Source of the DNA: Pythium myriotylum
Taxonomy: Eukaryota; Oomycota; Peronosporomycetes; Pythiales; Pythiaceae
Length of the DNA stretch: 64,000 nucleotides
Reading direction: 5' to 3'
NCBI GenBank assembly: GCA_023091665.1
Contig: JALJCQ010000011.1
Location: forward strand, 1,612,001 to 1,676,000
The position numbers and the translations under genes are program-made. This document shows positions 1-64,000 of the stretch, piece by piece (within the stretch, counting starts at the first letter, position 1; each line of letters starts with the position of its first letter). The notes under the pieces are model-generated. The model had not been told where the DNA came from. It saw only the letters and a program-made list of their open reading frames with translations, and did no database searches.

Positions 1-965
1 AACCCTTCGAACTTCTCTCGTTGCGACTTGAGCGCAACGAGCCAGGTCTTCATGCCTCCCTTGACCTTGACGTTGTCAAGGAATTGATTCCATCCCTGGA
101 TCAACGCAGGGAGGTCGCGATCAGTTGGCCTATCGTTGTGACGATAGAAACGCCGTTCGAAAAAGCATTCGATTAAAAATCGACGGCGCATCTCGCGGTC
201 GCGATAGTGGCGCGCGACGTACGGATCGTCTTCGAGCCAACCGCAGTCGAAGAGATCGTACGTCCGCAAGGGATCGTGCGCACCACTCCATCGGCTGATG
301 TCGTAAGCCGATGGAAGCCAGGGTGTGACTTCTGGCGCCGAGGATCTCAAGGCTCGATCCTCGGACTCTTGAGTCGCGTTGGTGATGATCACCTCACGAT
401 CATGTCGATCGTGAGGGCTGGGATCTTCCGCGACCTCCCCATCCTCCTTCATCTGCTCGTCAGCCTCGCTGTACGGCGCCGAGTAGCTGTTCGGCGACCG
501 CTCGGACGACGAGCAGCTGAACAACGGCGATTCTTCGAAAGGACCGCGCGCGGCACGGTCTTCCGACTTGGCTTCTTCCTCGCCGTCGCTCTCGTCGTAA
601 TCGACGAGCTCCGACAGCGTCGGCGATCGCTCTGGAGGCGCGGCTCTGCGTGCTGCGACGATCAGCGTCGCAGCGCTCGCCGGCGCCTTCATCTCTTCGT
701 CGCCGTCGGCCTCGACGTCGCAGCGCATCTCGGCGTCGGCCGACGGGTCTTCAGTCGTCTTGGACGACGGTGGATGACCACCGTCGTTGTTCGCGGTGTC
801 TTCAAGTGGCTCGGTCGAGGTGGCGCCCTCGCCGGCCGTCGAGTTGTCTTTGACCGCTGCGCGCACCAGCGCAGCGGCATCCTCGCTCGCCTGAGCCGCG
901 CTCATGGCGCGCACTGCCATTGCAGCGCGGTAGTCGGCGGCGCTGATCGTCTTCTTCGCGTCCAT
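1..965 (-). CDS. Gag-like protein of an LTR retrotransposon (partial, runs off the left edge)
   Basis: Reading the minus strand from an ATG at 963-965 gives an uninterrupted frame of 321 codons that leaves the window at base 1, so the C-terminus is missing. The first ~200 residues are Ala/Glu/Asp/Ser-rich and probably disordered, with acidic runs. The later part is more globular, with many aromatic and charged residues (for example RRRFLIECFFERRFYRH). It follows a putative LTR and a 142-bp leader in the same orientation, which is where gag lies in LTR retrotransposons. No protease, RT or zinc knuckle is visible in the part present, so Copia versus Gypsy cannot be decided. The Gag call is inferred from position and composition; the open frame itself is seen directly. 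Confidence 0.6.
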   Translation of the reverse strand, partial: MDAKKTISAADYRAAMAVRAMSAAQASEDAAALVRAAVKDNSTAGEGATSTEPLEDTANNDGGHPPSSKTTEDPSADAEMRCDVEADGDEEMKAPASAATLIVAARRAAPPERSPTLSELVDYDESDGEEEAKSEDRAARGPFEESPLFSCSSSERSPNSYSAPYSEADEQMKEDGEVAEDPSPHDRHDREVIITNATQESEDRALRSSAPEVTPWLPSAYDISRWSGAHDPLRTYDLFDCGWLEDDPYVARHYRDREMRRRFLIECFFERRFYRHNDRPTDRDLPALIQGWNQFLDNVKVKGGMKTWLVALKSQREKFEG

Positions 966-1107
966 TCTCCGAATGGACCGCGACATTGAAGGCGTTGATC
1001 GGTGACGATCAACGCCGCGGCTCGCGACTCGCCGTTGGACCAACTGACCAACAAGTGCTCCATGTCGCAAGTCGTTCAATGCGACTTTCGTCTTGGGGGG
1101 AGGGTGA
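966..1107 (-). other. Leader between LTR and gag-like ORF
   Basis: About 142 bp between the LTR end and the ATG. It should hold the primer-binding site, but I see no canonical TGG-type site next to the LTR. A strong inverted repeat built on GGCGTTGATC lies just upstream of the ATG (about 992-1017). Confidence 0.4.
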
Positions 1108-1443
1108 TGTAACGGGGTGTTCCCGTTACATGGTACGGACCCATGTCAATGGTGTCCGATAGGAACATCGTGAACCCATCTGGTTGCGATGTCTCCTGAT
1201 TGGATAATATCCTACGATATTATCCCGATTTCCCACCAATCACGCTAGGGTCTTGTGATTGAGTGGATGGCAGAAATCCGAGGGCGGATCTGCGAGGTTT
1301 TATATACAAAGAGTAGGTTTTTCTAGGTTTCCTAATCCATAAATTCAGTTTCCCATTTGCCCAACCCAACACAAGTCCCTGTGTTGCGCGCTTCTTACAC
1401 TGCTCCACAGTGTACGTGACGTAACGAGGTCAGCCTCGTTACA
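1108..1443 (-). repeat. Putative 5' LTR (336 bp)
   Basis: On the minus strand the block starts TGTAACGAGG and ends CCCCGTTACA, a TG...CA form with TGTAAC/GTTACA inverted termini. Each end folds into a 9-bp hairpin (1421-1442 with a TCAG loop; 1108-1130 with a GTGTT loop). A TATA-like GTATATAAAA lies at 1298-1307. On the right it abuts LINE copy C at 1444, where homology to copy A resumes at CAATGGGTGAG, so the LTR element is inserted in the LINE. The partner LTR and target duplication are outside the window, so the exact ends are inferred from the termini. Confidence 0.6.
1298..1307 (-). promoter_or_regulatory. TATA-like box in the LTR
   Basis: GTATATAAAA on the minus strand, inside the LTR and upstream of the gag-like ORF. 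This fits an LTR promoter. Confidence 0.45.
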
Positions 1444-1571
1444 CAATGGGTGAGACTTCCCGAATCTTGTGCAGAGACGGGACGAAGCAGCTGCGCGCGA
1501 GGGTTCTCACCCACAAAGTCGAGGTCGGAGGGAGATGGGCGGGCCGAGTCGATCTGGTTCGCTGGCTTCAT
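1444..1571 (-). pseudogene. LINE ORF1, N-terminal stub interrupted by the LTR element
   Basis: Starts at the ATG matching copy A ORF1 (MKPANQIDSA...) and is cut after about 42 codons by the LTR boundary at 1443. It cannot make a full ORF1 protein from this copy as seen. (Coordinates run high to low on the minus strand.). Confidence 0.7.
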
Positions 1572-1666
1572 CTTCGTTCGACGGGAAGGCTGGGAGGCTG
1601 GTTGGCTGGTTACTTCGGCTGTTTGCTTGGATCGACTTGTGCTCGACGAGGCAAAGCGAGAAGTGA
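1444..1666 (-). mobile_element. LINE copy C, 5' fragment
   Basis: Nearly identical to the 5' end of LINE copy A (compare 19613-19835). It has the 5' UTR, the ORF1 start codon at 1569-1571 and about 42 codons of ORF1 before the LTR insertion. Its 5' terminus (TCACTTCTCGC...) directly abuts nucleotide 1 of tRNA-Thr at 1667, the same head-to-head geometry as copy A. The rest presumably continues left of the window beyond the LTR element. Confidence 0.85.
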
Positions 1667-1738
1667 GCCCCTATAGCTCAGTGGTAGAGCACTCGCTTCG
1701 TAAGCGAAAGGTCGGTGGTTCGATCCCGCTTGGGGGCA
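1667..1738 (+). tRNA. tRNA-Thr (CGT), unit 1
   Basis: A 72-nt cloverleaf. The 7-bp acceptor stem is GCCCCTA/TGGGGGC with discriminator A; the D-arm is GCTC/GAGC. The anticodon loop TTCGTAA gives CGT, reading ACG (Thr). The T-arm is GGTGG/CCGCT with loop TTCGATC. C27-A43 is a mismatch; the remaining anticodon stem pairs. The A box is TAGCTCAGTGG and the B box GGTTCGATCCC. A Pol III terminator T5 follows at 1742-1746. Its immediate upstream flank is the 5' end of LINE copy C. The retroelements of this window all target this gene at nucleotide 16. Confidence 0.95.
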
Positions 1739-2052
1739 ATCTTTTTGCACACCCACACAAGACACGACCTCTCACACAACACCACCCCTCTTCCCTCCAC
1801 GTCCCGCGCTGCACCTGCTACCAGACATCAGGTTGACCAGCAACCACTGTCTCGGTTCTCGTCATCGCCACACTCAATGCCATGGACTTACCACCACCGC
1901 CACCGAATACAAACCCGTATTCGAGTGTCCGCAACTTCCCCTTGACCACTCGGTATCCACAGAAGACGAATCCAACGATTTTCTAGACAGAGACAGGCAT
2001 GGATATATGGATATGCAACTGGATCGATAGAACGACATACAGACAGCCGCGA

Positions 2053-2089
<37 letters not shown>

Positions 2090-2694
2090 AGCGCAGCGCG
2101 ATACATAGGACACATTTCCCTGCGCTATCAATATACCTGGGCCTCGCTAGTGTGGCCATCCAGCATCCAGCCCACCGAACATCACACTACTGTCACACGC
2201 ACGCACACGAGGTGAGAGGTGACGTCGTGATGCAATATCCTATGTATGTGTCCCAAGACACCTTTGACCTTACCTCCCCCTCTGACCATGCGCCATCGCC
2301 CATCAATCAACCAACAGCAGCATCCAGCAGGATCCAGGAATCCCACCGACGGCTGGGGTGAAACACGCTGCGTGTTGACGCATGAATGCAAAGAGTCTAG
2401 GCGTTGCACAGCAGCACGTAGTGCGCCATCGGCTGGCCACGGTCGATCCGAGCCGTTCCGGCTGGGTCTGCAGTCTAACTCGTTTGTTGCTTTTGCAAAC
2501 AGATGCGTCGAAGACAACAGCCTATTTGGAGCAGTGGTCCGAGTTGATAGAGATGCAAGCATGAAGAGTCGGATGGTTGATGTGCATTCTAACGCGCGTG
2601 GTGAACGGCGGCGAGCGTGGTTTGTTTTGGTGTGTTGTAGGTGTAGGGTTTCGTTGGTGGGCGGGAATGCAGTGTGTGGGGTGCGTAGATCGGA
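1739..2694. other. Spacer tRNA-Thr to tRNA-Ser (represents all 21 units)
   Basis: About 956 bp with an AG microsatellite and otherwise unique-looking sequence. I looked for U1, U2, U4, U5, 5S, SRP and SL RNA hallmarks and saw none. Several short frames (for example 126 and 156 aa) stay open in every unit, but they overlap on opposite strands and one runs into tRNA-Ser. Their conservation is explained by copying of the whole unit. Confidence 0.6.
2056..2083. repeat. AG microsatellite, 28 bp, unit 1
   Basis: Pure AG run between CGAATC and GTGCGCAGCG. Confidence 0.95.
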
Positions 2695-2775
2695 GACAGC
2701 TTGGCCGAGTGGTTAAGGCGCTAGCCTGCTAAGTTAGTGGGGCAACCCGCGTGAGTTCGAATCTCACAGCTGTCG
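2695..2775 (+). tRNA. tRNA-Ser (GCT), unit 1
   Basis: An 81-nt class II tRNA. The acceptor is GACAGCT/AGCTGTC with discriminator G; the D-arm is GCC/GGC with the 10-nt loop GAGTGGTTAA. The anticodon stem is CTAGC/GTTAG and loop CTGCTAA gives GCT, reading AGC/AGT (Ser). A 13-nt variable arm (TGGGGCAACCCGC) is the serine hallmark, and the T-arm is GTGAG/CTCAC. Terminator T5 at 2778-2782. Its A box (TGGCCGAGTGG) differs from the Thr/Trp target motif, and no element is inserted in any tRNA-Ser here. Confidence 0.96.
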
Positions 2776-2929
2776 TCTTTTTCCCAGCCTCCCACTCCGA
2801 CCTCGGCTCTGTCTCCTCAATTCCTCTTGCACTGGTCGTGATTCGCACAGAACCTTTTTGTGCCCAAGTGGTTCTCGATGCGTATACCAACGCAAGCACC
2901 TAAGGCAGGCGTGCTCCTGTGAAGCCTAG

Positions 2930-2953
2930 GAACCACTTCGGTGGTCATCCGCA

Positions 2954-2984
<31 letters not shown>

Positions 2985-3034
2985 GGCCCCTGCGCAAGGA
3001 TGACACGCATAAATCGAGAAGTATCGCACTTTTT
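2930..3034 (+). ncRNA. U6: U6 spliceosomal snRNA, unit 1
   Basis: U6 is the catalytic-core snRNA of the spliceosome. The sequence has the near-invariant central block with the ACAGAG box (GATACAGAGAAGATTAGCATGG is its core), the AGC triad region, and the internal stem-loop part CCCCTGCGCAAGGATGACAC. The 5' stem-loop is ACCAC-TTCG-GTGGT. The gene ends in T5 at 3030-3034, the Pol III terminator and Lsm-binding tail. About 105 nt, as expected for U6. The 5' end is placed at the G before the 5' stem; it could be one or two bases off. Confidence 0.95.
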
Positions 3035-3278
3035 CCACCCCTGTCTTTGGACTCTACATTACTCGACAGACATCCGACACCACCCCCACCAACACACGAA
3101 GTCTCGTCCCACGCATCCACGGCGCTCACATGCATTCCTTCTCTGGATGACGCTGGGAAGTCTGGGTACCCGTATGATGGGGAAACGACGCAATGGTAGC
3201 GGTGAAGGTAGTGGTGGCCGCGAGGGGTGTCCAGGCTGTGTTCTGGAGGTGATAGAAGGATGGAAAAGGAGTAAAATT
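3035..3278. other. Spacer U6 to tRNA-Trp (represents all units)
   Basis: About 244 bp; nothing recognised except the tRNA-Trp terminator (TTTT on minus at 3273-3276). Confidence 0.6.
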
Positions 3279-3350
3279 TGAGGGATGAGGGGATCGAACC
3301 CCCGACCGCTGGGACTGGAATCCAGCGCTCTACCACTGAGCTAACCCCCC
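3279..3350 (-). tRNA. tRNA-Trp (CCA), unit 1
   Basis: Minus strand, 72 nt. The acceptor is GGGGGGT/ATCCCTC (two G-T pairs) with discriminator A. The D-arm sequence TAGCTCAGTGGTAGAGC is identical to that of tRNA-Thr. The anticodon arm is CTGGA-TTCCAGT-CCCAG, giving CCA (Trp, UGG); A31-C39 is a mismatch. The T-arm is GGGGG/CCCTC with loop TTCGATC. Terminator TTTT at 3276-3273. The body resembles a generic class I tRNA, so the Trp call rests mainly on the anticodon, A73 and G37. Confidence 0.85.
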
Positions 3351-3669
3351 ACATTCGCTTTGCTCGACCAACTCAACACACCATCGCATACACAGCGCTT
3401 GCGTCCCAAATACGCTTGGTCCTACCACAACCCACACACGGGACCACGCACAGCGCAGTACACGACCTCGTGCGCCATAAAACGCAACAAAACGGACGTC
3501 TGATCTCGTAGATCGAAGCACACAGTGGTGTATGTGGAGTGACGAGGGTAAGGCCTGTGTGTGGTCGTGGTTGACGGTGAGTGTGTGAGTTTGTGTTGTT
3601 TCTGTGTTTGTAGGTGTAATGTGTAGTTTGGCGTTTTGTGTTTGTGTTGATGCCTGCGCAGGACGTGCA
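3351..3669. other. Spacer tRNA-Trp to the tRNA-Thr site (represents all units)
   Basis: About 319 bp, with TG-rich sequence on the right half. No gene recognised. In bare units it leads straight into intact tRNA-Thr; in others it ends at a 16-nt tRNA-Thr stub followed by a retroelement. Confidence 0.6.
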
Positions 3670-3697
3670 GCCCCTATAGCTCAGTTTCAAGGCGTCT

Positions 3698-3719
3698 GTA
3701 TTGCTGCACTAGCATTTAC
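3698..3719 (-). promoter_or_regulatory. Conserved 3'-terminal hairpin of the short element
   Basis: GTA/TAC plus TGCT/AGCA stem with a small internal loop and loop GCACT (plus-strand reading). The LINE has a 7-bp hairpin of different sequence at the same place (12498-12517). Both are followed by the same 12-nt terminus. Likely the RT recognition structure; this is inference. Confidence 0.6.
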
Positions 3720-3926
3720 GACTGACTTCTAACTGCTCGCTAATCCCGTGCGGGTTCTATGTTGCTAAGCTTCGGTTGAGTCTCGTGGTTGGCTGGTCGG
3801 TTTGTGCTGAGAGGATGAATCCTTGCGTCATGGTTCGTTGGGTTGTTGAGGTGGTTGTTCTGTTGTCGTTGAAGCTGGGTACTGGGTTAACTTGACCTTC
3901 ATTTGCTGGTTTGCTGGTATGTTGAT

Positions 3927-4073
3927 GCTGGGTTGCTTGAGTGTTGGTTGGGTTGAAGCTGGGTTGGCTGAATGCCGGTTGGGTTGATGCTGGGTTGCTT
4001 GAATGCTGGTTGGGTTGAGGTTGGTGTCGGTGAGTGCTGGTTGGGTTGAGGTTGGTGTCGGTGAGTGTTGGTT
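3927..4073. repeat. 31-bp minisatellite inside the short element
   Basis: Repeats start at 3927, 3958, 3989, 4020 and 4051 (last one partial), core GGTTGGGTTGA. Elements of units 11, 12, 15 and 18 have one more copy. The period is not a multiple of 3, so protein frames across it rotate. Confidence 0.85.
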
Positions 4074-4157
4074 ACCCAACGGTCTCGTGAGTGAAGGTTG
4101 GTGGCTGGGTGCCGTGAGTGTTGGTCACGGCGTGGGTTGATCAGCGGTGGGTTGATA

Positions 4158-4334
4158 TTAGAGTCGACCGGGTGGCCGAGCTCTGGCGCGCGCTCTCCAT
4201 GTGGTGAATGTCGGCTCTCCCGATGAAGCCGAAGGAAGCACGCATGGGATGCCGACTGGTCGGCGCGGTGGCGGCAGCGTCCCGATGCCAAGCTTCTTGC
4301 GCTTGGTCTTGGCTCTCGCAGCACCCTTGGTCAT
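4158..4334 (-). CDS. Short basic ORF in the short element (58 aa)
   Basis: An ATG in good context (GTCGCCATGA) opens a frame with a very basic N-terminus (MTKGAARAKTKRKKLGIG) and an Arg-rich end. It is preserved in full-length copies, with an A-to-S change in units 11 and 12. It may be the start of ORF1 of a parental LINE kept in a deletion derivative. No family recognised and no proof of expression. Confidence 0.3.
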   Translation of the reverse strand: MTKGAARAKTKRKKLGIGTLPPPRRPVGIPCVLPSASSGEPTFTTWRARARARPPGRL

Positions 4335-4449
4335 GGCGACTGGGTGTGGAGAGGGTCGGGGGTGATGGGCTGGCAGCTGGGCTGGGTGGTCTTGTCTGGA
4401 CACTTCTGGACTTGGTCACTTGAGGGGTAGCGAGCAAATTGCGAAGTGA

Positions 4450-4521
4450 GCCCCTATAGCTCAGTGGTAGAGCACTCGCTTCGTAAGCGAAAGGTCGGTG
4501 GTTCGATCCCGCTTGGGGGCA
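4450..4521 (+). tRNA. tRNA-Thr (CGT), unit 2
   Basis: Intact copy. Upstream flank is the full-length short element ending at 4449. Confidence 0.95.
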
Positions 4522-4838
4522 ATCTTTTTGCACACCCACACAAGACACGACCTCTCACACAACACCACCCCTCTTCCCTCCACGTCCCGCGCTGCACCTG
4601 CTACCAGACATCAGGTTGACCAGCAACCACTGTCTCGGTTCTCGTCATCGCCACACTCAATGCCATGGACTTACCACCACCGCCACCGAATACAAACCCG
4701 TATTCGAGTGTCCGCAACTTCCCCTTGACCACTCGGTATCCACAGAAGACGAATCCAACGATTTTCTAGACAGAGACAGGCATGGATATATGGATATGCA
4801 ACTGGATCGATAGAACGACATACAGACAGCCGCGAATC

Positions 4839-4858
4839 AGAGAGAGAGAGAGAGAGAG
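4839..4858. repeat. AG microsatellite, 20 bp, unit 2
   Basis: Shortest AG tract of the array. Confidence 0.95.
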
Positions 4859-5469
4859 GTGCGCAGCGCAGCGCGATACATAGGACACATTTCCCTGCGC
4901 TATCAATATACCTGGGCCTCGCTAGTGTGGCCATCCAGCATCCAGCCCACCGAACATCACACTACTGTCACACGCACGCACACGAGGTGAGAGGTGACGT
5001 CGTGATGCAATATCCTATGTATGTGTCCCAAGACACCTTTGACCTTACCTCCCCCTCTGACCATGCGCCATCGCCCATCAATCAACCAGCAGCAGCATCC
5101 AGCAGGATCCAGGAATCCCACCGACGGCTGGGGTGAAACACGCTGCGTGTTGACGCATGAATGCAAAGAGTCTAGGCGTTGCACAGCAGCACGTAGTGCG
5201 CCATCGGCTGGCCACGGTCGATCCGAGCCGTTCCGGCTGGGTCTGCAGTCTAACTCGTTTGTTGCTTTTGCAAACAGATGCGTCGAAGACAACAGCCTAT
5301 TTGGAGCAGTGGTCCGAGTTGATAGAGATGCAAGCATGAAGAGTCGGATGGTTGATGTGCATTCTAACGCGCGTGGTGAACGGCGGCGAGCGTGGTTTGT
5401 TTTGGTGTGTTGTAGGTGTAGGGTTTCGTTGGTGGGCGGGAATGCAGTGTGTGGGGTGCGTAGATCGGA

Positions 5470-5550
5470 GACAGCTTGGCCGAGTGGTTAAGGCGCTAGC
5501 CTGCTAAGTTAGTGGGGCAACCCGCGTGAGTTCGAATCTCACAGCTGTCG
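5470..5550 (+). tRNA. tRNA-Ser (GCT), unit 2
   Basis: Same sequence as the unit 1 copy; anticodon GCT. Confidence 0.95.
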
Positions 5551-5704
5551 TCTTTTTCCCAGCCTCCCACTCCGACCTCGGCTCTGTCTCCTCAATTCCT
5601 CTTGCACTGGTCGTGATTCGCACAGAACCTTTTTGTGCCCAAGTGGTTCTCGATGCGTATACCAACGCAAGCACCTAAGGCAGGCGTGCTCCTGTGAAGC
5701 CTAG

Positions 5705-5728
5705 GAACCACTTCGGTGGTCATCCGCA

Positions 5729-5759
<31 letters not shown>

Positions 5760-5809
5760 GGCCCCTGCGCAAGGATGACACGCATAAATCGAGAAGTATC
5801 GCACTTTTT
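5705..5809 (+). ncRNA. U6: U6 snRNA, unit 2
   Basis: Copy of the unit 1 gene with its T5 end. Confidence 0.95.
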
Positions 5810-6053
5810 CCACCCCTGTCTTTGGACTCTACATTACTCGACAGACATCCGACACCACCCCCACCAACACACGAAGTCTCGTCCCACGCATCCACGGCGC
5901 TCACATGCATTCCTTCTCTGGATGACGCTGGGAAGTCTGGGTACCCGTATGATGGGGAAACGACGCAATGGTAGCGGTGAAGGTAGTGGTGGCCGCGAGG
6001 GGTGTCCAGGCTGTGTTCTGGAGGTGATAGAAGGATGGAAAAGGAGTAAAATT

Positions 6054-6125
6054 TGAGGGATGAGGGGATCGAACCCCCGACCGCTGGGACTGGAATCCAG
6101 CGCTCTACCACTGAGCTAACCCCCT
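6054..6125 (-). tRNA. tRNA-Trp (CCA), unit 2, acceptor variant
   Basis: First base is A instead of G (plus strand CCCCCT), giving an A1-C72 mismatch at the acceptor end. Rest as unit 1. Confidence 0.8.
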
Positions 6126-6444
6126 ACATTCGCTTTGCTCGACCAACTCAACACACCATCGCATACACAGCGCTTGCGTCCCAAATACGCTTGGTCCTAC
6201 CACAACCCACACACGGGACCACGCACAGCGCAGTACACGACCTCGTGCGCCATAAAACGCAACAAAACGGACGTCTGATCTCGTAGATCGAAGCACACAG
6301 TGGTGTATGTGGAGTGACGAGGGTAAGGCCTGTGTGTGGTCGTGGTTGACGGTGAGTGTGTGAGTTTGTGTTGTTTCTGTGTTTGTAGGTGTAATGTGTA
6401 GTTTGGCGTTTTGTGTTTGTGTTGATGCCTGCGCAGGACGTGCA

Positions 6445-6516
6445 GCCCCTATAGCTCAGTGGTAGAGCACTCGCTTCGTAAGCGAAAGGTCGGTGGTTCG
6501 ATCCCGCTTGGGGGCA
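6445..6516 (+). tRNA. tRNA-Thr (CGT), unit 3
   Basis: Uninserted site: natural flank GCGCAGGACGTGCA directly upstream. Confidence 0.95.
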
Positions 6517-6830
6517 ATCTTTTTGCACACCCACACAAGACACGACCTCTCACACAACACCACCCCTCTTCCCTCCACGTCCCGCGCTGCACCTGCTACC
6601 AGACATCAGGTTGACCAGCAACCACTGTCTCGGTTCTCGTCATCGCCACACTCAATGCCATGGACTTACCACCACCGCCACCGAATACAAACCCGTATTC
6701 GAGTGTCCGCAACTTCCCCTTGACCACTCGGTATCCACAGAAGACGAATCCAACGATTTTCTAGACAGAGACAGGCATGGATATATGGATATGCAACTGG
6801 ATCGATAGAACGACATACAGACAGCCGCGA

Positions 6831-6833
<3 letters not shown>

Positions 6834-6861
<28 letters not shown>
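6834..6861. repeat. AG microsatellite, 28 bp, unit 3
   Basis: Pure AG run. Confidence 0.95.
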
Positions 6862-6867
<6 letters not shown>

Positions 6868-7472
6868 AGCGCAGCGCGATACATAGGACACATTTCCCTG
6901 CGCTATCAATATACCTGGGCCTCGCTAGTGTGGCCATCCAGCATCCAGCCCACCGAACATCACACTACTGTCACACGCACGCACACGAGGTGAGAGGTGA
7001 CGTCGTGATGCAATATCCTATGTATGTGTCCCAAGACACCTTTGACCTTACCTCCCCCTCTGACCATGCGCCATCGCCCATCAATCAACCAGCAGCAGCA
7101 TCCAGCAGGATCCAGGAATCCCACCGACGGCTGGGGTGAAACACGCTGCGTGTTGACGCATGAATGCAAAGAGTCTAGGCGTTGCACAGCAGCACGTAGT
7201 GCGCCATCGGCTGGCCACGGTCGATCCGAGCCGTTCCGGCTGGGTCTGCAGTCTAACTCGTTTGTTGCTTTTGCAAACAGATGCGTCGAAGACAACAGCC
7301 TATTTGGAGCAGTGGTCCGAGTTGATAGAGATGCAAGCATGAAGAGTCGGATGGTTGATGTGCATTCTAACGCGCGTGGTGAACGGCGGCGAGCGTGGTT
7401 TGTTTTGGTGTGTTGTAGGTGTAGGGTTTCGTTGGTGGGCGGGAATGCAGTGTGTGGGGTGCGTAGATCGGA

Positions 7473-7553
7473 GACAGCTTGGCCGAGTGGTTAAGGCGCT
7501 AGCCTGCTAAGTTAGTGGGGCAACCCGCGTGAGTTCGAATCTCACAGCTGTCG
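7473..7553 (+). tRNA. tRNA-Ser (GCT), unit 3
   Basis: Anticodon GCT; sequence as unit 1. Confidence 0.95.
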
Positions 7554-7707
7554 TCTTTTTCCCAGCCTCCCACTCCGACCTCGGCTCTGTCTCCTCAATT
7601 CCTCTTGCACTGGTCGTGATTCGCACAGAACCTTTTTGTGCCCAAGTGGTTCTCGATGCGTATACCAACGCAAGCACCTAAGGCAGGCGTGCTCCTGTGA
7701 AGCCTAG

Positions 7708-7731
7708 GAACCACTTCGGTGGTCATCCGCA

Positions 7732-7762
<31 letters not shown>

Positions 7763-7812
7763 GGCCCCTGCGCAAGGATGACACGCATAAATCGAGAAGT
7801 ATCGCACTTTTT
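7708..7812 (+). ncRNA. U6: U6 snRNA, unit 3
   Basis: Copy of the unit 1 gene. Confidence 0.95.
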
Positions 7813-8056
7813 CCACCCCTGTCTTTGGACTCTACATTACTCGACAGACATCCGACACCACCCCCACCAACACACGAAGTCTCGTCCCACGCATCCACGG
7901 CGCTCACATGCATTCCTTCTCTGGATGACGCTGGGAAGTCTGGGTACCCGTATGATGGGGAAACGACGCAATGGTAGCGGTGAAGGTAGTGGTGGCCGCG
8001 AGGGGTGTCCAGGCTGTGTTCTGGAGGTGATAGAAGGATGGAAAAGGAGTAAAATT

Positions 8057-8128
8057 TGAGGGATGAGGGGATCGAACCCCCGACCGCTGGGACTGGAATC
8101 CAGCGCTCTACCACTGAGCTAACCCCCT
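8057..8128 (-). tRNA. tRNA-Trp (CCA), unit 3, acceptor variant
   Basis: Carries A1-C72 as in unit 2. Confidence 0.8.
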
Positions 8129-8447
8129 ACATTCGCTTTGCTCGACCAACTCAACACACCATCGCATACACAGCGCTTGCGTCCCAAATACGCTTGGTCC
8201 TACCACAACCCACACACGGGACCACGCACAGCGCAGTACACGACCTCGTGCGCCATAAAACGCAACAAAACGGACGTCTGATCTCGTAGATCGAAGCACA
8301 CAGTGGTGTATGTGGAGTGACGAGGGTAAGGCCTGTGTGTGGTCGTGGTTGACGGTGAGTGTGTGAGTTTGTGTTGTTTCTGTGTTTGTAGGTGTAATGT
8401 GTAGTTTGGCGTTTTGTGTTTGTGTTGATGCCTGCGCAGGACGTGCA

Positions 8448-8519
8448 GCCCCTATAGCTCAGTGGTAGAGCACTCGCTTCGTAAGCGAAAGGTCGGTGGT
8501 TCGATCCCGCTTGGGGGCA
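8448..8519 (+). tRNA. tRNA-Thr (CGT), unit 4
   Basis: Uninserted site with natural upstream flank. Confidence 0.95.
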
Positions 8520-8833
8520 ATCTTTTTGCACACCCACACAAGACACGACCTCTCACACAACACCACCCCTCTTCCCTCCACGTCCCGCGCTGCACCTGCT
8601 ACCAGACATCAGGTTGACCAGCAACCACTGTCTCGGTTCTCGTCATCGCCACACTCAATGCCATGGACTTACCACCACCGCCACCGAATACAAACCCGTA
8701 TTCGAGTGTCCGCAACTTCCCCTTGACCACTCGGTATCCACAGAAGACGAATCCAACGATTTTCTAGACAGAGACAGGCATGGATATATGGATATGCAAC
8801 TGGATCGATAGAACGACATACAGACAGCCGCGA

Positions 8834-8836
<3 letters not shown>

Positions 8837-8864
<28 letters not shown>
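8837..8864. repeat. AG microsatellite, 28 bp, unit 4
   Basis: Pure AG run. Just downstream this unit has the GAATATC and CGCACACACACG variants typical of units 6-21, so it looks mosaic. Confidence 0.95.
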
Positions 8865-8870
<6 letters not shown>

Positions 8871-9475
8871 AGCGCAGCGCGATACATAGGACACATTTCC
8901 CTGCGCTATCAATATACCTGGGCCTCGCTAGTGTGGCCATCCAGCATCCAGCCCACCGAATATCACACTACTGTCACACGCACACACACGAGGTGAGAGG
9001 TGACGTCGTGATGCAATATCCTATGTATGTGTCCCAAGACACCTTTGACCTTACCTCCCCCTCTGACCATGCGCCATCGCCCATCAATCAACCAACAGCA
9101 GCATCCAGCAGGATCCAGGAATCCCACCGACGGCTGGGGTGAAACACGCTGCGTGTTGACGCATGAATGCAAAGAGTCTAGGCGTTGCACAGCAGCACGT
9201 AGTGCGCCATCGGCTGGCCACGGTCGATCCGAGCCGTTCCGGCTGGGTCTGCAGTCTAACTCGTTTGTTGCTTTTGCAAACAGATGCGTCGAAGACAACA
9301 GCCTATTTGGAGCAGTGGTCCGAGTTGATAGAGATGCAAGCATGAAGAGTCGGATGGTTGATGTGCATTCTAACGCGCGTGGTGAACGGCGGCGAGCGTG
9401 GTTTGTTTTGGTGTGTTGTAGGTGTAGGGTTTCGTTGGTGGGCGGGAATGCAGTGTGTGGGGTGCGTAGATCGGA

Positions 9476-9556
9476 GACAGCTTGGCCGAGTGGTTAAGGC
9501 GCTAGCCTGCTAAGTTAGTGGGGCAACCCGCGTGAGTTCGAATCTCACAGCTGTCG
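9476..9556 (+). tRNA. tRNA-Ser (GCT), unit 4
   Basis: Anticodon GCT; sequence as unit 1. Confidence 0.95.
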
Positions 9557-9710
9557 TCTTTTTCCCAGCCTCCCACTCCGACCTCGGCTCTGTCTCCTCA
9601 ATTCCTCTTGCACTGGTCGTGATTCGCACAGAACCTTTTTGTGCCCAAGTGGTTCTCGATGCGTATACCAACGCAAGCACCTAAGGCAGGCGTGCTCCTG
9701 TGAAGCCTAG

Positions 9711-9734
9711 GAACCACTTCGGTGGTCATCCGCA

Positions 9735-9765
<31 letters not shown>

Positions 9766-9815
9766 GGCCCCTGCGCAAGGATGACACGCATAAATCGAGA
9801 AGTATCGCACTTTTT
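9711..9815 (+). ncRNA. U6: U6 snRNA, unit 4
   Basis: Copy of the unit 1 gene. Confidence 0.95.
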
Positions 9816-10059
9816 CCACCCCTGTCTTTGGACTCTACATTACTCGACAGACATCCGACACCACCCCCACCAACACACGAAGTCTCGTCCCACGCATCCA
9901 CGGCGCTCACATGCATTCCTTCTCTGGATGACGCTGGGAAGTCTGGGTACCCGTATGATGGGGAAACGACGCAATGGTAGCGGTGAAGGTAGTGGTGGCC
10001 GCGAGGGGTGTCCAGGCTGTGTTCTGGAGGTGATAGAAGGATGGAAAAGGAGTAAAATT

Positions 10060-10131
10060 TGAGGGATGAGGGGATCGAACCCCCGACCGCTGGGACTGGA
10101 ATCCAGCGCTCTACCACTGAGCTAACCCCCT
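10060..10131 (-). tRNA. tRNA-Trp (CCA), unit 4, acceptor variant
   Basis: Carries A1-C72 as in units 2 and 3. Confidence 0.8.
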
Positions 10132-10450
10132 ACATTCGCTTTGCTCGACCAACTCAACACACCATCGCATACACAGCGCTTGCGTCCCAAATACGCTTGG
10201 TCCTACCACAACCCACACACGGGACCACGCACAGCGCAGTACACGACCTCGTGCGCCATAAAACGCAACAAAACGGACGTCTGATCTCGTAGATCGAAGC
10301 ACACAGTGGTGTATGTGGAGTGACGAGGGTAAGGCCTGTGTGTGGTCGTGGTTGACGGTGAGTGTGTGAGTTTGTGTTGTTTCTGTGTTTGTAGGTGTAA
10401 TGTGTAGTTTGGCGTTTTGTGTTTGTGTTGATGCCTGCGCAGGACGTGCA

Positions 10451-10522
10451 GCCCCTATAGCTCAGTGGTAGAGCACTCGCTTCGTAAGCGAAAGGTCGGT
10501 GGTTCGATCCCGCTTGGGGGCA
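10451..10522 (+). tRNA. tRNA-Thr (CGT), unit 5
   Basis: Uninserted site with natural upstream flank; last of the three bare sites. Confidence 0.95.
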
Positions 10523-10836
10523 ATCTTTTTGCACACCCACACAAGACACGACCTCTCACACAACACCACCCCTCTTCCCTCCACGTCCCGCGCTGCACCT
10601 GCTACCAGACATCAGGTTGACCAGCAACCACTGTCTCGGTTCTCGTCATCGCCACACTCAATGCCATGGACTTACCACCACCGCCACCGAATACAAACCC
10701 GTATTCGAGTGTCCGCAACTTCCCCTTGACCACTCGGTATCCACAGAAGACGAATCCAACGATTTTCTAGACAGAGACAGGCATGGATATATGGATATGC
10801 AACTGGATCGATAGAACGACATACAGACAGCCGCGA

Positions 10837-10839
<3 letters not shown>

Positions 10840-10883
<44 letters not shown>
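10840..10883. repeat. AG microsatellite, 44 bp, unit 5
   Basis: Same length as unit 6 across LINE copy A. Confidence 0.95.
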
Positions 10884-10889
<6 letters not shown>

Positions 10890-11494
10890 AGCGCAGCGCG
10901 ATACATAGGACACATTTCCCTGCGCTATCAATATACCTGGGCCTCGCTAGTGTGGCCATCCAGCATCCAGCCCACCGAACATCACACTACTGTCACACGC
11001 ACGCACACGAGGTGAGAGGTGACGTCGTGATGCAATATCCTATGTATGTGTCCCAAGACACCTTTGACCTTACCTCCCCCTCTGACCATGCGCCATCGCC
11101 CATCAATCAACCAGCAGCAGCATCCAGCAGGATCCAGGAATCCCACCGACGGCTGGGGTGAAACACGCTGCGTGTTGACGCATGAATGCAAAGAGTCTAG
11201 GCGTTGCACAGCAGCACGTAGTGCGCCATCGGCTGGCCACGGTCGATCCGAGCCGTTCCGGCTGGGTCTGCAGTCTAACTCGTTTGTTGCTTTTGCAAAC
11301 AGATGCGTCGAAGACAACAGCCTATTTGGAGCAGTGGTCCGAGTTGATAGAGATGCAAGCATGAAGAGTCGGATGGTTGATGTGCATTCTAACGCGCGTG
11401 GTGAACGGCGGCGAGCGTGGTTTGTTTTGGTGTGTTGTAGGTGTAGGGTTTCGTTGGTGGGCGGGAATGCAGTGTGTGGGGTGCGTAGATCGGA

Positions 11495-11575
11495 GACAGC
11501 TTGGCCGAGTGGTTAAGGCGCTAGCCTGCTAAGTTAGTGGGGCAACCCGCGTGAGTTCGAATCTCACAGCTGTCG
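11495..11575 (+). tRNA. tRNA-Ser (GCT), unit 5
   Basis: Anticodon GCT; sequence as unit 1. Confidence 0.95.
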
Positions 11576-11729
11576 TCTTTTTCCCAGCCTCCCACTCCGA
11601 CCTCGGCTCTGTCTCCTCAATTCCTCTTGCACTGGTCGTGATTCGCACAGAACCTTTTTGTGCCCAAGTGGTTCTCGATGCGTATACCAACGCAAGCACC
11701 TAAGGCAGGCGTGCTCCTGTGAAGCCTAG

Positions 11730-11753
11730 GAACCACTTCGGTGGTCATCCGCA

Positions 11754-11784
<31 letters not shown>

Positions 11785-11834
11785 GGCCCCTGCGCAAGGA
11801 TGACACGCATAAATCGAGAAGTATCGCACTTTTT
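11730..11834 (+). ncRNA. U6: U6 snRNA, unit 5
   Basis: Copy of the unit 1 gene; last unit with the CACCCCTG downstream flank. Confidence 0.95.
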
Positions 11835-12078
11835 CCACCCCTGTCTTTGGACTCTACATTACTCGACAGACATCCGACACCACCCCCACCAACACACGAA
11901 GTCTCGTCCCACGCATCCACGGCGCTCACATGCATTCCTTCTCTGGATGACGCTGGGAAGTCTGGGTACCCGTATGATGGGGAAACGACGCAATGGTAGC
12001 GGTGAAGGTAGTGGTGGCCGCGAGGGGTGTCCAGGCTGTGTTCTGGAGGTGATAGAAGGATGGAAAAGGAGTAAAATT

Positions 12079-12150
12079 TGAGGGATGAGGGGATCGAACC
12101 CCCGACCGCTGGGACTGGAATCCAGCGCTCTACCACTGAGCTAACCCCCC
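12079..12150 (-). tRNA. tRNA-Trp (CCA), unit 5
   Basis: G1-C72 form as unit 1. Confidence 0.85.
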
Positions 12151-12497
12151 ACATTCGCTTTGCTCGACCAACTCAACACACCATCGCATACACAGCGCTT
12201 GCGTCCCAAATACGCTTGGTCCTACCACAACCCACACACGGGACCACGCACAGCGCAGTACACGACCTCGTGCGCCATAAAACGCAACAAAACGGACGTC
12301 TGATCTCGTAGATCGAAGCACACAGTGGTGTATGTGGAGTGACGAGGGTAAGGCCTGTGTGTGGTCGTGGTTGACGGTGAGTGTGTGAGTTTGTGTTGTT
12401 TCTGTGTTTGTAGGTGTAATGTGTAGTTTGGCGTTTTGTGTTTGTGTTGATGCCTGCGCAGGACGTGCAGCCCCTATAGCTCAGTTTCAAGGCGTCT

Positions 12498-12517
12498 GTA
12501 TTAACTATAATTAATAC
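12498..12517 (-). promoter_or_regulatory. 3'-terminal hairpin of the LINE
   Basis: GTATTAA and TTAATAC form a perfect 7-bp stem with a 6-nt loop, 12 nt from the 3' end of the element RNA. The short element has a different sequence folding at the same place and the same 12-nt end. Probable RT recognition site. Confidence 0.65.
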
Positions 12518-12667
12518 GACTATGAGTACTCTAATCTACCTCGTCGATGAATATTATACACTTGACTAATGTGTGACGAGGCTGGGGGCTTCAGTTGTTG
12601 AGTTGGTGGTCGACTTCCGTTGGTCTTGACTGGTTTAGGTACTTGTTTTAACATGTCGGTTCAATAG

Positions 12668-12740
12668 CTGCGGGTAGCTCAGACGTTTAAGAGTGTGGAT
12701 CCGAAGTTACTGGTCGCGGGTTCGAACCCCGGCTCGGACA
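12668..12740 (+). pseudogene. tRNA-like relic in the LINE 3' UTR (antisense to the LINE)
   Basis: Has an A-box-like TAGCTCAGACG (12675) and a perfect B box GGTTCGAACCC (12719-12729). It has a D-arm GCTC/GAGT and a mostly paired T-arm, ending CTCGGAC-A. The acceptor pairs at only about 5 of 7 positions, and the anticodon arm does not close with U33, so it is not a functional tRNA as read. It could be a former target fragment captured by the LINE, or an antisense Pol III promoter. Confidence 0.5.
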
Positions 12741-12882
12741 CTTGCCTTGTGGTCTAAAATTCTGGTGCTTGACTTCGGTCGCGCGGGTCTCCTCTGGCTT
12801 GTGTTCGGGACGAACTCGAACTGCGATTGGTTGAAAACCCTCCACAGCCAAGAAGAAGAAGAAGAATCGGCACGAAATTCTT

Positions 12883-14058
12883 TTATGCCAAAAAGCGAAC
12901 TGCAAACAACCCCATGTTGTTTTGCATGAAGGCACCAAGCGAAGGCGTAGACTGGAGACTTGACAACACAACCTGAAGCGAAGCACGCTGCACATCGTCG
13001 TACACACGTCGAAGACACGCACGCACATGAGCACCCACAGTCGTATACACCACACGCAGTGCTGCAATTGTTGGCATCGGGGACCGCCCGTTGAACAGTC
13101 GCCCATTGCGTTCAGTCCACAACAGGTGAAGCACCACAGCACGGATGACTTGCCACAGGTCTTGGATTTCTTCTGCGTGGTCCTTCCACACGGGAGCAAC
13201 GCGGATGGCTTTACCGAAGACAATGTCGGTCCAGGAGGGTCGAGATGTGAAGAACACCGACATATCACGGAAGATGTCGCGCCATATCACAGTCGGCAGC
13301 ACACACTCGAAGAACAAATGACGCGCCGTCTCCACTGAGTTGCAGCCTTGTCGAACACAGTACACGATGCCGGGATTTGCCACCGTCATGAACGAGAAGC
13401 GTGAGCGAGTCGGTAACAAGCCGTACGCCAAGCGGAACTGGAGGTCTTCGTATATCGGGAGGAGCAACACACGCAGACGCTTGCGGAGCTTGTTGAATCG
13501 GAGGACCACGTCAGTAGGCGCTCGAGGGTCGTGGAAGAACAGCGGATGCGTTCTCGTCGGCTCTGGAGCTTGCCACACCAGGCGGAGCAGTTGGGATCGT
13601 GGAATGCGCGGCACCCAGCACACACGGTCGTTGATCTTCACACCGACTCGCGGATGTTGGTGCTCAGGCGCCGTCGGTAGCACTCCATCGACTGGGACAG
13701 AGCACATTGTGCAGAGACGCCCGAAAACTTGCGTGGCTTCCTCGTGAAGCTTGAGCAGCCACGTGTACTGTCGATACGGGGTGATGGAGACTTGGGTGTA
13801 GTCGACATGTCGCTCAGCAAACTCGATCGCGCTCGGCCACTTGTCGCCTTCACCAGCGAAGTCACGAAGAGATCGCAACTGAAAGACACGGGCAACTTGC
13901 CGACGGAAGCTTCGTTGCGGCTCTGCAATCATGCTGAGAGAACGATGCTGGGACGGCGTTGTGTCGGAACGGCTGGTTGGGAGGAACTGGAAGTTCTTGT
14001 CGCCATGGAACCAGATCGGTTGGTCGAGTGCAGACGCAAGTCGTTCTTCTGGGGGGGG
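12883..14058 (-). CDS. LINE ORF2 C-terminal part, shifted frame (zinc-finger tail)
   Basis: Continues ORF2 after the frameshift at 14051-14058; the frame runs from PPPEERLASAL to the stop at 12883. It holds a C-x4-C-x7-H-x4-C motif (CVRQGC...ARHLFFEC) typical of the zinc-binding region C-terminal to LINE reverse transcriptases (zf-RVT type). An aromatic, Arg-rich region precedes it (FRLAYGLLPTRSRFSF). The open frame extends further upstream to 14454, but that part overlaps the RT frame and is spurious. Together with 13929-17051 it makes an ORF2 of about 1390 codons. Confidence 0.8.
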   Translation of the reverse strand, partial: PPPEERLASALDQPIWFHGDKNFQFLPTSRSDTTPSQHRSLSMIAEPQRSFRRQVARVFQLRSLRDFAGEGDKWPSAIEFAERHVDYTQVSITPYRQYTWLLKLHEEATQVFGRLCTMCSVPVDGVLPTAPEHQHPRVGVKINDRVCWVPRIPRSQLLRLVWQAPEPTRTHPLFFHDPRAPTDVVLRFNKLRKRLRVLLLPIYEDLQFRLAYGLLPTRSRFSFMTVANPGIVYCVRQGCNSVETARHLFFECVLPTVIWRDIFRDMSVFFTSRPSWTDIVFGKAIRVAPVWKDHAEEIQDLWQVIRAVVLHLLWTERNGRLFNGRSPMPTIAALRVVYTTVGAHVRACLRRVYDDVQRASLQVVLSSLQSTPSLGAFMQNNMGLFAVRFLA

Positions 14059-17051
14059 AGGTCGAGCCACGACACCGGCCACTTGATACCGTACCAAGTC
14101 TTCCAGGCCGCACGCCACCACGAAGAGAGCTGCCCCCACTCGATCGAGCCTCGATGCCGCCACGGACTGACGTAGAGAAAGTCGAGTGGCCTCTGCGGGC
14201 CCCACCGCGGAAGACTGATCCGCAGCAGCTCGACTCCTGCTACCGTCCAGTTGCCGGTCGTCGATGTCGAAGCTGCCGTGAACTGAAGCAGGAGCTGCAG
14301 TGACTGTCGCTTGAGCACACCGTCGAGACTCAGTACCTGCAGACCCCCAGACTCGCGCGGCAGGTTGACAAATTCGTTCGAGATCAACTGGACATGCCGA
14401 GCGTCGCGTTCGTAGCGCCGACTCAAGACGAACCGGTGTAGCGCGGCTTGCCACTTCTTCACTCGTCCTGGCGGCACATCAACGTGAGCAGTGTAGTGCC
14501 ACAGACGTGAGAGCACCATGGTCTGGGCGACGAGGAGCCTGCCTTGGAGCGTCCGTGCGCGCCGAAACCACTGCTTGAACCCGTCAAAGAAGCGTCGATC
14601 GAGGTCTTCAACAATCAATTCCGTTGTGCGTCGTTGACCGAACAGGAGACCGAGGAACTTGACCGTGGAGTCTTCATCGAGAACCTGCACACCTGGTATG
14701 CCCGGGCATCGCCGCGTTCGATGCAGCGACATCAGCACACACTTGTTCACGTTGAGCTTGGCGCCGGAGCCTTGACAGTATTCTTCGACCAACCCAAGTT
14801 GCGCCTCGACACCAGCGATAGAGCCCGACAGTAACGTCGAGTCGTCGGCGAAGAAAATACTCGCGACGGTGGCATCCGCTGTCAAGCAGATCCCATGTTC
14901 TTCGTGCTGGCGGAGCAGGTTACCGAGTGGCTCGATAACAAGCAAGAACAGCAGCGCCGACAGCGGATCACCTTGCTTGACTCCGCGCGTTGGGCAGAGC
15001 GGGTCTTGCACGAATCCGTTGATCATGAGATGCGCGTGTGGTCGAGTGTACAGGAGCTTCACCCACCCCGAGAACGCCCCGCCACATCCCATCCGATCGA
15101 GCACCTGAAACATGTAGTTCCAGTTGACGCGGTCGTACGCCTTCTCAAAGTCGAGGAACATGGCGTAGGCTTCCTCGTCGCGCGCGGTGACGAGGTCTTG
15201 CAGGTCACTCACGAAACGAACGTGGTGATGCAGAGAGCGACCACGCACGAAAGCCTTCTGGTCTTGGTGCACAAGCTTGGTCAGGAACAACTGCAGTCGG
15301 AAAGCGAGAACCTTTGACAGTGCCTTCACGTCGACACCCATCAAAGCAATTGGGCGATAGTTGCCTGGGTCAGCTCGGGATCCCTTCTTGTGCAGCAGAC
15401 TGATCGCCGACTGGCGTTGGCACCGAAGAAGCTCGCCTCGCTGAAGTTGGTAGTTGAACACGATCTCCAGGCATTCACCGAACACGTCAGGAGCCACCTG
15501 GTAGAAGGCAGCTGGAAGCCCGTCCATCCCGGGCGCTGACGATGCTCGCATCTTCTTGATTGCACTGGCGAGGTCCGCCGCTGTGATCGGAGCGTTGAGG
15601 ATATTTTGCTCGTCTTCAGACAGTCGGCGGTCGATCGTGTCGAGCATCCGGTCAATCTGGCTCTGCTCAGGCTCTTGGACGACAACACCACCGCGCTCAA
15701 CATCGCCCATGATACCGCCCCAGTGCTGATTGAAGGCAGCCGCGATATCCGCGGGGTTGCTTGATGCTGAGCCATCTTGAAGCCGCACTTCTTCGATGCT
15801 GACTCTCCGCAAGGATCCGTCAAGCGGTCGAAAGAAGTACTTGGATGACTTCTCCGCGTGTTGAGCCTGGAAGTCGAAAGCCGAGTCTTGGTTGTAAAGA
15901 CGCGCCGAGTTGATGCTGTCTTGGTATGCCGTCAGTGCGGTCTGGAACACCGTCTGCGCGCGATCGCTTCGCTCCGACCGGTATGCCGCAGCCGCGTGGG
16001 CAAGTGCCTGACGAGCTTCGGTGGTGGCGGTCTCGCCTTGACGCTTCAGCTTGCGCTGCAGAGCTTGAAGCTGACGACGCATGCCCTTCTTCCACTTGTG
16101 CCACACCTTGCCCGGGTTGGAGGAGCGCCGTAACGCAGCAAGCACAGTTGTCGCTTCGCCTTGGATAGCTTCAACGATATCGGGGAAGTCGAGCATCGCC
16201 GACTGGAAACGCCAGTACCCGTGGCCTTGAGGCTGGCTCATCGCGCGCAACACAACTTGATGTGCGAGATGGTCGCCGGCACCCTTGGGCTCAAAGTACA
16301 AGGAGTCACCGTACAGCGCGGTGCAGAAGTCTTCTGACATGAGGATGTAGTCGAGACGGTTGTGTCGAGGCTGTGGACCAGTGTAGACGCGTTCGTCGGG
16401 ATGGTGGATTCGCCAGGCATCCACGACACCGAGCTGGGCCAACCACGCCACACACGCGTTACCGCCGGTCGTTCCTGTCGCCCTTGGATCCGACGCATCG
16501 ACGAGGGGGTCGAGTGGCGTGTTGAGGTCACCGAGCACCAGGTGAGTCGCATTGTCTTCGAACACTTCGTACGGTAGCGCTTCGAAGAACCCCTTCTTCT
16601 CGAAGTTATCGACTGGCGCGTACACGTTGTGGATGTAGATCGGAGCACCGTTCGCGACGACCCGGACGACCAAGTAGCGGCCTTGAATAGTCAACGAAGA
16701 CTGCTCACAAGCAGACTGAAACCCGGGAAAGTCGGAGCGGAGCACTGTCATGACGCCACCCGATCGTGCAGCAACGGCAACTGGACTGTGCGCGTTGGTG
16801 TCGCTGACGAAGAGGCGGTGTTGAAATCTTGAGTCATGGTGGAATTGGAGCGTTGCACGATGATGCGAGTCGCGCAGCTTGGTCTCTTGGACGCACGAGA
16901 GACTGTTCTTGATGAGCTGGTTCTCGATCAACAGGTGGCCGTTCTTCTTGATCCCGTTGGTGTTCACCGTCAAAAGACTGATGTTCTCCCACGAGACCTC
17001 GGCCGCGTCCGCCTCGACCGCTTTAGCAGTCGAGGCAGAGCGGTCCGGCAC
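13929..17051 (-). CDS. LINE ORF2: APE-type endonuclease and reverse transcriptase
   Basis: Nicks target DNA and reverse-transcribes the element RNA there (target-primed reverse transcription). Endonuclease, residues ~25-265: TVNTNG, QETK (E56), NVYAP (Y144), GDLN (D175, N177), RLDYIL (D234) and AGDH (D260, H261). RT, ~500-810: SAPGMDG, NYRPIAL, FLDFEKAYD (motif A), GVKQGDPLS (motif B), FFADDS (motif C) and KFLGLLFG; catalytic Asp residues are present. The first codon used here is GTG (17049-17051), 29 nt inside ORF1 and in its +1 frame. The first ATG lies at about codon 101, inside the endonuclease, so ORF2 needs frameshifting, reinitiation or a non-ATG start. The last ~40 residues after LDLPP are out of frame, past the G8 run. 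Confidence 0.93.
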   Translation of the reverse strand: MPDRSASTAKAVEADAAEVSWENISLLTVNTNGIKKNGHLLIENQLIKNSLSCVQETKLRDSHHRATLQFHHDSRFQHRLFVSDTNAHSPVAVAARSGGVMTVLRSDFPGFQSACEQSSLTIQGRYLVVRVVANGAPIYIHNVYAPVDNFEKKGFFEALPYEVFEDNATHLVLGDLNTPLDPLVDASDPRATGTTGGNACVAWLAQLGVVDAWRIHHPDERVYTGPQPRHNRLDYILMSEDFCTALYGDSLYFEPKGAGDHLAHQVVLRAMSQPQGHGYWRFQSAMLDFPDIVEAIQGEATTVLAALRRSSNPGKVWHKWKKGMRRQLQALQRKLKRQGETATTEARQALAHAAAAYRSERSDRAQTVFQTALTAYQDSINSARLYNQDSAFDFQAQHAEKSSKYFFRPLDGSLRRVSIEEVRLQDGSASSNPADIAAAFNQHWGGIMGDVERGGVVVQEPEQSQIDRMLDTIDRRLSEDEQNILNAPITAADLASAIKKMRASSAPGMDGLPAAFYQVAPDVFGECLEIVFNYQLQRGELLRCQRQSAISLLHKKGSRADPGNYRPIALMGVDVKALSKVLAFRLQLFLTKLVHQDQKAFVRGRSLHHHVRFVSDLQDLVTARDEEAYAMFLDFEKAYDRVNWNYMFQVLDRMGCGGAFSGWVKLLYTRPHAHLMINGFVQDPLCPTRGVKQGDPLSALLFLLVIEPLGNLLRQHEEHGICLTADATVASIFFADDSTLLSGSIAGVEAQLGLVEEYCQGSGAKLNVNKCVLMSLHRTRRCPGIPGVQVLDEDSTVKFLGLLFGQRRTTELIVEDLDRRFFDGFKQWFRRARTLQGRLLVAQTMVLSRLWHYTAHVDVPPGRVKKWQAALHRFVLSRRYERDARHVQLISNEFVNLPRESGGLQVLSLDGVLKRQSLQLLLQFTAASTSTTGNWTVAGVELLRISLPRWGPQRPLDFLYVSPWRHRGSIEWGQLSSWWRAAWKTWYGIKWPVSWLDLPPQKNDLRLHSTNRSGSMATRTSSSSQPAVPTQRRPSIVLSA

Positions 17052-19740
17052 CTAGTGTTGCGACGCCGTTGACAGCCGTAAGCTGGAGAACCGCTTCGTC
17101 GTCGGAGAAGTACAAGCCGCACGTGCGAAGATATTCGAGGTCGTCGAGAAGCTCGCCTTGCCACTGGATCTTCTCCCACACGGCAAAGATCTGTGCGCCC
17201 AAGTCGGAGCGCAGCAGTGCCAACAACACGTTGGGGTGGAGCAAACGACCGTTGAGTGCTGGAATCCACCCGACTGGAGCTCCGGTAAGGCGCTGGATCC
17301 ACATGTCGCTCTGGAAGATCTGCGGCGCCGTGCACATGAGCATCAACTCGAACAACGAGAGCGCGCACGTGGCTCGCAAGAGCGCCGACATCCGCTCATC
17401 ACGATACCACCGTCCCGTCATCTTGAAGATGTCATTGCGATCCTTCGGCAGCTTCTCACCGTAGTGCGCAGCCCACTTGTGCGCGAAGGTCGTACACGAG
17501 TTTGGATCAGTCGCGCTCAACACACGATTGATCATGTGGAGCTGTGCGAGTTCCTTGACGTTGCCGCTGAGGTCACTCATCTCGCCGAGCAGCACAGAGT
17601 TGAACGCGAGCGGAGACTTCCCACCGGCAAGATGGCCGATCGTGTCCGGGTTGGCCGTGTTGCGGAGAGTCTTCCGAAGTGATTCCGCACGAACGTCCGC
17701 TGCAGCGATATGGTTCGACTGGAGCTGGAGGTCGGCGGTGGGCTCGGTCGTCTCGAGTTCGGCGAGGATCTCTTGGATTGACGTCGGTTCCTTCGTCTTC
17801 ATGACCAGAGTGTGGTGCTTGGTCAAGAAGTGACTCGACTCCTTGCTGGTCTTGATCGTGTCGGGACCCTTGACCTTGCGAGGCACGACCTGGAACCGCG
17901 GCAGGCTCGACTCGTTGAGCGCCGCATTGCAGCAGTCGAGTTCGAACTCGATGGAGTTCAACACTTCGAAGTAGTTGCTTGTCGCGATGCCTTGCACGGG
18001 CTTCGGTCGCGCCTTCTGTAACATGTCGGCAAAGTCGTCGGCGTAACGCGAGCGCTTGCCCTTGGACTTGGTCGATTTGGTTCCGTTTTCCGGACGATCT
18101 GCGTTGGACGCGGACAGACCGAGCGGCGGTGGCGGCGGCGGCAGAGACTTGGCTCCAGGCTGCGGACTACCCGGAGGCGTCAACAGCGATCCCGCGTGCG
18201 TACCGACCGAGATGACGCTTGCAGAGTCTTGCGACTTGGACTCCGCTTGCGAGACACCGTTCTTCACCGCGTCTGCGTACGAAGTCGGAGCAGCCGGCTC
18301 GGACGGTTGCACTGGTGCTGGCGGAGTAGGCTTGTTGATCTTGTCCAAGTCCAAAGCGTGTGGCGACAACTGACCGAAACCACGTCGCTGGGACGGGAAC
18401 GCGGCGTCGCGCGCCAAAGCTGGGTACATGCGGCTGCCGAAGATGACTTGGTCGCACGTGAAGCCTTGCACACACAGCGCTCTTGGGCACGTCGCACTTC
18501 GAAAGTAGACGCGCCACGTTGCTGTCGTCATTCCGGACGCGAGGTTGACGTCGCGGAACGTGTCGTAGATCGGCTCGCTGCCGATGTCGAAGAACGCGCG
18601 CAGAAGACCTTCGTTGTCGAAGTTGCTGTCGACGCTCGAGATGTCGATGTAGAAGCGATCGGCGAGGACGTCGAAGTCTTGGAACATGTACTTGCCACCG
18701 AGGATCTTGACTTCCTGACGCGCGAGGCGTTCGCACGCAGCACGTGACTTGACCTTGACGCGGATTTCTCCGCCACGACCCTTGGAGATCTGGCCGAGTT
18801 CTTGAAGCTTGATCTGCTCGGTGACCACGGGGTTCCCGTTGTCCTTGAGAAAAGACGCCATGATCTTGTTGATGCCGGTACGCTCGAACGCGCGACCAGT
18901 GTCGATGGTCATGACGTAACGAGCGCGCGGGAGCTCGTACGGGCGCGCTTGTTCAACTGACGTGAAGAGCGAGGCCCAGTCGCCACCGTTCTCGTACAGC
19001 GCGTCAATCGCTTCGATATCCGCAGCACACGGTCGAGGCAGCACCACACGACTGGTCGCCGAGACGGGAGTTCTGTCACGGCGAATCTCGGTTGGACGGC
19101 GTAGAAGAGCACCAAGCGAAGGCGTCGCACCTGCCGCACTGGCAGGCGGTTGCTGAGCATCCGGAATCGGATCCGGGGTCGAATCAGTCGTAGTCGAGTC
19201 TTCAACAGTTGATTCGTCGGGGCTTGAGGCGAGACTGAGCTGGAGCGAGGTCGCCGCCATCATCAAGTCGTCGTCGTCATCGTCGCCACCGGAGACAGCA
19301 GTAGTCCCAGTGTTCGCGGGCGAGTCGGTCGAACTGGAAAGCGCAACGGAGATCTCGACTCCAGACGCCACCGGAGCGGAGCCTGTCACGAGCACCGTCA
19401 TACCGGCACCGACATCCACGATGCGGGCGGTAGAGGCGGGTCCGTCGGCGGTTGAAGGAGCGTCGGCGTCGTCGACCGCGGAGGTGGTGGTCGTGCCGGA
19501 GCTGACTGGGGCTTGCGCATTCACTGACTTCGAAGTCACGTGAGATACGGGCGCGGGCGTCGCAGGGTCGTCGGCAGTCGCACTGGCACCATCCGGGCCA
19601 GATGGTGGCTCACAATGGGTGAGGCTTCCCGAATCTTGTGCAGAGACGGGACGGAGCAGCTGCGCGGGAGGGTTCTCACCCACAAAGTCGAGGTCGGAGG
19701 GAGATGGGCGGGCCGAGTCGATCTGGTTCGCTGGCTTCAT
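17023..19740 (-). CDS. LINE ORF1 protein (905 aa), copy A
   Basis: Presumed nucleic-acid-binding partner of ORF2 in the RNP. ATG at 19738-19740. Residues 1-240 are Ser/Thr/Ala/Pro-rich with an acidic run (DDDDDD, ~153-158). Residues ~270-450 look like an alpha/beta region (YVMTIDTGRAFERTG; IRVKVKSRAACERLA; FYIDISSV; WRVYFRS), possibly one or two RRM-like folds. A proline run follows at ~534-539, and then a basic KSKGKRSRY at ~558-566, a possible nuclear signal. Residues 585-905 are globular and unrecognised. No CCHC knuckle is seen. It is intact and nearly identical to the copy at 60978-63695. The RRM suggestion is inference from pattern. Confidence 0.85.
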   Translation of the reverse strand: MKPANQIDSARPSPSDLDFVGENPPAQLLRPVSAQDSGSLTHCEPPSGPDGASATADDPATPAPVSHVTSKSVNAQAPVSSGTTTTSAVDDADAPSTADGPASTARIVDVGAGMTVLVTGSAPVASGVEISVALSSSTDSPANTGTTAVSGGDDDDDDLMMAATSLQLSLASSPDESTVEDSTTTDSTPDPIPDAQQPPASAAGATPSLGALLRRPTEIRRDRTPVSATSRVVLPRPCAADIEAIDALYENGGDWASLFTSVEQARPYELPRARYVMTIDTGRAFERTGINKIMASFLKDNGNPVVTEQIKLQELGQISKGRGGEIRVKVKSRAACERLARQEVKILGGKYMFQDFDVLADRFYIDISSVDSNFDNEGLLRAFFDIGSEPIYDTFRDVNLASGMTTATWRVYFRSATCPRALCVQGFTCDQVIFGSRMYPALARDAAFPSQRRGFGQLSPHALDLDKINKPTPPAPVQPSEPAAPTSYADAVKNGVSQAESKSQDSASVISVGTHAGSLLTPPGSPQPGAKSLPPPPPPLGLSASNADRPENGTKSTKSKGKRSRYADDFADMLQKARPKPVQGIATSNYFEVLNSIEFELDCCNAALNESSLPRFQVVPRKVKGPDTIKTSKESSHFLTKHHTLVMKTKEPTSIQEILAELETTEPTADLQLQSNHIAAADVRAESLRKTLRNTANPDTIGHLAGGKSPLAFNSVLLGEMSDLSGNVKELAQLHMINRVLSATDPNSCTTFAHKWAAHYGEKLPKDRNDIFKMTGRWYRDERMSALLRATCALSLFELMLMCTAPQIFQSDMWIQRLTGAPVGWIPALNGRLLHPNVLLALLRSDLGAQIFAVWEKIQWQGELLDDLEYLRTCGLYFSDDEAVLQLTAVNGVATLGAGPLCLDC

Positions 19741-19835
19741 CTTCGTTCGACGGGAAGGCTGGGAGGCTGGTTGGCTGGTTACTTCGGCTGTTTGCTTGGA
19801 TCGACTTGTGCTCGACGAGGCAAAGCGAGAAGTGA
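19741..19835 (-). other. 5' UTR of LINE copy A
   Basis: About 95 bp, starting TCACTTCTCG and abutting the tRNA-Thr stub head to head. No promoter motif recognised. Confidence 0.7.
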
Positions 19836-19857
19836 GCCCCTATAGCTCAGTTTCAGT
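19836..19857 (+). pseudogene. tRNA-Thr 5' stub plus 6-nt extra duplication
   Basis: The right target duplication of LINE A (19836-19851), followed by an extra TTCAGT (19852-19857) before the next short element. At other junctions the stub passes straight into TTCAAGG. Confidence 0.75.
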
Positions 19858-20620
19858 TTCAAGGCGTCTGTATTGCTGCACTAGCATTTACGACTGACTT
19901 CTAACTGCTCGCTAATCCCGTGCGGGTTCTATGTTGCTAAGGTTCGGTTGAGTCTCGTGGTTGGCTGGTCGGTTTGTGCTGAGAGGATGAATCCTTGCGT
20001 CATGGTTCGTTGGGTTGTTGAGGTTGTTGTTCTGTTGTCGTTGAAGCTGGGTACTGGGTTAACTTGACCTTCATTTGCTGGTTTGCTGGTATGTTGATGC
20101 TGGGTGAGTTGAGTGTTGGTTGGGTTGAAGCTGGGTTGGCTGAATGCCGGTTGGGTTGATGCTGGGTTGCTTGAATGCTGGTTGGGTTGAGGTTGGTGTC
20201 GGTGAGTGCTGGTTGGGTTGAGGTTGGTGTCGGTGAGTGTTGGTTACCCAACGGTCTCGTGAGTGAAGGTTGGTGGCTGGGTGCCGTGAGTGTTGGTCAC
20301 AGCGTGGGTTGATCAGCGGTGGGTTGATATTAGAGTCGACCGGGTGGCCGAGCTCTGGCGCGCGCTCTCCATGTGGTGAATGTCGGCTCTCCCGATGAAG
20401 CCGAAGGAAGCACGCATGGGATGCCGACTGGTCGGCGCGGTGGCGGCAGCGTCCCGATGCCAAGCTTCTTGCGCTTGGTCTTGGCTCTCGCAGCACCCTT
20501 GGTCATGGCGACTGGGTGTGGAGAGGGTCGGGGGTGATGGGCTGGCAGCTGGGCTGGGTGCTTGGACTGGACACTTCTGGACTTGGTCACTTGAGGGGTA
20601 GCGAGCAAATTGCGAAGTGA
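19858..20620 (-). mobile_element. Short element, full length (763 bp), upstream of unit 6
   Basis: Sits between the LINE A right stub and intact tRNA-Thr 20621, so it inserted after LINE A if each insertion hits the intact gene. Confidence 0.85.
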
Positions 20621-20692
20621 GCCCCTATAGCTCAGTGGTAGAGCACTCGCTTCGTAAGCGAAAGGTCGGTGGTTCGATCCCGCTTGGGGGCA
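20621..20692 (+). tRNA. tRNA-Thr (CGT), unit 6
   Basis: Intact; full-length short element, then LINE A, lie upstream. Confidence 0.95.
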
Positions 20693-21006
20693 ATCTTTTT
20701 GCACACCCACACAAGACACGACCTCTCACACAACACCACCCCTCTTCCCTCCACGTCCCGCGCTGCACCTGCTACCAGACATCAGGTTGACCAGCAACCA
20801 CTGTCTCGGTTCTCGTCATCGCCACACTCAATGCCATGGACTTACCACCACCGCCACCGAATACAAACCCGTATTCGAGTGTCCGCAACTTCCCCTTGAC
20901 CACTCGGTATCCACAGAAGACGAATCCAACGATTTTCTAGACAGAGACAGGCATGGATATATGGATATGCAACTGGATCGATAGAACGACATACAGACAG
21001 CCGCGA

Positions 21007-21009
<3 letters not shown>

Positions 21010-21053
<44 letters not shown>
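21010..21053. repeat. AG microsatellite, 44 bp, unit 6
   Basis: Pure AG run. Confidence 0.95.
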
Positions 21054-21059
<6 letters not shown>

Positions 21060-21664
21060 AGCGCAGCGCGATACATAGGACACATTTCCCTGCGCTATCA
21101 ATATACCTGGGCCTCGCTAGTGTGGCCATCCAGCATCCAGCCCACCGAATATCACACTACTGTCACACGCACACACACGAGGTGAGAGGTGACGTCGTGA
21201 TGCAATATCCTATGTATGTGTCCCAAGACACCTTTGACCTTACCTCCCCCTCTGACCATGCGCCATCGCCCATCAATCAACCAGCAGCAGCATCCAGCAG
21301 GATCCAGGAATCCCACCGACGGCTGGGGTGAAACACGCTGCGTGTTGACGCATGAATGCAAAGAGTCTAGGCGTTGCACAGCAGCACGTAGTGCGCCATC
21401 GGCTGGCCACGGTCGATCCGAGCCGTTCCGGCTGGGTCTGCAGTCTAACTCGTTTGTTGCTTTTGCAAACAGATGCGTCGAAGACAACAGCCTATTTGGA
21501 GCAGTGGTCCGAGTTGATAGAGATGCAAGCATGAAGAGTCGGATGGTTGATGTGCATTCTAACGCGCGTGGTGAACGGCGGCGAGCGTGGTTTGTTTTGG
21601 TGTGTTGTAGGTGTAGGGTTTCGTTGGTGGGCGGGAATGCAGTGTGTGGGGTGCGTAGATCGGA

Positions 21665-21745
21665 GACAGCTTGGCCGAGTGGTTAAGGCGCTAGCCTGCT
21701 AAGTTAGTGGGGCAACCCGCGTGAGTTCGAATCTCACAGCTGTCG
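21665..21745 (+). tRNA. tRNA-Ser (GCT), unit 6
   Basis: Anticodon GCT; sequence as unit 1. Confidence 0.95.
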
Positions 21746-21899
21746 TCTTTTTCCCAGCCTCCCACTCCGACCTCGGCTCTGTCTCCTCAATTCCTCTTGC
21801 ACTGGTCGTGATTCGCACAGAACCTTTTTGTGCCCAAGTGGTTCTCGATGCGTATACCAACGCAAGCACCTAAGGCAGGCGTGCTCCTGTGAAGCCTAG

Positions 21900-21923
21900 G
21901 AACCACTTCGGTGGTCATCCGCA

Positions 21924-21954
<31 letters not shown>

Positions 21955-22004
21955 GGCCCCTGCGCAAGGATGACACGCATAAATCGAGAAGTATCGCACT
22001 TTTT
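21900..22004 (+). ncRNA. U6: U6 snRNA, unit 6
   Basis: Copy of the unit 1 gene; first unit with the CACCCATG downstream flank. Confidence 0.95.
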
Positions 22005-22248
22005 CCACCCATGTCTTTGGACTCTACATTACTCGACAGACATCCGACACCACCCCCACCAACACACGAAGTCTCGTCCCACGCATCCACGGCGCTCACA
22101 TGCATTCCTTCTCTGGATGACGCTGGGAAGTCTGGGTACCCGTATGATGGGGAAACGACGCAATGGTAGCGGTGAAGGTAGTGGTGGCCGCGAGGGGTGT
22201 CCAGGCTGTGTTCTGGAGGTGATAGAAGGATGGAAAAGGAGTAAAATT

Positions 22249-22320
22249 TGAGGGATGAGGGGATCGAACCCCCGACCGCTGGGACTGGAATCCAGCGCTC
22301 TACCACTGAGCTAACCCCCC
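22249..22320 (-). tRNA. tRNA-Trp (CCA), unit 6
   Basis: G1-C72 form. Confidence 0.85.
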
Positions 22321-22655
22321 ACATTCGCTTTGCTCGACCAACTCAACATACCATCGCATACACAGCGCTTGCGTCCCAAATACGCTTGGTCCTACCACAA
22401 CCCACACACGGGACCACGCACAGCGCAGTACACGACCTCGTGCGCCATAAAACGCAACAAAACGGACGTCTGATCTCGTAGATCGAAGCACACAGTGGTG
22501 TATGTGGAGTGACGAGGGTAAGGCCTGTGTGTGGTCGTGGTTGACGGTGAGTGTGTGAGTTTGTGTTGTTTCTGTGTTTGTAGGTGTAATGTGTAGTTTG
22601 GCGTTTTGTGTTTGTGTTGATGCCTGCGTAGGACGTGCAGCCCCTATAGCTCAGT

Positions 22656-22889
22656 TTCAAGGCGTCTGTATTGCTGCACTAGCATTTACGACTGACTTCT
22701 AACTGCTCGCTAATCCCGTGCGGGTTTTATGTTGCTAAGGTTCGGTTGAGTCTCGTGGTTGGCTGGTCGGTTTGTGCTGAGAGGATGAATCCTTGCGTCA
22801 TGGTTCGTTGGGTTGTTGAGGTGGTTGTTCTGTTGTCGTTGAAGCTGGGTACTGGGTTAACTTGACCTTCATTTGCTGGTTTGCTGGTA
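22656..22889 (-). mobile_element. Short element, 5'-truncated (234 bp), unit 6
   Basis: Keeps only the 3' 234 bp and ends at GCTGGTA next to intact tRNA-Thr 22890. Stub GCCCCTATAGCTCAGT at 22640-22655. 5' truncation with a full duplication is the usual sign of incomplete target-primed reverse transcription. Confidence 0.85.
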
Positions 22890-22961
22890 GCCCCTATAGC
22901 TCAGTGGTAGAGCACTCGCTTCGTAAGCGAAAGGTCGGTGGTTCGATCCCGCTTGGGGGCA
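22890..22961 (+). tRNA. tRNA-Thr (CGT), unit 7
   Basis: Intact; 234-bp short element upstream. Confidence 0.95.
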
Positions 22962-23275
22962 ATCTTTTTGCACACCCACACAAGACACGACCTCTCACAC
23001 AACACCACCCCTCTTCCCTCCACGTCCCGCGCTGCACCTGCTACCAGACATCAGGTTGACCAGCAACCACTGTCTCGGTTCTCGTCATCGCCACACTCAA
23101 TGCCATGGACTTACCACCACCGCCACCGAATACAAACCCGTATTCGAGTGTCCGCAACTTCCCCTTGACCACTCGGTATCCACAGAAGACGAATCCAACG
23201 ATTTTCTAGACAGAGACAGGCATGGATATATGGATATGCAACTGGATCGATAGAACGACATACAGACAGCCGCGA

Positions 23276-23278
<3 letters not shown>

Positions 23279-23328
<50 letters not shown>
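23279..23328. repeat. AG microsatellite, 50 bp, unit 7
   Basis: Pure AG run. Confidence 0.95.
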
Positions 23329-23334
<6 letters not shown>

Positions 23335-23939
23335 AGCGCAGCGCGATACATAGGACACATTTCCCTGCGCTATCAATATACCTGGGCCTCGCTAGTGTGG
23401 CCATCCAGCATCCAGCCCACCGAATATCACACTACTGTCACACGCACACACACGAGGTGAGAGGTGACGTCGTGATGCAATATCCTATGTATGTGTCCCA
23501 AGACACCTTTGACCTTACCTCCCCCTCTGACCATGCGCCATCGCCCATCAATCAACCAGCAGCAGCATCCAGCAGGATCCAGGAATCCCACCGACGGCTG
23601 GGGTGAAACACGCTGCGTGTTGACGCATGAATGCAAAGAGTCTAGGCGTTGCACAGCAGCACGTAGTGCGCCATCGGCTGGCCACGGTCGATCCGAGCCG
23701 TTCCGGCTGGGTCTGCAGTCTAACTCGTTTGTTGCTTTTGCAAACAGATGCGTCGAAGACAACAGCCTATTTGGAGCAGTGGTCCGAGTTGATAGAGATG
23801 CAAGCATGAAGAGTCGGATGGTTGATGTGCATTCTAACGCGCGTGGTGAACGGCGGCGAGCGTGGTTTGTTTTGGTGTGTTGTAGGTGTAGGGTTTCGTT
23901 GGTGGGCGGGAATGCAGTGTGTGGGGTGCGTAGATCGGA

Positions 23940-24020
23940 GACAGCTTGGCCGAGTGGTTAAGGCGCTAGCCTGTTAAGTTAGTGGGGCAACCCGCGTGAG
24001 TTCGAATCTCACAGCTGTCG
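23940..24020 (+). tRNA. tRNA-Ser body with Asn anticodon (GTT), unit 7
   Basis: Identical to the other tRNA-Ser genes except C to T at 23974, the middle anticodon base, turning GCT into GTT (Asn codons AAC/AAT). The long variable arm and discriminator G, which guide seryl-tRNA synthetase, are unchanged. If expressed it would be expected to carry serine to Asn codons. It could also be a silent copy or a sequence error. Confidence 0.85.
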
Positions 24021-24174
24021 TCTTTTTCCCAGCCTCCCACTCCGACCTCGGCTCTGTCTCCTCAATTCCTCTTGCACTGGTCGTGATTCGCACAGAACCT
24101 TTTTGTGCCCAAGTGGTTCTCGATGCGTATACCAACGCAAGCACCTAAGGCAGGCGTGCTCCTGTGAAGCCTAG

Positions 24175-24198
24175 GAACCACTTCGGTGGTCATCCGCA

Positions 24199-24229
<31 letters not shown>

Positions 24230-24279
24230 GGCCCCTGCGCAAGGATGACACGCATAAATCGAGAAGTATCGCACTTTTT
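24175..24279 (+). ncRNA. U6: U6 snRNA, unit 7
   Basis: Copy of the unit 1 gene. Confidence 0.95.
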
Positions 24280-24523
24280 CCACCCATGTCTTTGGACTCT
24301 ACATTACTCGACAGACATCCGACACCACCCCCACCAACACACGAAGTCTCGTCCCACGCATCCACGGCGCTCACATGCATTCCTTCTCTGGATGACGCTG
24401 GGAAGTCTGGGTACCCGTATGATGGGGAAACGACGCAATGGTAGCGGTGAAGGTAGTGGTGGCCGCGAGGGGTGTCCAGGCTGTGTTCTGGAGGTGATAG
24501 AAGGATGGAAAAGGAGTAAAATT

Positions 24524-24595
24524 TGAGGGATGAGGGGATCGAACCCCCGACCGCTGGGACTGGAATCCAGCGCTCTACCACTGAGCTAACCCCCC
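24524..24595 (-). tRNA. tRNA-Trp (CCA), unit 7
   Basis: G1-C72 form. Confidence 0.85.
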
Positions 24596-24930
24596 ACATT
24601 CGCTTTGCTCGACCAACTCAACATACCATCGCATACACAGCGCTTGCGTCCCAAATACGCTTGGTCCTACCACAACCCACACACGGGACCACGCACAGCG
24701 CAGTACACGACCTCGTGCGCCATAAAACGCAACAAAACGGACGTCTGATCTCGTAGATCGAAGCACACAGTGGTGTATGTGGAGTGACGAGGGTAAGGCC
24801 TGTGTGTGGTCGTGGTTGACGGTGAGTGTGTGAGTTTGTGTTGTTTCTGTGTTTGTAGGTGTAATGTGTAGTTTGGCGTTTTGTGTTTGTGTTGATGCCT
24901 GCGTAGGACGTGCAGCCCCTATAGCTCAGT

Positions 24931-25164
24931 TTCAAGGCGTCTGTATTGCTGCACTAGCATTTACGACTGACTTCTAACTGCTCGCTAATCCCGTGCGGGT
25001 TTTATGTTGCTAAGGTTCGGTTGAGTCTCGTGGTTGGCTGGTCGGTTTGTGCTGAGAGGATGAATCCTTGCGTCATGGTTCGTTGGGTTGTTGAGGTGGT
25101 TGTTCTGTTGTCGTTGAAGCTGGGTACTGGGTTAACTTGACCTTCATTTGCTGGTTTGCTGGTA
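24931..25164 (-). mobile_element. Short element, 234-bp truncated, unit 7 (older of a stacked pair)
   Basis: Stubs at 24915-24930 and 25165-25180; the second stub leads into a full-length copy. Confidence 0.85.
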
Positions 25165-25180
25165 GCCCCTATAGCTCAGT

Positions 25181-25943
25181 TTCAAGGCGTCTGTATTGCT
25201 GCACTAGCATTTACGACTGACTTCTAACTGCTCGCTAATCCCGTGCGGGTTCTATGTTGCTAAGGTTCGGTTGAGTCTCGTGGTTGGCTGGTCGGTTTGT
25301 GCTGAGAGGATGAATCCTTGCGTCATGGTTCGTTGGGTTGTTGAGGTTGTTGTTCTGTTGTCGTTGAAGCTGGGTACTGGGTTAACTTGACCTTCATTTG
25401 CTGGTTTGCTGGTATGTTGATGCTGGGTGAGTTGAGTGTTGGTTGGGTTGAAGCTGGGTTGGCTGAATGCCGGTTGGGTTGATGCTGGGTTGCTTGAATG
25501 CTGGTTGGGTTGAGGTTGGTGTCGGTGAGTGCTGGTTGGGTTGAGGTTGGTGTCGGTGAGTGTTGGTTACCCAACGGTCTCGTGAGTGAAGGTTGGTGGC
25601 TGGGTGCCGTGAGTGTTGGTCACGGCGTGGGTTGATCAGCGGTGGGTTGATATTAGAGTCGACCGGGTGGCCGAGCTCTGGCGCGCGCTCTCCATGTGGT
25701 GAATGTCGGCTCTCCCGATGAAGCCGAAGGAAGCACGCATGGGATGCCGACTGGTCGGCGCGGTGGCGGTAGCGTCCCGATGCCAAGCTTCTTGCGCTTG
25801 GTCTTGGCTCTCGCAGCACCCTTGGTCATGGCGACTGGGTGTGGAGAGGGTCGGGGGTGATGGGCTGGCAGCTGGGCTGGGTGCTTGGACTGGACACTTC
25901 TGGACTTGGTCACTTGAGGGGTAGCGAGCAAATTGCGAAGTGA
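25181..25943 (-). mobile_element. Short element, full length (763 bp), unit 7 (younger of pair)
   Basis: Between stub 25165-25180 and intact tRNA-Thr 25944. Confidence 0.85.
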
Positions 25944-26015
25944 GCCCCTATAGCTCAGTGGTAGAGCACTCGCTTCGTAAGCGAAAGGTCGGTGGTTCGA
26001 TCCCGCTTGGGGGCA
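25944..26015 (+). tRNA. tRNA-Thr (CGT), unit 8
   Basis: Intact; stacked short elements upstream. Confidence 0.95.
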
Positions 26016-26329
26016 ATCTTTTTGCACACCCACACAAGACACGACCTCTCACACAACACCACCCCTCTTCCCTCCACGTCCCGCGCTGCACCTGCTACCA
26101 GACATCAGGTTGACCAGCAACCACTGTCTCGGTTCTCGTCATCGCCACACTCAATGCCATGGACTTACCACCACCGCCACCGAATACAAACCCGTATTCG
26201 AGTGTCCGCAACTTCCCCTTGACCACTCGGTATCCACAGAAGACGAATCCAACGATTTTCTAGACAGAGACAGGCATGGATATATGGATATGCAACTGGA
26301 TCGATAGAACGACATACAGACAGCCGCGA

Positions 26330-26332
<3 letters not shown>

Positions 26333-26420
<88 letters not shown>
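26333..26420. repeat. AG microsatellite, 88 bp, unit 8
   Basis: Pure AG run. Confidence 0.95.
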
Positions 26421-26426
<6 letters not shown>

Positions 26427-27031
26427 AGCGCAGCGCGATACATAGGACACATTTCCCTGCGCTATCAATATACCTGGGCCTCGCTAGTGTGGCCATCCAG
26501 CATCCAGCCCACCGAATATCACACTACTGTCACACGCACACACACGAGGTGAGAGGTGACGTCGTGATGCAATATCCTATGTATGTGTCCCAAGACACCT
26601 TTGACCTTACCTCCCCCTCTGACCATGCGCCATCGCCCATCAATCAACCAGCAGCAGCATCCAGCAGGATCCAGGAATCCCACCGACGGCTGGGGTGAAA
26701 CACGCTGCGTGTTGACGCATGAATGCAAAGAGTCTAGGCGTTGCACAGCAGCACGTAGTGCGCCATCGGCTGGCCACGGTCGATCCGAGCCGTTCCGGCT
26801 GGGTCTGCAGTCTAACTCGTTTGTTGCTTTTGCAAACAGATGCGTCGAAGACAACAGCCTATTTGGAGCAGTGGTCCGAGTTGATAGAGATGCAAGCATG
26901 AAGAGTCGGATGGTTGATGTGCATTCTAACGCGCGTGGTGAACGGCGGCGAGCGTGGTTTGTTTTGGTGTGTTGTAGGTGTAGGGTTTCGTTGGTGGGCG
27001 GGAATGCAGTGTGTGGGGTGCGTAGATCGGA

Positions 27032-27112
27032 GACAGCTTGGCCGAGTGGTTAAGGCGCTAGCCTGCTAAGTTAGTGGGGCAACCCGCGTGAGTTCGAATC
27101 TCACAGCTGTCG
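27032..27112 (+). tRNA. tRNA-Ser (GCT), unit 8
   Basis: Anticodon GCT restored, unlike unit 7 although these units are close copies. Confidence 0.95.
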
Positions 27113-27266
27113 TCTTTTTCCCAGCCTCCCACTCCGACCTCGGCTCTGTCTCCTCAATTCCTCTTGCACTGGTCGTGATTCGCACAGAACCTTTTTGTGC
27201 CCAAGTGGTTCTCGATGCGTATACCAACGCAAGCACCTAAGGCAGGCGTGCTCCTGTGAAGCCTAG

Positions 27267-27290
27267 GAACCACTTCGGTGGTCATCCGCA

Positions 27291-27321
<31 letters not shown>

Positions 27322-27371
27322 GGCCCCTGCGCAAGGATGACACGCATAAATCGAGAAGTATCGCACTTTTT
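27267..27371 (+). ncRNA. U6: U6 snRNA, unit 8
   Basis: Copy of the unit 1 gene. Confidence 0.95.
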
Positions 27372-27615
27372 CCACCCATGTCTTTGGACTCTACATTACT
27401 CGACAGACATCCGACACCACCCCCACCAACACACGAAGTCTCGTCCCACGCATCCACGGCGCTCACATGCATTCCTTCTCTGGATGACGCTGGGAAGTCT
27501 GGGTACCCGTATGATGGGGAAACGACGCAATGGTAGCGGTGAAGGTAGTGGTGGCCGCGAGGGGTGTCCAGGCTGTGTTCTGGAGGTGATAGAAGGATGG
27601 AAAAGGAGTAAAATT

Positions 27616-27687
27616 TGAGGGATGAGGGGATCGAACCCCCGACCGCTGGGACTGGAATCCAGCGCTCTACCACTGAGCTAACCCCCC
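27616..27687 (-). tRNA. tRNA-Trp (CCA), unit 8
   Basis: G1-C72 form. Confidence 0.85.
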
Positions 27688-28022
27688 ACATTCGCTTTGC
27701 TCGACCAACTCAACATACCATCGCATACACAGCGCTTGCGTCCCAAATACGCTTGGTCCTACCACAACCCACACACGGGACCACGCACAGCGCAGTACAC
27801 GACCTCGTGCGCCATAAAACGCAACAAAACGGACGTCTGATCTCGTAGATCGAAGCACACAGTGGTGTATGTGGAGTGACGAGGGTAAGGCCTGTGTGTG
27901 GTCGTGGTTGACGGTGAGTGTGTGAGTTTGTGTTGTTTCTGTGTTTGTAGGTGTAATGTGTAGTTTGGCGTTTTGTGTTTGTGTTGATGCCTGCGTAGGA
28001 CGTGCAGCCCCTATAGCTCAGT

Positions 28023-28256
28023 TTCAAGGCGTCTGTATTGCTGCACTAGCATTTACGACTGACTTCTAACTGCTCGCTAATCCCGTGCGGGTTTTATGTT
28101 GCTAAGGTTCGGTTGAGTCTCGTGGTTGGCTGGTCGGTTTGTGCTGAGAGGATGAATCCTTGCGTCATGGTTCGTTGGGTTGTTGAGGTGGTTGTTCTGT
28201 TGTCGTTGAAGCTGGGTACTGGGTTAACTTGACCTTCATTTGCTGGTTTGCTGGTA
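28023..28256 (-). mobile_element. Short element, 234-bp truncated, unit 8
   Basis: Stubs 28007-28022 and 28257-28272; same arrangement as unit 7. Confidence 0.85.
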
Positions 28257-28272
28257 GCCCCTATAGCTCAGT

Positions 28273-29035
28273 TTCAAGGCGTCTGTATTGCTGCACTAGC
28301 ATTTACGACTGACTTCTAACTGCTCGCTAATCCCGTGCGGGTTCTATGTTGCTAAGGTTCGGTTGAGTCTCGTGGTTGGCTGGTCGGTTTGTGCTGAGAG
28401 GATGAATCCTTGCGTCATGGTTCGTTGGGTTGTTGAGGTTGTTGTTCTGTTGTCGTTGAAGCTGGGTACTGGGTTAACTTGACCTTCATTTGCTGGTTTG
28501 CTGGTATGTTGATGCTGGGTGAGTTGAGTGTTGGTTGGGTTGAAGCTGGGTTGGCTGAATGCCGGTTGGGTTGATGCTGGGTTGCTTGAATGCTGGTTGG
28601 GTTGAGGTTGGTGTCGGTGAGTGCTGGTTGGGTTGAGGTTGGTGTCGGTGAGTGTTGGTTACCCAACGGTCTCGTGAGTGAAGGTTGGTGGCTGGGTGCC
28701 GTGAGTGTTGGTCACGGCGTGGGTTGATCAGCGGTGGGTTGATATTAGAGTCGACCGGGTGGCCGAGCTCTGGCGCGCGCTCTCCATGTGGTGAATGTCG
28801 GCTCTCCCGATGAAGCCGAAGGAAGCACGCATGGGATGCCGACTGGTCGGCGCGGTGGCGGTAGCGTCCCGATGCCAAGCTTCTTGCGCTTGGTCTTGGC
28901 TCTCGCAGCACCCTTGGTCATGGCGACTGGGTGTGGAGAGGGTCGGGGGTGATGGGCTGGCAGCTGGGCTGGGTGCTTGGACTGGACACTTCTGGACTTG
29001 GTCACTTGAGGGGTAGCGAGCAAATTGCGAAGTGA
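28273..29035 (-). mobile_element. Short element, full length (763 bp), unit 8
   Basis: Between stub 28257-28272 and tRNA-Thr 29036. Confidence 0.85.
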
Positions 29036-29107
29036 GCCCCTATAGCTCAGTGGTAGAGCACTCGCTTCGTAAGCGAAAGGTCGGTGGTTCGATCCCGCTT
29101 GGGGGCA
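29036..29107 (+). tRNA. tRNA-Thr (CGT), unit 9
   Basis: Intact; stacked short elements upstream. Confidence 0.95.
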
Positions 29108-29421
29108 ATCTTTTTGCACACCCACACAAGACACGACCTCTCACACAACACCACCCCTCTTCCCTCCACGTCCCGCGCTGCACCTGCTACCAGACATCAG
29201 GTTGACCAGCAACCACTGTCTCGGTTCTCGTCATCGCCACACTCAATGCCATGGACTTACCACCACCGCCACCGAATACAAACCCGTATTCGAGTGTCCG
29301 CAACTTCCCCTTGACCACTCGGTATCCACAGAAGACGAATCCAACGATTTTCTAGACAGAGACAGGCATGGATATATGGATATGCAACTGGATCGATAGA
29401 ACGACATACAGACAGCCGCGA

Positions 29422-29424
<3 letters not shown>

Positions 29425-29508
<84 letters not shown>
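29425..29508. repeat. AG microsatellite, 84 bp, unit 9
   Basis: Pure AG run. Confidence 0.95.
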
Positions 29509-29514
<6 letters not shown>

Positions 29515-30119
29515 AGCGCAGCGCGATACATAGGACACATTTCCCTGCGCTATCAATATACCTGGGCCTCGCTAGTGTGGCCATCCAGCATCCAGCCCAC
29601 CGAATATCACACTACTGTCACACGCACACACACGAGGTGAGAGGTGACGTCGTGATGCAATATCCTATGTATGTGTCCCAAGACACCTTTGACCTTACCT
29701 CCCCCTCTGACCATGCGCCATCGCCCATCAATCAACCAGCAGCAGCATCCAGCAGGATCCAGGAATCCCACCGACGGCTGGGGTGAAACACGCTGCGTGT
29801 TGACGCATGAATGCAAAGAGTCTAGGCGTTGCACAGCAGCACGTAGTGCGCCATCGGCTGGCCACGGTCGATCCGAGCCGTTCCGGCTGGGTCTGCAGTC
29901 TAACTCGTTTGTTGCTTTTGCAAACAGATGCGTCGAAGACAACAGCCTATTTGGAGCAGTGGTCCGAGTTGATAGAGATGCAAGCATGAAGAGTCGGATG
30001 GTTGATGTGCATTCTAACGCGCGTGGTGAACGGCGGCGAGCGTGGTTTGTTTTGGTGTGTTGTAGGTGTAGGGTTTCGTTGGTGGGCGGGAATGCAGTGT
30101 GTGGGGTGCGTAGATCGGA

Positions 30120-30200
30120 GACAGCTTGGCCGAGTGGTTAAGGCGCTAGCCTGCTAAGTTAGTGGGGCAACCCGCGTGAGTTCGAATCTCACAGCTGTCG
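30120..30200 (+). tRNA. tRNA-Ser (GCT), unit 9
   Basis: Anticodon GCT. Confidence 0.95.
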
Positions 30201-30354
30201 TCTTTTTCCCAGCCTCCCACTCCGACCTCGGCTCTGTCTCCTCAATTCCTCTTGCACTGGTCGTGATTCGCACAGAACCTTTTTGTGCCCAAGTGGTTCT
30301 CGATGCGTATACCAACGCAAGCACCTAAGGCAGGCGTGCTCCTGTGAAGCCTAG

Positions 30355-30378
30355 GAACCACTTCGGTGGTCATCCGCA

Positions 30379-30409
<31 letters not shown>

Positions 30410-30459
30410 GGCCCCTGCGCAAGGATGACACGCATAAATCGAGAAGTATCGCACTTTTT
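30355..30459 (+). ncRNA. U6: U6 snRNA, unit 9
   Basis: Copy of the unit 1 gene. Confidence 0.95.
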
Positions 30460-30703
30460 CCACCCATGTCTTTGGACTCTACATTACTCGACAGACATCC
30501 GACACCACCCCCACCAACACACGAAGTCTCGTCCCACGCATCCACGGCGCTCACATGCATTCCTTCTCTGGATGACGCTGGGAAGTCTGGGTACCCGTAT
30601 GATGGGGAAACGACGCAATGGTAGCGGTGAAGGTAGTGGTGGCCGCGAGGGGTGTCCAGGCTGTGTTCTGGAGGTGATAGAAGGATGGAAAAGGAGTAAA
30701 ATT

Positions 30704-30775
30704 TGAGGGATGAGGGGATCGAACCCCCGACCGCTGGGACTGGAATCCAGCGCTCTACCACTGAGCTAACCCCCC
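30704..30775 (-). tRNA. tRNA-Trp (CCA), unit 9
   Basis: G1-C72 form. Confidence 0.85.
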
Positions 30776-31110
30776 ACATTCGCTTTGCTCGACCAACTCA
30801 ACATACCATCGCATACACAGCGCTTGCGTCCCAAATACGCTTGGTCCTACCACAACCCACACACGGGACCACGCACAGCGCAGTACACGACCTCGTGCGC
30901 CATAAAACGCAACAAAACGGACGTCTGATCTCGTAGATCGAAGCACACAGTGGTGTATGTGGAGTGACGAGGGTAAGGCCTGTGTGTGGTCGTGGTTGAC
31001 GGTGAGTGTGTGAGTTTGTGTTGTTTCTGTGTTTGTAGGTGTAATGTGTAGTTTGGCGTTTTGTGTTTGTGTTGATGCCTGCGCAGGACGTGCAGCCCCT
31101 ATAGCTCAGT

Positions 31111-31344
31111 TTCAAGGCGTCTGTATTGCTGCACTAGCATTTACGACTGACTTCTAACTGCTCGCTAATCCCGTGCGGGTTTTATGTTGCTAAGGTTCGG
31201 TTGAGTCTCGTGGTTGGCTGGTCGGTTTGTGCTGAGAGGATGAATCCCTGCGTCATGGTTCGTTGGGTTGTTGAGGTGGTTGTTCTGTTGTCGTTGAAGC
31301 TGGGTACTGGGTTAACTTGACCTTCATTTGCTGGTTTGCTGGTA
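31111..31344 (-). mobile_element. Short element, 234-bp truncated, unit 9
   Basis: Stub 31095-31110; intact tRNA-Thr follows at 31345. Confidence 0.85.
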
Positions 31345-31416
31345 GCCCCTATAGCTCAGTGGTAGAGCACTCGCTTCGTAAGCGAAAGGTCGGTGGTTCG
31401 ATCCCGCTTGGGGGCA
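31345..31416 (+). tRNA. tRNA-Thr (CGT), unit 10
   Basis: Intact; 234-bp element upstream. Confidence 0.95.
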
Positions 31417-31730
31417 ATCTTTTTGCACACCCACACAAGACACGACCTCTCACACAACACCACCCCTCTTCCCTCCACGTCCCGCGCTGCACCTGCTACC
31501 AGACATCAGGTTGACCAGCAACCACTGTCTCGGTTCTCGTCATCGCCACACTCAATGCCATGGACTTACCACCACCGCCACCGAATACAAACCCGTATTC
31601 GAGTGTCCGCAACTTCCCCTTGACCACTCGGTATCCACAGAAGACGAATCCAACGATTTTCTAGACAGAGACAGGCATGGATATATGGATATGCAACTGG
31701 ATCGATAGAACGACATACAGACAGCCGCGA

Positions 31731-31733
<3 letters not shown>

Positions 31734-31763
<30 letters not shown>
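31734..31763. repeat. AG microsatellite, 30 bp, unit 10
   Basis: Pure AG run. Confidence 0.95.
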
Positions 31764-31769
<6 letters not shown>

Positions 31770-32374
31770 AGCGCAGCGCGATACATAGGACACATTTCCC
31801 TGCGCTATCAATATACCTGGGCCTCGCTAGTGTGGCCATCCAGCATCCAGCCCACCGAATATCACACTACTGTCACACGCACACACACGAGGTGAGAGGT
31901 GACGTCGTGATGCAATATCCTATGTATGTGTCCCAAGACACCTTTGACCTTACCTCCCCCTCTGACCATGCGCCATCGCCCATCAATCAACCAGCAGCAG
32001 CATCCAGCAGGATCCAGGAATCCCACCGACGGCTGGGGTGAAACACGCTGCGTGTTGACGCATGAATGCAAAGAGTCTAGGCGTTGCACAGCAGCACGTA
32101 GTGCGCCATCGGCTGGCCACGGTCGATCCGAGCCGTTCCGGCTGGGTCTGCAGTCTAACTCGTTTGTTGCTTTTGCAAACAGATGCGTCGAAGACAACAG
32201 CCTATTTGGAGCAGTGGTCCGAGTTGATAGAGATGCAAGCATGAAGAGTCGGATGGTTGATGTGCATTCTAACGCGCGTGGTGAACGGCGGCGAGCGTGG
32301 TTTGTTTTGGTGTGTTGTAGGTGTAGGGTTTCGTTGGTGGGCGGGAATGCAGTGTGTGGGGTGCGTAGATCGGA

Positions 32375-32455
32375 GACAGCTTGGCCGAGTGGTTAAGGCG
32401 CTAGCCTGCTAAGTTAGTGGGGCAACCCGCGTGAGTTCGAATCTCACAGCTGTCG
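32375..32455 (+). tRNA. tRNA-Ser (GCT), unit 10
   Basis: Anticodon GCT. Confidence 0.95.
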
Positions 32456-32609
32456 TCTTTTTCCCAGCCTCCCACTCCGACCTCGGCTCTGTCTCCTCAA
32501 TTCCTCTTGCACTGGTCGTGATTCGCACAGAACCTTTTTGTGCCCAAGTGGTTCTCGATGCGTATACCAACGCAAGCACCTAAGGCAGGCGTGCTCCTGT
32601 GAAGCCTAG

Positions 32610-32633
32610 GAACCACTTCGGTGGTCATCCGCA

Positions 32634-32664
<31 letters not shown>

Positions 32665-32714
32665 GGCCCCTGCGCAAGGATGACACGCATAAATCGAGAA
32701 GTATCGCACTTTTT
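32610..32714 (+). ncRNA. U6: U6 snRNA, unit 10
   Basis: Copy of the unit 1 gene. Confidence 0.95.
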
Positions 32715-32958
32715 CCACCCATGTCTTTGGACTCTACATTACTCGACAGACATCCGACACCACCCCCACCAACACACGAAGTCTCGTCCCACGCATCCAC
32801 GGCGCTCACATGCATTCCTTCTCTGGATGACGCTGGGAAGTCTGGGTACCCGTATGATGGGGAAACGACGCAATGGTAGCGGTGAAGGTAGTGGTGGCCG
32901 CGAGGGGTGTCCAGGCTGTGTTCTGGAGGTGATAGAAGGATGGAAAAGGAGTAAAATT

Positions 32959-33030
32959 TGAGGGATGAGGGGATCGAACCCCCGACCGCTGGGACTGGAA
33001 TCCAGCGCTCTACCACTGAGCTAACCCCCC
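32959..33030 (-). tRNA. tRNA-Trp (CCA), unit 10
   Basis: G1-C72 form. Confidence 0.85.
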
Positions 33031-33365
33031 ACATTCGCTTTGCTCGACCAACTCAACATACCATCGCATACACAGCGCTTGCGTCCCAAATACGCTTGGT
33101 CCTACCACAACCCACACACGGGACCACGCACAGCGCAGTACACGACCTCGTGCGCCATAAAACGCAACAAAACGGACGTCTGATCTCGTAGATCGAAGCA
33201 CACAGTGGTGTATGTGGAGTGACGAGGGTAAGGCCTGTGTGTGGTCGTGGTTGACGGTGAGTGTGTGAGTTTGTGTTGTTTCTGTGTTTGTAGGTGTAAT
33301 GTGTAGTTTGGCGTTTTGTGTTTGTGTTGATGCCTGCGCAGGACGTGCAGCCCCTATAGCTCAGT

Positions 33366-33599
33366 TTCAAGGCGTCTGTATTGCTGCACTAGCATTTACG
33401 ACTGACTTCTAACTGCTCGCTAATCCCGTGCGGGTTTTATGTTGCTAAGGTTCGGTTGAGTCTCGTGGTTGGCTGGTCGGTTTGTGCTGAGAGGATGAAT
33501 CCTTGCGTCATGGTTCGTTGGGTTGTTGAGGTGGTTGTTCTGTTGTCGTTGAAGCTGGGTACTGGGTTAACTTGACCTTCATTTGCTGGTTTGCTGGTA
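33366..33599 (-). mobile_element. Short element, 234-bp truncated, unit 10
   Basis: Stub 33350-33365; intact tRNA-Thr follows at 33600. Confidence 0.85.
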
Positions 33600-33671
33600 G
33601 CCCCTATAGCTCAGTGGTAGAGCACTCGCTTCGTAAGCGAAAGGTCGGTGGTTCGATCCCGCTTGGGGGCA
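33600..33671 (+). tRNA. tRNA-Thr (CGT), unit 11
   Basis: Intact; 234-bp element upstream. Confidence 0.95.
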
Positions 33672-33985
33672 ATCTTTTTGCACACCCACACAAGACACGA
33701 CCTCTCACACAACACCACCCCTCTTCCCTCCACGTCCCGCGCTGCACCTGCTACCAGACATCAGGTTGACCAGCAACCACTGTCTCGGTTCTCGTCATCG
33801 CCACACTCAATGCCATGGACTTACCACCACCGCCACCGAATACAAACCCGTATTCGAGTGTCCGCAACTTCCCCTTGACCACTCGGTATCCACAGAAGAC
33901 GAATCCAACGATTTTCTAGACAGAGACAGGCATGGATATATGGATATGCAACTGGATCGATAGAACGACATACAGACAGCCGCGA

Positions 33986-33988
<3 letters not shown>

Positions 33989-34078
<90 letters not shown>
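33989..34078. repeat. AG microsatellite, 90 bp, unit 11
   Basis: Pure AG run. Confidence 0.95.
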
Positions 34079-34084
<6 letters not shown>

Positions 34085-34689
34085 AGCGCAGCGCGATACA
34101 TAGGACACATTTCCCTGCGCTATCAATATACCTGGGCCTCGCTAGTGTGGCCATCCAGCATCCAGCCCACCGAATATCACACTACTGTCACACGCACACA
34201 CACGAGGTGAGAGGTGACGTCGTGATGCAATATCCTATGTATGTGTCCCAAGACACCTTTGACCTTACCTCCCCCTCTGACCATGCGCCATCGCCCATCA
34301 ATCAACCAGCAGCAGCATCCAGCAGGATCCAGGAATCCCACCGACGGCTGGGGTGAAACACGCTGCGTGTTGACGCATGAATGCAAAGAGTCTAGGCGTT
34401 GCACAGCAGCACGTAGTGCGCCATCGGCTGGCCACGGTCGATCCGAGCCGTTCCGGCTGGGTCTGCAGTCTAACTCGTTTGTTGCTTTTGCAAACAGATG
34501 CGTCGAAGACAACAGCCTATTTGGAGCAGTGGTCCGAGTTGATAGAGATGCAAGCATGAAGAGTCGGATGGTTGATGTGCATTCTAACGCGCGTGGTGAA
34601 CGGCGGCGAGCGTGGTTTGTTTTGGTGTGTTGTAGGTGTAGGGTTTCGTTGGTGGGCGGGAATGCAGTGTGTGGGGTGCGTAGATCGGA

Positions 34690-34770
34690 GACAGCTTGGC
34701 CGAGTGGTTAAGGCGCTAGCCTGCTAAGTTAGTGGGGCAACCCGCGTGAGTTCGAATCTCACAGCTGTCG
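34690..34770 (+). tRNA. tRNA-Ser (GCT), unit 11
   Basis: Anticodon GCT. Confidence 0.95.
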
Positions 34771-34924
34771 TCTTTTTCCCAGCCTCCCACTCCGACCTCG
34801 GCTCTGTCTCCTCAATTCCTCTTGCACTGGTCGTGATTCGCACAGAACCTTTTTGTGCCCAAGTGGTTCTCGATGCGTATACCAACGCAAGCACCTAAGG
34901 CAGGCGTGCTCCTGTGAAGCCTAG

Positions 34925-34948
34925 GAACCACTTCGGTGGTCATCCGCA

Positions 34949-34979
<31 letters not shown>

Positions 34980-35029
34980 GGCCCCTGCGCAAGGATGACA
35001 CGCATAAATCGAGAAGTATCGCACTTTTT
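34925..35029 (+). ncRNA. U6: U6 snRNA, unit 11
   Basis: Copy of the unit 1 gene. Confidence 0.95.
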
Positions 35030-35273
35030 CCACCCATGTCTTTGGACTCTACATTACTCGACAGACATCCGACACCACCCCCACCAACACACGAAGTCTC
35101 GTCCCACGCATCCACGGCGCTCACATGCATTCCTTCTCTGGATGACGCTGGGAAGTCTGGGTACCCGTATGATGGGGAAACGACGCAATGGTAGCGGTGA
35201 AGGTAGTGGTGGCCGCGAGGGGTGTCCAGGCTGTGTTCTGGAGGTGATAGAAGGATGGAAAAGGAGTAAAATT

Positions 35274-35345
35274 TGAGGGATGAGGGGATCGAACCCCCGA
35301 CCGCTGGGACTGGAATCCAGCGCTCTACCACTGAGCTAACCCCCC
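35274..35345 (-). tRNA. tRNA-Trp (CCA), unit 11
   Basis: G1-C72 form. Confidence 0.85.
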
Positions 35346-35680
35346 ACATTCGCTTTGCTCGACCAACTCAACATACCATCGCATACACAGCGCTTGCGTC
35401 CCAAATACGCTTGGTCCTACCACAACCCACACACGGGACCACGCACAGCGCAGTACACGACCTCGTGCGCCATAAAACGCAACAAAACGGACGTCTGATC
35501 TCGTAGATCGAAGCACACAGTGGTGTATGTGGAGTGACGAGGGTAAGGCCTGTGTGTGGTCGTGGTTGACGGTGAGTGTGTGAGTTTGTGTTGTTTCTGT
35601 GTTTGTAGGTGTAATGTGTAGTTTGGCGTTTTGTGTTTGTGTTGATGCCTGCGCAGGACGTGCAGCCCCTATAGCTCAGT

Positions 35681-35914
35681 TTCAAGGCGTCTGTATTGCT
35701 GCACTAGCATTTACGACTGACTTCTAACTGCTCGCTAATCCCGTGCGGGTTTTATGTTGCTAAGGTTCGGTTGAGTCTCGTGGTTGGCTGGTCGGTTTGT
35801 GCTGAGAGGATGAATCCTTGCGTCATGGTTCGTTGGGTTGTTGAGGTGGTTGTTCTGTTGTCGTTGAAGCTGGGTACTGGGTTAACTTGACCTTCATTTG
35901 CTGGTTTGCTGGTA
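35681..35914 (-). mobile_element. Short element, 234-bp truncated, unit 11
   Basis: Stubs 35665-35680 and 35915-35930. Confidence 0.85.
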
Positions 35915-35930
35915 GCCCCTATAGCTCAGT

Positions 35931-36724
35931 TTCAAGGCGTCTGTATTGCTGCACTAGCATTTACGACTGACTTCTAACTGCTCGCTAATCCCGTGCGGGT
36001 TTTATGTTGCTAAGGTTCGGTTGAGTCTCGTGGTTGGCTGGTCGGTTTGTGCTGAGAGGATGAATCCTTGCGTCATGGTTCGTTGGGTTGTTGAGGTGGT
36101 TGTTCTGTTGTCGTTGAAGCTGGGTACTGGGTTAACTTGACCTTCATTTGCTGGTTTGCTGGTATGTTGATGCTGGGTGAGTTGAGTGTTGGTTGGGTTG
36201 AAGCTGGGTTGGCTGAATGCCGGTTGGGTTGATGCTGGGTTGCTTGAATGCTGGTTGGGTTGAGGTTGGTGTCGGTGAGTGCTGGTTGGGTTGAGGTTGG
36301 TGTCGGTGAGTGCTGGTTGGGTTGAGGTTGGTGTCGGTGAGTGTTGGTTACCCAACGGTCTCGTGAGTGAAGGTTGGTGGCTGGGTGCCGTGAGTGTTGG
36401 TCACGGCGTGGGTTGATCAGCGGTGGGTTGATATTAGAGTCGACCGGGTGGCCGAGCTCTGGCGCGCGCTCTCCATGTGGTGAATGTCGGCTCTCCCGAT
36501 GAAGCCGAAGGAAGCACGCATGGGATGCCGACTGGTCGGCGCGGTGGCGGCAGCGTCCCGATGCCAAGCTTCTTGCGCTTGGTCTTGGCTCTCGCAGAAC
36601 CCTTGGTCATGGCGACTGGGTGTGGAGAGGGTCGGGGGTGATGGGCTGGCAGCTGGGCTGGGTGCTTGGACTGGACACTTCTGGACTTGGTCACTTGAGG
36701 GGTAGCGAGCAAATTGCGAAGTGA
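35931..36724 (-). mobile_element. Short element, full length (794 bp), unit 11
   Basis: 31 bp longer than the 763-bp form through one more minisatellite copy. Intact tRNA-Thr follows at 36725. Confidence 0.85.
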
Positions 36725-36796
36725 GCCCCTATAGCTCAGTGGTAGAGCACTCGCTTCGTAAGCGAAAGGTCGGTGGTTCGATCCCGCTTGGGGGCA
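36725..36796 (+). tRNA. tRNA-Thr (CGT), unit 12
   Basis: Intact; stacked short elements upstream. Confidence 0.95.
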
Positions 36797-37110
36797 ATCT
36801 TTTTGCACACCCACACAAGACACGACCTCTCACACAACACCACCCCTCTTCCCTCCACGTCCCGCGCTGCACCTGCTACCAGACATCAGGTTGACCAGCA
36901 ACCACTGTCTCGGTTCTCGTCATCGCCACACTCAATGCCATGGACTTACCACCACCGCCACCGAATACAAACCCGTATTCGAGTGTCCGCAACTTCCCCT
37001 TGACCACTCGGTATCCACAGAAGACGAATCCAACGATTTTCTAGACAGAGACAGGCATGGATATATGGATATGCAACTGGATCGATAGAACGACATACAG
37101 ACAGCCGCGA

Positions 37111-37113
<3 letters not shown>

Positions 37114-37181
<68 letters not shown>
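37114..37181. repeat. AG microsatellite, 68 bp, unit 12
   Basis: Same length as unit 13. Confidence 0.95.
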
Positions 37182-37187
<6 letters not shown>

Positions 37188-37792
37188 AGCGCAGCGCGAT
37201 ACATAGGACACATTTCCCTGCGCTATCAATATACCTGGGCCTCGCTAGTGTGGCCATCCAGCATCCAGCCCACCGAATATCACACTACTGTCACACGCAC
37301 ACACACGAGGTGAGAGGTGACGTCGTGATGCAATATCCTATGTATGTGTCCCAAGACACCTTTGACCTTACCTCCCCCTCTGACCATGCGCCATCGCCCA
37401 TCAATCAACCAGCAGCAGCATCCAGCAGGATCCAGGAATCCCACCGACGGCTGGGGTGAAACACGCTGCGTGTTGACGCATGAATGCAAAGAGTCTAGGC
37501 GTTGCACAGCAGCACGTAGTGCGCCATCGGCTGGCCACGGTCGATCCGAGCCGTTCCGGCTGGGTCTGCAGTCTAACTCGTTTGTTGCTTTTGCAAACAG
37601 ATGCGTCGAAGACAACAGCCTATTTGGAGCAGTGGTCCGAGTTGATAGAGATGCAAGCATGAAGAGTCGGATGGTTGATGTGCATTCTAACGCGCGTGGT
37701 GAACGGCGGCGAGCGTGGTTTGTTTTGGTGTGTTGTAGGTGTAGGGTTTCGTTGGTGGGCGGGAATGCAGTGTGTGGGGTGCGTAGATCGGA

Positions 37793-37873
37793 GACAGCTT
37801 GGCCGAGTGGTTAAGGCGCTAGCCTGCTAAGTTAGTGGGGCAACCCGCGTGAGTTCGAATCTCACAGCTGTCG
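37793..37873 (+). tRNA. tRNA-Ser (GCT), unit 12
   Basis: Anticodon GCT. Confidence 0.95.
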
Positions 37874-38027
37874 TCTTTTTCCCAGCCTCCCACTCCGACC
37901 TCGGCTCTGTCTCCTCAATTCCTCTTGCACTGGTCGTGATTCGCACAGAACCTTTTTGTGCCCAAGTGGTTCTCGATGCGTATACCAACGCAAGCACCTA
38001 AGGCAGGCGTGCTCCTGTGAAGCCTAG

Positions 38028-38051
38028 GAACCACTTCGGTGGTCATCCGCA

Positions 38052-38082
<31 letters not shown>

Positions 38083-38132
38083 GGCCCCTGCGCAAGGATG
38101 ACACGCATAAATCGAGAAGTATCGCACTTTTT
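38028..38132 (+). ncRNA. U6: U6 snRNA, unit 12
   Basis: Copy of the unit 1 gene. Confidence 0.95.
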
Positions 38133-38376
38133 CCACCCATGTCTTTGGACTCTACATTACTCGACAGACATCCGACACCACCCCCACCAACACACGAAGT
38201 CTCGTCCCACGCATCCACGGCGCTCACATGCATTCCTTCTCTGGATGACGCTGGGAAGTCTGGGTACCCGTATGATGGGGAAACGACGCAATGGTAGCGG
38301 TGAAGGTAGTGGTGGCCGCGAGGGGTGTCCAGGCTGTGTTCTGGAGGTGATAGAAGGATGGAAAAGGAGTAAAATT

Positions 38377-38448
38377 TGAGGGATGAGGGGATCGAACCCC
38401 CGACCGCTGGGACTGGAATCCAGCGCTCTACCACTGAGCTAACCCCCC
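38377..38448 (-). tRNA. tRNA-Trp (CCA), unit 12
   Basis: G1-C72 form. Confidence 0.85.
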
Positions 38449-38783
38449 ACATTCGCTTTGCTCGACCAACTCAACATACCATCGCATACACAGCGCTTGC
38501 GTCCCAAATACGCTTGGTCCTACCACAACCCACACACGGGACCACGCACAGCGCAGTACACGACCTCGTGCGCCATAAAACGCAACAAAACGGACGTCTG
38601 ATCTCGTAGATCGAAGCACACAGTGGTGTATGTGGAGTGACGAGGGTAAGGCCTGTGTGTGGTCGTGGTTGACGGTGAGTGTGTGAGTTTGTGTTGTTTC
38701 TGTGTTTGTAGGTGTAATGTGTAGTTTGGCGTTTTGTGTTTGTGTTGATGCCTGCGCAGGACGTGCAGCCCCTATAGCTCAGT

Positions 38784-39017
38784 TTCAAGGCGTCTGTATT
38801 GCTGCACTAGCATTTACGACTGACTTCTAACTGCTCGCTAATCCCGTGCGGGTTTTATGTTGCTAAGGTTCGGTTGAGTCTCGTGGTTGGCTGGTCGGTT
38901 TGTGCTGAGAGGATGAATCCTTGCGTCATGGTTCGTTGGGTTGTTGAGGTGGTTGTTCTGTTGTCGTTGAAGCTGGGTACTGGGTTAACTTGACCTTCAT
39001 TTGCTGGTTTGCTGGTA
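38784..39017 (-). mobile_element. Short element, 234-bp truncated, unit 12
   Basis: Stubs 38768-38783 and 39018-39033. Confidence 0.85.
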
Positions 39018-39033
39018 GCCCCTATAGCTCAGT

Positions 39034-39827
39034 TTCAAGGCGTCTGTATTGCTGCACTAGCATTTACGACTGACTTCTAACTGCTCGCTAATCCCGTGCG
39101 GGTTTTATGTTGCTAAGGTTCGGTTGAGTCTCGTGGTTGGCTGGTCGGTTTGTGCTGAGAGGATGAATCCTTGCGTCATGGTTCGTTGGGTTGTTGAGGT
39201 GGTTGTTCTGTTGTCGTTGAAGCTGGGTACTGGGTTAACTTGACCTTCATTTGCTGGTTTGCTGGTATGTTGATGCTGGGTGAGTTGAGTGTTGGTTGGG
39301 TTGAAGCTGGGTTGGCTGAATGCCGGTTGGGTTGATGCTGGGTTGCTTGAATGCTGGTTGGGTTGAGGTTGGTGTCGGTGAGTGCTGGTTGGGTTGAGGT
39401 TGGTGTCGGTGAGTGCTGGTTGGGTTGAGGTTGGTGTCGGTGAGTGTTGGTTACCCAACGGTCTCGTGAGTGAAGGTTGGTGGCTGGGTGCCGTGAGTGT
39501 TGGTCACGGCGTGGGTTGATCAGCGGTGGGTTGATATTAGAGTCGACCGGGTGGCCGAGCTCTGGCGCGCGCTCTCCATGTGGTGAATGTCGGCTCTCCC
39601 GATGAAGCCGAAGGAAGCACGCATGGGATGCCGACTGGTCGGCGCGGTGGCGGCAGCGTCCCGATGCCAAGCTTCTTGCGCTTGGTCTTGGCTCTCGCAG
39701 AACCCTTGGTCATGGCGACTGGGTGTGGAGAGGGTCGGGGGTGATGGGCTGGCAGCTGGGCTGGGTGCTTGGACTGGACACTTCTGGACTTGGTCACTTG
39801 AGGGGTAGCGAGCAAATTGCGAAGTGA
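39034..39827 (-). mobile_element. Short element, full length (794 bp), unit 12
   Basis: Same form as unit 11, including the A-to-S change in the basic ORF. Intact tRNA-Thr at 39828. Confidence 0.85.
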
Positions 39828-39899
39828 GCCCCTATAGCTCAGTGGTAGAGCACTCGCTTCGTAAGCGAAAGGTCGGTGGTTCGATCCCGCTTGGGGGCA
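39828..39899 (+). tRNA. tRNA-Thr (CGT), unit 13
   Basis: Intact; stacked short elements upstream. Confidence 0.95.
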
Positions 39900-40213
39900 A
39901 TCTTTTTGCACACCCACACAAGACACGACCTCTCACACAACACCACCCCTCTTCCCTCCACGTCCCGCGCTGCACCTGCTACCAGACATCAGGTTGACCA
40001 GCAACCACTGTCTCGGTTCTCGTCATCGCCACACTCAATGCCATGGACTTACCACCACCGCCACCGAATACAAACCCGTATTCGAGTGTCCGCAACTTCC
40101 CCTTGACCACTCGGTATCCACAGAAGACGAATCCAACGATTTTCTAGACAGAGACAGGCATGGATATATGGATATGCAACTGGATCGATAGAACGACATA
40201 CAGACAGCCGCGA

Positions 40214-40216
<3 letters not shown>

Positions 40217-40284
<68 letters not shown>
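40217..40284. repeat. AG microsatellite, 68 bp, unit 13
   Basis: Pure AG run. Confidence 0.95.
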
Positions 40285-40290
<6 letters not shown>

Positions 40291-40895
40291 AGCGCAGCGC
40301 GATACATAGGACACATTTCCCTGCGCTATCAATATACCTGGGCCTCGCTAGTGTGGCCATCCAGCATCCAGCCCACCGAATATCACACTACTGTCACACG
40401 CACACACACGAGGTGAGAGGTGACGTCGTGATGCAATATCCTATGTATGTGTCCCAAGACACCTTTGACCTTACCTCCCCCTCTGACCATGCGCCATCGC
40501 CCATCAATCAACCAGCAGCAGCATCCAGCAGGATCCAGGAATCCCACCGACGGCTGGGGTGAAACACGCTGCGTGTTGACGCATGAATGCAAAGAGTCTA
40601 GGCGTTGCACAGCAGCACGTAGTGCGCCATCGGCTGGCCACGGTCGATCCGAGCCGTTCCGGCTGGGTCTGCAGTCTAACTCGTTTGTTGCTTTTGCAAA
40701 CAGATGCGTCGAAGACAACAGCCTATTTGGAGCAGTGGTCCGAGTTGATAGAGATGCAAGCATGAAGAGTCGGATGGTTGATGTGCATTCTAACGCGCGT
40801 GGTGAACGGCGGCGAGCGTGGTTTGTTTTGGTGTGTTGTAGGTGTAGGGTTTCGTTGGTGGGCGGGAATGCAGTGTGTGGGGTGCGTAGATCGGA

Positions 40896-40976
40896 GACAG
40901 CTTGGCCGAGTGGTTAAGGCGCTAGCCTGCTAAGTTAGTGGGGCAACCCGCGTGAGTTCGAATCTCACAGCTGTCG
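40896..40976 (+). tRNA. tRNA-Ser (GCT), unit 13
   Basis: Anticodon GCT. Confidence 0.95.
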
Positions 40977-41130
40977 TCTTTTTCCCAGCCTCCCACTCCG
41001 ACCTCGGCTCTGTCTCCTCAATTCCTCTTGCACTGGTCGTGATTCGCACAGAACCTTTTTGTGCCCAAGTGGTTCTCGATGCGTATACCAACGCAAGCAC
41101 CTAAGGCAGGCGTGCTCCTGTGAAGCCTAG

Positions 41131-41154
41131 GAACCACTTCGGTGGTCATCCGCA

Positions 41155-41185
<31 letters not shown>

Positions 41186-41235
41186 GGCCCCTGCGCAAGG
41201 ATGACACGCATAAATCGAGAAGTATCGCACTTTTT
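41131..41235 (+). ncRNA. U6: U6 snRNA, unit 13
   Basis: Copy of the unit 1 gene. Confidence 0.95.
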
Positions 41236-41479
41236 CCACCCATGTCTTTGGACTCTACATTACTCGACAGACATCCGACACCACCCCCACCAACACACGA
41301 AGTCTCGTCCCACGCATCCACGGCGCTCACATGCATTCCTTCTCTGGATGACGCTGGGAAGTCTGGGTACCCGTATGATGGGGAAACGACGCAATGGTAG
41401 CGGTGAAGGTAGTGGTGGCCGCGAGGGGTGTCCAGGCTGTGTTCTGGAGGTGATAGAAGGATGGAAAAGGAGTAAAATT

Positions 41480-41551
41480 TGAGGGATGAGGGGATCGAAC
41501 CCCCGACCGCTGGGACTGGAATCCAGCGCTCTACCACTGAGCTAACCCCCC
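41480..41551 (-). tRNA. tRNA-Trp (CCA), unit 13
   Basis: G1-C72 form. Confidence 0.85.
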
Positions 41552-41886
41552 ACATTCGCTTTGCTCGACCAACTCAACATACCATCGCATACACAGCGCT
41601 TGCGTCCCAAATACGCTTGGTCCTACCACAACCCACACACGGGACCACGCACAGCGCAGTACACGACCTCGTGCGCCATAAAACGCAACAAAACGGACGT
41701 CTGATCTCGTAGATCGAAGCACACAGTGGTGTATGTGGAGTGACGAGGGTAAGGCCTGTGTGTGGTCGTGGTTGACGGTGAGTGTGTGAGTTTGTGTTGT
41801 TTCTGTGTTTGTAGGTGTAATGTGTAGTTTGGCGTTTTGTGTTTGTGTTGATGCCTGCGCAGGACGTGCAGCCCCTATAGCTCAGT

Positions 41887-42120
41887 TTCAAGGCGTCTGT
41901 ATTGCTGCACTAGCATTTACGACTGACTTCTAACTGCTCGCTAATCCCGTGCGGGTTTTATGTTGCTAAGGTTCGGTTGAGTCTCGTGGTTGGCTGGTCG
42001 GTTTGTGCTGAGAGGATGAATCCTTGCGTCATGGTTCGTTGGGTTGTTGAGGTGGTTGTTCTGTTGTCGTTGAAGCTGGGTACTGGGTTAACTTGACCTT
42101 CATTTGCTGGTTTGCTGGTA
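41887..42120 (-). mobile_element. Short element, 234-bp truncated, unit 13
   Basis: Stubs 41871-41886 and 42121-42136. Confidence 0.85.
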
Positions 42121-42136
42121 GCCCCTATAGCTCAGT

Positions 42137-42170
42137 TTCAAGGCGTCTGTATTGCTGCACTAGCATTTAT
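42137..42170 (-). mobile_element. Short element, 34-bp remnant, unit 13
   Basis: Only the 3' terminus and most of the hairpin, between stub 42121-42136 and intact tRNA-Thr 42171. It reads as an insertion whose cDNA stopped after about 34 nt. Confidence 0.8.
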
Positions 42171-42242
42171 GCCCCTATAGCTCAGTGGTAGAGCACTCGC
42201 TTCGTAAGCGAAAGGTCGGTGGTTCGATCCCGCTTGGGGGCA
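42171..42242 (+). tRNA. tRNA-Thr (CGT), unit 14
   Basis: Intact; 34-bp remnant upstream. Confidence 0.95.
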
Positions 42243-42556
42243 ATCTTTTTGCACACCCACACAAGACACGACCTCTCACACAACACCACCCCTCTTCCCT
42301 CCACGTCCCGCGCTGCACCTGCTACCAGACATCAGGTTGACCAGCAACCACTGTCTCGGTTCTCGTCATCGCCACACTCAATGCCATGGACTTACCACCA
42401 CCGCCACCGAATACAAACCCGTATTCGAGTGTCCGCAACTTCCCCTTGACCACTCGGTATCCACAGAAGACGAATCCAACGATTTTCTAGACAGAGACAG
42501 GCATGGATATATGGATATGCAACTGGATCGATAGAACGACATACAGACAGCCGCGA

Positions 42557-42559
<3 letters not shown>

Positions 42560-42589
<30 letters not shown>
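42560..42589. repeat. AG microsatellite, 30 bp, unit 14
   Basis: Same length as unit 15. Confidence 0.95.
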
Positions 42590-42595
<6 letters not shown>

Positions 42596-43200
42596 AGCGC
42601 AGCGCGATACATAGGACACATTTCCCTGCGCTATCAATATACCTGGGCCTCGCTAGTGTGGCCATCCAGCATCCAGCCCACCGAATATCACACTACTGTC
42701 ACACGCACACACACGAGGTGAGAGGTGACGTCGTGATGCAATATCCTATGTATGTGTCCCAAGACACCTTTGACCTTACCTCCCCCTCTGACCATGCGCC
42801 ATCGCCCATCAATCAACCAGCAGCAGCATCCAGCAGGATCCAGGAATCCCACCGACGGCTGGGGTGAAACACGCTGCGTGTTGACGCATGAATGCAAAGA
42901 GTCTAGGCGTTGCACAGCAGCACGTAGTGCGCCATCGGCTGGCCACGGTCGATCCGAGCCGTTCCGGCTGGGTCTGCAGTCTAACTCGTTTGTTGCTTTT
43001 GCAAACAGATGCGTCGAAGACAACAGCCTATTTGGAGCAGTGGTCCGAGTTGATAGAGATGCAAGCATGAAGAGTCGGATGGTTGATGTGCATTCTAACG
43101 CGCGTGGTGAACGGCGGCGAGCGTGGTTTGTTTTGGTGTGTTGTAGGTGTAGGGTTTCGTTGGTGGGCGGGAATGCAGTGTGTGGGGTGCGTAGATCGGA

Positions 43201-43281
43201 GACAGCTTGGCCGAGTGGTTAAGGCGCTAGCCTGCTAAGTTAGTGGGGCAACCCGCGTGAGTTCGAATCTCACAGCTGTCG
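43201..43281 (+). tRNA. tRNA-Ser (GCT), unit 14
   Basis: Anticodon GCT. Confidence 0.95.
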
Positions 43282-43435
43282 TCTTTTTCCCAGCCTCCCA
43301 CTCCGACCTCGGCTCTGTCTCCTCAATTCCTCTTGCACTGGTCGTGATTCGCACAGAACCTTTTTGTGCCCAAGTGGTTCTCGATGCGTATACCAACGCA
43401 AGCACCTAAGGCAGGCGTGCTCCTGTGAAGCCTAG

Positions 43436-43459
43436 GAACCACTTCGGTGGTCATCCGCA

Positions 43460-43490
<31 letters not shown>

Positions 43491-43540
43491 GGCCCCTGCG
43501 CAAGGATGACACGCATAAATCGAGAAGTATCGCACTTTTT
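43436..43540 (+). ncRNA. U6: U6 snRNA, unit 14
   Basis: Copy of the unit 1 gene. Confidence 0.95.
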
Positions 43541-43784
43541 CCACCCATGTCTTTGGACTCTACATTACTCGACAGACATCCGACACCACCCCCACCAACA
43601 CACGAAGTCTCGTCCCACGCATCCACGGCGCTCACATGCATTCCTTCTCTGGATGACGCTGGGAAGTCTGGGTACCCGTATGATGGGGAAACGACGCAAT
43701 GGTAGCGGTGAAGGTAGTGGTGGCCGCGAGGGGTGTCCAGGCTGTGTTCTGGAGGTGATAGAAGGATGGAAAAGGAGTAAAATT

Positions 43785-43856
43785 TGAGGGATGAGGGGAT
43801 CGAACCCCCGACCGCTGGGACTGGAATCCAGCGCTCTACCACTGAGCTAACCCCCC
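43785..43856 (-). tRNA. tRNA-Trp (CCA), unit 14
   Basis: G1-C72 form. Confidence 0.85.
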
Positions 43857-44191
43857 ACATTCGCTTTGCTCGACCAACTCAACATACCATCGCATACACA
43901 GCGCTTGCGTCCCAAATACGCTTGGTCCTACCACAACCCACACACGGGACCACGCACAGCGCAGTACACGACCTCGTGCGCCATAAAACGCAACAAAACG
44001 GACGTCTGATCTCGTAGATCGAAGCACACAGTGGTGTATGTGGAGTGACGAGGGTAAGGCCTGTGTGTGGTCGTGGTTGACGGTGAGTGTGTGAGTTTGT
44101 GTTGTTTCTGTGTTTGTAGGTGTAATGTGTAGTTTGGCGTTTTGTGTTTGTGTTGATGCCTGCGCAGGACGTGCAGCCCCTATAGCTCAGT

Positions 44192-44425
44192 TTCAAGGCG
44201 TCTGTATTGCTGCACTAGCATTTACGACTGACTTCTAACTGCTCGCTAATCCCGTGCGGGTTTTATGTTGCTAAGGTTCGGTTGAGTCTCGTGGTTGGCT
44301 GGTCGGTTTGTGCTGAGAGGATGAATCCTTGCGTCATGGTTCGTTGGGTTGTTGAGGTGGTTGTTCTGTTGTCGTTGAAGCTGGGTACTGGGTTAACTTG
44401 ACCTTCATTTGCTGGTTTGCTGGTA
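44192..44425 (-). mobile_element. Short element, 234-bp truncated, unit 14
   Basis: Stubs 44176-44191 and 44426-44441. Confidence 0.85.
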
Positions 44426-44441
44426 GCCCCTATAGCTCAGT

Positions 44442-44475
44442 TTCAAGGCGTCTGTATTGCTGCACTAGCATTTAT
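44442..44475 (-). mobile_element. Short element, 34-bp remnant, unit 14
   Basis: Same remnant as in unit 13, so probably spread by unit duplication. Confidence 0.8.
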
Positions 44476-44547
44476 GCCCCTATAGCTCAGTGGTAGAGCA
44501 CTCGCTTCGTAAGCGAAAGGTCGGTGGTTCGATCCCGCTTGGGGGCA
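44476..44547 (+). tRNA. tRNA-Thr (CGT), unit 15
   Basis: Intact; 34-bp remnant upstream. Confidence 0.95.
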
Positions 44548-44861
44548 ATCTTTTTGCACACCCACACAAGACACGACCTCTCACACAACACCACCCCTCT
44601 TCCCTCCACGTCCCGCGCTGCACCTGCTACCAGACATCAGGTTGACCAGCAACCACTGTCTCGGTTCTCGTCATCGCCACACTCAATGCCATGGACTTAC
44701 CACCACCGCCACCGAATACAAACCCGTATTCGAGTGTCCGCAACTTCCCCTTGACCACTCGGTATCCACAGAAGACGAATCCAACGATTTTCTAGACAGA
44801 GACAGGCATGGATATATGGATATGCAACTGGATCGATAGAACGACATACAGACAGCCGCGA

Positions 44862-44864
<3 letters not shown>

Positions 44865-44894
<30 letters not shown>
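44865..44894. repeat. AG microsatellite, 30 bp, unit 15
   Basis: Pure AG run. Confidence 0.95.
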
Positions 44895-44900
<6 letters not shown>

Positions 44901-45505
44901 AGCGCAGCGCGATACATAGGACACATTTCCCTGCGCTATCAATATACCTGGGCCTCGCTAGTGTGGCCATCCAGCATCCAGCCCACCGAATATCACACTA
45001 CTGTCACACGCACACACACGAGGTGAGAGGTGACGTCGTGATGCAATATCCTATGTATGTGTCCCAAGACACCTTTGACCTTACCTCCCCCTCTGACCAT
45101 GCGCCATCGCCCATCAATCAACCAGCAGCAGCATCCAGCAGGATCCAGGAATCCCACCGACGGCTGGGGTGAAACACGCTGCGTGTTGACGCATGAATGC
45201 AAAGAGTCTAGGCGTTGCACAGCAGCACGTAGTGCGCCATCGGCTGGCCACGGTCGATCCGAGCCGTTCCGGCTGGGTCTGCAGTCTAACTCGTTTGTTG
45301 CTTTTGCAAACAGATGCGTCGAAGACAACAGCCTATTTGGAGCAGTGGTCCGAGTTGATAGAGATGCAAGCATGAAGAGTCGGATGGTTGATGTGCATTC
45401 TAACGCGCGTGGTGAACGGCGGCGAGCGTGGTTTGTTTTGGTGTGTTGTAGGTGTAGGGTTTCGTTGGTGGGCGGGAATGCAGTGTGTGGGGTGCGTAGA
45501 TCGGA

Positions 45506-45586
45506 GACAGCTTGGCCGAGTGGTTAAGGCGCTAGCCTGCTAAGTTAGTGGGGCAACCCGCGTGAGTTCGAATCTCACAGCTGTCG
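45506..45586 (+). tRNA. tRNA-Ser (GCT), unit 15
   Basis: Anticodon GCT. Confidence 0.95.
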
Positions 45587-45740
45587 TCTTTTTCCCAGCC
45601 TCCCACTCCGACCTCGGCTCTGTCTCCTCAATTCCTCTTGCACTGGTCGTGATTCGCACAGAACCTTTTTGTGCCCAAGTGGTTCTCGATGCGTATACCA
45701 ACGCAAGCACCTAAGGCAGGCGTGCTCCTGTGAAGCCTAG

Positions 45741-45764
45741 GAACCACTTCGGTGGTCATCCGCA

Positions 45765-45795
<31 letters not shown>

Positions 45796-45845
45796 GGCCC
45801 CTGCGCAAGGATGACACGCATAAATCGAGAAGTATCGCACTTTTT
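45741..45845 (+). ncRNA. U6: U6 snRNA, unit 15
   Basis: Copy of the unit 1 gene. Confidence 0.95.
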
Positions 45846-46089
45846 CCACCCATGTCTTTGGACTCTACATTACTCGACAGACATCCGACACCACCCCCAC
45901 CAACACACGAAGTCTCGTCCCACGCATCCACGGCGCTCACATGCATTCCTTCTCTGGATGACGCTGGGAAGTCTGGGTACCCGTATGATGGGGAAACGAC
46001 GCAATGGTAGCGGTGAAGGTAGTGGTGGCCGCGAGGGGTGTCCAGGCTGTGTTCTGGAGGTGATAGAAGGATGGAAAAGGAGTAAAATT

Positions 46090-46161
46090 TGAGGGATGAG
46101 GGGATCGAACCCCCGACCGCTGGGACTGGAATCCAGCGCTCTACCACTGAGCTAACCCCCC
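46090..46161 (-). tRNA. tRNA-Trp (CCA), unit 15
   Basis: G1-C72 form. Confidence 0.85.
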
Positions 46162-46496
46162 ACATTCGCTTTGCTCGACCAACTCAACATACCATCGCAT
46201 ACACAGCGCTTGCGTCCCAAATACGCTTGGTCCTACCACAACCCACACACGGGACCACGCACAGCGCAGTACACGACCTCGTGCGCCATAAAACGCAACA
46301 AAACGGACGTCTGATCTCGTAGATCGAAGCACACAGTGGTGTATGTGGAGTGACGAGGGTAAGGCCTGTGTGTGGTCGTGGTTGACGGTGAGTGTGTGAG
46401 TTTGTGTTGTTTCTGTGTTTGTAGGTGTAATGTGTAGTTTGGCGTTTTGTGTTTGTGTTGATGCCTGCGCAGGACGTGCAGCCCCTATAGCTCAGT

Positions 46497-46730
46497 TTCA
46501 AGGCGTCTGTATTGCTGCACTAGCATTTACGACTGACTTCTAACTGCTCGCTAATCCCGTGCGGGTTTTATGTTGCTAAGGTTCGGTTGAGTCTCGTGGT
46601 TGGCTGGTCGGTTTGTGCTGAGAGGATGAATCCTTGCGTCATGGTTCGTTGGGTTGTTGAGGTGGTTGTTCTGTTGTCGTTGAAGCTGGGTACTGGGTTA
46701 ACTTGACCTTCATTTGCTGGTTTGCTGGTA
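46497..46730 (-). mobile_element. Short element, 234-bp truncated, unit 15
   Basis: Stubs 46481-46496 and 46731-46746. Confidence 0.85.
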
Positions 46731-46746
46731 GCCCCTATAGCTCAGT

Positions 46747-47539
46747 TTCAAGGCGTCTGTATTGCTGCACTAGCATTTACGACTGACTTCTAACTGCTCG
46801 CTAATCCCGTGCGGGTTCTATGTTGCTAAGGTTCGGTTGAGTCTCGTGGTTGGCTGGTCGGTTTGTGCTGAGAGGATGAATCCTTGCGTCATGGTTCGTT
46901 GGGTTGTTGAGGTTGTTGTTCTGTTGTCGTTGAAGCTGGGTACTGGGTTAACTTGACCTTCATTTGCTGGTTTGCTGGTATGTTGATGCTGGGTGAGTTG
47001 AGTGTTGGTTGGGTTGAAGCTGGGTTGGCTGAATGCCGGTTGGGTTGATGCTGGGTTGCTTGAATGCTGGTTGGGTTGAGGTTGGTGTCGGTGAGTGCTG
47101 GTTGGGTTGAGGTTGGTGTCGGTGAGTGCTGGTTGGGTTGAGGTTGGTGTCGGTGAGTGTTGGTTACCCAACGGTCTCGTGAGTGAAGGTTGGTGGCTGG
47201 GTGCCGTGAGTGTTGGTCACGGCGTGGGTTGATCAGCGGTGGGTTGATATTAGAGTCGACCGGGTGGCCGAGCTCTGGCGCGCGCTCTCCATGTGGTGAA
47301 TGTCGGCTCTCCCGATGAAGCCGAAGGAAGCACGCATGGGATGCCGACTGGTCGGCGCGGTGGCGGCAGCGTCCCGATGCCAAGCTTCTTGCGCTTGGTC
47401 TTGGCTCTCGCAGCACCCTTGGTCATGGCGACTGGGTGTGGAGAGGGTCGGGGGTGATGGGCTGGCAGCTGGGCTGGGTGCTTGGACTGGACACTTCTGG
47501 ACTTGGTCACTTGAGGGGTAGCGAGCAAATTGCGAAGTA
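46747..47539 (-). mobile_element. Short element, full length (793 bp), unit 15
   Basis: Extra minisatellite copy as in units 11-12. Its 5' terminus reads CTACTTCGC rather than CTCACTTCGC next to tRNA-Thr 47540, a small 5'-end difference. Confidence 0.85.
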
Positions 47540-47611
47540 GCCCCTATAGCTCAGTGGTAGAGCACTCGCTTCGTAAGCGAAAGGTCGGTGGTTCGATCCC
47601 GCTTGGGGGCA
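47540..47611 (+). tRNA. tRNA-Thr (CGT), unit 16
   Basis: Intact; stacked short elements upstream. Confidence 0.95.
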
Positions 47612-47925
47612 ATCTTTTTGCACACCCACACAAGACACGACCTCTCACACAACACCACCCCTCTTCCCTCCACGTCCCGCGCTGCACCTGCTACCAGACA
47701 TCAGGTTGACCAGCAACCACTGTCTCGGTTCTCGTCATCGCCACACTCAATGCCATGGACTTACCACCACCGCCACCGAATACAAACCCGTATTCGAGTG
47801 TCCGCAACTTCCCCTTGACCACTCGGTATCCACAGAAGACGAATCCAACGATTTTCTAGACAGAGACAGGCATGGATATATGGATATGCAACTGGATCGA
47901 TAGAACGACATACAGACAGCCGCGA

Positions 47926-47928
<3 letters not shown>

Positions 47929-47960
<32 letters not shown>
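47929..47960. repeat. AG microsatellite, 32 bp, unit 16
   Basis: Pure AG run. Confidence 0.95.
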
Positions 47961-47966
<6 letters not shown>

Positions 47967-48571
47967 AGCGCAGCGCGATACATAGGACACATTTCCCTGC
48001 GCTATCAATATACCTGGGCCTCGCTAGTGTGGCCATCCAGCATCCAGCCCACCGAATATCACACTACTGTCACACGCACACACACGAGGTGAGAGGTGAC
48101 GTCGTGATGCAATATCCTATGTATGTGTCCCAAGACACCTTTGACCTTACCTCCCCCTCTGACCATGCGCCATCGCCCATCAATCAACCAGCAGCAGCAT
48201 CCAGCAGGATCCAGGAATCCCACCGACGGCTGGGGTGAAACACGCTGCGTGTTGACGCATGAATGCAAAGAGTCTAGGCGTTGCACAGCAGCACGTAGTG
48301 CGCCATCGGCTGGCCACGGTCGATCCGAGCCGTTCCGGCTGGGTCTGCAGTCTAACTCGTTTGTTGCTTTTGCAAACAGATGCGTCGAAGACAACAGCCT
48401 ATTTGGAGCAGTGGTCCGAGTTGATAGAGATGCAAGCATGAAGAGTCGGATGGTTGATGTGCATTCTAACGCGCGTGGTGAACGGCGGCGAGCGTGGTTT
48501 GTTTTGGTGTGTTGTAGGTGTAGGGTTTCGTTGGTGGGCGGGAATGCAGTGTGTGGGGTGCGTAGATCGGA

Positions 48572-48652
48572 GACAGCTTGGCCGAGTGGTTAAGGCGCTA
48601 GCCTGCTAAGTTAGTGGGGCAACCCGCGTGAGTTCGAATCTCACAGCTGTCG
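48572..48652 (+). tRNA. tRNA-Ser (GCT), unit 16
   Basis: Anticodon GCT. Confidence 0.95.
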
Positions 48653-48806
48653 TCTTTTTCCCAGCCTCCCACTCCGACCTCGGCTCTGTCTCCTCAATTC
48701 CTCTTGCACTGGTCGTGATTCGCACAGAACCTTTTTGTGCCCAAGTGGTTCTCGATGCGTATACCAACGCAAGCACCTAAGGCAGGCGTGCTCCTGTGAA
48801 GCCTAG

Positions 48807-48830
48807 GAACCACTTCGGTGGTCATCCGCA

Positions 48831-48861
<31 letters not shown>

Positions 48862-48911
48862 GGCCCCTGCGCAAGGATGACACGCATAAATCGAGAAGTA
48901 TCGCACTTTTT
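48807..48911 (+). ncRNA. U6: U6 snRNA, unit 16
   Basis: Copy of the unit 1 gene. Confidence 0.95.
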
Positions 48912-49155
48912 CCACCCATGTCTTTGGACTCTACATTACTCGACAGACATCCGACACCACCCCCACCAACACACGAAGTCTCGTCCCACGCATCCACGGC
49001 GCTCACATGCATTCCTTCTCTGGATGACGCTGGGAAGTCTGGGTACCCGTATGATGGGGAAACGACGCAATGGTAGCGGTGAAGGTAGTGGTGGCCGCGA
49101 GGGGTGTCCAGGCTGTGTTCTGGAGGTGATAGAAGGATGGAAAAGGAGTAAAATT

Positions 49156-49227
49156 TGAGGGATGAGGGGATCGAACCCCCGACCGCTGGGACTGGAATCC
49201 AGCGCTCTACCACTGAGCTAACCCCCC
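49156..49227 (-). tRNA. tRNA-Trp (CCA), unit 16
   Basis: G1-C72 form. Confidence 0.85.
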
Positions 49228-49562
49228 ACATTCGCTTTGCTCGACCAACTCAACATACCATCGCATACACAGCGCTTGCGTCCCAAATACGCTTGGTCCT
49301 ACCACAACCCACACACGGGACCACGCACAGCGCAGTACACGACCTCGTGCGCCATAAAACGCAACAAAACGGACGTCTGATCTCGTAGATCGAAGCACAC
49401 AGTGGTGTATGTGGAGTGACGAGGGTAAGGCCTGTGTGTGGTCGTGGTTGACGGTGAGTGTGTGAGTTTGTGTTGTTTCTGTGTTTGTAGGTGTAATGTG
49501 TAGTTTGGCGTTTTGTGTTTGTGCTGATGCCTGCGCAGGACGTGCAGCCCCTATAGCTCAGT

Positions 49563-49796
49563 TTCAAGGCGTCTGTATTGCTGCACTAGCATTTACGACT
49601 GACTTCTAACTGCTCGCTAATCCCGTGCGGGTTTTATGTTGCTAAGGTTCGGTTGAGTCTCGTGGTTGGCTGGTCGGTTTGTGCTGAGAGGATGAATCCT
49701 TGCGTCATGGTTCGTTGGGTTGTTGAGGTGGTTGTTCTGTTGTCGTTGAAGCTGGGTACTGGGTTAACTTGACCTTCATTTGCTGGTTTGCTGGTA
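49563..49796 (-). mobile_element. Short element, 234-bp truncated, unit 16
   Basis: Stub 49547-49562; intact tRNA-Thr at 49797. Confidence 0.85.
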
Positions 49797-49868
49797 GCCC
49801 CTATAGCTCAGTGGTAGAGCACTCGCTTCGTAAGCGAAAGGTCGGTGGTTCGATCCCGCTTGGGGGCA
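49797..49868 (+). tRNA. tRNA-Thr (CGT), unit 17
   Basis: Intact; 234-bp element upstream. Confidence 0.95.
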
Positions 49869-50184
49869 ATCTTTTTGCACACCCACACAAGACACGACCT
49901 CTCACACAACACCACCCCTCTTCCCTCCACGTCCCGCGCTGCACCTGCTACCAGACATCAGGTTGACCAGCAACCACTGTCTCGGTTCTCGTCATCGCCA
50001 CACTCAATGCCATGGACTTACCACCACCGCCACCGAATACAAACCCGTATTCGAGTGTCCGCAACTTCCCCTTGACCACTCGGTATCCACAGAAGACGAA
50101 TCCAACGATTTTCTAGACAGAGACAGGCATGGATATATGGATATGCACTGGATCGATAGAACGACATACAGACAGCCGCGAATC

Positions 50185-50327
<143 letters not shown>

Positions 50328-50932
50328 AGCGCAGCGCGATACATAGGACACATTTCCCTGCGCTATCAATATACCTGGGCCTCGCTAGTGTGGCCATCCA
50401 GCATCCAGCCCACCGAATATCACACTACTGTCACACGCACACACACGAGGTGAGAGGTGACGTCGTGATGCAATATCCTATGTATGTGTCCCAAGACACC
50501 TTTGACCTTACCTCCCCCTCTGACCATGCGCCATCGCCCATCAATCAACCAGCAGCAGCATCCAGCAGGATCCAGGAATCCCACCGACGGCTGGGGTGAA
50601 ACACGCTGCGTGTTGACGCATGAATGCAAAGAGTCTAGGCGTTGCACAGCAGCACGTAGTGCGCCATCGGCTGGCCACGGTCGATCCGAGCCGTTCCGGC
50701 TGGGTCTGCAGTCTAACTCGTTTGTTGCTTTTGCAAACAGATGCGTCGAAGACAACAGCCTATTTGGAGCAGTGGTCCGAGTTGATAGAGATGCAAGCAT
50801 GAAGAGTCGGATGGTTGATGTGCATTCTAACGCGCGTGGTGAACGGCGGCGAGCGTGGTTTGTTTTGGTGTGTTGTAGGTGTAGGGTTTCGTTGGTGGGC
50901 GGGAATGCAGTGTGTGGGGTGCGTAGATCGGA

Positions 50933-51013
50933 GACAGCTTGGCCGAGTGGTTAAGGCGCTAGCCTGCTAAGTTAGTGGGGCAACCCGCGTGAGTTCGAAT
51001 CTCACAGCTGTCG
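50933..51013 (+). tRNA. tRNA-Ser (GCT), unit 17
   Basis: Anticodon GCT. Confidence 0.95.
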
Positions 51014-51167
51014 TCTTTTTCCCAGCCTCCCACTCCGACCTCGGCTCTGTCTCCTCAATTCCTCTTGCACTGGTCGTGATTCGCACAGAACCTTTTTGTG
51101 CCCAAGTGGTTCTCGATGCGTATACCAACGCAAGCACCTAAGGCAGGCGTGCTCCTGTGAAGCCTAG

Positions 51168-51191
51168 GAACCACTTCGGTGGTCATCCGCA

Positions 51192-51222
<31 letters not shown>

Positions 51223-51272
51223 GGCCCCTGCGCAAGGATGACACGCATAAATCGAGAAGTATCGCACTTTTT
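51168..51272 (+). ncRNA. U6: U6 snRNA, unit 17
   Basis: Copy of the unit 1 gene. Confidence 0.95.
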
Positions 51273-51516
51273 CCACCCATGTCTTTGGACTCTACATTAC
51301 TCGACAGACATCCGACACCACCCCCACCAACACACGAAGTCTCGTCCCACGCATCCACGGCGCTCACATGCATTCCTTCTCTGGATGACGCTGGGAAGTC
51401 TGGGTACCCGTATGATGGGGAAACGACGCAATGGTAGCGGTGAAGGTAGTGGTGGCCGCGAGGGGTGTCCAGGCTGTGTTCTGGAGGTGATAGAAGGATG
51501 GAAAAGGAGTAAAATT

Positions 51517-51588
51517 TGAGGGATGAGGGGATCGAACCCCCGACCGCTGGGACTGGAATCCAGCGCTCTACCACTGAGCTAACCCCCC
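51517..51588 (-). tRNA. tRNA-Trp (CCA), unit 17
   Basis: G1-C72 form. Confidence 0.85.
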
Positions 51589-51923
51589 ACATTCGCTTTG
51601 CTCGACCAACTCAACATACCATCGCATACACAGCGCTTGCGTCCCAAATACGCTTGGTCCTACCACAACCCACACACGGGACCACGCACAGCGCAGTACA
51701 CGACCTCGTGCGCCATAAAACGCAACAAAACGGACGTCTGATCTCGTAGATCGAAGCACACAGTGGTGTATGTGGAGTGACGAGGGTAAGGCCTGTGTGT
51801 GGTCGTGGTTGACGGTGAGTGTGTGAGTTTGTGTTGTTTCTGTGTTTGTAGGTGTAATGTGTAGTTTGGCGTTTTGTGTTTGTGCTGATGCCTGCGCAGG
51901 ACGTGCAGCCCCTATAGCTCAGT

Positions 51924-52157
51924 TTCAAGGCGTCTGTATTGCTGCACTAGCATTTACGACTGACTTCTAACTGCTCGCTAATCCCGTGCGGGTTTTATGT
52001 TGCTAAGGTTCGGTTGAGTCTCGTGGTTGGCTGGTCGGTTTGTGCTGAGAGGATGAATCCTTGCGTCATGGTTCGTTGGGTTGTTGAGGTGGTTGTTCTG
52101 TTGTCGTTGAAGCTGGGTACTGGGTTAACTTGACCTTCATTTGCTGGTTTGCTGGTA
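51924..52157 (-). mobile_element. Short element, 234-bp truncated, unit 17
   Basis: Stub 51908-51923; intact tRNA-Thr at 52158. Confidence 0.85.
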
Positions 52158-52229
52158 GCCCCTATAGCTCAGTGGTAGAGCACTCGCTTCGTAAGCGAAA
52201 GGTCGGTGGTTCGATCCCGCTTGGGGGCA
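52158..52229 (+). tRNA. tRNA-Thr (CGT), unit 18
   Basis: Intact; 234-bp element upstream. Confidence 0.95.
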
Positions 52230-52543
52230 ATCTTTTTGCACACCCACACAAGACACGACCTCTCACACAACACCACCCCTCTTCCCTCCACGTCCCGCGC
52301 TGCACCTGCTACCAGACATCAGGTTGACCAGCAACCACTGTCTCGGTTCTCGTCATCGCCACACTCAATGCCATGGACTTACCACCACCGCCACCGAATA
52401 CAAACCCGTATTCGAGTGTCCGCAACTTCCCCTTGACCACTCGGTATCCACAGAAGACGAATCCAACGATTTTCTAGACAGAGACAGGCATGGATATATG
52501 GATATGCAACTGGATCGATAGAACGACATACAGACAGCCGCGA

Positions 52544-52546
<3 letters not shown>

Positions 52547-52612
<66 letters not shown>
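52547..52612. repeat. AG microsatellite, 66 bp, unit 18
   Basis: Same length as unit 19. Confidence 0.95.
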
Positions 52613-52618
<6 letters not shown>

Positions 52619-53223
52619 AGCGCAGCGCGATACATAGGACACATTTCCCTGCGCTATCAATATACCTGGGCCTCGCTAGTGTGGCCATCCAGCATCCAGC
52701 CCACCGAATATCACACTACTGTCACACGCACACACACGAGGTGAGAGGTGACGTCGTGATGCAATATCCTATGTATGTGTCCCAAGACACCTTTGACCTT
52801 ACCTCCCCCTCTGACCATGCGCCATCGCCCATCAATCAACCAGCAGCAGCATCCAGCAGGATCCAGGAATCCCACCGACGGCTGGGGTGAAACACGCTGC
52901 GTGTTGACGCATGAATGCAAAGAGTCTAGGCGTTGCACAGCAGCACGTAGTGCGCCATCGGCTGGCCACGGTCGATCCGAGCCGTTCCGGCTGGGTCTGC
53001 AGTCTAACTCGTTTGTTGCTTTTGCAAACAGATGCGTCGAAGACAACAGCCTATTTGGAGCAGTGGTCCGAGTTGATAGAGATGCAAGCATGAAGAGTCG
53101 GATGGTTGATGTGCATTCTAACGCGCGTGGTGAACGGCGGCGAGCGTGGTTTGTTTTGGTGTGTTGTAGGTGTAGGGTTTCGTTGGTGGGCGGGAATGCA
53201 GTGTGTGGGGTGCGTAGATCGGA

Positions 53224-53304
53224 GACAGCTTGGCCGAGTGGTTAAGGCGCTAGCCTGCTAAGTTAGTGGGGCAACCCGCGTGAGTTCGAATCTCACAGCT
53301 GTCG
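53224..53304 (+). tRNA. tRNA-Ser (GCT), unit 18
   Basis: Anticodon GCT. Confidence 0.95.
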
Positions 53305-53458
53305 TCTTTTTCCCAGCCTCCCACTCCGACCTCGGCTCTGTCTCCTCAATTCCTCTTGCACTGGTCGTGATTCGCACAGAACCTTTTTGTGCCCAAGTGG
53401 TTCTCGATGCGTATACCAACGCAAGCACCTAAGGCAGGCGTGCTCCTGTGAAGCCTAG

Positions 53459-53482
53459 GAACCACTTCGGTGGTCATCCGCA

Positions 53483-53513
<31 letters not shown>

Positions 53514-53563
53514 GGCCCCTGCGCAAGGATGACACGCATAAATCGAGAAGTATCGCACTTTTT
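53459..53563 (+). ncRNA. U6: U6 snRNA, unit 18
   Basis: Copy of the unit 1 gene. Confidence 0.95.
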
Positions 53564-53807
53564 CCACCCATGTCTTTGGACTCTACATTACTCGACAGAC
53601 ATCCGACACCACCCCCACCAACACACGAAGTCTCGTCCCACGCATCCACGGCGCTCACATGCATTCCTTCTCTGGATGACGCTGGGAAGTCTGGGTACCC
53701 GTATGATGGGGAAACGACGCAATGGTAGCGGTGAAGGTAGTGGTGGCCGCGAGGGGTGTCCAGGCTGTGTTCTGGAGGTGATAGAAGGATGGAAAAGGAG
53801 TAAAATT

Positions 53808-53879
53808 TGAGGGATGAGGGGATCGAACCCCCGACCGCTGGGACTGGAATCCAGCGCTCTACCACTGAGCTAACCCCCC
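53808..53879 (-). tRNA. tRNA-Trp (CCA), unit 18
   Basis: G1-C72 form. Confidence 0.85.
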
Positions 53880-54028
53880 ACATTCGCTTTGCTCGACCAA
53901 CTCAACATACCATCGCATACACAGCGCTTGCGTCCCAAATACGCTTGGTCCTACCACAACCCACACACGGGACCACGCACAGCGCAGTACACGACCTCGT
54001 GCGCCATAAAACGCAACAAAACGGACGT

Positions 54029-54583
54029 GATGCTGGGTGAGTTGAGTGTTGGTTGGGTTGAAGCTGGGTTGGCTGAATGCCGGTTGGGTTGATGCTGGGT
54101 TGCTTGAATGCTGGTTGGGTTGAGGTTGGTGTCGGTGAGTGCTGGTTGGGTTGAGGTTGGTGTCGGTGAGTGCTGGTTGGGTTGAGGTTGGTGTCGGTGA
54201 GTGTTGGTTACCCAACGGTCTCGTGAGTGAAGGTTGGTGGCTGGGTGCCGTGAGTGTTGGTCACGGCGTGGGTTGATCAGCGGTGGGTTGATATTAGAGT
54301 CGACCGGGTGGCCGAGCTCTGGCGCGCGCTCTCCATGTGGTGAATGTCGGCTCTCCCGATGAAGCCGAAGGAAGCACGCATGGGATGCCGACTGGTCGGC
54401 GCGGTGGCGGCAGCGTCCCGATGCCAAGCTTCTTGCGCTTGGTCTTGGCTCTCGCAGCACCCTTGGTCATGGCGACTGGGTGTGGAGAGGGTCGGGGGTG
54501 ATGGGCTGGCAGCTGGGCTGGGTGCTTGGACTGGACACTTCTGGACTTGGTCACTTGAGGGGTAGCGAGCAAATTGCGAAGTA
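54029..54583 (-). mobile_element. Short element lacking its 3' part (deletion junction), unit 18
   Basis: The spacer after tRNA-Trp stops at ACGGACGT (54028) and joins the interior of a full-length short element at GATGCTGGG. The element's 3' end, the tRNA-Thr stub and about 170 bp of spacer are gone, and any older truncated copy with them. The 5' side and tRNA-Thr 54584 are intact. Confidence 0.85.
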
Positions 54584-54655
54584 GCCCCTATAGCTCAGTG
54601 GTAGAGCACTCGCTTCGTAAGCGAAAGGTCGGTGGTTCGATCCCGCTTGGGGGCA
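54584..54655 (+). tRNA. tRNA-Thr (CGT), unit 19
   Basis: Intact; 5' part of a short element upstream. Confidence 0.95.
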
Positions 54656-54969
54656 ATCTTTTTGCACACCCACACAAGACACGACCTCTCACACAACACC
54701 ACCCCTCTTCCCTCCACGTCCCGCGCTGCACCTGCTACCAGACATCAGGTTGACCAGCAACCACTGTCTCGGTTCTCGTCATCGCCACACTCAATGCCAT
54801 GGACTTACCACCACCGCCACCGAATACAAACCCGTATTCGAGTGTCCGCAACTTCCCCTTGACCACTCGGTATCCACAGAAGACGAATCCAACGATTTTC
54901 TAGACAGAGACAGGCATGGATATATGGATATGCAACTGGATCGATAGAACGACATACAGACAGCCGCGA

Positions 54970-54972
<3 letters not shown>

Positions 54973-55038
<66 letters not shown>
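54973..55038. repeat. AG microsatellite, 66 bp, unit 19
   Basis: Pure AG run. Confidence 0.95.
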
Positions 55039-55044
<6 letters not shown>

Positions 55045-55649
55045 AGCGCAGCGCGATACATAGGACACATTTCCCTGCGCTATCAATATACCTGGGCCTC
55101 GCTAGTGTGGCCATCCAGCATCCAGCCCACCGAATATCACACTACTGTCACACGCACACACACGAGGTGAGAGGTGACGTCGTGATGCAATATCCTATGT
55201 ATGTGTCCCAAGACACCTTTGACCTTACCTCCCCCTCTGACCATGCGCCATCGCCCATCAATCAACCAGCAGCAGCATCCAGCAGGATCCAGGAATCCCA
55301 CCGACGGCTGGGGTGAAACACGCTGCGTGTTGACGCATGAATGCAAAGAGTCTAGGCGTTGCACAGCAGCACGTAGTGCGCCATCGGCTGGCCACGGTCG
55401 ATCCGAGCCGTTCCGGCTGGGTCTGCAGTCTAACTCGTTTGTTGCTTTTGCAAACAGATGCGTCGAAGACAACAGCCTATTTGGAGCAGTGGTCCGAGTT
55501 GATAGAGATGCAAGCATGAAGAGTCGGATGGTTGATGTGCATTCTAACGCGCGTGGTGAACGGCGGCGAGCGTGGTTTGTTTTGGTGTGTTGTAGGTGTA
55601 GGGTTTCGTTGGTGGGCGGGAATGCAGTGTGTGGGGTGCGTAGATCGGA

Positions 55650-55730
55650 GACAGCTTGGCCGAGTGGTTAAGGCGCTAGCCTGCTAAGTTAGTGGGGCAA
55701 CCCGCGTGAGTTCGAATCTCACAGCTGTCG
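55650..55730 (+). tRNA. tRNA-Ser (GCT), unit 19
   Basis: Anticodon GCT. Confidence 0.95.
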
Positions 55731-55884
55731 TCTTTTTCCCAGCCTCCCACTCCGACCTCGGCTCTGTCTCCTCAATTCCTCTTGCACTGGTCGTGATTCG
55801 CACAGAACCTTTTTGTGCCCAAGTGGTTCTCGATGCGTATACCAACGCAAGCACCTAAGGCAGGCGTGCTCCTGTGAAGCCTAG

Positions 55885-55908
55885 GAACCACTTCGGTGGT
55901 CATCCGCA

Positions 55909-55939
<31 letters not shown>

Positions 55940-55989
55940 GGCCCCTGCGCAAGGATGACACGCATAAATCGAGAAGTATCGCACTTTTT
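55885..55989 (+). ncRNA. U6: U6 snRNA, unit 19
   Basis: Copy of the unit 1 gene. Confidence 0.95.
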
Positions 55990-56233
55990 CCACCCATGTC
56001 TTTGGACTCTACATTACTCGACAGACATCCGACACCACCCCCACCAACACACGAAGTCTCGTCCCACGCATCCACGGCGCTCACATGCATTCCTTCTCTG
56101 GATGACGCTGGGAAGTCTGGGTACCCGTATGATGGGGAAACGACGCAATGGTAGCGGTGAAGGTAGTGGTGGCCGCGAGGGGTGTCCAGGCTGTGTTCTG
56201 GAGGTGATAGAAGGATGGAAAAGGAGTAAAATT

Positions 56234-56305
56234 TGAGGGATGAGGGGATCGAACCCCCGACCGCTGGGACTGGAATCCAGCGCTCTACCACTGAGCTAAC
56301 CCCCC
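56234..56305 (-). tRNA. tRNA-Trp (CCA), unit 19
   Basis: G1-C72 form. Confidence 0.85.
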
Positions 56306-56640
56306 ACATTCGCTTTGCTCGACCAACTCAACATACCATCGCATACACAGCGCTTGCGTCCCAAATACGCTTGGTCCTACCACAACCCACACACGGGACC
56401 ACGCACAGCGCAGTACACGACCTCGTGCGCCATAAAACGCAACAAAACGGACGTCTGATCTCGTAGATCGAAGCACACAGTGGTGTATGTGGAGTGACGA
56501 GGGTAAGGCCTGTGTGTGGTCGTGGTTGACGGTGAGTGTGTGAGTTTGTGTTGTTTCTGTGTTTGTAGGTGTAATGTGTAGTTTGGCGTTTTGTGTTTGT
56601 GCTGATGCCTGCGCAGGACGTGCAGCCCCTATAGCTCAGT

Positions 56641-56874
56641 TTCAAGGCGTCTGTATTGCTGCACTAGCATTTACGACTGACTTCTAACTGCTCGCTAATC
56701 CCGTGCGGGTTTTATGTTGCTAAGGTTCGGTTGAGTCTCGTGGTTGGCTGGTCGGTTTGTGCTGAGAGGATGAATCCTTGCGTCATGGTTCGTTGGGTTG
56801 TTGAGGTGGTTGTTCTGTTGTCGTTGAAGCTGGGTACTGGGTTAACTTGACCTTCATTTGCTGGTTTGCTGGTA
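56641..56874 (-). mobile_element. Short element, 234-bp truncated, unit 19
   Basis: Stub 56625-56640; intact tRNA-Thr at 56875. Confidence 0.85.
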
Positions 56875-56946
56875 GCCCCTATAGCTCAGTGGTAGAGCAC
56901 TCGCTTCGTAAGCGAAAGGTCGGTGGTTCGATCCCGCTTGGGGGCA
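56875..56946 (+). tRNA. tRNA-Thr (CGT), unit 20
   Basis: Intact; 234-bp element upstream. Confidence 0.95.
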
Positions 56947-57260
56947 ATCTTTTTGCACACCCACACAAGACACGACCTCTCACACAACACCACCCCTCTT
57001 CCCTCCACGTCCCGCGCTGCACCTGCTACCAGACATCAGGTTGACCAGCAACCACTGTCTCGGTTCTCGTCATCGCCACACTCAATGCCATGGACTTACC
57101 ACCACCGCCACCGAATACAAACCCGTATTCGAGTGTCCGCAACTTCCCCTTGACCACTCGGTATCCACAGAAGACGAATCCAACGATTTTCTAGACAGAG
57201 ACAGGCATGGATATATGGATATGCAACTGGATCGATAGAACGACATACAGACAGCCGCGA

Positions 57261-57263
<3 letters not shown>

Positions 57264-57327
<64 letters not shown>
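57264..57327. repeat. AG microsatellite, 64 bp, unit 20
   Basis: Same length as unit 21. Confidence 0.95.
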
Positions 57328-57333
<6 letters not shown>

Positions 57334-57938
57334 AGCGCAGCGCGATACATAGGACACATTTCCCTGCGCTATCAATATACCTGGGCCTCGCTAGTGTGGC
57401 CATCCAGCATCCAGCCCACCGAATATCACACTACTGTCACACGCACACACACGAGGTGAGAGGTGACGTCGTGATGCAATATCCTATGTATGTGTCCCAA
57501 GACACCTTTGACCTTACCTCCCCCTCTGACCATGCGCCATCGCCCATCAATCAACCAGCAGCAGCATCCAGCAGGATCCAGGAATCCCACCGACGGCTGG
57601 GGTGAAACACGCTGCGTGTTGACGCATGAATGCAAAGAGTCTAGGCGTTGCACAGCAGCACGTAGTGCGCCATCGGCTGGCCACGGTCGATCCGAGCCGT
57701 TCCGGCTGGGTCTGCAGTCTAACTCGTTTGTTGCTTTTGCAAACAGATGCGTCGAAGACAACAGCCTATTTGGAGCAGTGGTCCGAGTTGATAGAGATGC
57801 AAGCATGAAGAGTCGGATGGTTGATGTGCATTCTAACGCGCGTGGTGAACGGCGGCGAGCGTGGTTTGTTTTGGTGTGTTGTAGGTGTAGGGTTTCGTTG
57901 GTGGGCGGGAATGCAGTGTGTGGGGTGCGTAGATCGGA

Positions 57939-58019
57939 GACAGCTTGGCCGAGTGGTTAAGGCGCTAGCCTGCTAAGTTAGTGGGGCAACCCGCGTGAGT
58001 TCGAATCTCACAGCTGTCG
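57939..58019 (+). tRNA. tRNA-Ser (GCT), unit 20
   Basis: Anticodon GCT. Confidence 0.95.
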
Positions 58020-58173
58020 TCTTTTTCCCAGCCTCCCACTCCGACCTCGGCTCTGTCTCCTCAATTCCTCTTGCACTGGTCGTGATTCGCACAGAACCTT
58101 TTTGTGCCCAAGTGGTTCTCGATGCGTATACCAACGCAAGCACCTAAGGCAGGCGTGCTCCTGTGAAGCCTAG

Positions 58174-58197
58174 GAACCACTTCGGTGGTCATCCGCA

Positions 58198-58228
<31 letters not shown>

Positions 58229-58278
58229 GGCCCCTGCGCAAGGATGACACGCATAAATCGAGAAGTATCGCACTTTTT
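58174..58278 (+). ncRNA. U6: U6 snRNA, unit 20
   Basis: Copy of the unit 1 gene. Confidence 0.95.
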
Positions 58279-58522
58279 CCACCCATGTCTTTGGACTCTA
58301 CATTACTCGACAGACATCCGACACCACCCCCACCAACACACGAAGTCTCGTCCCACGCATCCACGGCGCTCACATGCATTCCTTCTCTGGATGACGCTGG
58401 GAAGTCTGGGTACCCGTATGATGGGGAAACGACGCAATGGTAGCGGTGAAGGTAGTGGTGGCCGCGAGGGGTGTCCAGGCTGTGTTCTGGAGGTGATAGA
58501 AGGATGGAAAAGGAGTAAAATT

Positions 58523-58594
58523 TGAGGGATGAGGGGATCGAACCCCCGACCGCTGGGACTGGAATCCAGCGCTCTACCACTGAGCTAACCCCCC
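58523..58594 (-). tRNA. tRNA-Trp (CCA), unit 20
   Basis: G1-C72 form. Confidence 0.85.
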
Positions 58595-58929
58595 ACATTC
58601 GCTTTGCTCGACCAACTCAACATACCATCGCATACACAGCGCTTGCGTCCCAAATACGCTTGGTCCTACCACAACCCACACACGGGACCACGCACAGCGC
58701 AGTACACGACCTCGTGCGCCATAAAACGCAACAAAACGGACGTCTGATCTCGTAGATCGAAGCACACAGTGGTGTATGTGGAGTGACGAGGGTAAGGCCT
58801 GTGTGTGGTCGTGGTTGACGGTGAGTGTGTGAGTTTGTGTTGTTTCTGTGTTTGTAGGTGTAATGTGTAGTTTGGCGTTTTGTGTTTGTGCTGATGCCTG
58901 CGCAGGACGTGCAGCCCCTATAGCTCAGT

Positions 58930-59163
58930 TTCAAGGCGTCTGTATTGCTGCACTAGCATTTACGACTGACTTCTAACTGCTCGCTAATCCCGTGCGGGTT
59001 TTATGTTGCTAAGGTTCGGTTGAGTCTCGTGGTTGGCTGGTCGGTTTGTGCTGAGAGGATGAATCCTTGCGTCATGGTTCGTTGGGTTGTTGAGGTGGTT
59101 GTTCTGTTGTCGTTGAAGCTGGGTACTGGGTTAACTTGACCTTCATTTGCTGGTTTGCTGGTA
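58930..59163 (-). mobile_element. Short element, 234-bp truncated, unit 20
   Basis: Stub 58914-58929; intact tRNA-Thr at 59164. Confidence 0.85.
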
Positions 59164-59235
59164 GCCCCTATAGCTCAGTGGTAGAGCACTCGCTTCGTAA
59201 GCGAAAGGTCGGTGGTTCGATCCCGCTTGGGGGCA
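59164..59235 (+). tRNA. tRNA-Thr (CGT), unit 21
   Basis: Intact; 234-bp element upstream. Last tRNA-Thr in the window. Confidence 0.95.
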
Positions 59236-59549
59236 ATCTTTTTGCACACCCACACAAGACACGACCTCTCACACAACACCACCCCTCTTCCCTCCACGTC
59301 CCGCGCTGCACCTGCTACCAGACATCAGGTTGACCAGCAACCACTGTCTCGGTTCTCGTCATCGCCACACTCAATGCCATGGACTTACCACCACCGCCAC
59401 CGAATACAAACCCGTATTCGAGTGTCCGCAACTTCCCCTTGACCACTCGGTATCCACAGAAGACGAATCCAACGATTTTCTAGACAGAGACAGGCATGGA
59501 TATATGGATATGCAACTGGATCGATAGAACGACATACAGACAGCCGCGA

Positions 59550-59552
<3 letters not shown>

Positions 59553-59616
<64 letters not shown>
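59553..59616. repeat. AG microsatellite, 64 bp, unit 21
   Basis: Pure AG run. Confidence 0.95.
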
Positions 59617-59622
<6 letters not shown>

Positions 59623-60227
59623 AGCGCAGCGCGATACATAGGACACATTTCCCTGCGCTATCAATATACCTGGGCCTCGCTAGTGTGGCCATCCAGCATC
59701 CAGCCCACCGAATATCACACTACTGTCACACGCACACACACGAGGTGAGAGGTGACGTCGTGATGCAATATCCTATGTATGTGTCCCAAGACACCTTTGA
59801 CCTTACCTCCCCCTCTGACCATGCGCCATCGCCCATCAATCAACCAGCAGCAGCATCCAGCAGGATCCAGGAATCCCACCGACGGCTGGGGTGAAACACG
59901 CTGCGTGTTGACGCATGAATGCAAAGAGTCTAGGCGTTGCACAGCAGCACGTAGTGCGCCATCGGCTGGCCACGGTCGATCCGAGCCGTTCCGGCTGGGT
60001 CTGCAGTCTAACTCGTTTGTTGCTTTTGCAAACAGATGCGTCGAAGACAACAGCCTATTTGGAGCAGTGGTCCGAGTTGATAGAGATGCAAGCATGAAGA
60101 GTCGGATGGTTGATGTGCATTCTAACGCGCGTGGTGAACGGCGGCGAGCGTGGTTTGTTTTGGTGTGTTGTAGGTGTAGGGTTTCGTTGGTGGGCGGGAA
60201 TGCAGTGTGTGGGGTGCGTAGATCGGA

Positions 60228-60308
60228 GACAGCTTGGCCGAGTGGTTAAGGCGCTAGCCTGCTAAGTTAGTGGGGCAACCCGCGTGAGTTCGAATCTCAC
60301 AGCTGTCG
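60228..60308 (+). tRNA. tRNA-Ser (GCT), unit 21
   Basis: Anticodon GCT. Confidence 0.95.
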
Positions 60309-60462
60309 TCTTTTTCCCAGCCTCCCACTCCGACCTCGGCTCTGTCTCCTCAATTCCTCTTGCACTGGTCGTGATTCGCACAGAACCTTTTTGTGCCCAA
60401 GTGGTTCTCGATGCGTATACCAACGCAAGCACCTAAGGCAGGCGTGCTCCTGTGAAGCCTAG

Positions 60463-60486
60463 GAACCACTTCGGTGGTCATCCGCA

Positions 60487-60517
<31 letters not shown>

Positions 60518-60567
60518 GGCCCCTGCGCAAGGATGACACGCATAAATCGAGAAGTATCGCACTTTTT
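60463..60567 (+). ncRNA. U6: U6 snRNA, unit 21
   Basis: Copy of the unit 1 gene. Confidence 0.95.
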
Positions 60568-60811
60568 CCACCCATGTCTTTGGACTCTACATTACTCGAC
60601 AGACATCCGACACCACCCCCACCAACACACGAAGTCTCGTCCCACGCATCCACGGCGCTCACATGCATTCCTTCTCTGGATGACGCTGGGAAGTCTGGGT
60701 ACCCGTATGATGGGGAAACGACGCAATGGTAGCGGTGAAGGTAGTGGTGGCCGCGAGGGGTGTCCAGGCTGTGTTCTGGAGGTGATAGAAGGATGGAAAA
60801 GGAGTAAAATT

Positions 60812-60883
60812 TGAGGGATGAGGGGATCGAACCCCCGACCGCTGGGACTGGAATCCAGCGCTCTACCACTGAGCTAACCCCCC
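60812..60883 (-). tRNA. tRNA-Trp (CCA), unit 21, with LINE copy B at its 5' end
   Basis: Complete gene. LINE copy B begins at the base next to tRNA nucleotide 1, so the usual 5' flank (ACATTCGC...) is replaced by the LINE 5' end. The internal promoter is intact. Confidence 0.85.
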
Positions 60884-60977
60884 CACTTCTCGTTTTGCCT
60901 CGTCGAGCACAAGTCGATCCAAGCAAACAGCCGAAGTAACCAGCCAACCAGCCTCCCAGCCTTCCCGTCGAACGAAG
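60884..60977 (+). other. 5' UTR of LINE copy B
   Basis: About 94 bp matching copy A with a few substitutions; no promoter motif recognised. Confidence 0.7.
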
Positions 60978-63695
60978 ATGAAGCCAGCGAACCAGATCGA
61001 CTCGGCTCGCCCATCCCCCTCCGACCTCGACTTTGTGGGTGAGAACCCTCCCGCGCAGCTGCTCCGTCCCGTCTCTGCACAAGATTCGGGAAGTCTCACG
61101 CATTGTGAGCCACCATCTGGTCTGGATGGTGCCAGTAACACTGCCGACGACTCTGCGACGCCTGCGCCCGTATCTCACGTGACTTCGAAGTCAGTGAATG
61201 CGCAAGCCCCAGTCAGCTCCGGCACGACGGCTACCTCCGCGGTCGACGACGCCGACGCTCCTTCAACCGCCGACGGACCCGCCTCTACCGCCCGCATCGT
61301 GGATGTCGGTGCCGGTATGACGGTGCTCGTGACAGGCTCCGCTCCGGTGGCGTCTGGTGTCGAGATCTCCGTTGCGCTTTCCAGTTCGACCGACTCGCCC
61401 GCGAACACTGGGACTACTGCTGTCTCCGGTGGCGACGGTGACGACGACGACTTGATGATGGCGGCGACCTCGCTCCAGCTCAGTCTCGCCTCAAGCCCCG
61501 ACGAATCAACTGTTGAAGACTCGACTACGACTGATTCGACCCCGGATCCGATTCCGGATGCTCAGCAACCGCCTGCCAGTGCGGCAGGTGCGACGCCTTC
61601 GCTTGGTGCTCTTCTACGCCGTCCAACCGAGATTCGCCGTGACAGAACTCCCGTCTCGGCGACCAGTCGTGTGGTGCTGCCTCGACCGTGTGCTGCGGAT
61701 ATCGAAGCGATTGACGCGCTGTACGAGAACGGTGGCGACTGGGCCTCGCTCTTCACGTCAGTTGAACAAGCGCGCCCGTACGAGCTCCCGCGCGCTCGTT
61801 ACGTGATGACCATCGACACTGGTCGCGCGTTCGAGCGTACCGGCATCAACAAGATCATGGCGTCTTTTCTCAAGGACAACGGGAACCCCGTGGTCACCGA
61901 GCAGATCAAGCTTCAAGAACTCGGCCAGATCTCCAAGGGTCGTGGCGGAGAAATCCGCGTCAAGGTCAAGTCACGTGCTGCGTGCGAACGCCTTGCGCGT
62001 CAGGAAGTCAAGATCCTCGGTGGCAAGTACATGTTCCAAGACTTCGACGTCCTCGCCGATCGCTTCTACATCGACATCTCGAGCGTCGACAGCAACTTCG
62101 ACAACGAAGGTCTTCTGCGCGCGTTCTTCGACATCGGCAGCGAGCCGATTTACGACACGTTCCGCGACGTCAACCTCGCGTCCGGAATGACGACAGCAAC
62201 GTGGCGCGTCTACTTTCGAAGTGCGACGTGCCCACGAGCGCTGTGTGTGCAAGGCTTCACGTGCGACCAAGTCATCTTCGGCAACCGCATGTACCCAGCT
62301 TTGGCGCGCGACGCCGCGTTCCCGTCCCAGCGACGTGGTTTCGGTCAGGTGTCGCCACACGCTTTGGACTTGGACAAGATCAACCAGCCTACTCCGCCAG
62401 CACCAGTGCAACCGTCCGAGCCGGCTGCTCCGACTTCGTACGCAGACGCGGTGAAGAACGGTGTCTCGCAAGCGGAGTCCAAGTCGCAAGACTCTGCAAG
62501 CGTCATCTCGGTCGGTACGCACGCGGGATCGCTGTTGACGCCTCCGGGTAGTCCGCAGCCTGGAGCCAAGTCTCTGCCGCCGCCGCCACCGCCGCTCGGT
62601 CTGTCCGCGTCCAACGCAGATCGTCCGGAAAACGGAACCAAATCGACCAAGTCCAAGGGCAAGCGCTCGCGTTACGCCGACGACTTTGCCGACATGTTAC
62701 AGAAGGCGCGACCGAAGCCCGTGCAAGGCATCGCGACAAGCAACTACTTCGAAGTGTTGAACTCCATCGAGTTCGAACTCGACTGCTGCAATGCGGCGCT
62801 CAACGAGTCGAGCCTGCCGCGGTTCCAGGTCGTGCCTCGCAAGGTCAAGGGTCCCGACACGATCAAGACCAGCAAGGAGTCGAGTCACTTCTTGACCAAG
62901 CACCACACTCTGGTCATGAAGACGAAGGAACCGACGTCAATCCAAGAGATCCTCGCCGAACTCGAGACGACCGAGCCCACCGCCGACCTCCAGCTCCAGT
63001 CGAACCATATCGCTGCAGCGGACGTTCGTGCGGAATCACTTCGGAAGACTCTCCGCAACACGGCCAACCCGGACACGATCGGCCATCTTGCAGGTGGGAA
63101 GTCTCCGCTCGCGTTCAACTCCGTGCTGCTCGGTGAGATGAGTGACCTCAGCGGCAACGTCAAGGAACTCGCACAGCTCCACATGATCAATCGTGTGTTG
63201 AGCGCGACTGATCCAAACTCGTGTACGACCTTCGCGCACAAGTGGGCTGCGCACTACGGTGAGAAGCTGCCGAAGGATCGCAATGACATCTTCAAGATGA
63301 CGGGACGGTGGTATCGTGATGAGCGGATGTCGGCGCTCTTGCGAGCCACGTGCGCGCTCTCGTTGTTCGAGTTGATGCTCATGTGCACGGCGCCGCAGAT
63401 CTTCCAGAGCGACATGTGGATCCACCGCCTCACCGGAGCTCCAGTCGGGTGGATTCCAGCACTCAACGGTCGTTTGCTCCACCCCAACGTGCTGTTGGCA
63501 CTGCTGCGCTCCGACTTGGGCGCGCAGATCTTCGCCGTGTGGGAGAAGATCCAGTGGCAAGGCGAGCTTCTCGACGACCTCGAGTATCTTCGCACGTGCG
63601 GCTTGTACTTCTCCGACGACGAAGCGGTTCTCCAGCTCACGTCTGTCAACGGTGTCGCGGCCCTAGGTGCCGGACCGCTCTGCCTCAACTGCTAA
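60978..63695 (+). CDS. LINE ORF1 protein (905 aa), copy B
   Basis: Same length and layout as copy A ORF1, with only about a dozen residue changes: P/L, A/N and P/S near residues 49-61, D/G in the acidic run, S/N in IFGSRMYP, K/Q before PTPPAP, Q/H in WIQRL, and A/S and D/N near the C-terminus. Stop TAA at 63693-63695. Intact, so this copy may still make functional ORF1 protein. Confidence 0.87.
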   Translation: MKPANQIDSARPSPSDLDFVGENPPAQLLRPVSAQDSGSLTHCEPPSGLDGASNTADDSATPAPVSHVTSKSVNAQAPVSSGTTATSAVDDADAPSTADGPASTARIVDVGAGMTVLVTGSAPVASGVEISVALSSSTDSPANTGTTAVSGGDGDDDDLMMAATSLQLSLASSPDESTVEDSTTTDSTPDPIPDAQQPPASAAGATPSLGALLRRPTEIRRDRTPVSATSRVVLPRPCAADIEAIDALYENGGDWASLFTSVEQARPYELPRARYVMTIDTGRAFERTGINKIMASFLKDNGNPVVTEQIKLQELGQISKGRGGEIRVKVKSRAACERLARQEVKILGGKYMFQDFDVLADRFYIDISSVDSNFDNEGLLRAFFDIGSEPIYDTFRDVNLASGMTTATWRVYFRSATCPRALCVQGFTCDQVIFGNRMYPALARDAAFPSQRRGFGQVSPHALDLDKINQPTPPAPVQPSEPAAPTSYADAVKNGVSQAESKSQDSASVISVGTHAGSLLTPPGSPQPGAKSLPPPPPPLGLSASNADRPENGTKSTKSKGKRSRYADDFADMLQKARPKPVQGIATSNYFEVLNSIEFELDCCNAALNESSLPRFQVVPRKVKGPDTIKTSKESSHFLTKHHTLVMKTKEPTSIQEILAELETTEPTADLQLQSNHIAAADVRAESLRKTLRNTANPDTIGHLAGGKSPLAFNSVLLGEMSDLSGNVKELAQLHMINRVLSATDPNSCTTFAHKWAAHYGEKLPKDRNDIFKMTGRWYRDERMSALLRATCALSLFELMLMCTAPQIFQSDMWIHRLTGAPVGWIPALNGRLLHPNVLLALLRSDLGAQIFAVWEKIQWQGELLDDLEYLRTCGLYFSDDEAVLQLTSVNGVAALGAGPLCLNC

Positions 63696-64000
63696 AGCGG
63701 TCGAGGCGGACGCGGCCGAGGTCTCGTGGGAGAACATCAGTCTGTTGACGGTGAACACCAACGGGATCAAGAAGAACGGCCCCCTGTTGATCGAGAACCA
63801 GCTCATCAAGAACAGTCTCTCGTGCGTCCAAGAGACCAAGCTGCGCGACTCGCATCATCTTGCAACGCTCCAATTCCACCATGACTCCAGATTTCAACAC
63901 CGCCTCTTCGTCAGCGACACCAACGCGCACAGTCAAGTTGCCGTTGCTGCACGATCGGGTGGCGTCATGACCGTGCTCCGCTCCGACTTCCCCGGCTTTC
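63667..64000 (+). CDS. LINE ORF2, N-terminal part, copy B (partial)
   Basis: Begins at the GTG matching copy A, overlapping ORF1 by 29 nt in the +1 frame, and stays open for 111 codons to the window end. Endonuclease motifs TVNTNG and QETK are present. Small changes from copy A include H to P at GHLL and P to Q in the AHSP region. The RT and tail are outside the window, so whether this copy lacks the frameshift of copy A is unknown. Confidence 0.85.
   Translation, partial: MPDRSASTAKAVEADAAEVSWENISLLTVNTNGIKKNGPLLIENQLIKNSLSCVQETKLRDSHHLATLQFHHDSRFQHRLFVSDTNAHSQVAVAARSGGVMTVLRSDFPGF

Follow-up and report, generated by a model that had tools for sequence, protein, structure and literature searches.

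Retrotransposons at tRNA and small-RNA genes

Site-specific LINEs usually live by damaging part of a large gene family, and LINEs that are targeted to tRNA genes are as such already known. According to PMC5911963, TRE5 and TRE3 of dictyostelids are L1-type LINEs with an APE endonuclease that insert at tRNA genes, TRE5 at 40-54 bp upstream and TRE3 downstream of the gene; therefore, no gene is cut and none needs to be restored. The sequence-only reading of the present locus had likewise contrasted it with the Dictyostelium elements, which insert at a distance from the tRNA. Other tRNA-gene-specific non-LTR retrotransposons, NeSL-1_TV (tRNA-Pro), LIN15_SM (tRNA-Arg) and LIN25_SM (tRNA-Glu), are presented in PMC4640811 as NeSL-related members of the restriction-like endonuclease group, each with one tRNA species. 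Dada DNA transposons of fish and Perkinsus insert within the A box of tRNA genes (nt 8-13), as PMC8869645 and PMC3706591 describe them, and Utopia, an oomycete LINE, occupies a fixed point of U2 snRNA genes, also in arrays (PMC4640811).

The LINE analyzed here was identified in a stretch of 64,000 nucleotides of Pythium myriotylum DNA (the window). Like TRE5 and TRE3, it is of the L1 type, has an APE endonuclease and uses tRNA genes as its target, but it lies inside the A box in 35 of 36 copies, whereas TRE5 and TRE3 are described as lying outside the gene. Its APE domain and the use of 13 isoacceptors by one family set it apart from NeSL-1_TV, LIN15_SM and LIN25_SM, going by their descriptions. 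It has A-box insertion inside tRNA genes in common with Dada, but Dada is described as having a DDE transposase, a 6-7 bp duplication, a tRNA of its own for each family, and disrupted tRNA genes. With Utopia it shares a fixed point in a multicopy small-RNA gene, arrays included, but Utopia, in the same source, targets U2, belongs to the restriction-like endonuclease group, has an RNase H and disrupts U2 genes. No prior description of an APE-type, isoacceptor-blind tRNA LINE that restores its target gene was found in the literature searched, open-access PMC only. The P. myriotylum element is very probably an L1-like APE LINE that inserts by TPRT in tRNA genes of many isoacceptors; we infer nicking, TPRT and Pol III guidance from sequence.

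Arrangement of the LINE in the window

Copy A (Table 1) is a minus-strand element of 7350 bp with the termini 5' TCACTTCTCG... and 3' ...AATACAGACGCCTTGAA(AC), bracketed directly by GCCCCTATAGCTCAGT at 12470-12485 and 19836-19851, which is identical to nt 1-16 of the tRNA-Thr(CGT) genes of the window. The sequence-only reading had taken these perfect 16-mers for a 16-bp target duplication. The 16-mers and their match to tRNA-Thr stand, but nt 1-14 is the best reading of the duplication itself, since the final GT (12484-12485) is common to the stub and the end of the element. The same reading had assigned to copy A a full tRNA on one side and a stub on the other. The stub is present at the 3' end, but what comes after the 16-mer at 19836 is a 769-bp insert that carries the LINE 3' tail with one additional tail repeat, instead of the remainder of tRNA-Thr. 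The regenerated tRNA was targeted a second time, and the complete tRNA-Thr therefore lies one insert past copy A. Copy B sits in a tRNA-Trp gene (CCA, minus strand, 60812-60883), and its ORF2 is located at G000:C11:1675667-1678672.

Table 1. Coordinates of the LINE copies, non-autonomous inserts and tRNA sequences in the window
Feature	Position	Strand	Remark
tRNA-Thr stub at copy A 3' end	12470..12485	+	nt 1-14 = 12470-12483
LINE copy A, 7350 bp, antisense to tRNA-Thr	12486..19835	-	
tRNA-like block with A-box-like and B-box-like motifs, antisense in LINE 3' UTR	12671..12742	+	
ORF2 of copy A, APE-type endonuclease and reverse transcriptase, 1040 aa	13929..17051	-	
ORF1 of copy A, 905 aa	17023..19740	-	
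tRNA-Thr 5' 16-mer, second copy, at copy A 5' end	19836..19851	+	
Second insert at tRNA-Thr of copy A, 769-bp non-autonomous element	19852..20620	-	
Complete tRNA-Thr(CGT), beyond copy A and 769-bp insert	20621..20692	+	
234-bp 5'-truncated copy of non-autonomous element, same 16-mer at both flanks	22656..22889	-	
LINE copy B	60884..64000	+	extends past window end
ORF1 of copy B, 905 aa	60978..63695	+	

Coding capacity and classification

ORF2 of copy A matches the Pfam families RVT_1 (E 2.1e-33) and Exo_endo_phos (E 2.2e-5, a score barely over the cut-off at 24.7 versus 24.5 bits), and contains the motifs GDLNT, GDHLAH and FADD. Among solved proteins it is closest to L1 ORF2p chains (E about 5e-57), with matches spanning both the endonuclease and the reverse transcriptase, and the best R2-type chains (E 7e-23 to 5e-21) match the reverse transcriptase portion. 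A reverse transcriptase and an APE-type endonuclease thus occur together in one ORF, as in a LINE, and the hallmarks of TPRT are found: target duplication, a conserved 3' end, a variable 5' end and truncation. On its predicted proteins, the element is an L1-like APE-type non-LTR retrotransposon, the likeness to L1 being one of similarity to solved L1 ORF2p; the putative APE-type domain speaks against the NeSL/R2-type restriction-like endonuclease class. The ORF2 frame of copy A is evidently interrupted, because most of the other near-full-length copies (31 of 38) have a frame of 1388 aa. ORF1 of copy A has no Pfam match at E 0.001, and has relatives in other oomycetes; named organisms with relatives of ORF1 and ORF2 are Globisporangium, Pythium, Lagenidium, Peronospora and Aphanomyces. 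The ORF2 relatives in Globisporangium have 58-66% identity, and the one in Peronospora matthiolae has 53%. A scan of viral contigs found no ORF2 relatives.

The block in the LINE 3' UTR that resembles a tRNA is present in 29 of 30 near-full-length loci, and one such block is itself the insertion site of a LINE copy (C18:620555). It was rejected as a true tRNA gene and is called tRNA-like only, because Rfam (at E up to 1) and ARAGORN found no tRNA there.

Insertion sites in the genome

ORF2 has 45 matches in the genome, 39 of them near full length. The 38 copies besides copy A were fetched with their flanks, and both junctions were readable in 35 (the exceptions being C18:627712, C12:867420 and C15:2991), which together with copy A gives 36 copies, though not 36 events, because array duplication may copy insertions within an array. 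The site is the A box of a tRNA or tRNA-like sequence in 35 of the 36, always with the element antisense, and lies 3 bp upstream of a tRNA-Val in the other, a concentration that chance comes nowhere near explaining; the number of isoacceptors targeted (13) rules out a Thr-specific element. A complete tRNA is found at the element 5' end in 34 of 36 copies, directly adjoining in 33 and 16 bp off for tRNA-Val, and the stub at the 3' end comprises 13-16 bp, usually nt 1-14. Counted to A14, the duplication is of 14 bp in 23 copies, 15 bp in 10, 16 bp in two and 13 bp in one; in the 32 A-box cases assigned by ARAGORN it begins no more than 2 nt from tRNA nt 1 and ends at A14. The flanks thus show that a duplication of 13-16 bp leaves the tRNA complete at one end of the element and a short stub of it at the other. 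The comparison of genomic copies upholds what had been proposed from copy A alone, that a LINE in the A box leaves a complete tRNA and a stub: the targets are not scattered, and in those 32 cases the duplication begins within 2 nt of the tRNA 5' boundary. The element 3' end is constant apart from occasional added tail repeats, and 0-2 additional bases are found at the 5' end, as would be expected of TPRT.

The tRNA clusters of Peronospora effusa are classed as SINE-like in PMC11540230, and the tRNA-plus-element units of P. myriotylum might likewise be SINE-like mobile units that carry a tRNA. This is extremely improbable: the element runs antisense to the tRNA, the stub on the other flank adjoins the tRNA's own leader, the same element body stands beside many different tRNAs, the joined flanks restore an uninterrupted tRNA (for tRNA-Tyr, the tRNA side alone), and the array unit also contains a U6 snRNA gene. 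The LINE may account for some of the variation among inserts in the tRNA arrays of oomycetes, arrays that have been called SINE-like.

The first nick had been placed between T16 and G17 by the sequence-only reading. The GT is absent from the tRNA-Arg target (GGCCCA^ATGG) and from the upstream tRNA-Val site (GGTCA^AGTG), yet both have the same GTTTCAAGG element end, so that the first nick is placed at A14^G15 and the position after T16 is rejected; we infer the strand that is nicked and the order of the nicks.

Proposed mechanism of insertion

The Pol III transcription machinery would probably recruit an RNP to tRNA genes, where the endonuclease would nick the sense strand of the tRNA in the A box, following A14 (usually GCTCA^GT). 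The freed 3' end would prime cDNA synthesis on element RNA ending in ...CUUGAAAC, with the cut in the other strand falling about 14 bp upstream, at tRNA nt 1. Short non-autonomous elements that share the LINE 3' tail presumably rely on the LINE proteins. Because the duplication restores the tRNA gene, the pool of targets would hardly be consumed and would be reusable.

Somewhat short of an even chance is the further possibility that the element evolved for gene-sparing insertion, through nick spacing, terminal base, Pol III guidance and tRNA-like block jointly. The nick spacing would match the interval that separates A14 from the 5' end in any tRNA, the terminal base of the element could supply the usual first G of the tRNA, Pol III factors would bring the element to the tRNA repertoire, and its own 3' UTR block would receive nested insertions and might also act as an antisense Pol III promoter. 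If this were true, tRNA genes would be renewable sockets for stacking elements. The LINE offers a natural system for the question of how an APE endonuclease combines sequence selectivity with guidance to Pol III genes. It is also of interest for safe-harbour insertion, since it adds DNA at tRNA genes that stay complete.

Target recognition

The sequence GCTCAG is common in the genome (36,937 matches), yet a non-tRNA site accounts for only one of the 44 distinct junction sequences read; therefore, insertion seems to be guided by the context of a tRNA gene, perhaps by the Pol III machinery. Atypical sites within tRNA genes or close to them give indirect support: besides the tRNA-Val site, there is one located 7 bp upstream of a tRNA-Ala(CGC), where a TAGCTCAGATGG A box adjoined the site actually used, one on the antisense strand of a tRNA-Glu, and a partner insert (C7:577427) that divides a tRNA-Ala in its B box. 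The local sequence also has an influence, because no junction was found at the Ser-type A box TGGCCGA^GTGG among 193 matches to TGGCCGAGTGG (not all of them tRNA genes), and sequence preference can act without tRNA context, because a 33-bp LINE tail was found at the non-tRNA site GCTCA^GAGG (C12:1745327).

That DNA sequence alone sets the target, with the endonuclease reading an extended A-box motif (approximately TAGCTCA^GTNGG) and Pol III proteins playing no role, is possible but rather doubtful. GCTCA precedes 202 of the 217 exact 3' tails, the sole non-tRNA insertion read is also at GCTCA^G, and the Ser-type A box that is free of junctions would fit such an endonuclease, but the sites at tRNA-Val, tRNA-Ala(CGC), the tRNA-Ala B box and tRNA-Glu are all at tRNA genes without the long motif, a TAGCTCAGATGG A box lies beside the tRNA-Ala(CGC) site, and GCTCAG itself is frequent.

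Short non-autonomous elements and repeated use of targets

Short non-autonomous elements with the LINE 3' tail insert at the same site as the LINE, and truncated forms of these partners measure 234, 34 and about 150 bp. The 763-bp element was rejected as a Pol III SINE, on weak evidence: it has no A box at one mismatch or fewer, and B-box matches at two mismatches only.

In the window, 14 of the 23 short inserts are the 234-bp truncated form, recurring at array spacing, and the lengths of the stacked elements in L127 repeat; both observations would fit a history of few real insertions, in which most copies were multiplied along with the tRNA array units through unequal crossing-over or gene conversion. 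Such a history is very unlikely in view of the LINE, which has 25 distinct junction types, 13 isoacceptors as targets, copies on many contigs, and ORF2s that are identical across about 3 kb in different tRNA genes (Thr-AGT/Phe; Cys/Ala; Tyr/Ala/Asn; Ile/Cys/Lys). The junction types and the identical ORF2s rule out spread of the LINE by array duplication only; for part of the short inserts, array duplication is likely.

Insertion had been proposed to be close to harmless; it is not always so, because a partner element divides the tRNA-Ala in its B box. The proposal that the target remains available for further insertions is borne out, some tRNA genes having been targeted more than once: copy A and the 769-bp insert share one tRNA-Thr, and six elements are stacked before one tRNA-Thr(TGT).

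Targets of the LINE in the genome

The genome holding the window (58.7 Mb, 55 contigs) gave at least 45 matches to ORF2 of the LINE, at least 39 of them near full length, and both ends were fetched for 38 near-full-length copies (all except copy A of the window). Both junctions were readable in 35 of the 38 (36 copies with copy A), the 5' side alone, adjoining a tRNA, at C18:627712 and C12:867420 (contig:position), and neither at C15:2991. When these 36 copies were read with their flanks, the kind of comparison that the sequence-only reading had proposed, targets were not scattered: an A box is the target in 35 of 36, belonging to a tRNA gene in 34 (including copy A) and to a tRNA-like block in the 3' UTR of another LINE copy in one; the cut at C43:31294 is 3 bp upstream of tRNA-Val(AAC), the single Val target. 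Thirteen isoacceptors carry A-box insertions (Ala-AGC, 6; Cys, 5; Lys-CTT, 5; Trp, 4; Asn, 3; Arg-ACG, Thr-AGT and Phe, 2 each; Lys-TTT, Tyr, Ile-TAT, Ile-AAT and, from copy A, Thr-CGT, 1 each), and orientation is antisense to the tRNA in 36/36. Six shorter ORF2 matches represent five places, of which four, fetched as L039-L042 (the fifth being C13:1571507), all have one end at a tRNA (Met-CAT, Pro-AGG, Glu and Thr-TGT), with the Glu target in the A box at GTCTA^GT, read by eye.

Classed jointly by target, by length of the duplication and by extra bases, the 36 copies fall into 25 distinct types, and ORF2 identity is 96.1-100% (mean 98.9%, 30 copies). ORF2 is identical over about 3 kb between loci in different isoacceptors and contigs: L018 (Thr-AGT) and L019 (Phe); L021 (Cys) and L022 (Ala); L025 (Tyr), L026 (Ala) and L027 (Asn); and L030 (Ile), L031 (Cys) and L032 (Lys). 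These identities indicate that a single recent LINE lineage inserts in the A boxes of many tRNAs.

Junctions and restoration of the tRNA

Copy A, the ORF2 of which has L1 ORF2p as its closest solved structures, is flanked on each side by GCCCCTATAGCTCAGT, the perfect 16-bp duplication of tRNA-Thr nucleotides 1-16 that had been noticed earlier. The start of the duplication at tRNA nucleotide 1 was borne out more widely, its upstream edge being at most 2 bases away in the 32 A-box cases assigned by ARAGORN. The first nick had been placed between T16 and G17; the Arg and Val junctions move it to A14. In most targets GT comes directly after GCTCA and, with the LINE end itself appearing as GTTTCAAGG in the tRNA-strand direction, the exact boundary is masked. 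At the Arg targets (GGCCCA|ATGG) and the Val site (GGTCA|AGTG) the stubs (short duplicated tRNA 5' pieces at the LINE 3' end) also run on into GTTTCAAGG, indicating that the first nick falls after A14 and that ...CUUGAAAC is the end of the element RNA. With A14 taken as its last base, the duplication spans 14 bp in 23 copies, 15 in 10, 16 in 2 and 13 in 1 (n=36); some ends bear extra tail repeats. The strand and order assigned to the nicks are deduced from target-primed reverse transcription.

A complete tRNA on one side and a stub on the other, as first described, holds for the family, with a complete tRNA at the 5' end in 34/36 copies (33 directly, tRNA-Val 16 bp away, and tRNA-Tyr counted once its intron is allowed for), the other two being the tRNA-like-block copy and copy A, where the tRNA was struck again and a 769-bp insert intervenes. 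That the target remains available for further insertion is upheld by this serial case and by L127 (G000:C4:2510900-2519500), in which six short elements parted by GCCTCTGTGGCTCA stubs stand head to tail upstream of one complete tRNA-Thr(TGT); their equal lengths suggest local duplication for part of the stack.

Coordinates of features in the window
Feature	Position	Strand	Description
Array	1-61000		21 units of tRNA-Thr, tRNA-Ser, U6 snRNA and tRNA-Trp genes
tRNA-Trp leader	12152-12190		native
LINE copy A	12486-19835	minus	ORF1, 905 aa; ORF2, APE endonuclease and RT
tRNA-like block	12671-12742		of copy A
LINE 5' end	19798-19836		
Second insert			769 bp, right of copy A, interrupts tRNA
tRNA-Thr	from 20621		complete
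tRNA-Ser body	23940-24020		anticodon GTT; ARAGORN label tRNA-Asn
Short element	25181-25943		763 bp, non-autonomous

Short elements and tail junctions

The genome contains 217 tails with the terminal bases of the LINE (GTTTCAAGGCGTCTGTATT, tRNA strand), and 43 of them continue as LINE, an undercount since the pattern used misses at least one variant (locus L126). The preceding six bases are AGCTCA (161), GGCTCA (40), GTTTCA (5, an extra repeat), GGCCCA and GTATCA (2 each), and TGCTCA, GGTTCA, TGGTCA and TCCTAA (1 each); the last three, by subtraction and from individual loci, are AGCGCA, AGTCTA and ATTTCA. Context was read for 44 distinct tail-plus-flank sequences out of the 217 tails, and called tRNA or non-tRNA by ARAGORN or by eye.

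All 24 tail junctions in the window are in tRNA-Thr, and none was found in its 21 tRNA-Ser or 21 U6 genes; copy B targets tRNA-Trp, its tail lying beyond the window. The 24 comprise copy A and 23 short elements (7 of 763-794 bp, 14 of 234 bp and 2 of 34 bp), which share with the LINE only the last 17 bp at a meaningful score. The near-identical 234-bp forms probably multiplied together with the array. The tabulated 763-bp element has a short sense-strand frame starting MTKGAARAKTKRKK (by eye), which may be the beginning of an ORF1 from a different LINE.

Atypical sites and choice of target

At C7:577427 (L119, G000:C7:575300-577950) a short insert of ~150 bp splits a tRNA-Ala(TGC) gene in the B box, with duplication GGCCCCGGGTTCA; C23:1272145 lies 7 bp upstream of an Ala(CGC) tRNA (by eye; duplication TGGGCGAGGTATCA), and the leader side of C23:1274468, the one side read, matches it. 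C16:35116 is in the antisense strand of a probable tRNA-Glu (by eye), and at C12:1745327 a LINE tail of 33 bp occupies a non-tRNA site (duplication ACACTGGAGCTGCTCA). The cut follows TAA at C16:35116, and CA at C7:577427, C23:1272145 and C12:1745327. The genome contains 36,937 copies of GCTCAG and 62,104 of the reversed control word, and therefore the hexamer alone cannot account for the near-exclusive tRNA-gene sites among the insertions read. The Ser-type A box, TGGCCGAGTGG, has no junction among 193 genome matches, some of them non-tRNA. Site choice thus seems to depend on the local sequence as well as on the tRNA-gene context.

Comparison with known tRNA-targeted elements

Named relatives of the LINE proteins come from oomycetes, Globisporangium among them. 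TREs are likewise of L1 type but insert outside the tRNA gene, as the sequence-only reading had noted and PMC5911963 states. According to PMC4640811, NeSL-1_TV, LIN15_SM and LIN25_SM are also tRNA-specific, but NeSL-related; Dada targets tRNA nucleotides 8-13, but is a DNA transposon with short duplications (PMC8869645 and PMC3706591). No account of an APE-type LINE inserting at A14 in many different tRNAs and leaving them restored was found in the open-access literature. A LINE that enters the A box and restores the tRNA gene is genuine and strongly supported, clear in outline, and is apparently a hitherto undescribed form of tRNA-targeted LINE.

The tRNA-like block and the tRNA array

A tRNA-resembling block with A- and B-box motifs lies antisense in the 3' UTR of 29/30 near-full-length loci (L009-L038; absent from L016), in two versions about 75% alike, the surrounding 3' UTR diverging more on the ORF2 side than on the other. 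Among the four shorter loci, the block is matched at 73.5% in L040 and by a 25-base piece in L039; no block was found in L041 or L042. C18:620555 lies inside one of these blocks, the one belonging, by its position, to C18:627712. Possible roles for the block are as a target for the LINE itself or as a Pol III promoter in antisense orientation. By eye, the LINE 5' end looks like the native tRNA-Trp leader, which it may mimic, or the likeness may be chance.

The array holds 21 each of tRNA-Thr(CGT), tRNA-Ser(GCT), U6 snRNA (checked with Rfam on one unit) and, on the opposite strand, tRNA-Trp(CCA), with a long GA repeat between the Thr and Ser genes in the units read. One tRNA-Ser body carries anticodon GTT in place of GCT, possibly a sequencing error; if real and serine-charged, it would misread Asn codons. 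For Phytophthora infestans, PMC9584435 describes trimeric arrays of the form Thr-CGT/Trp-CCA/Ser-GCT.
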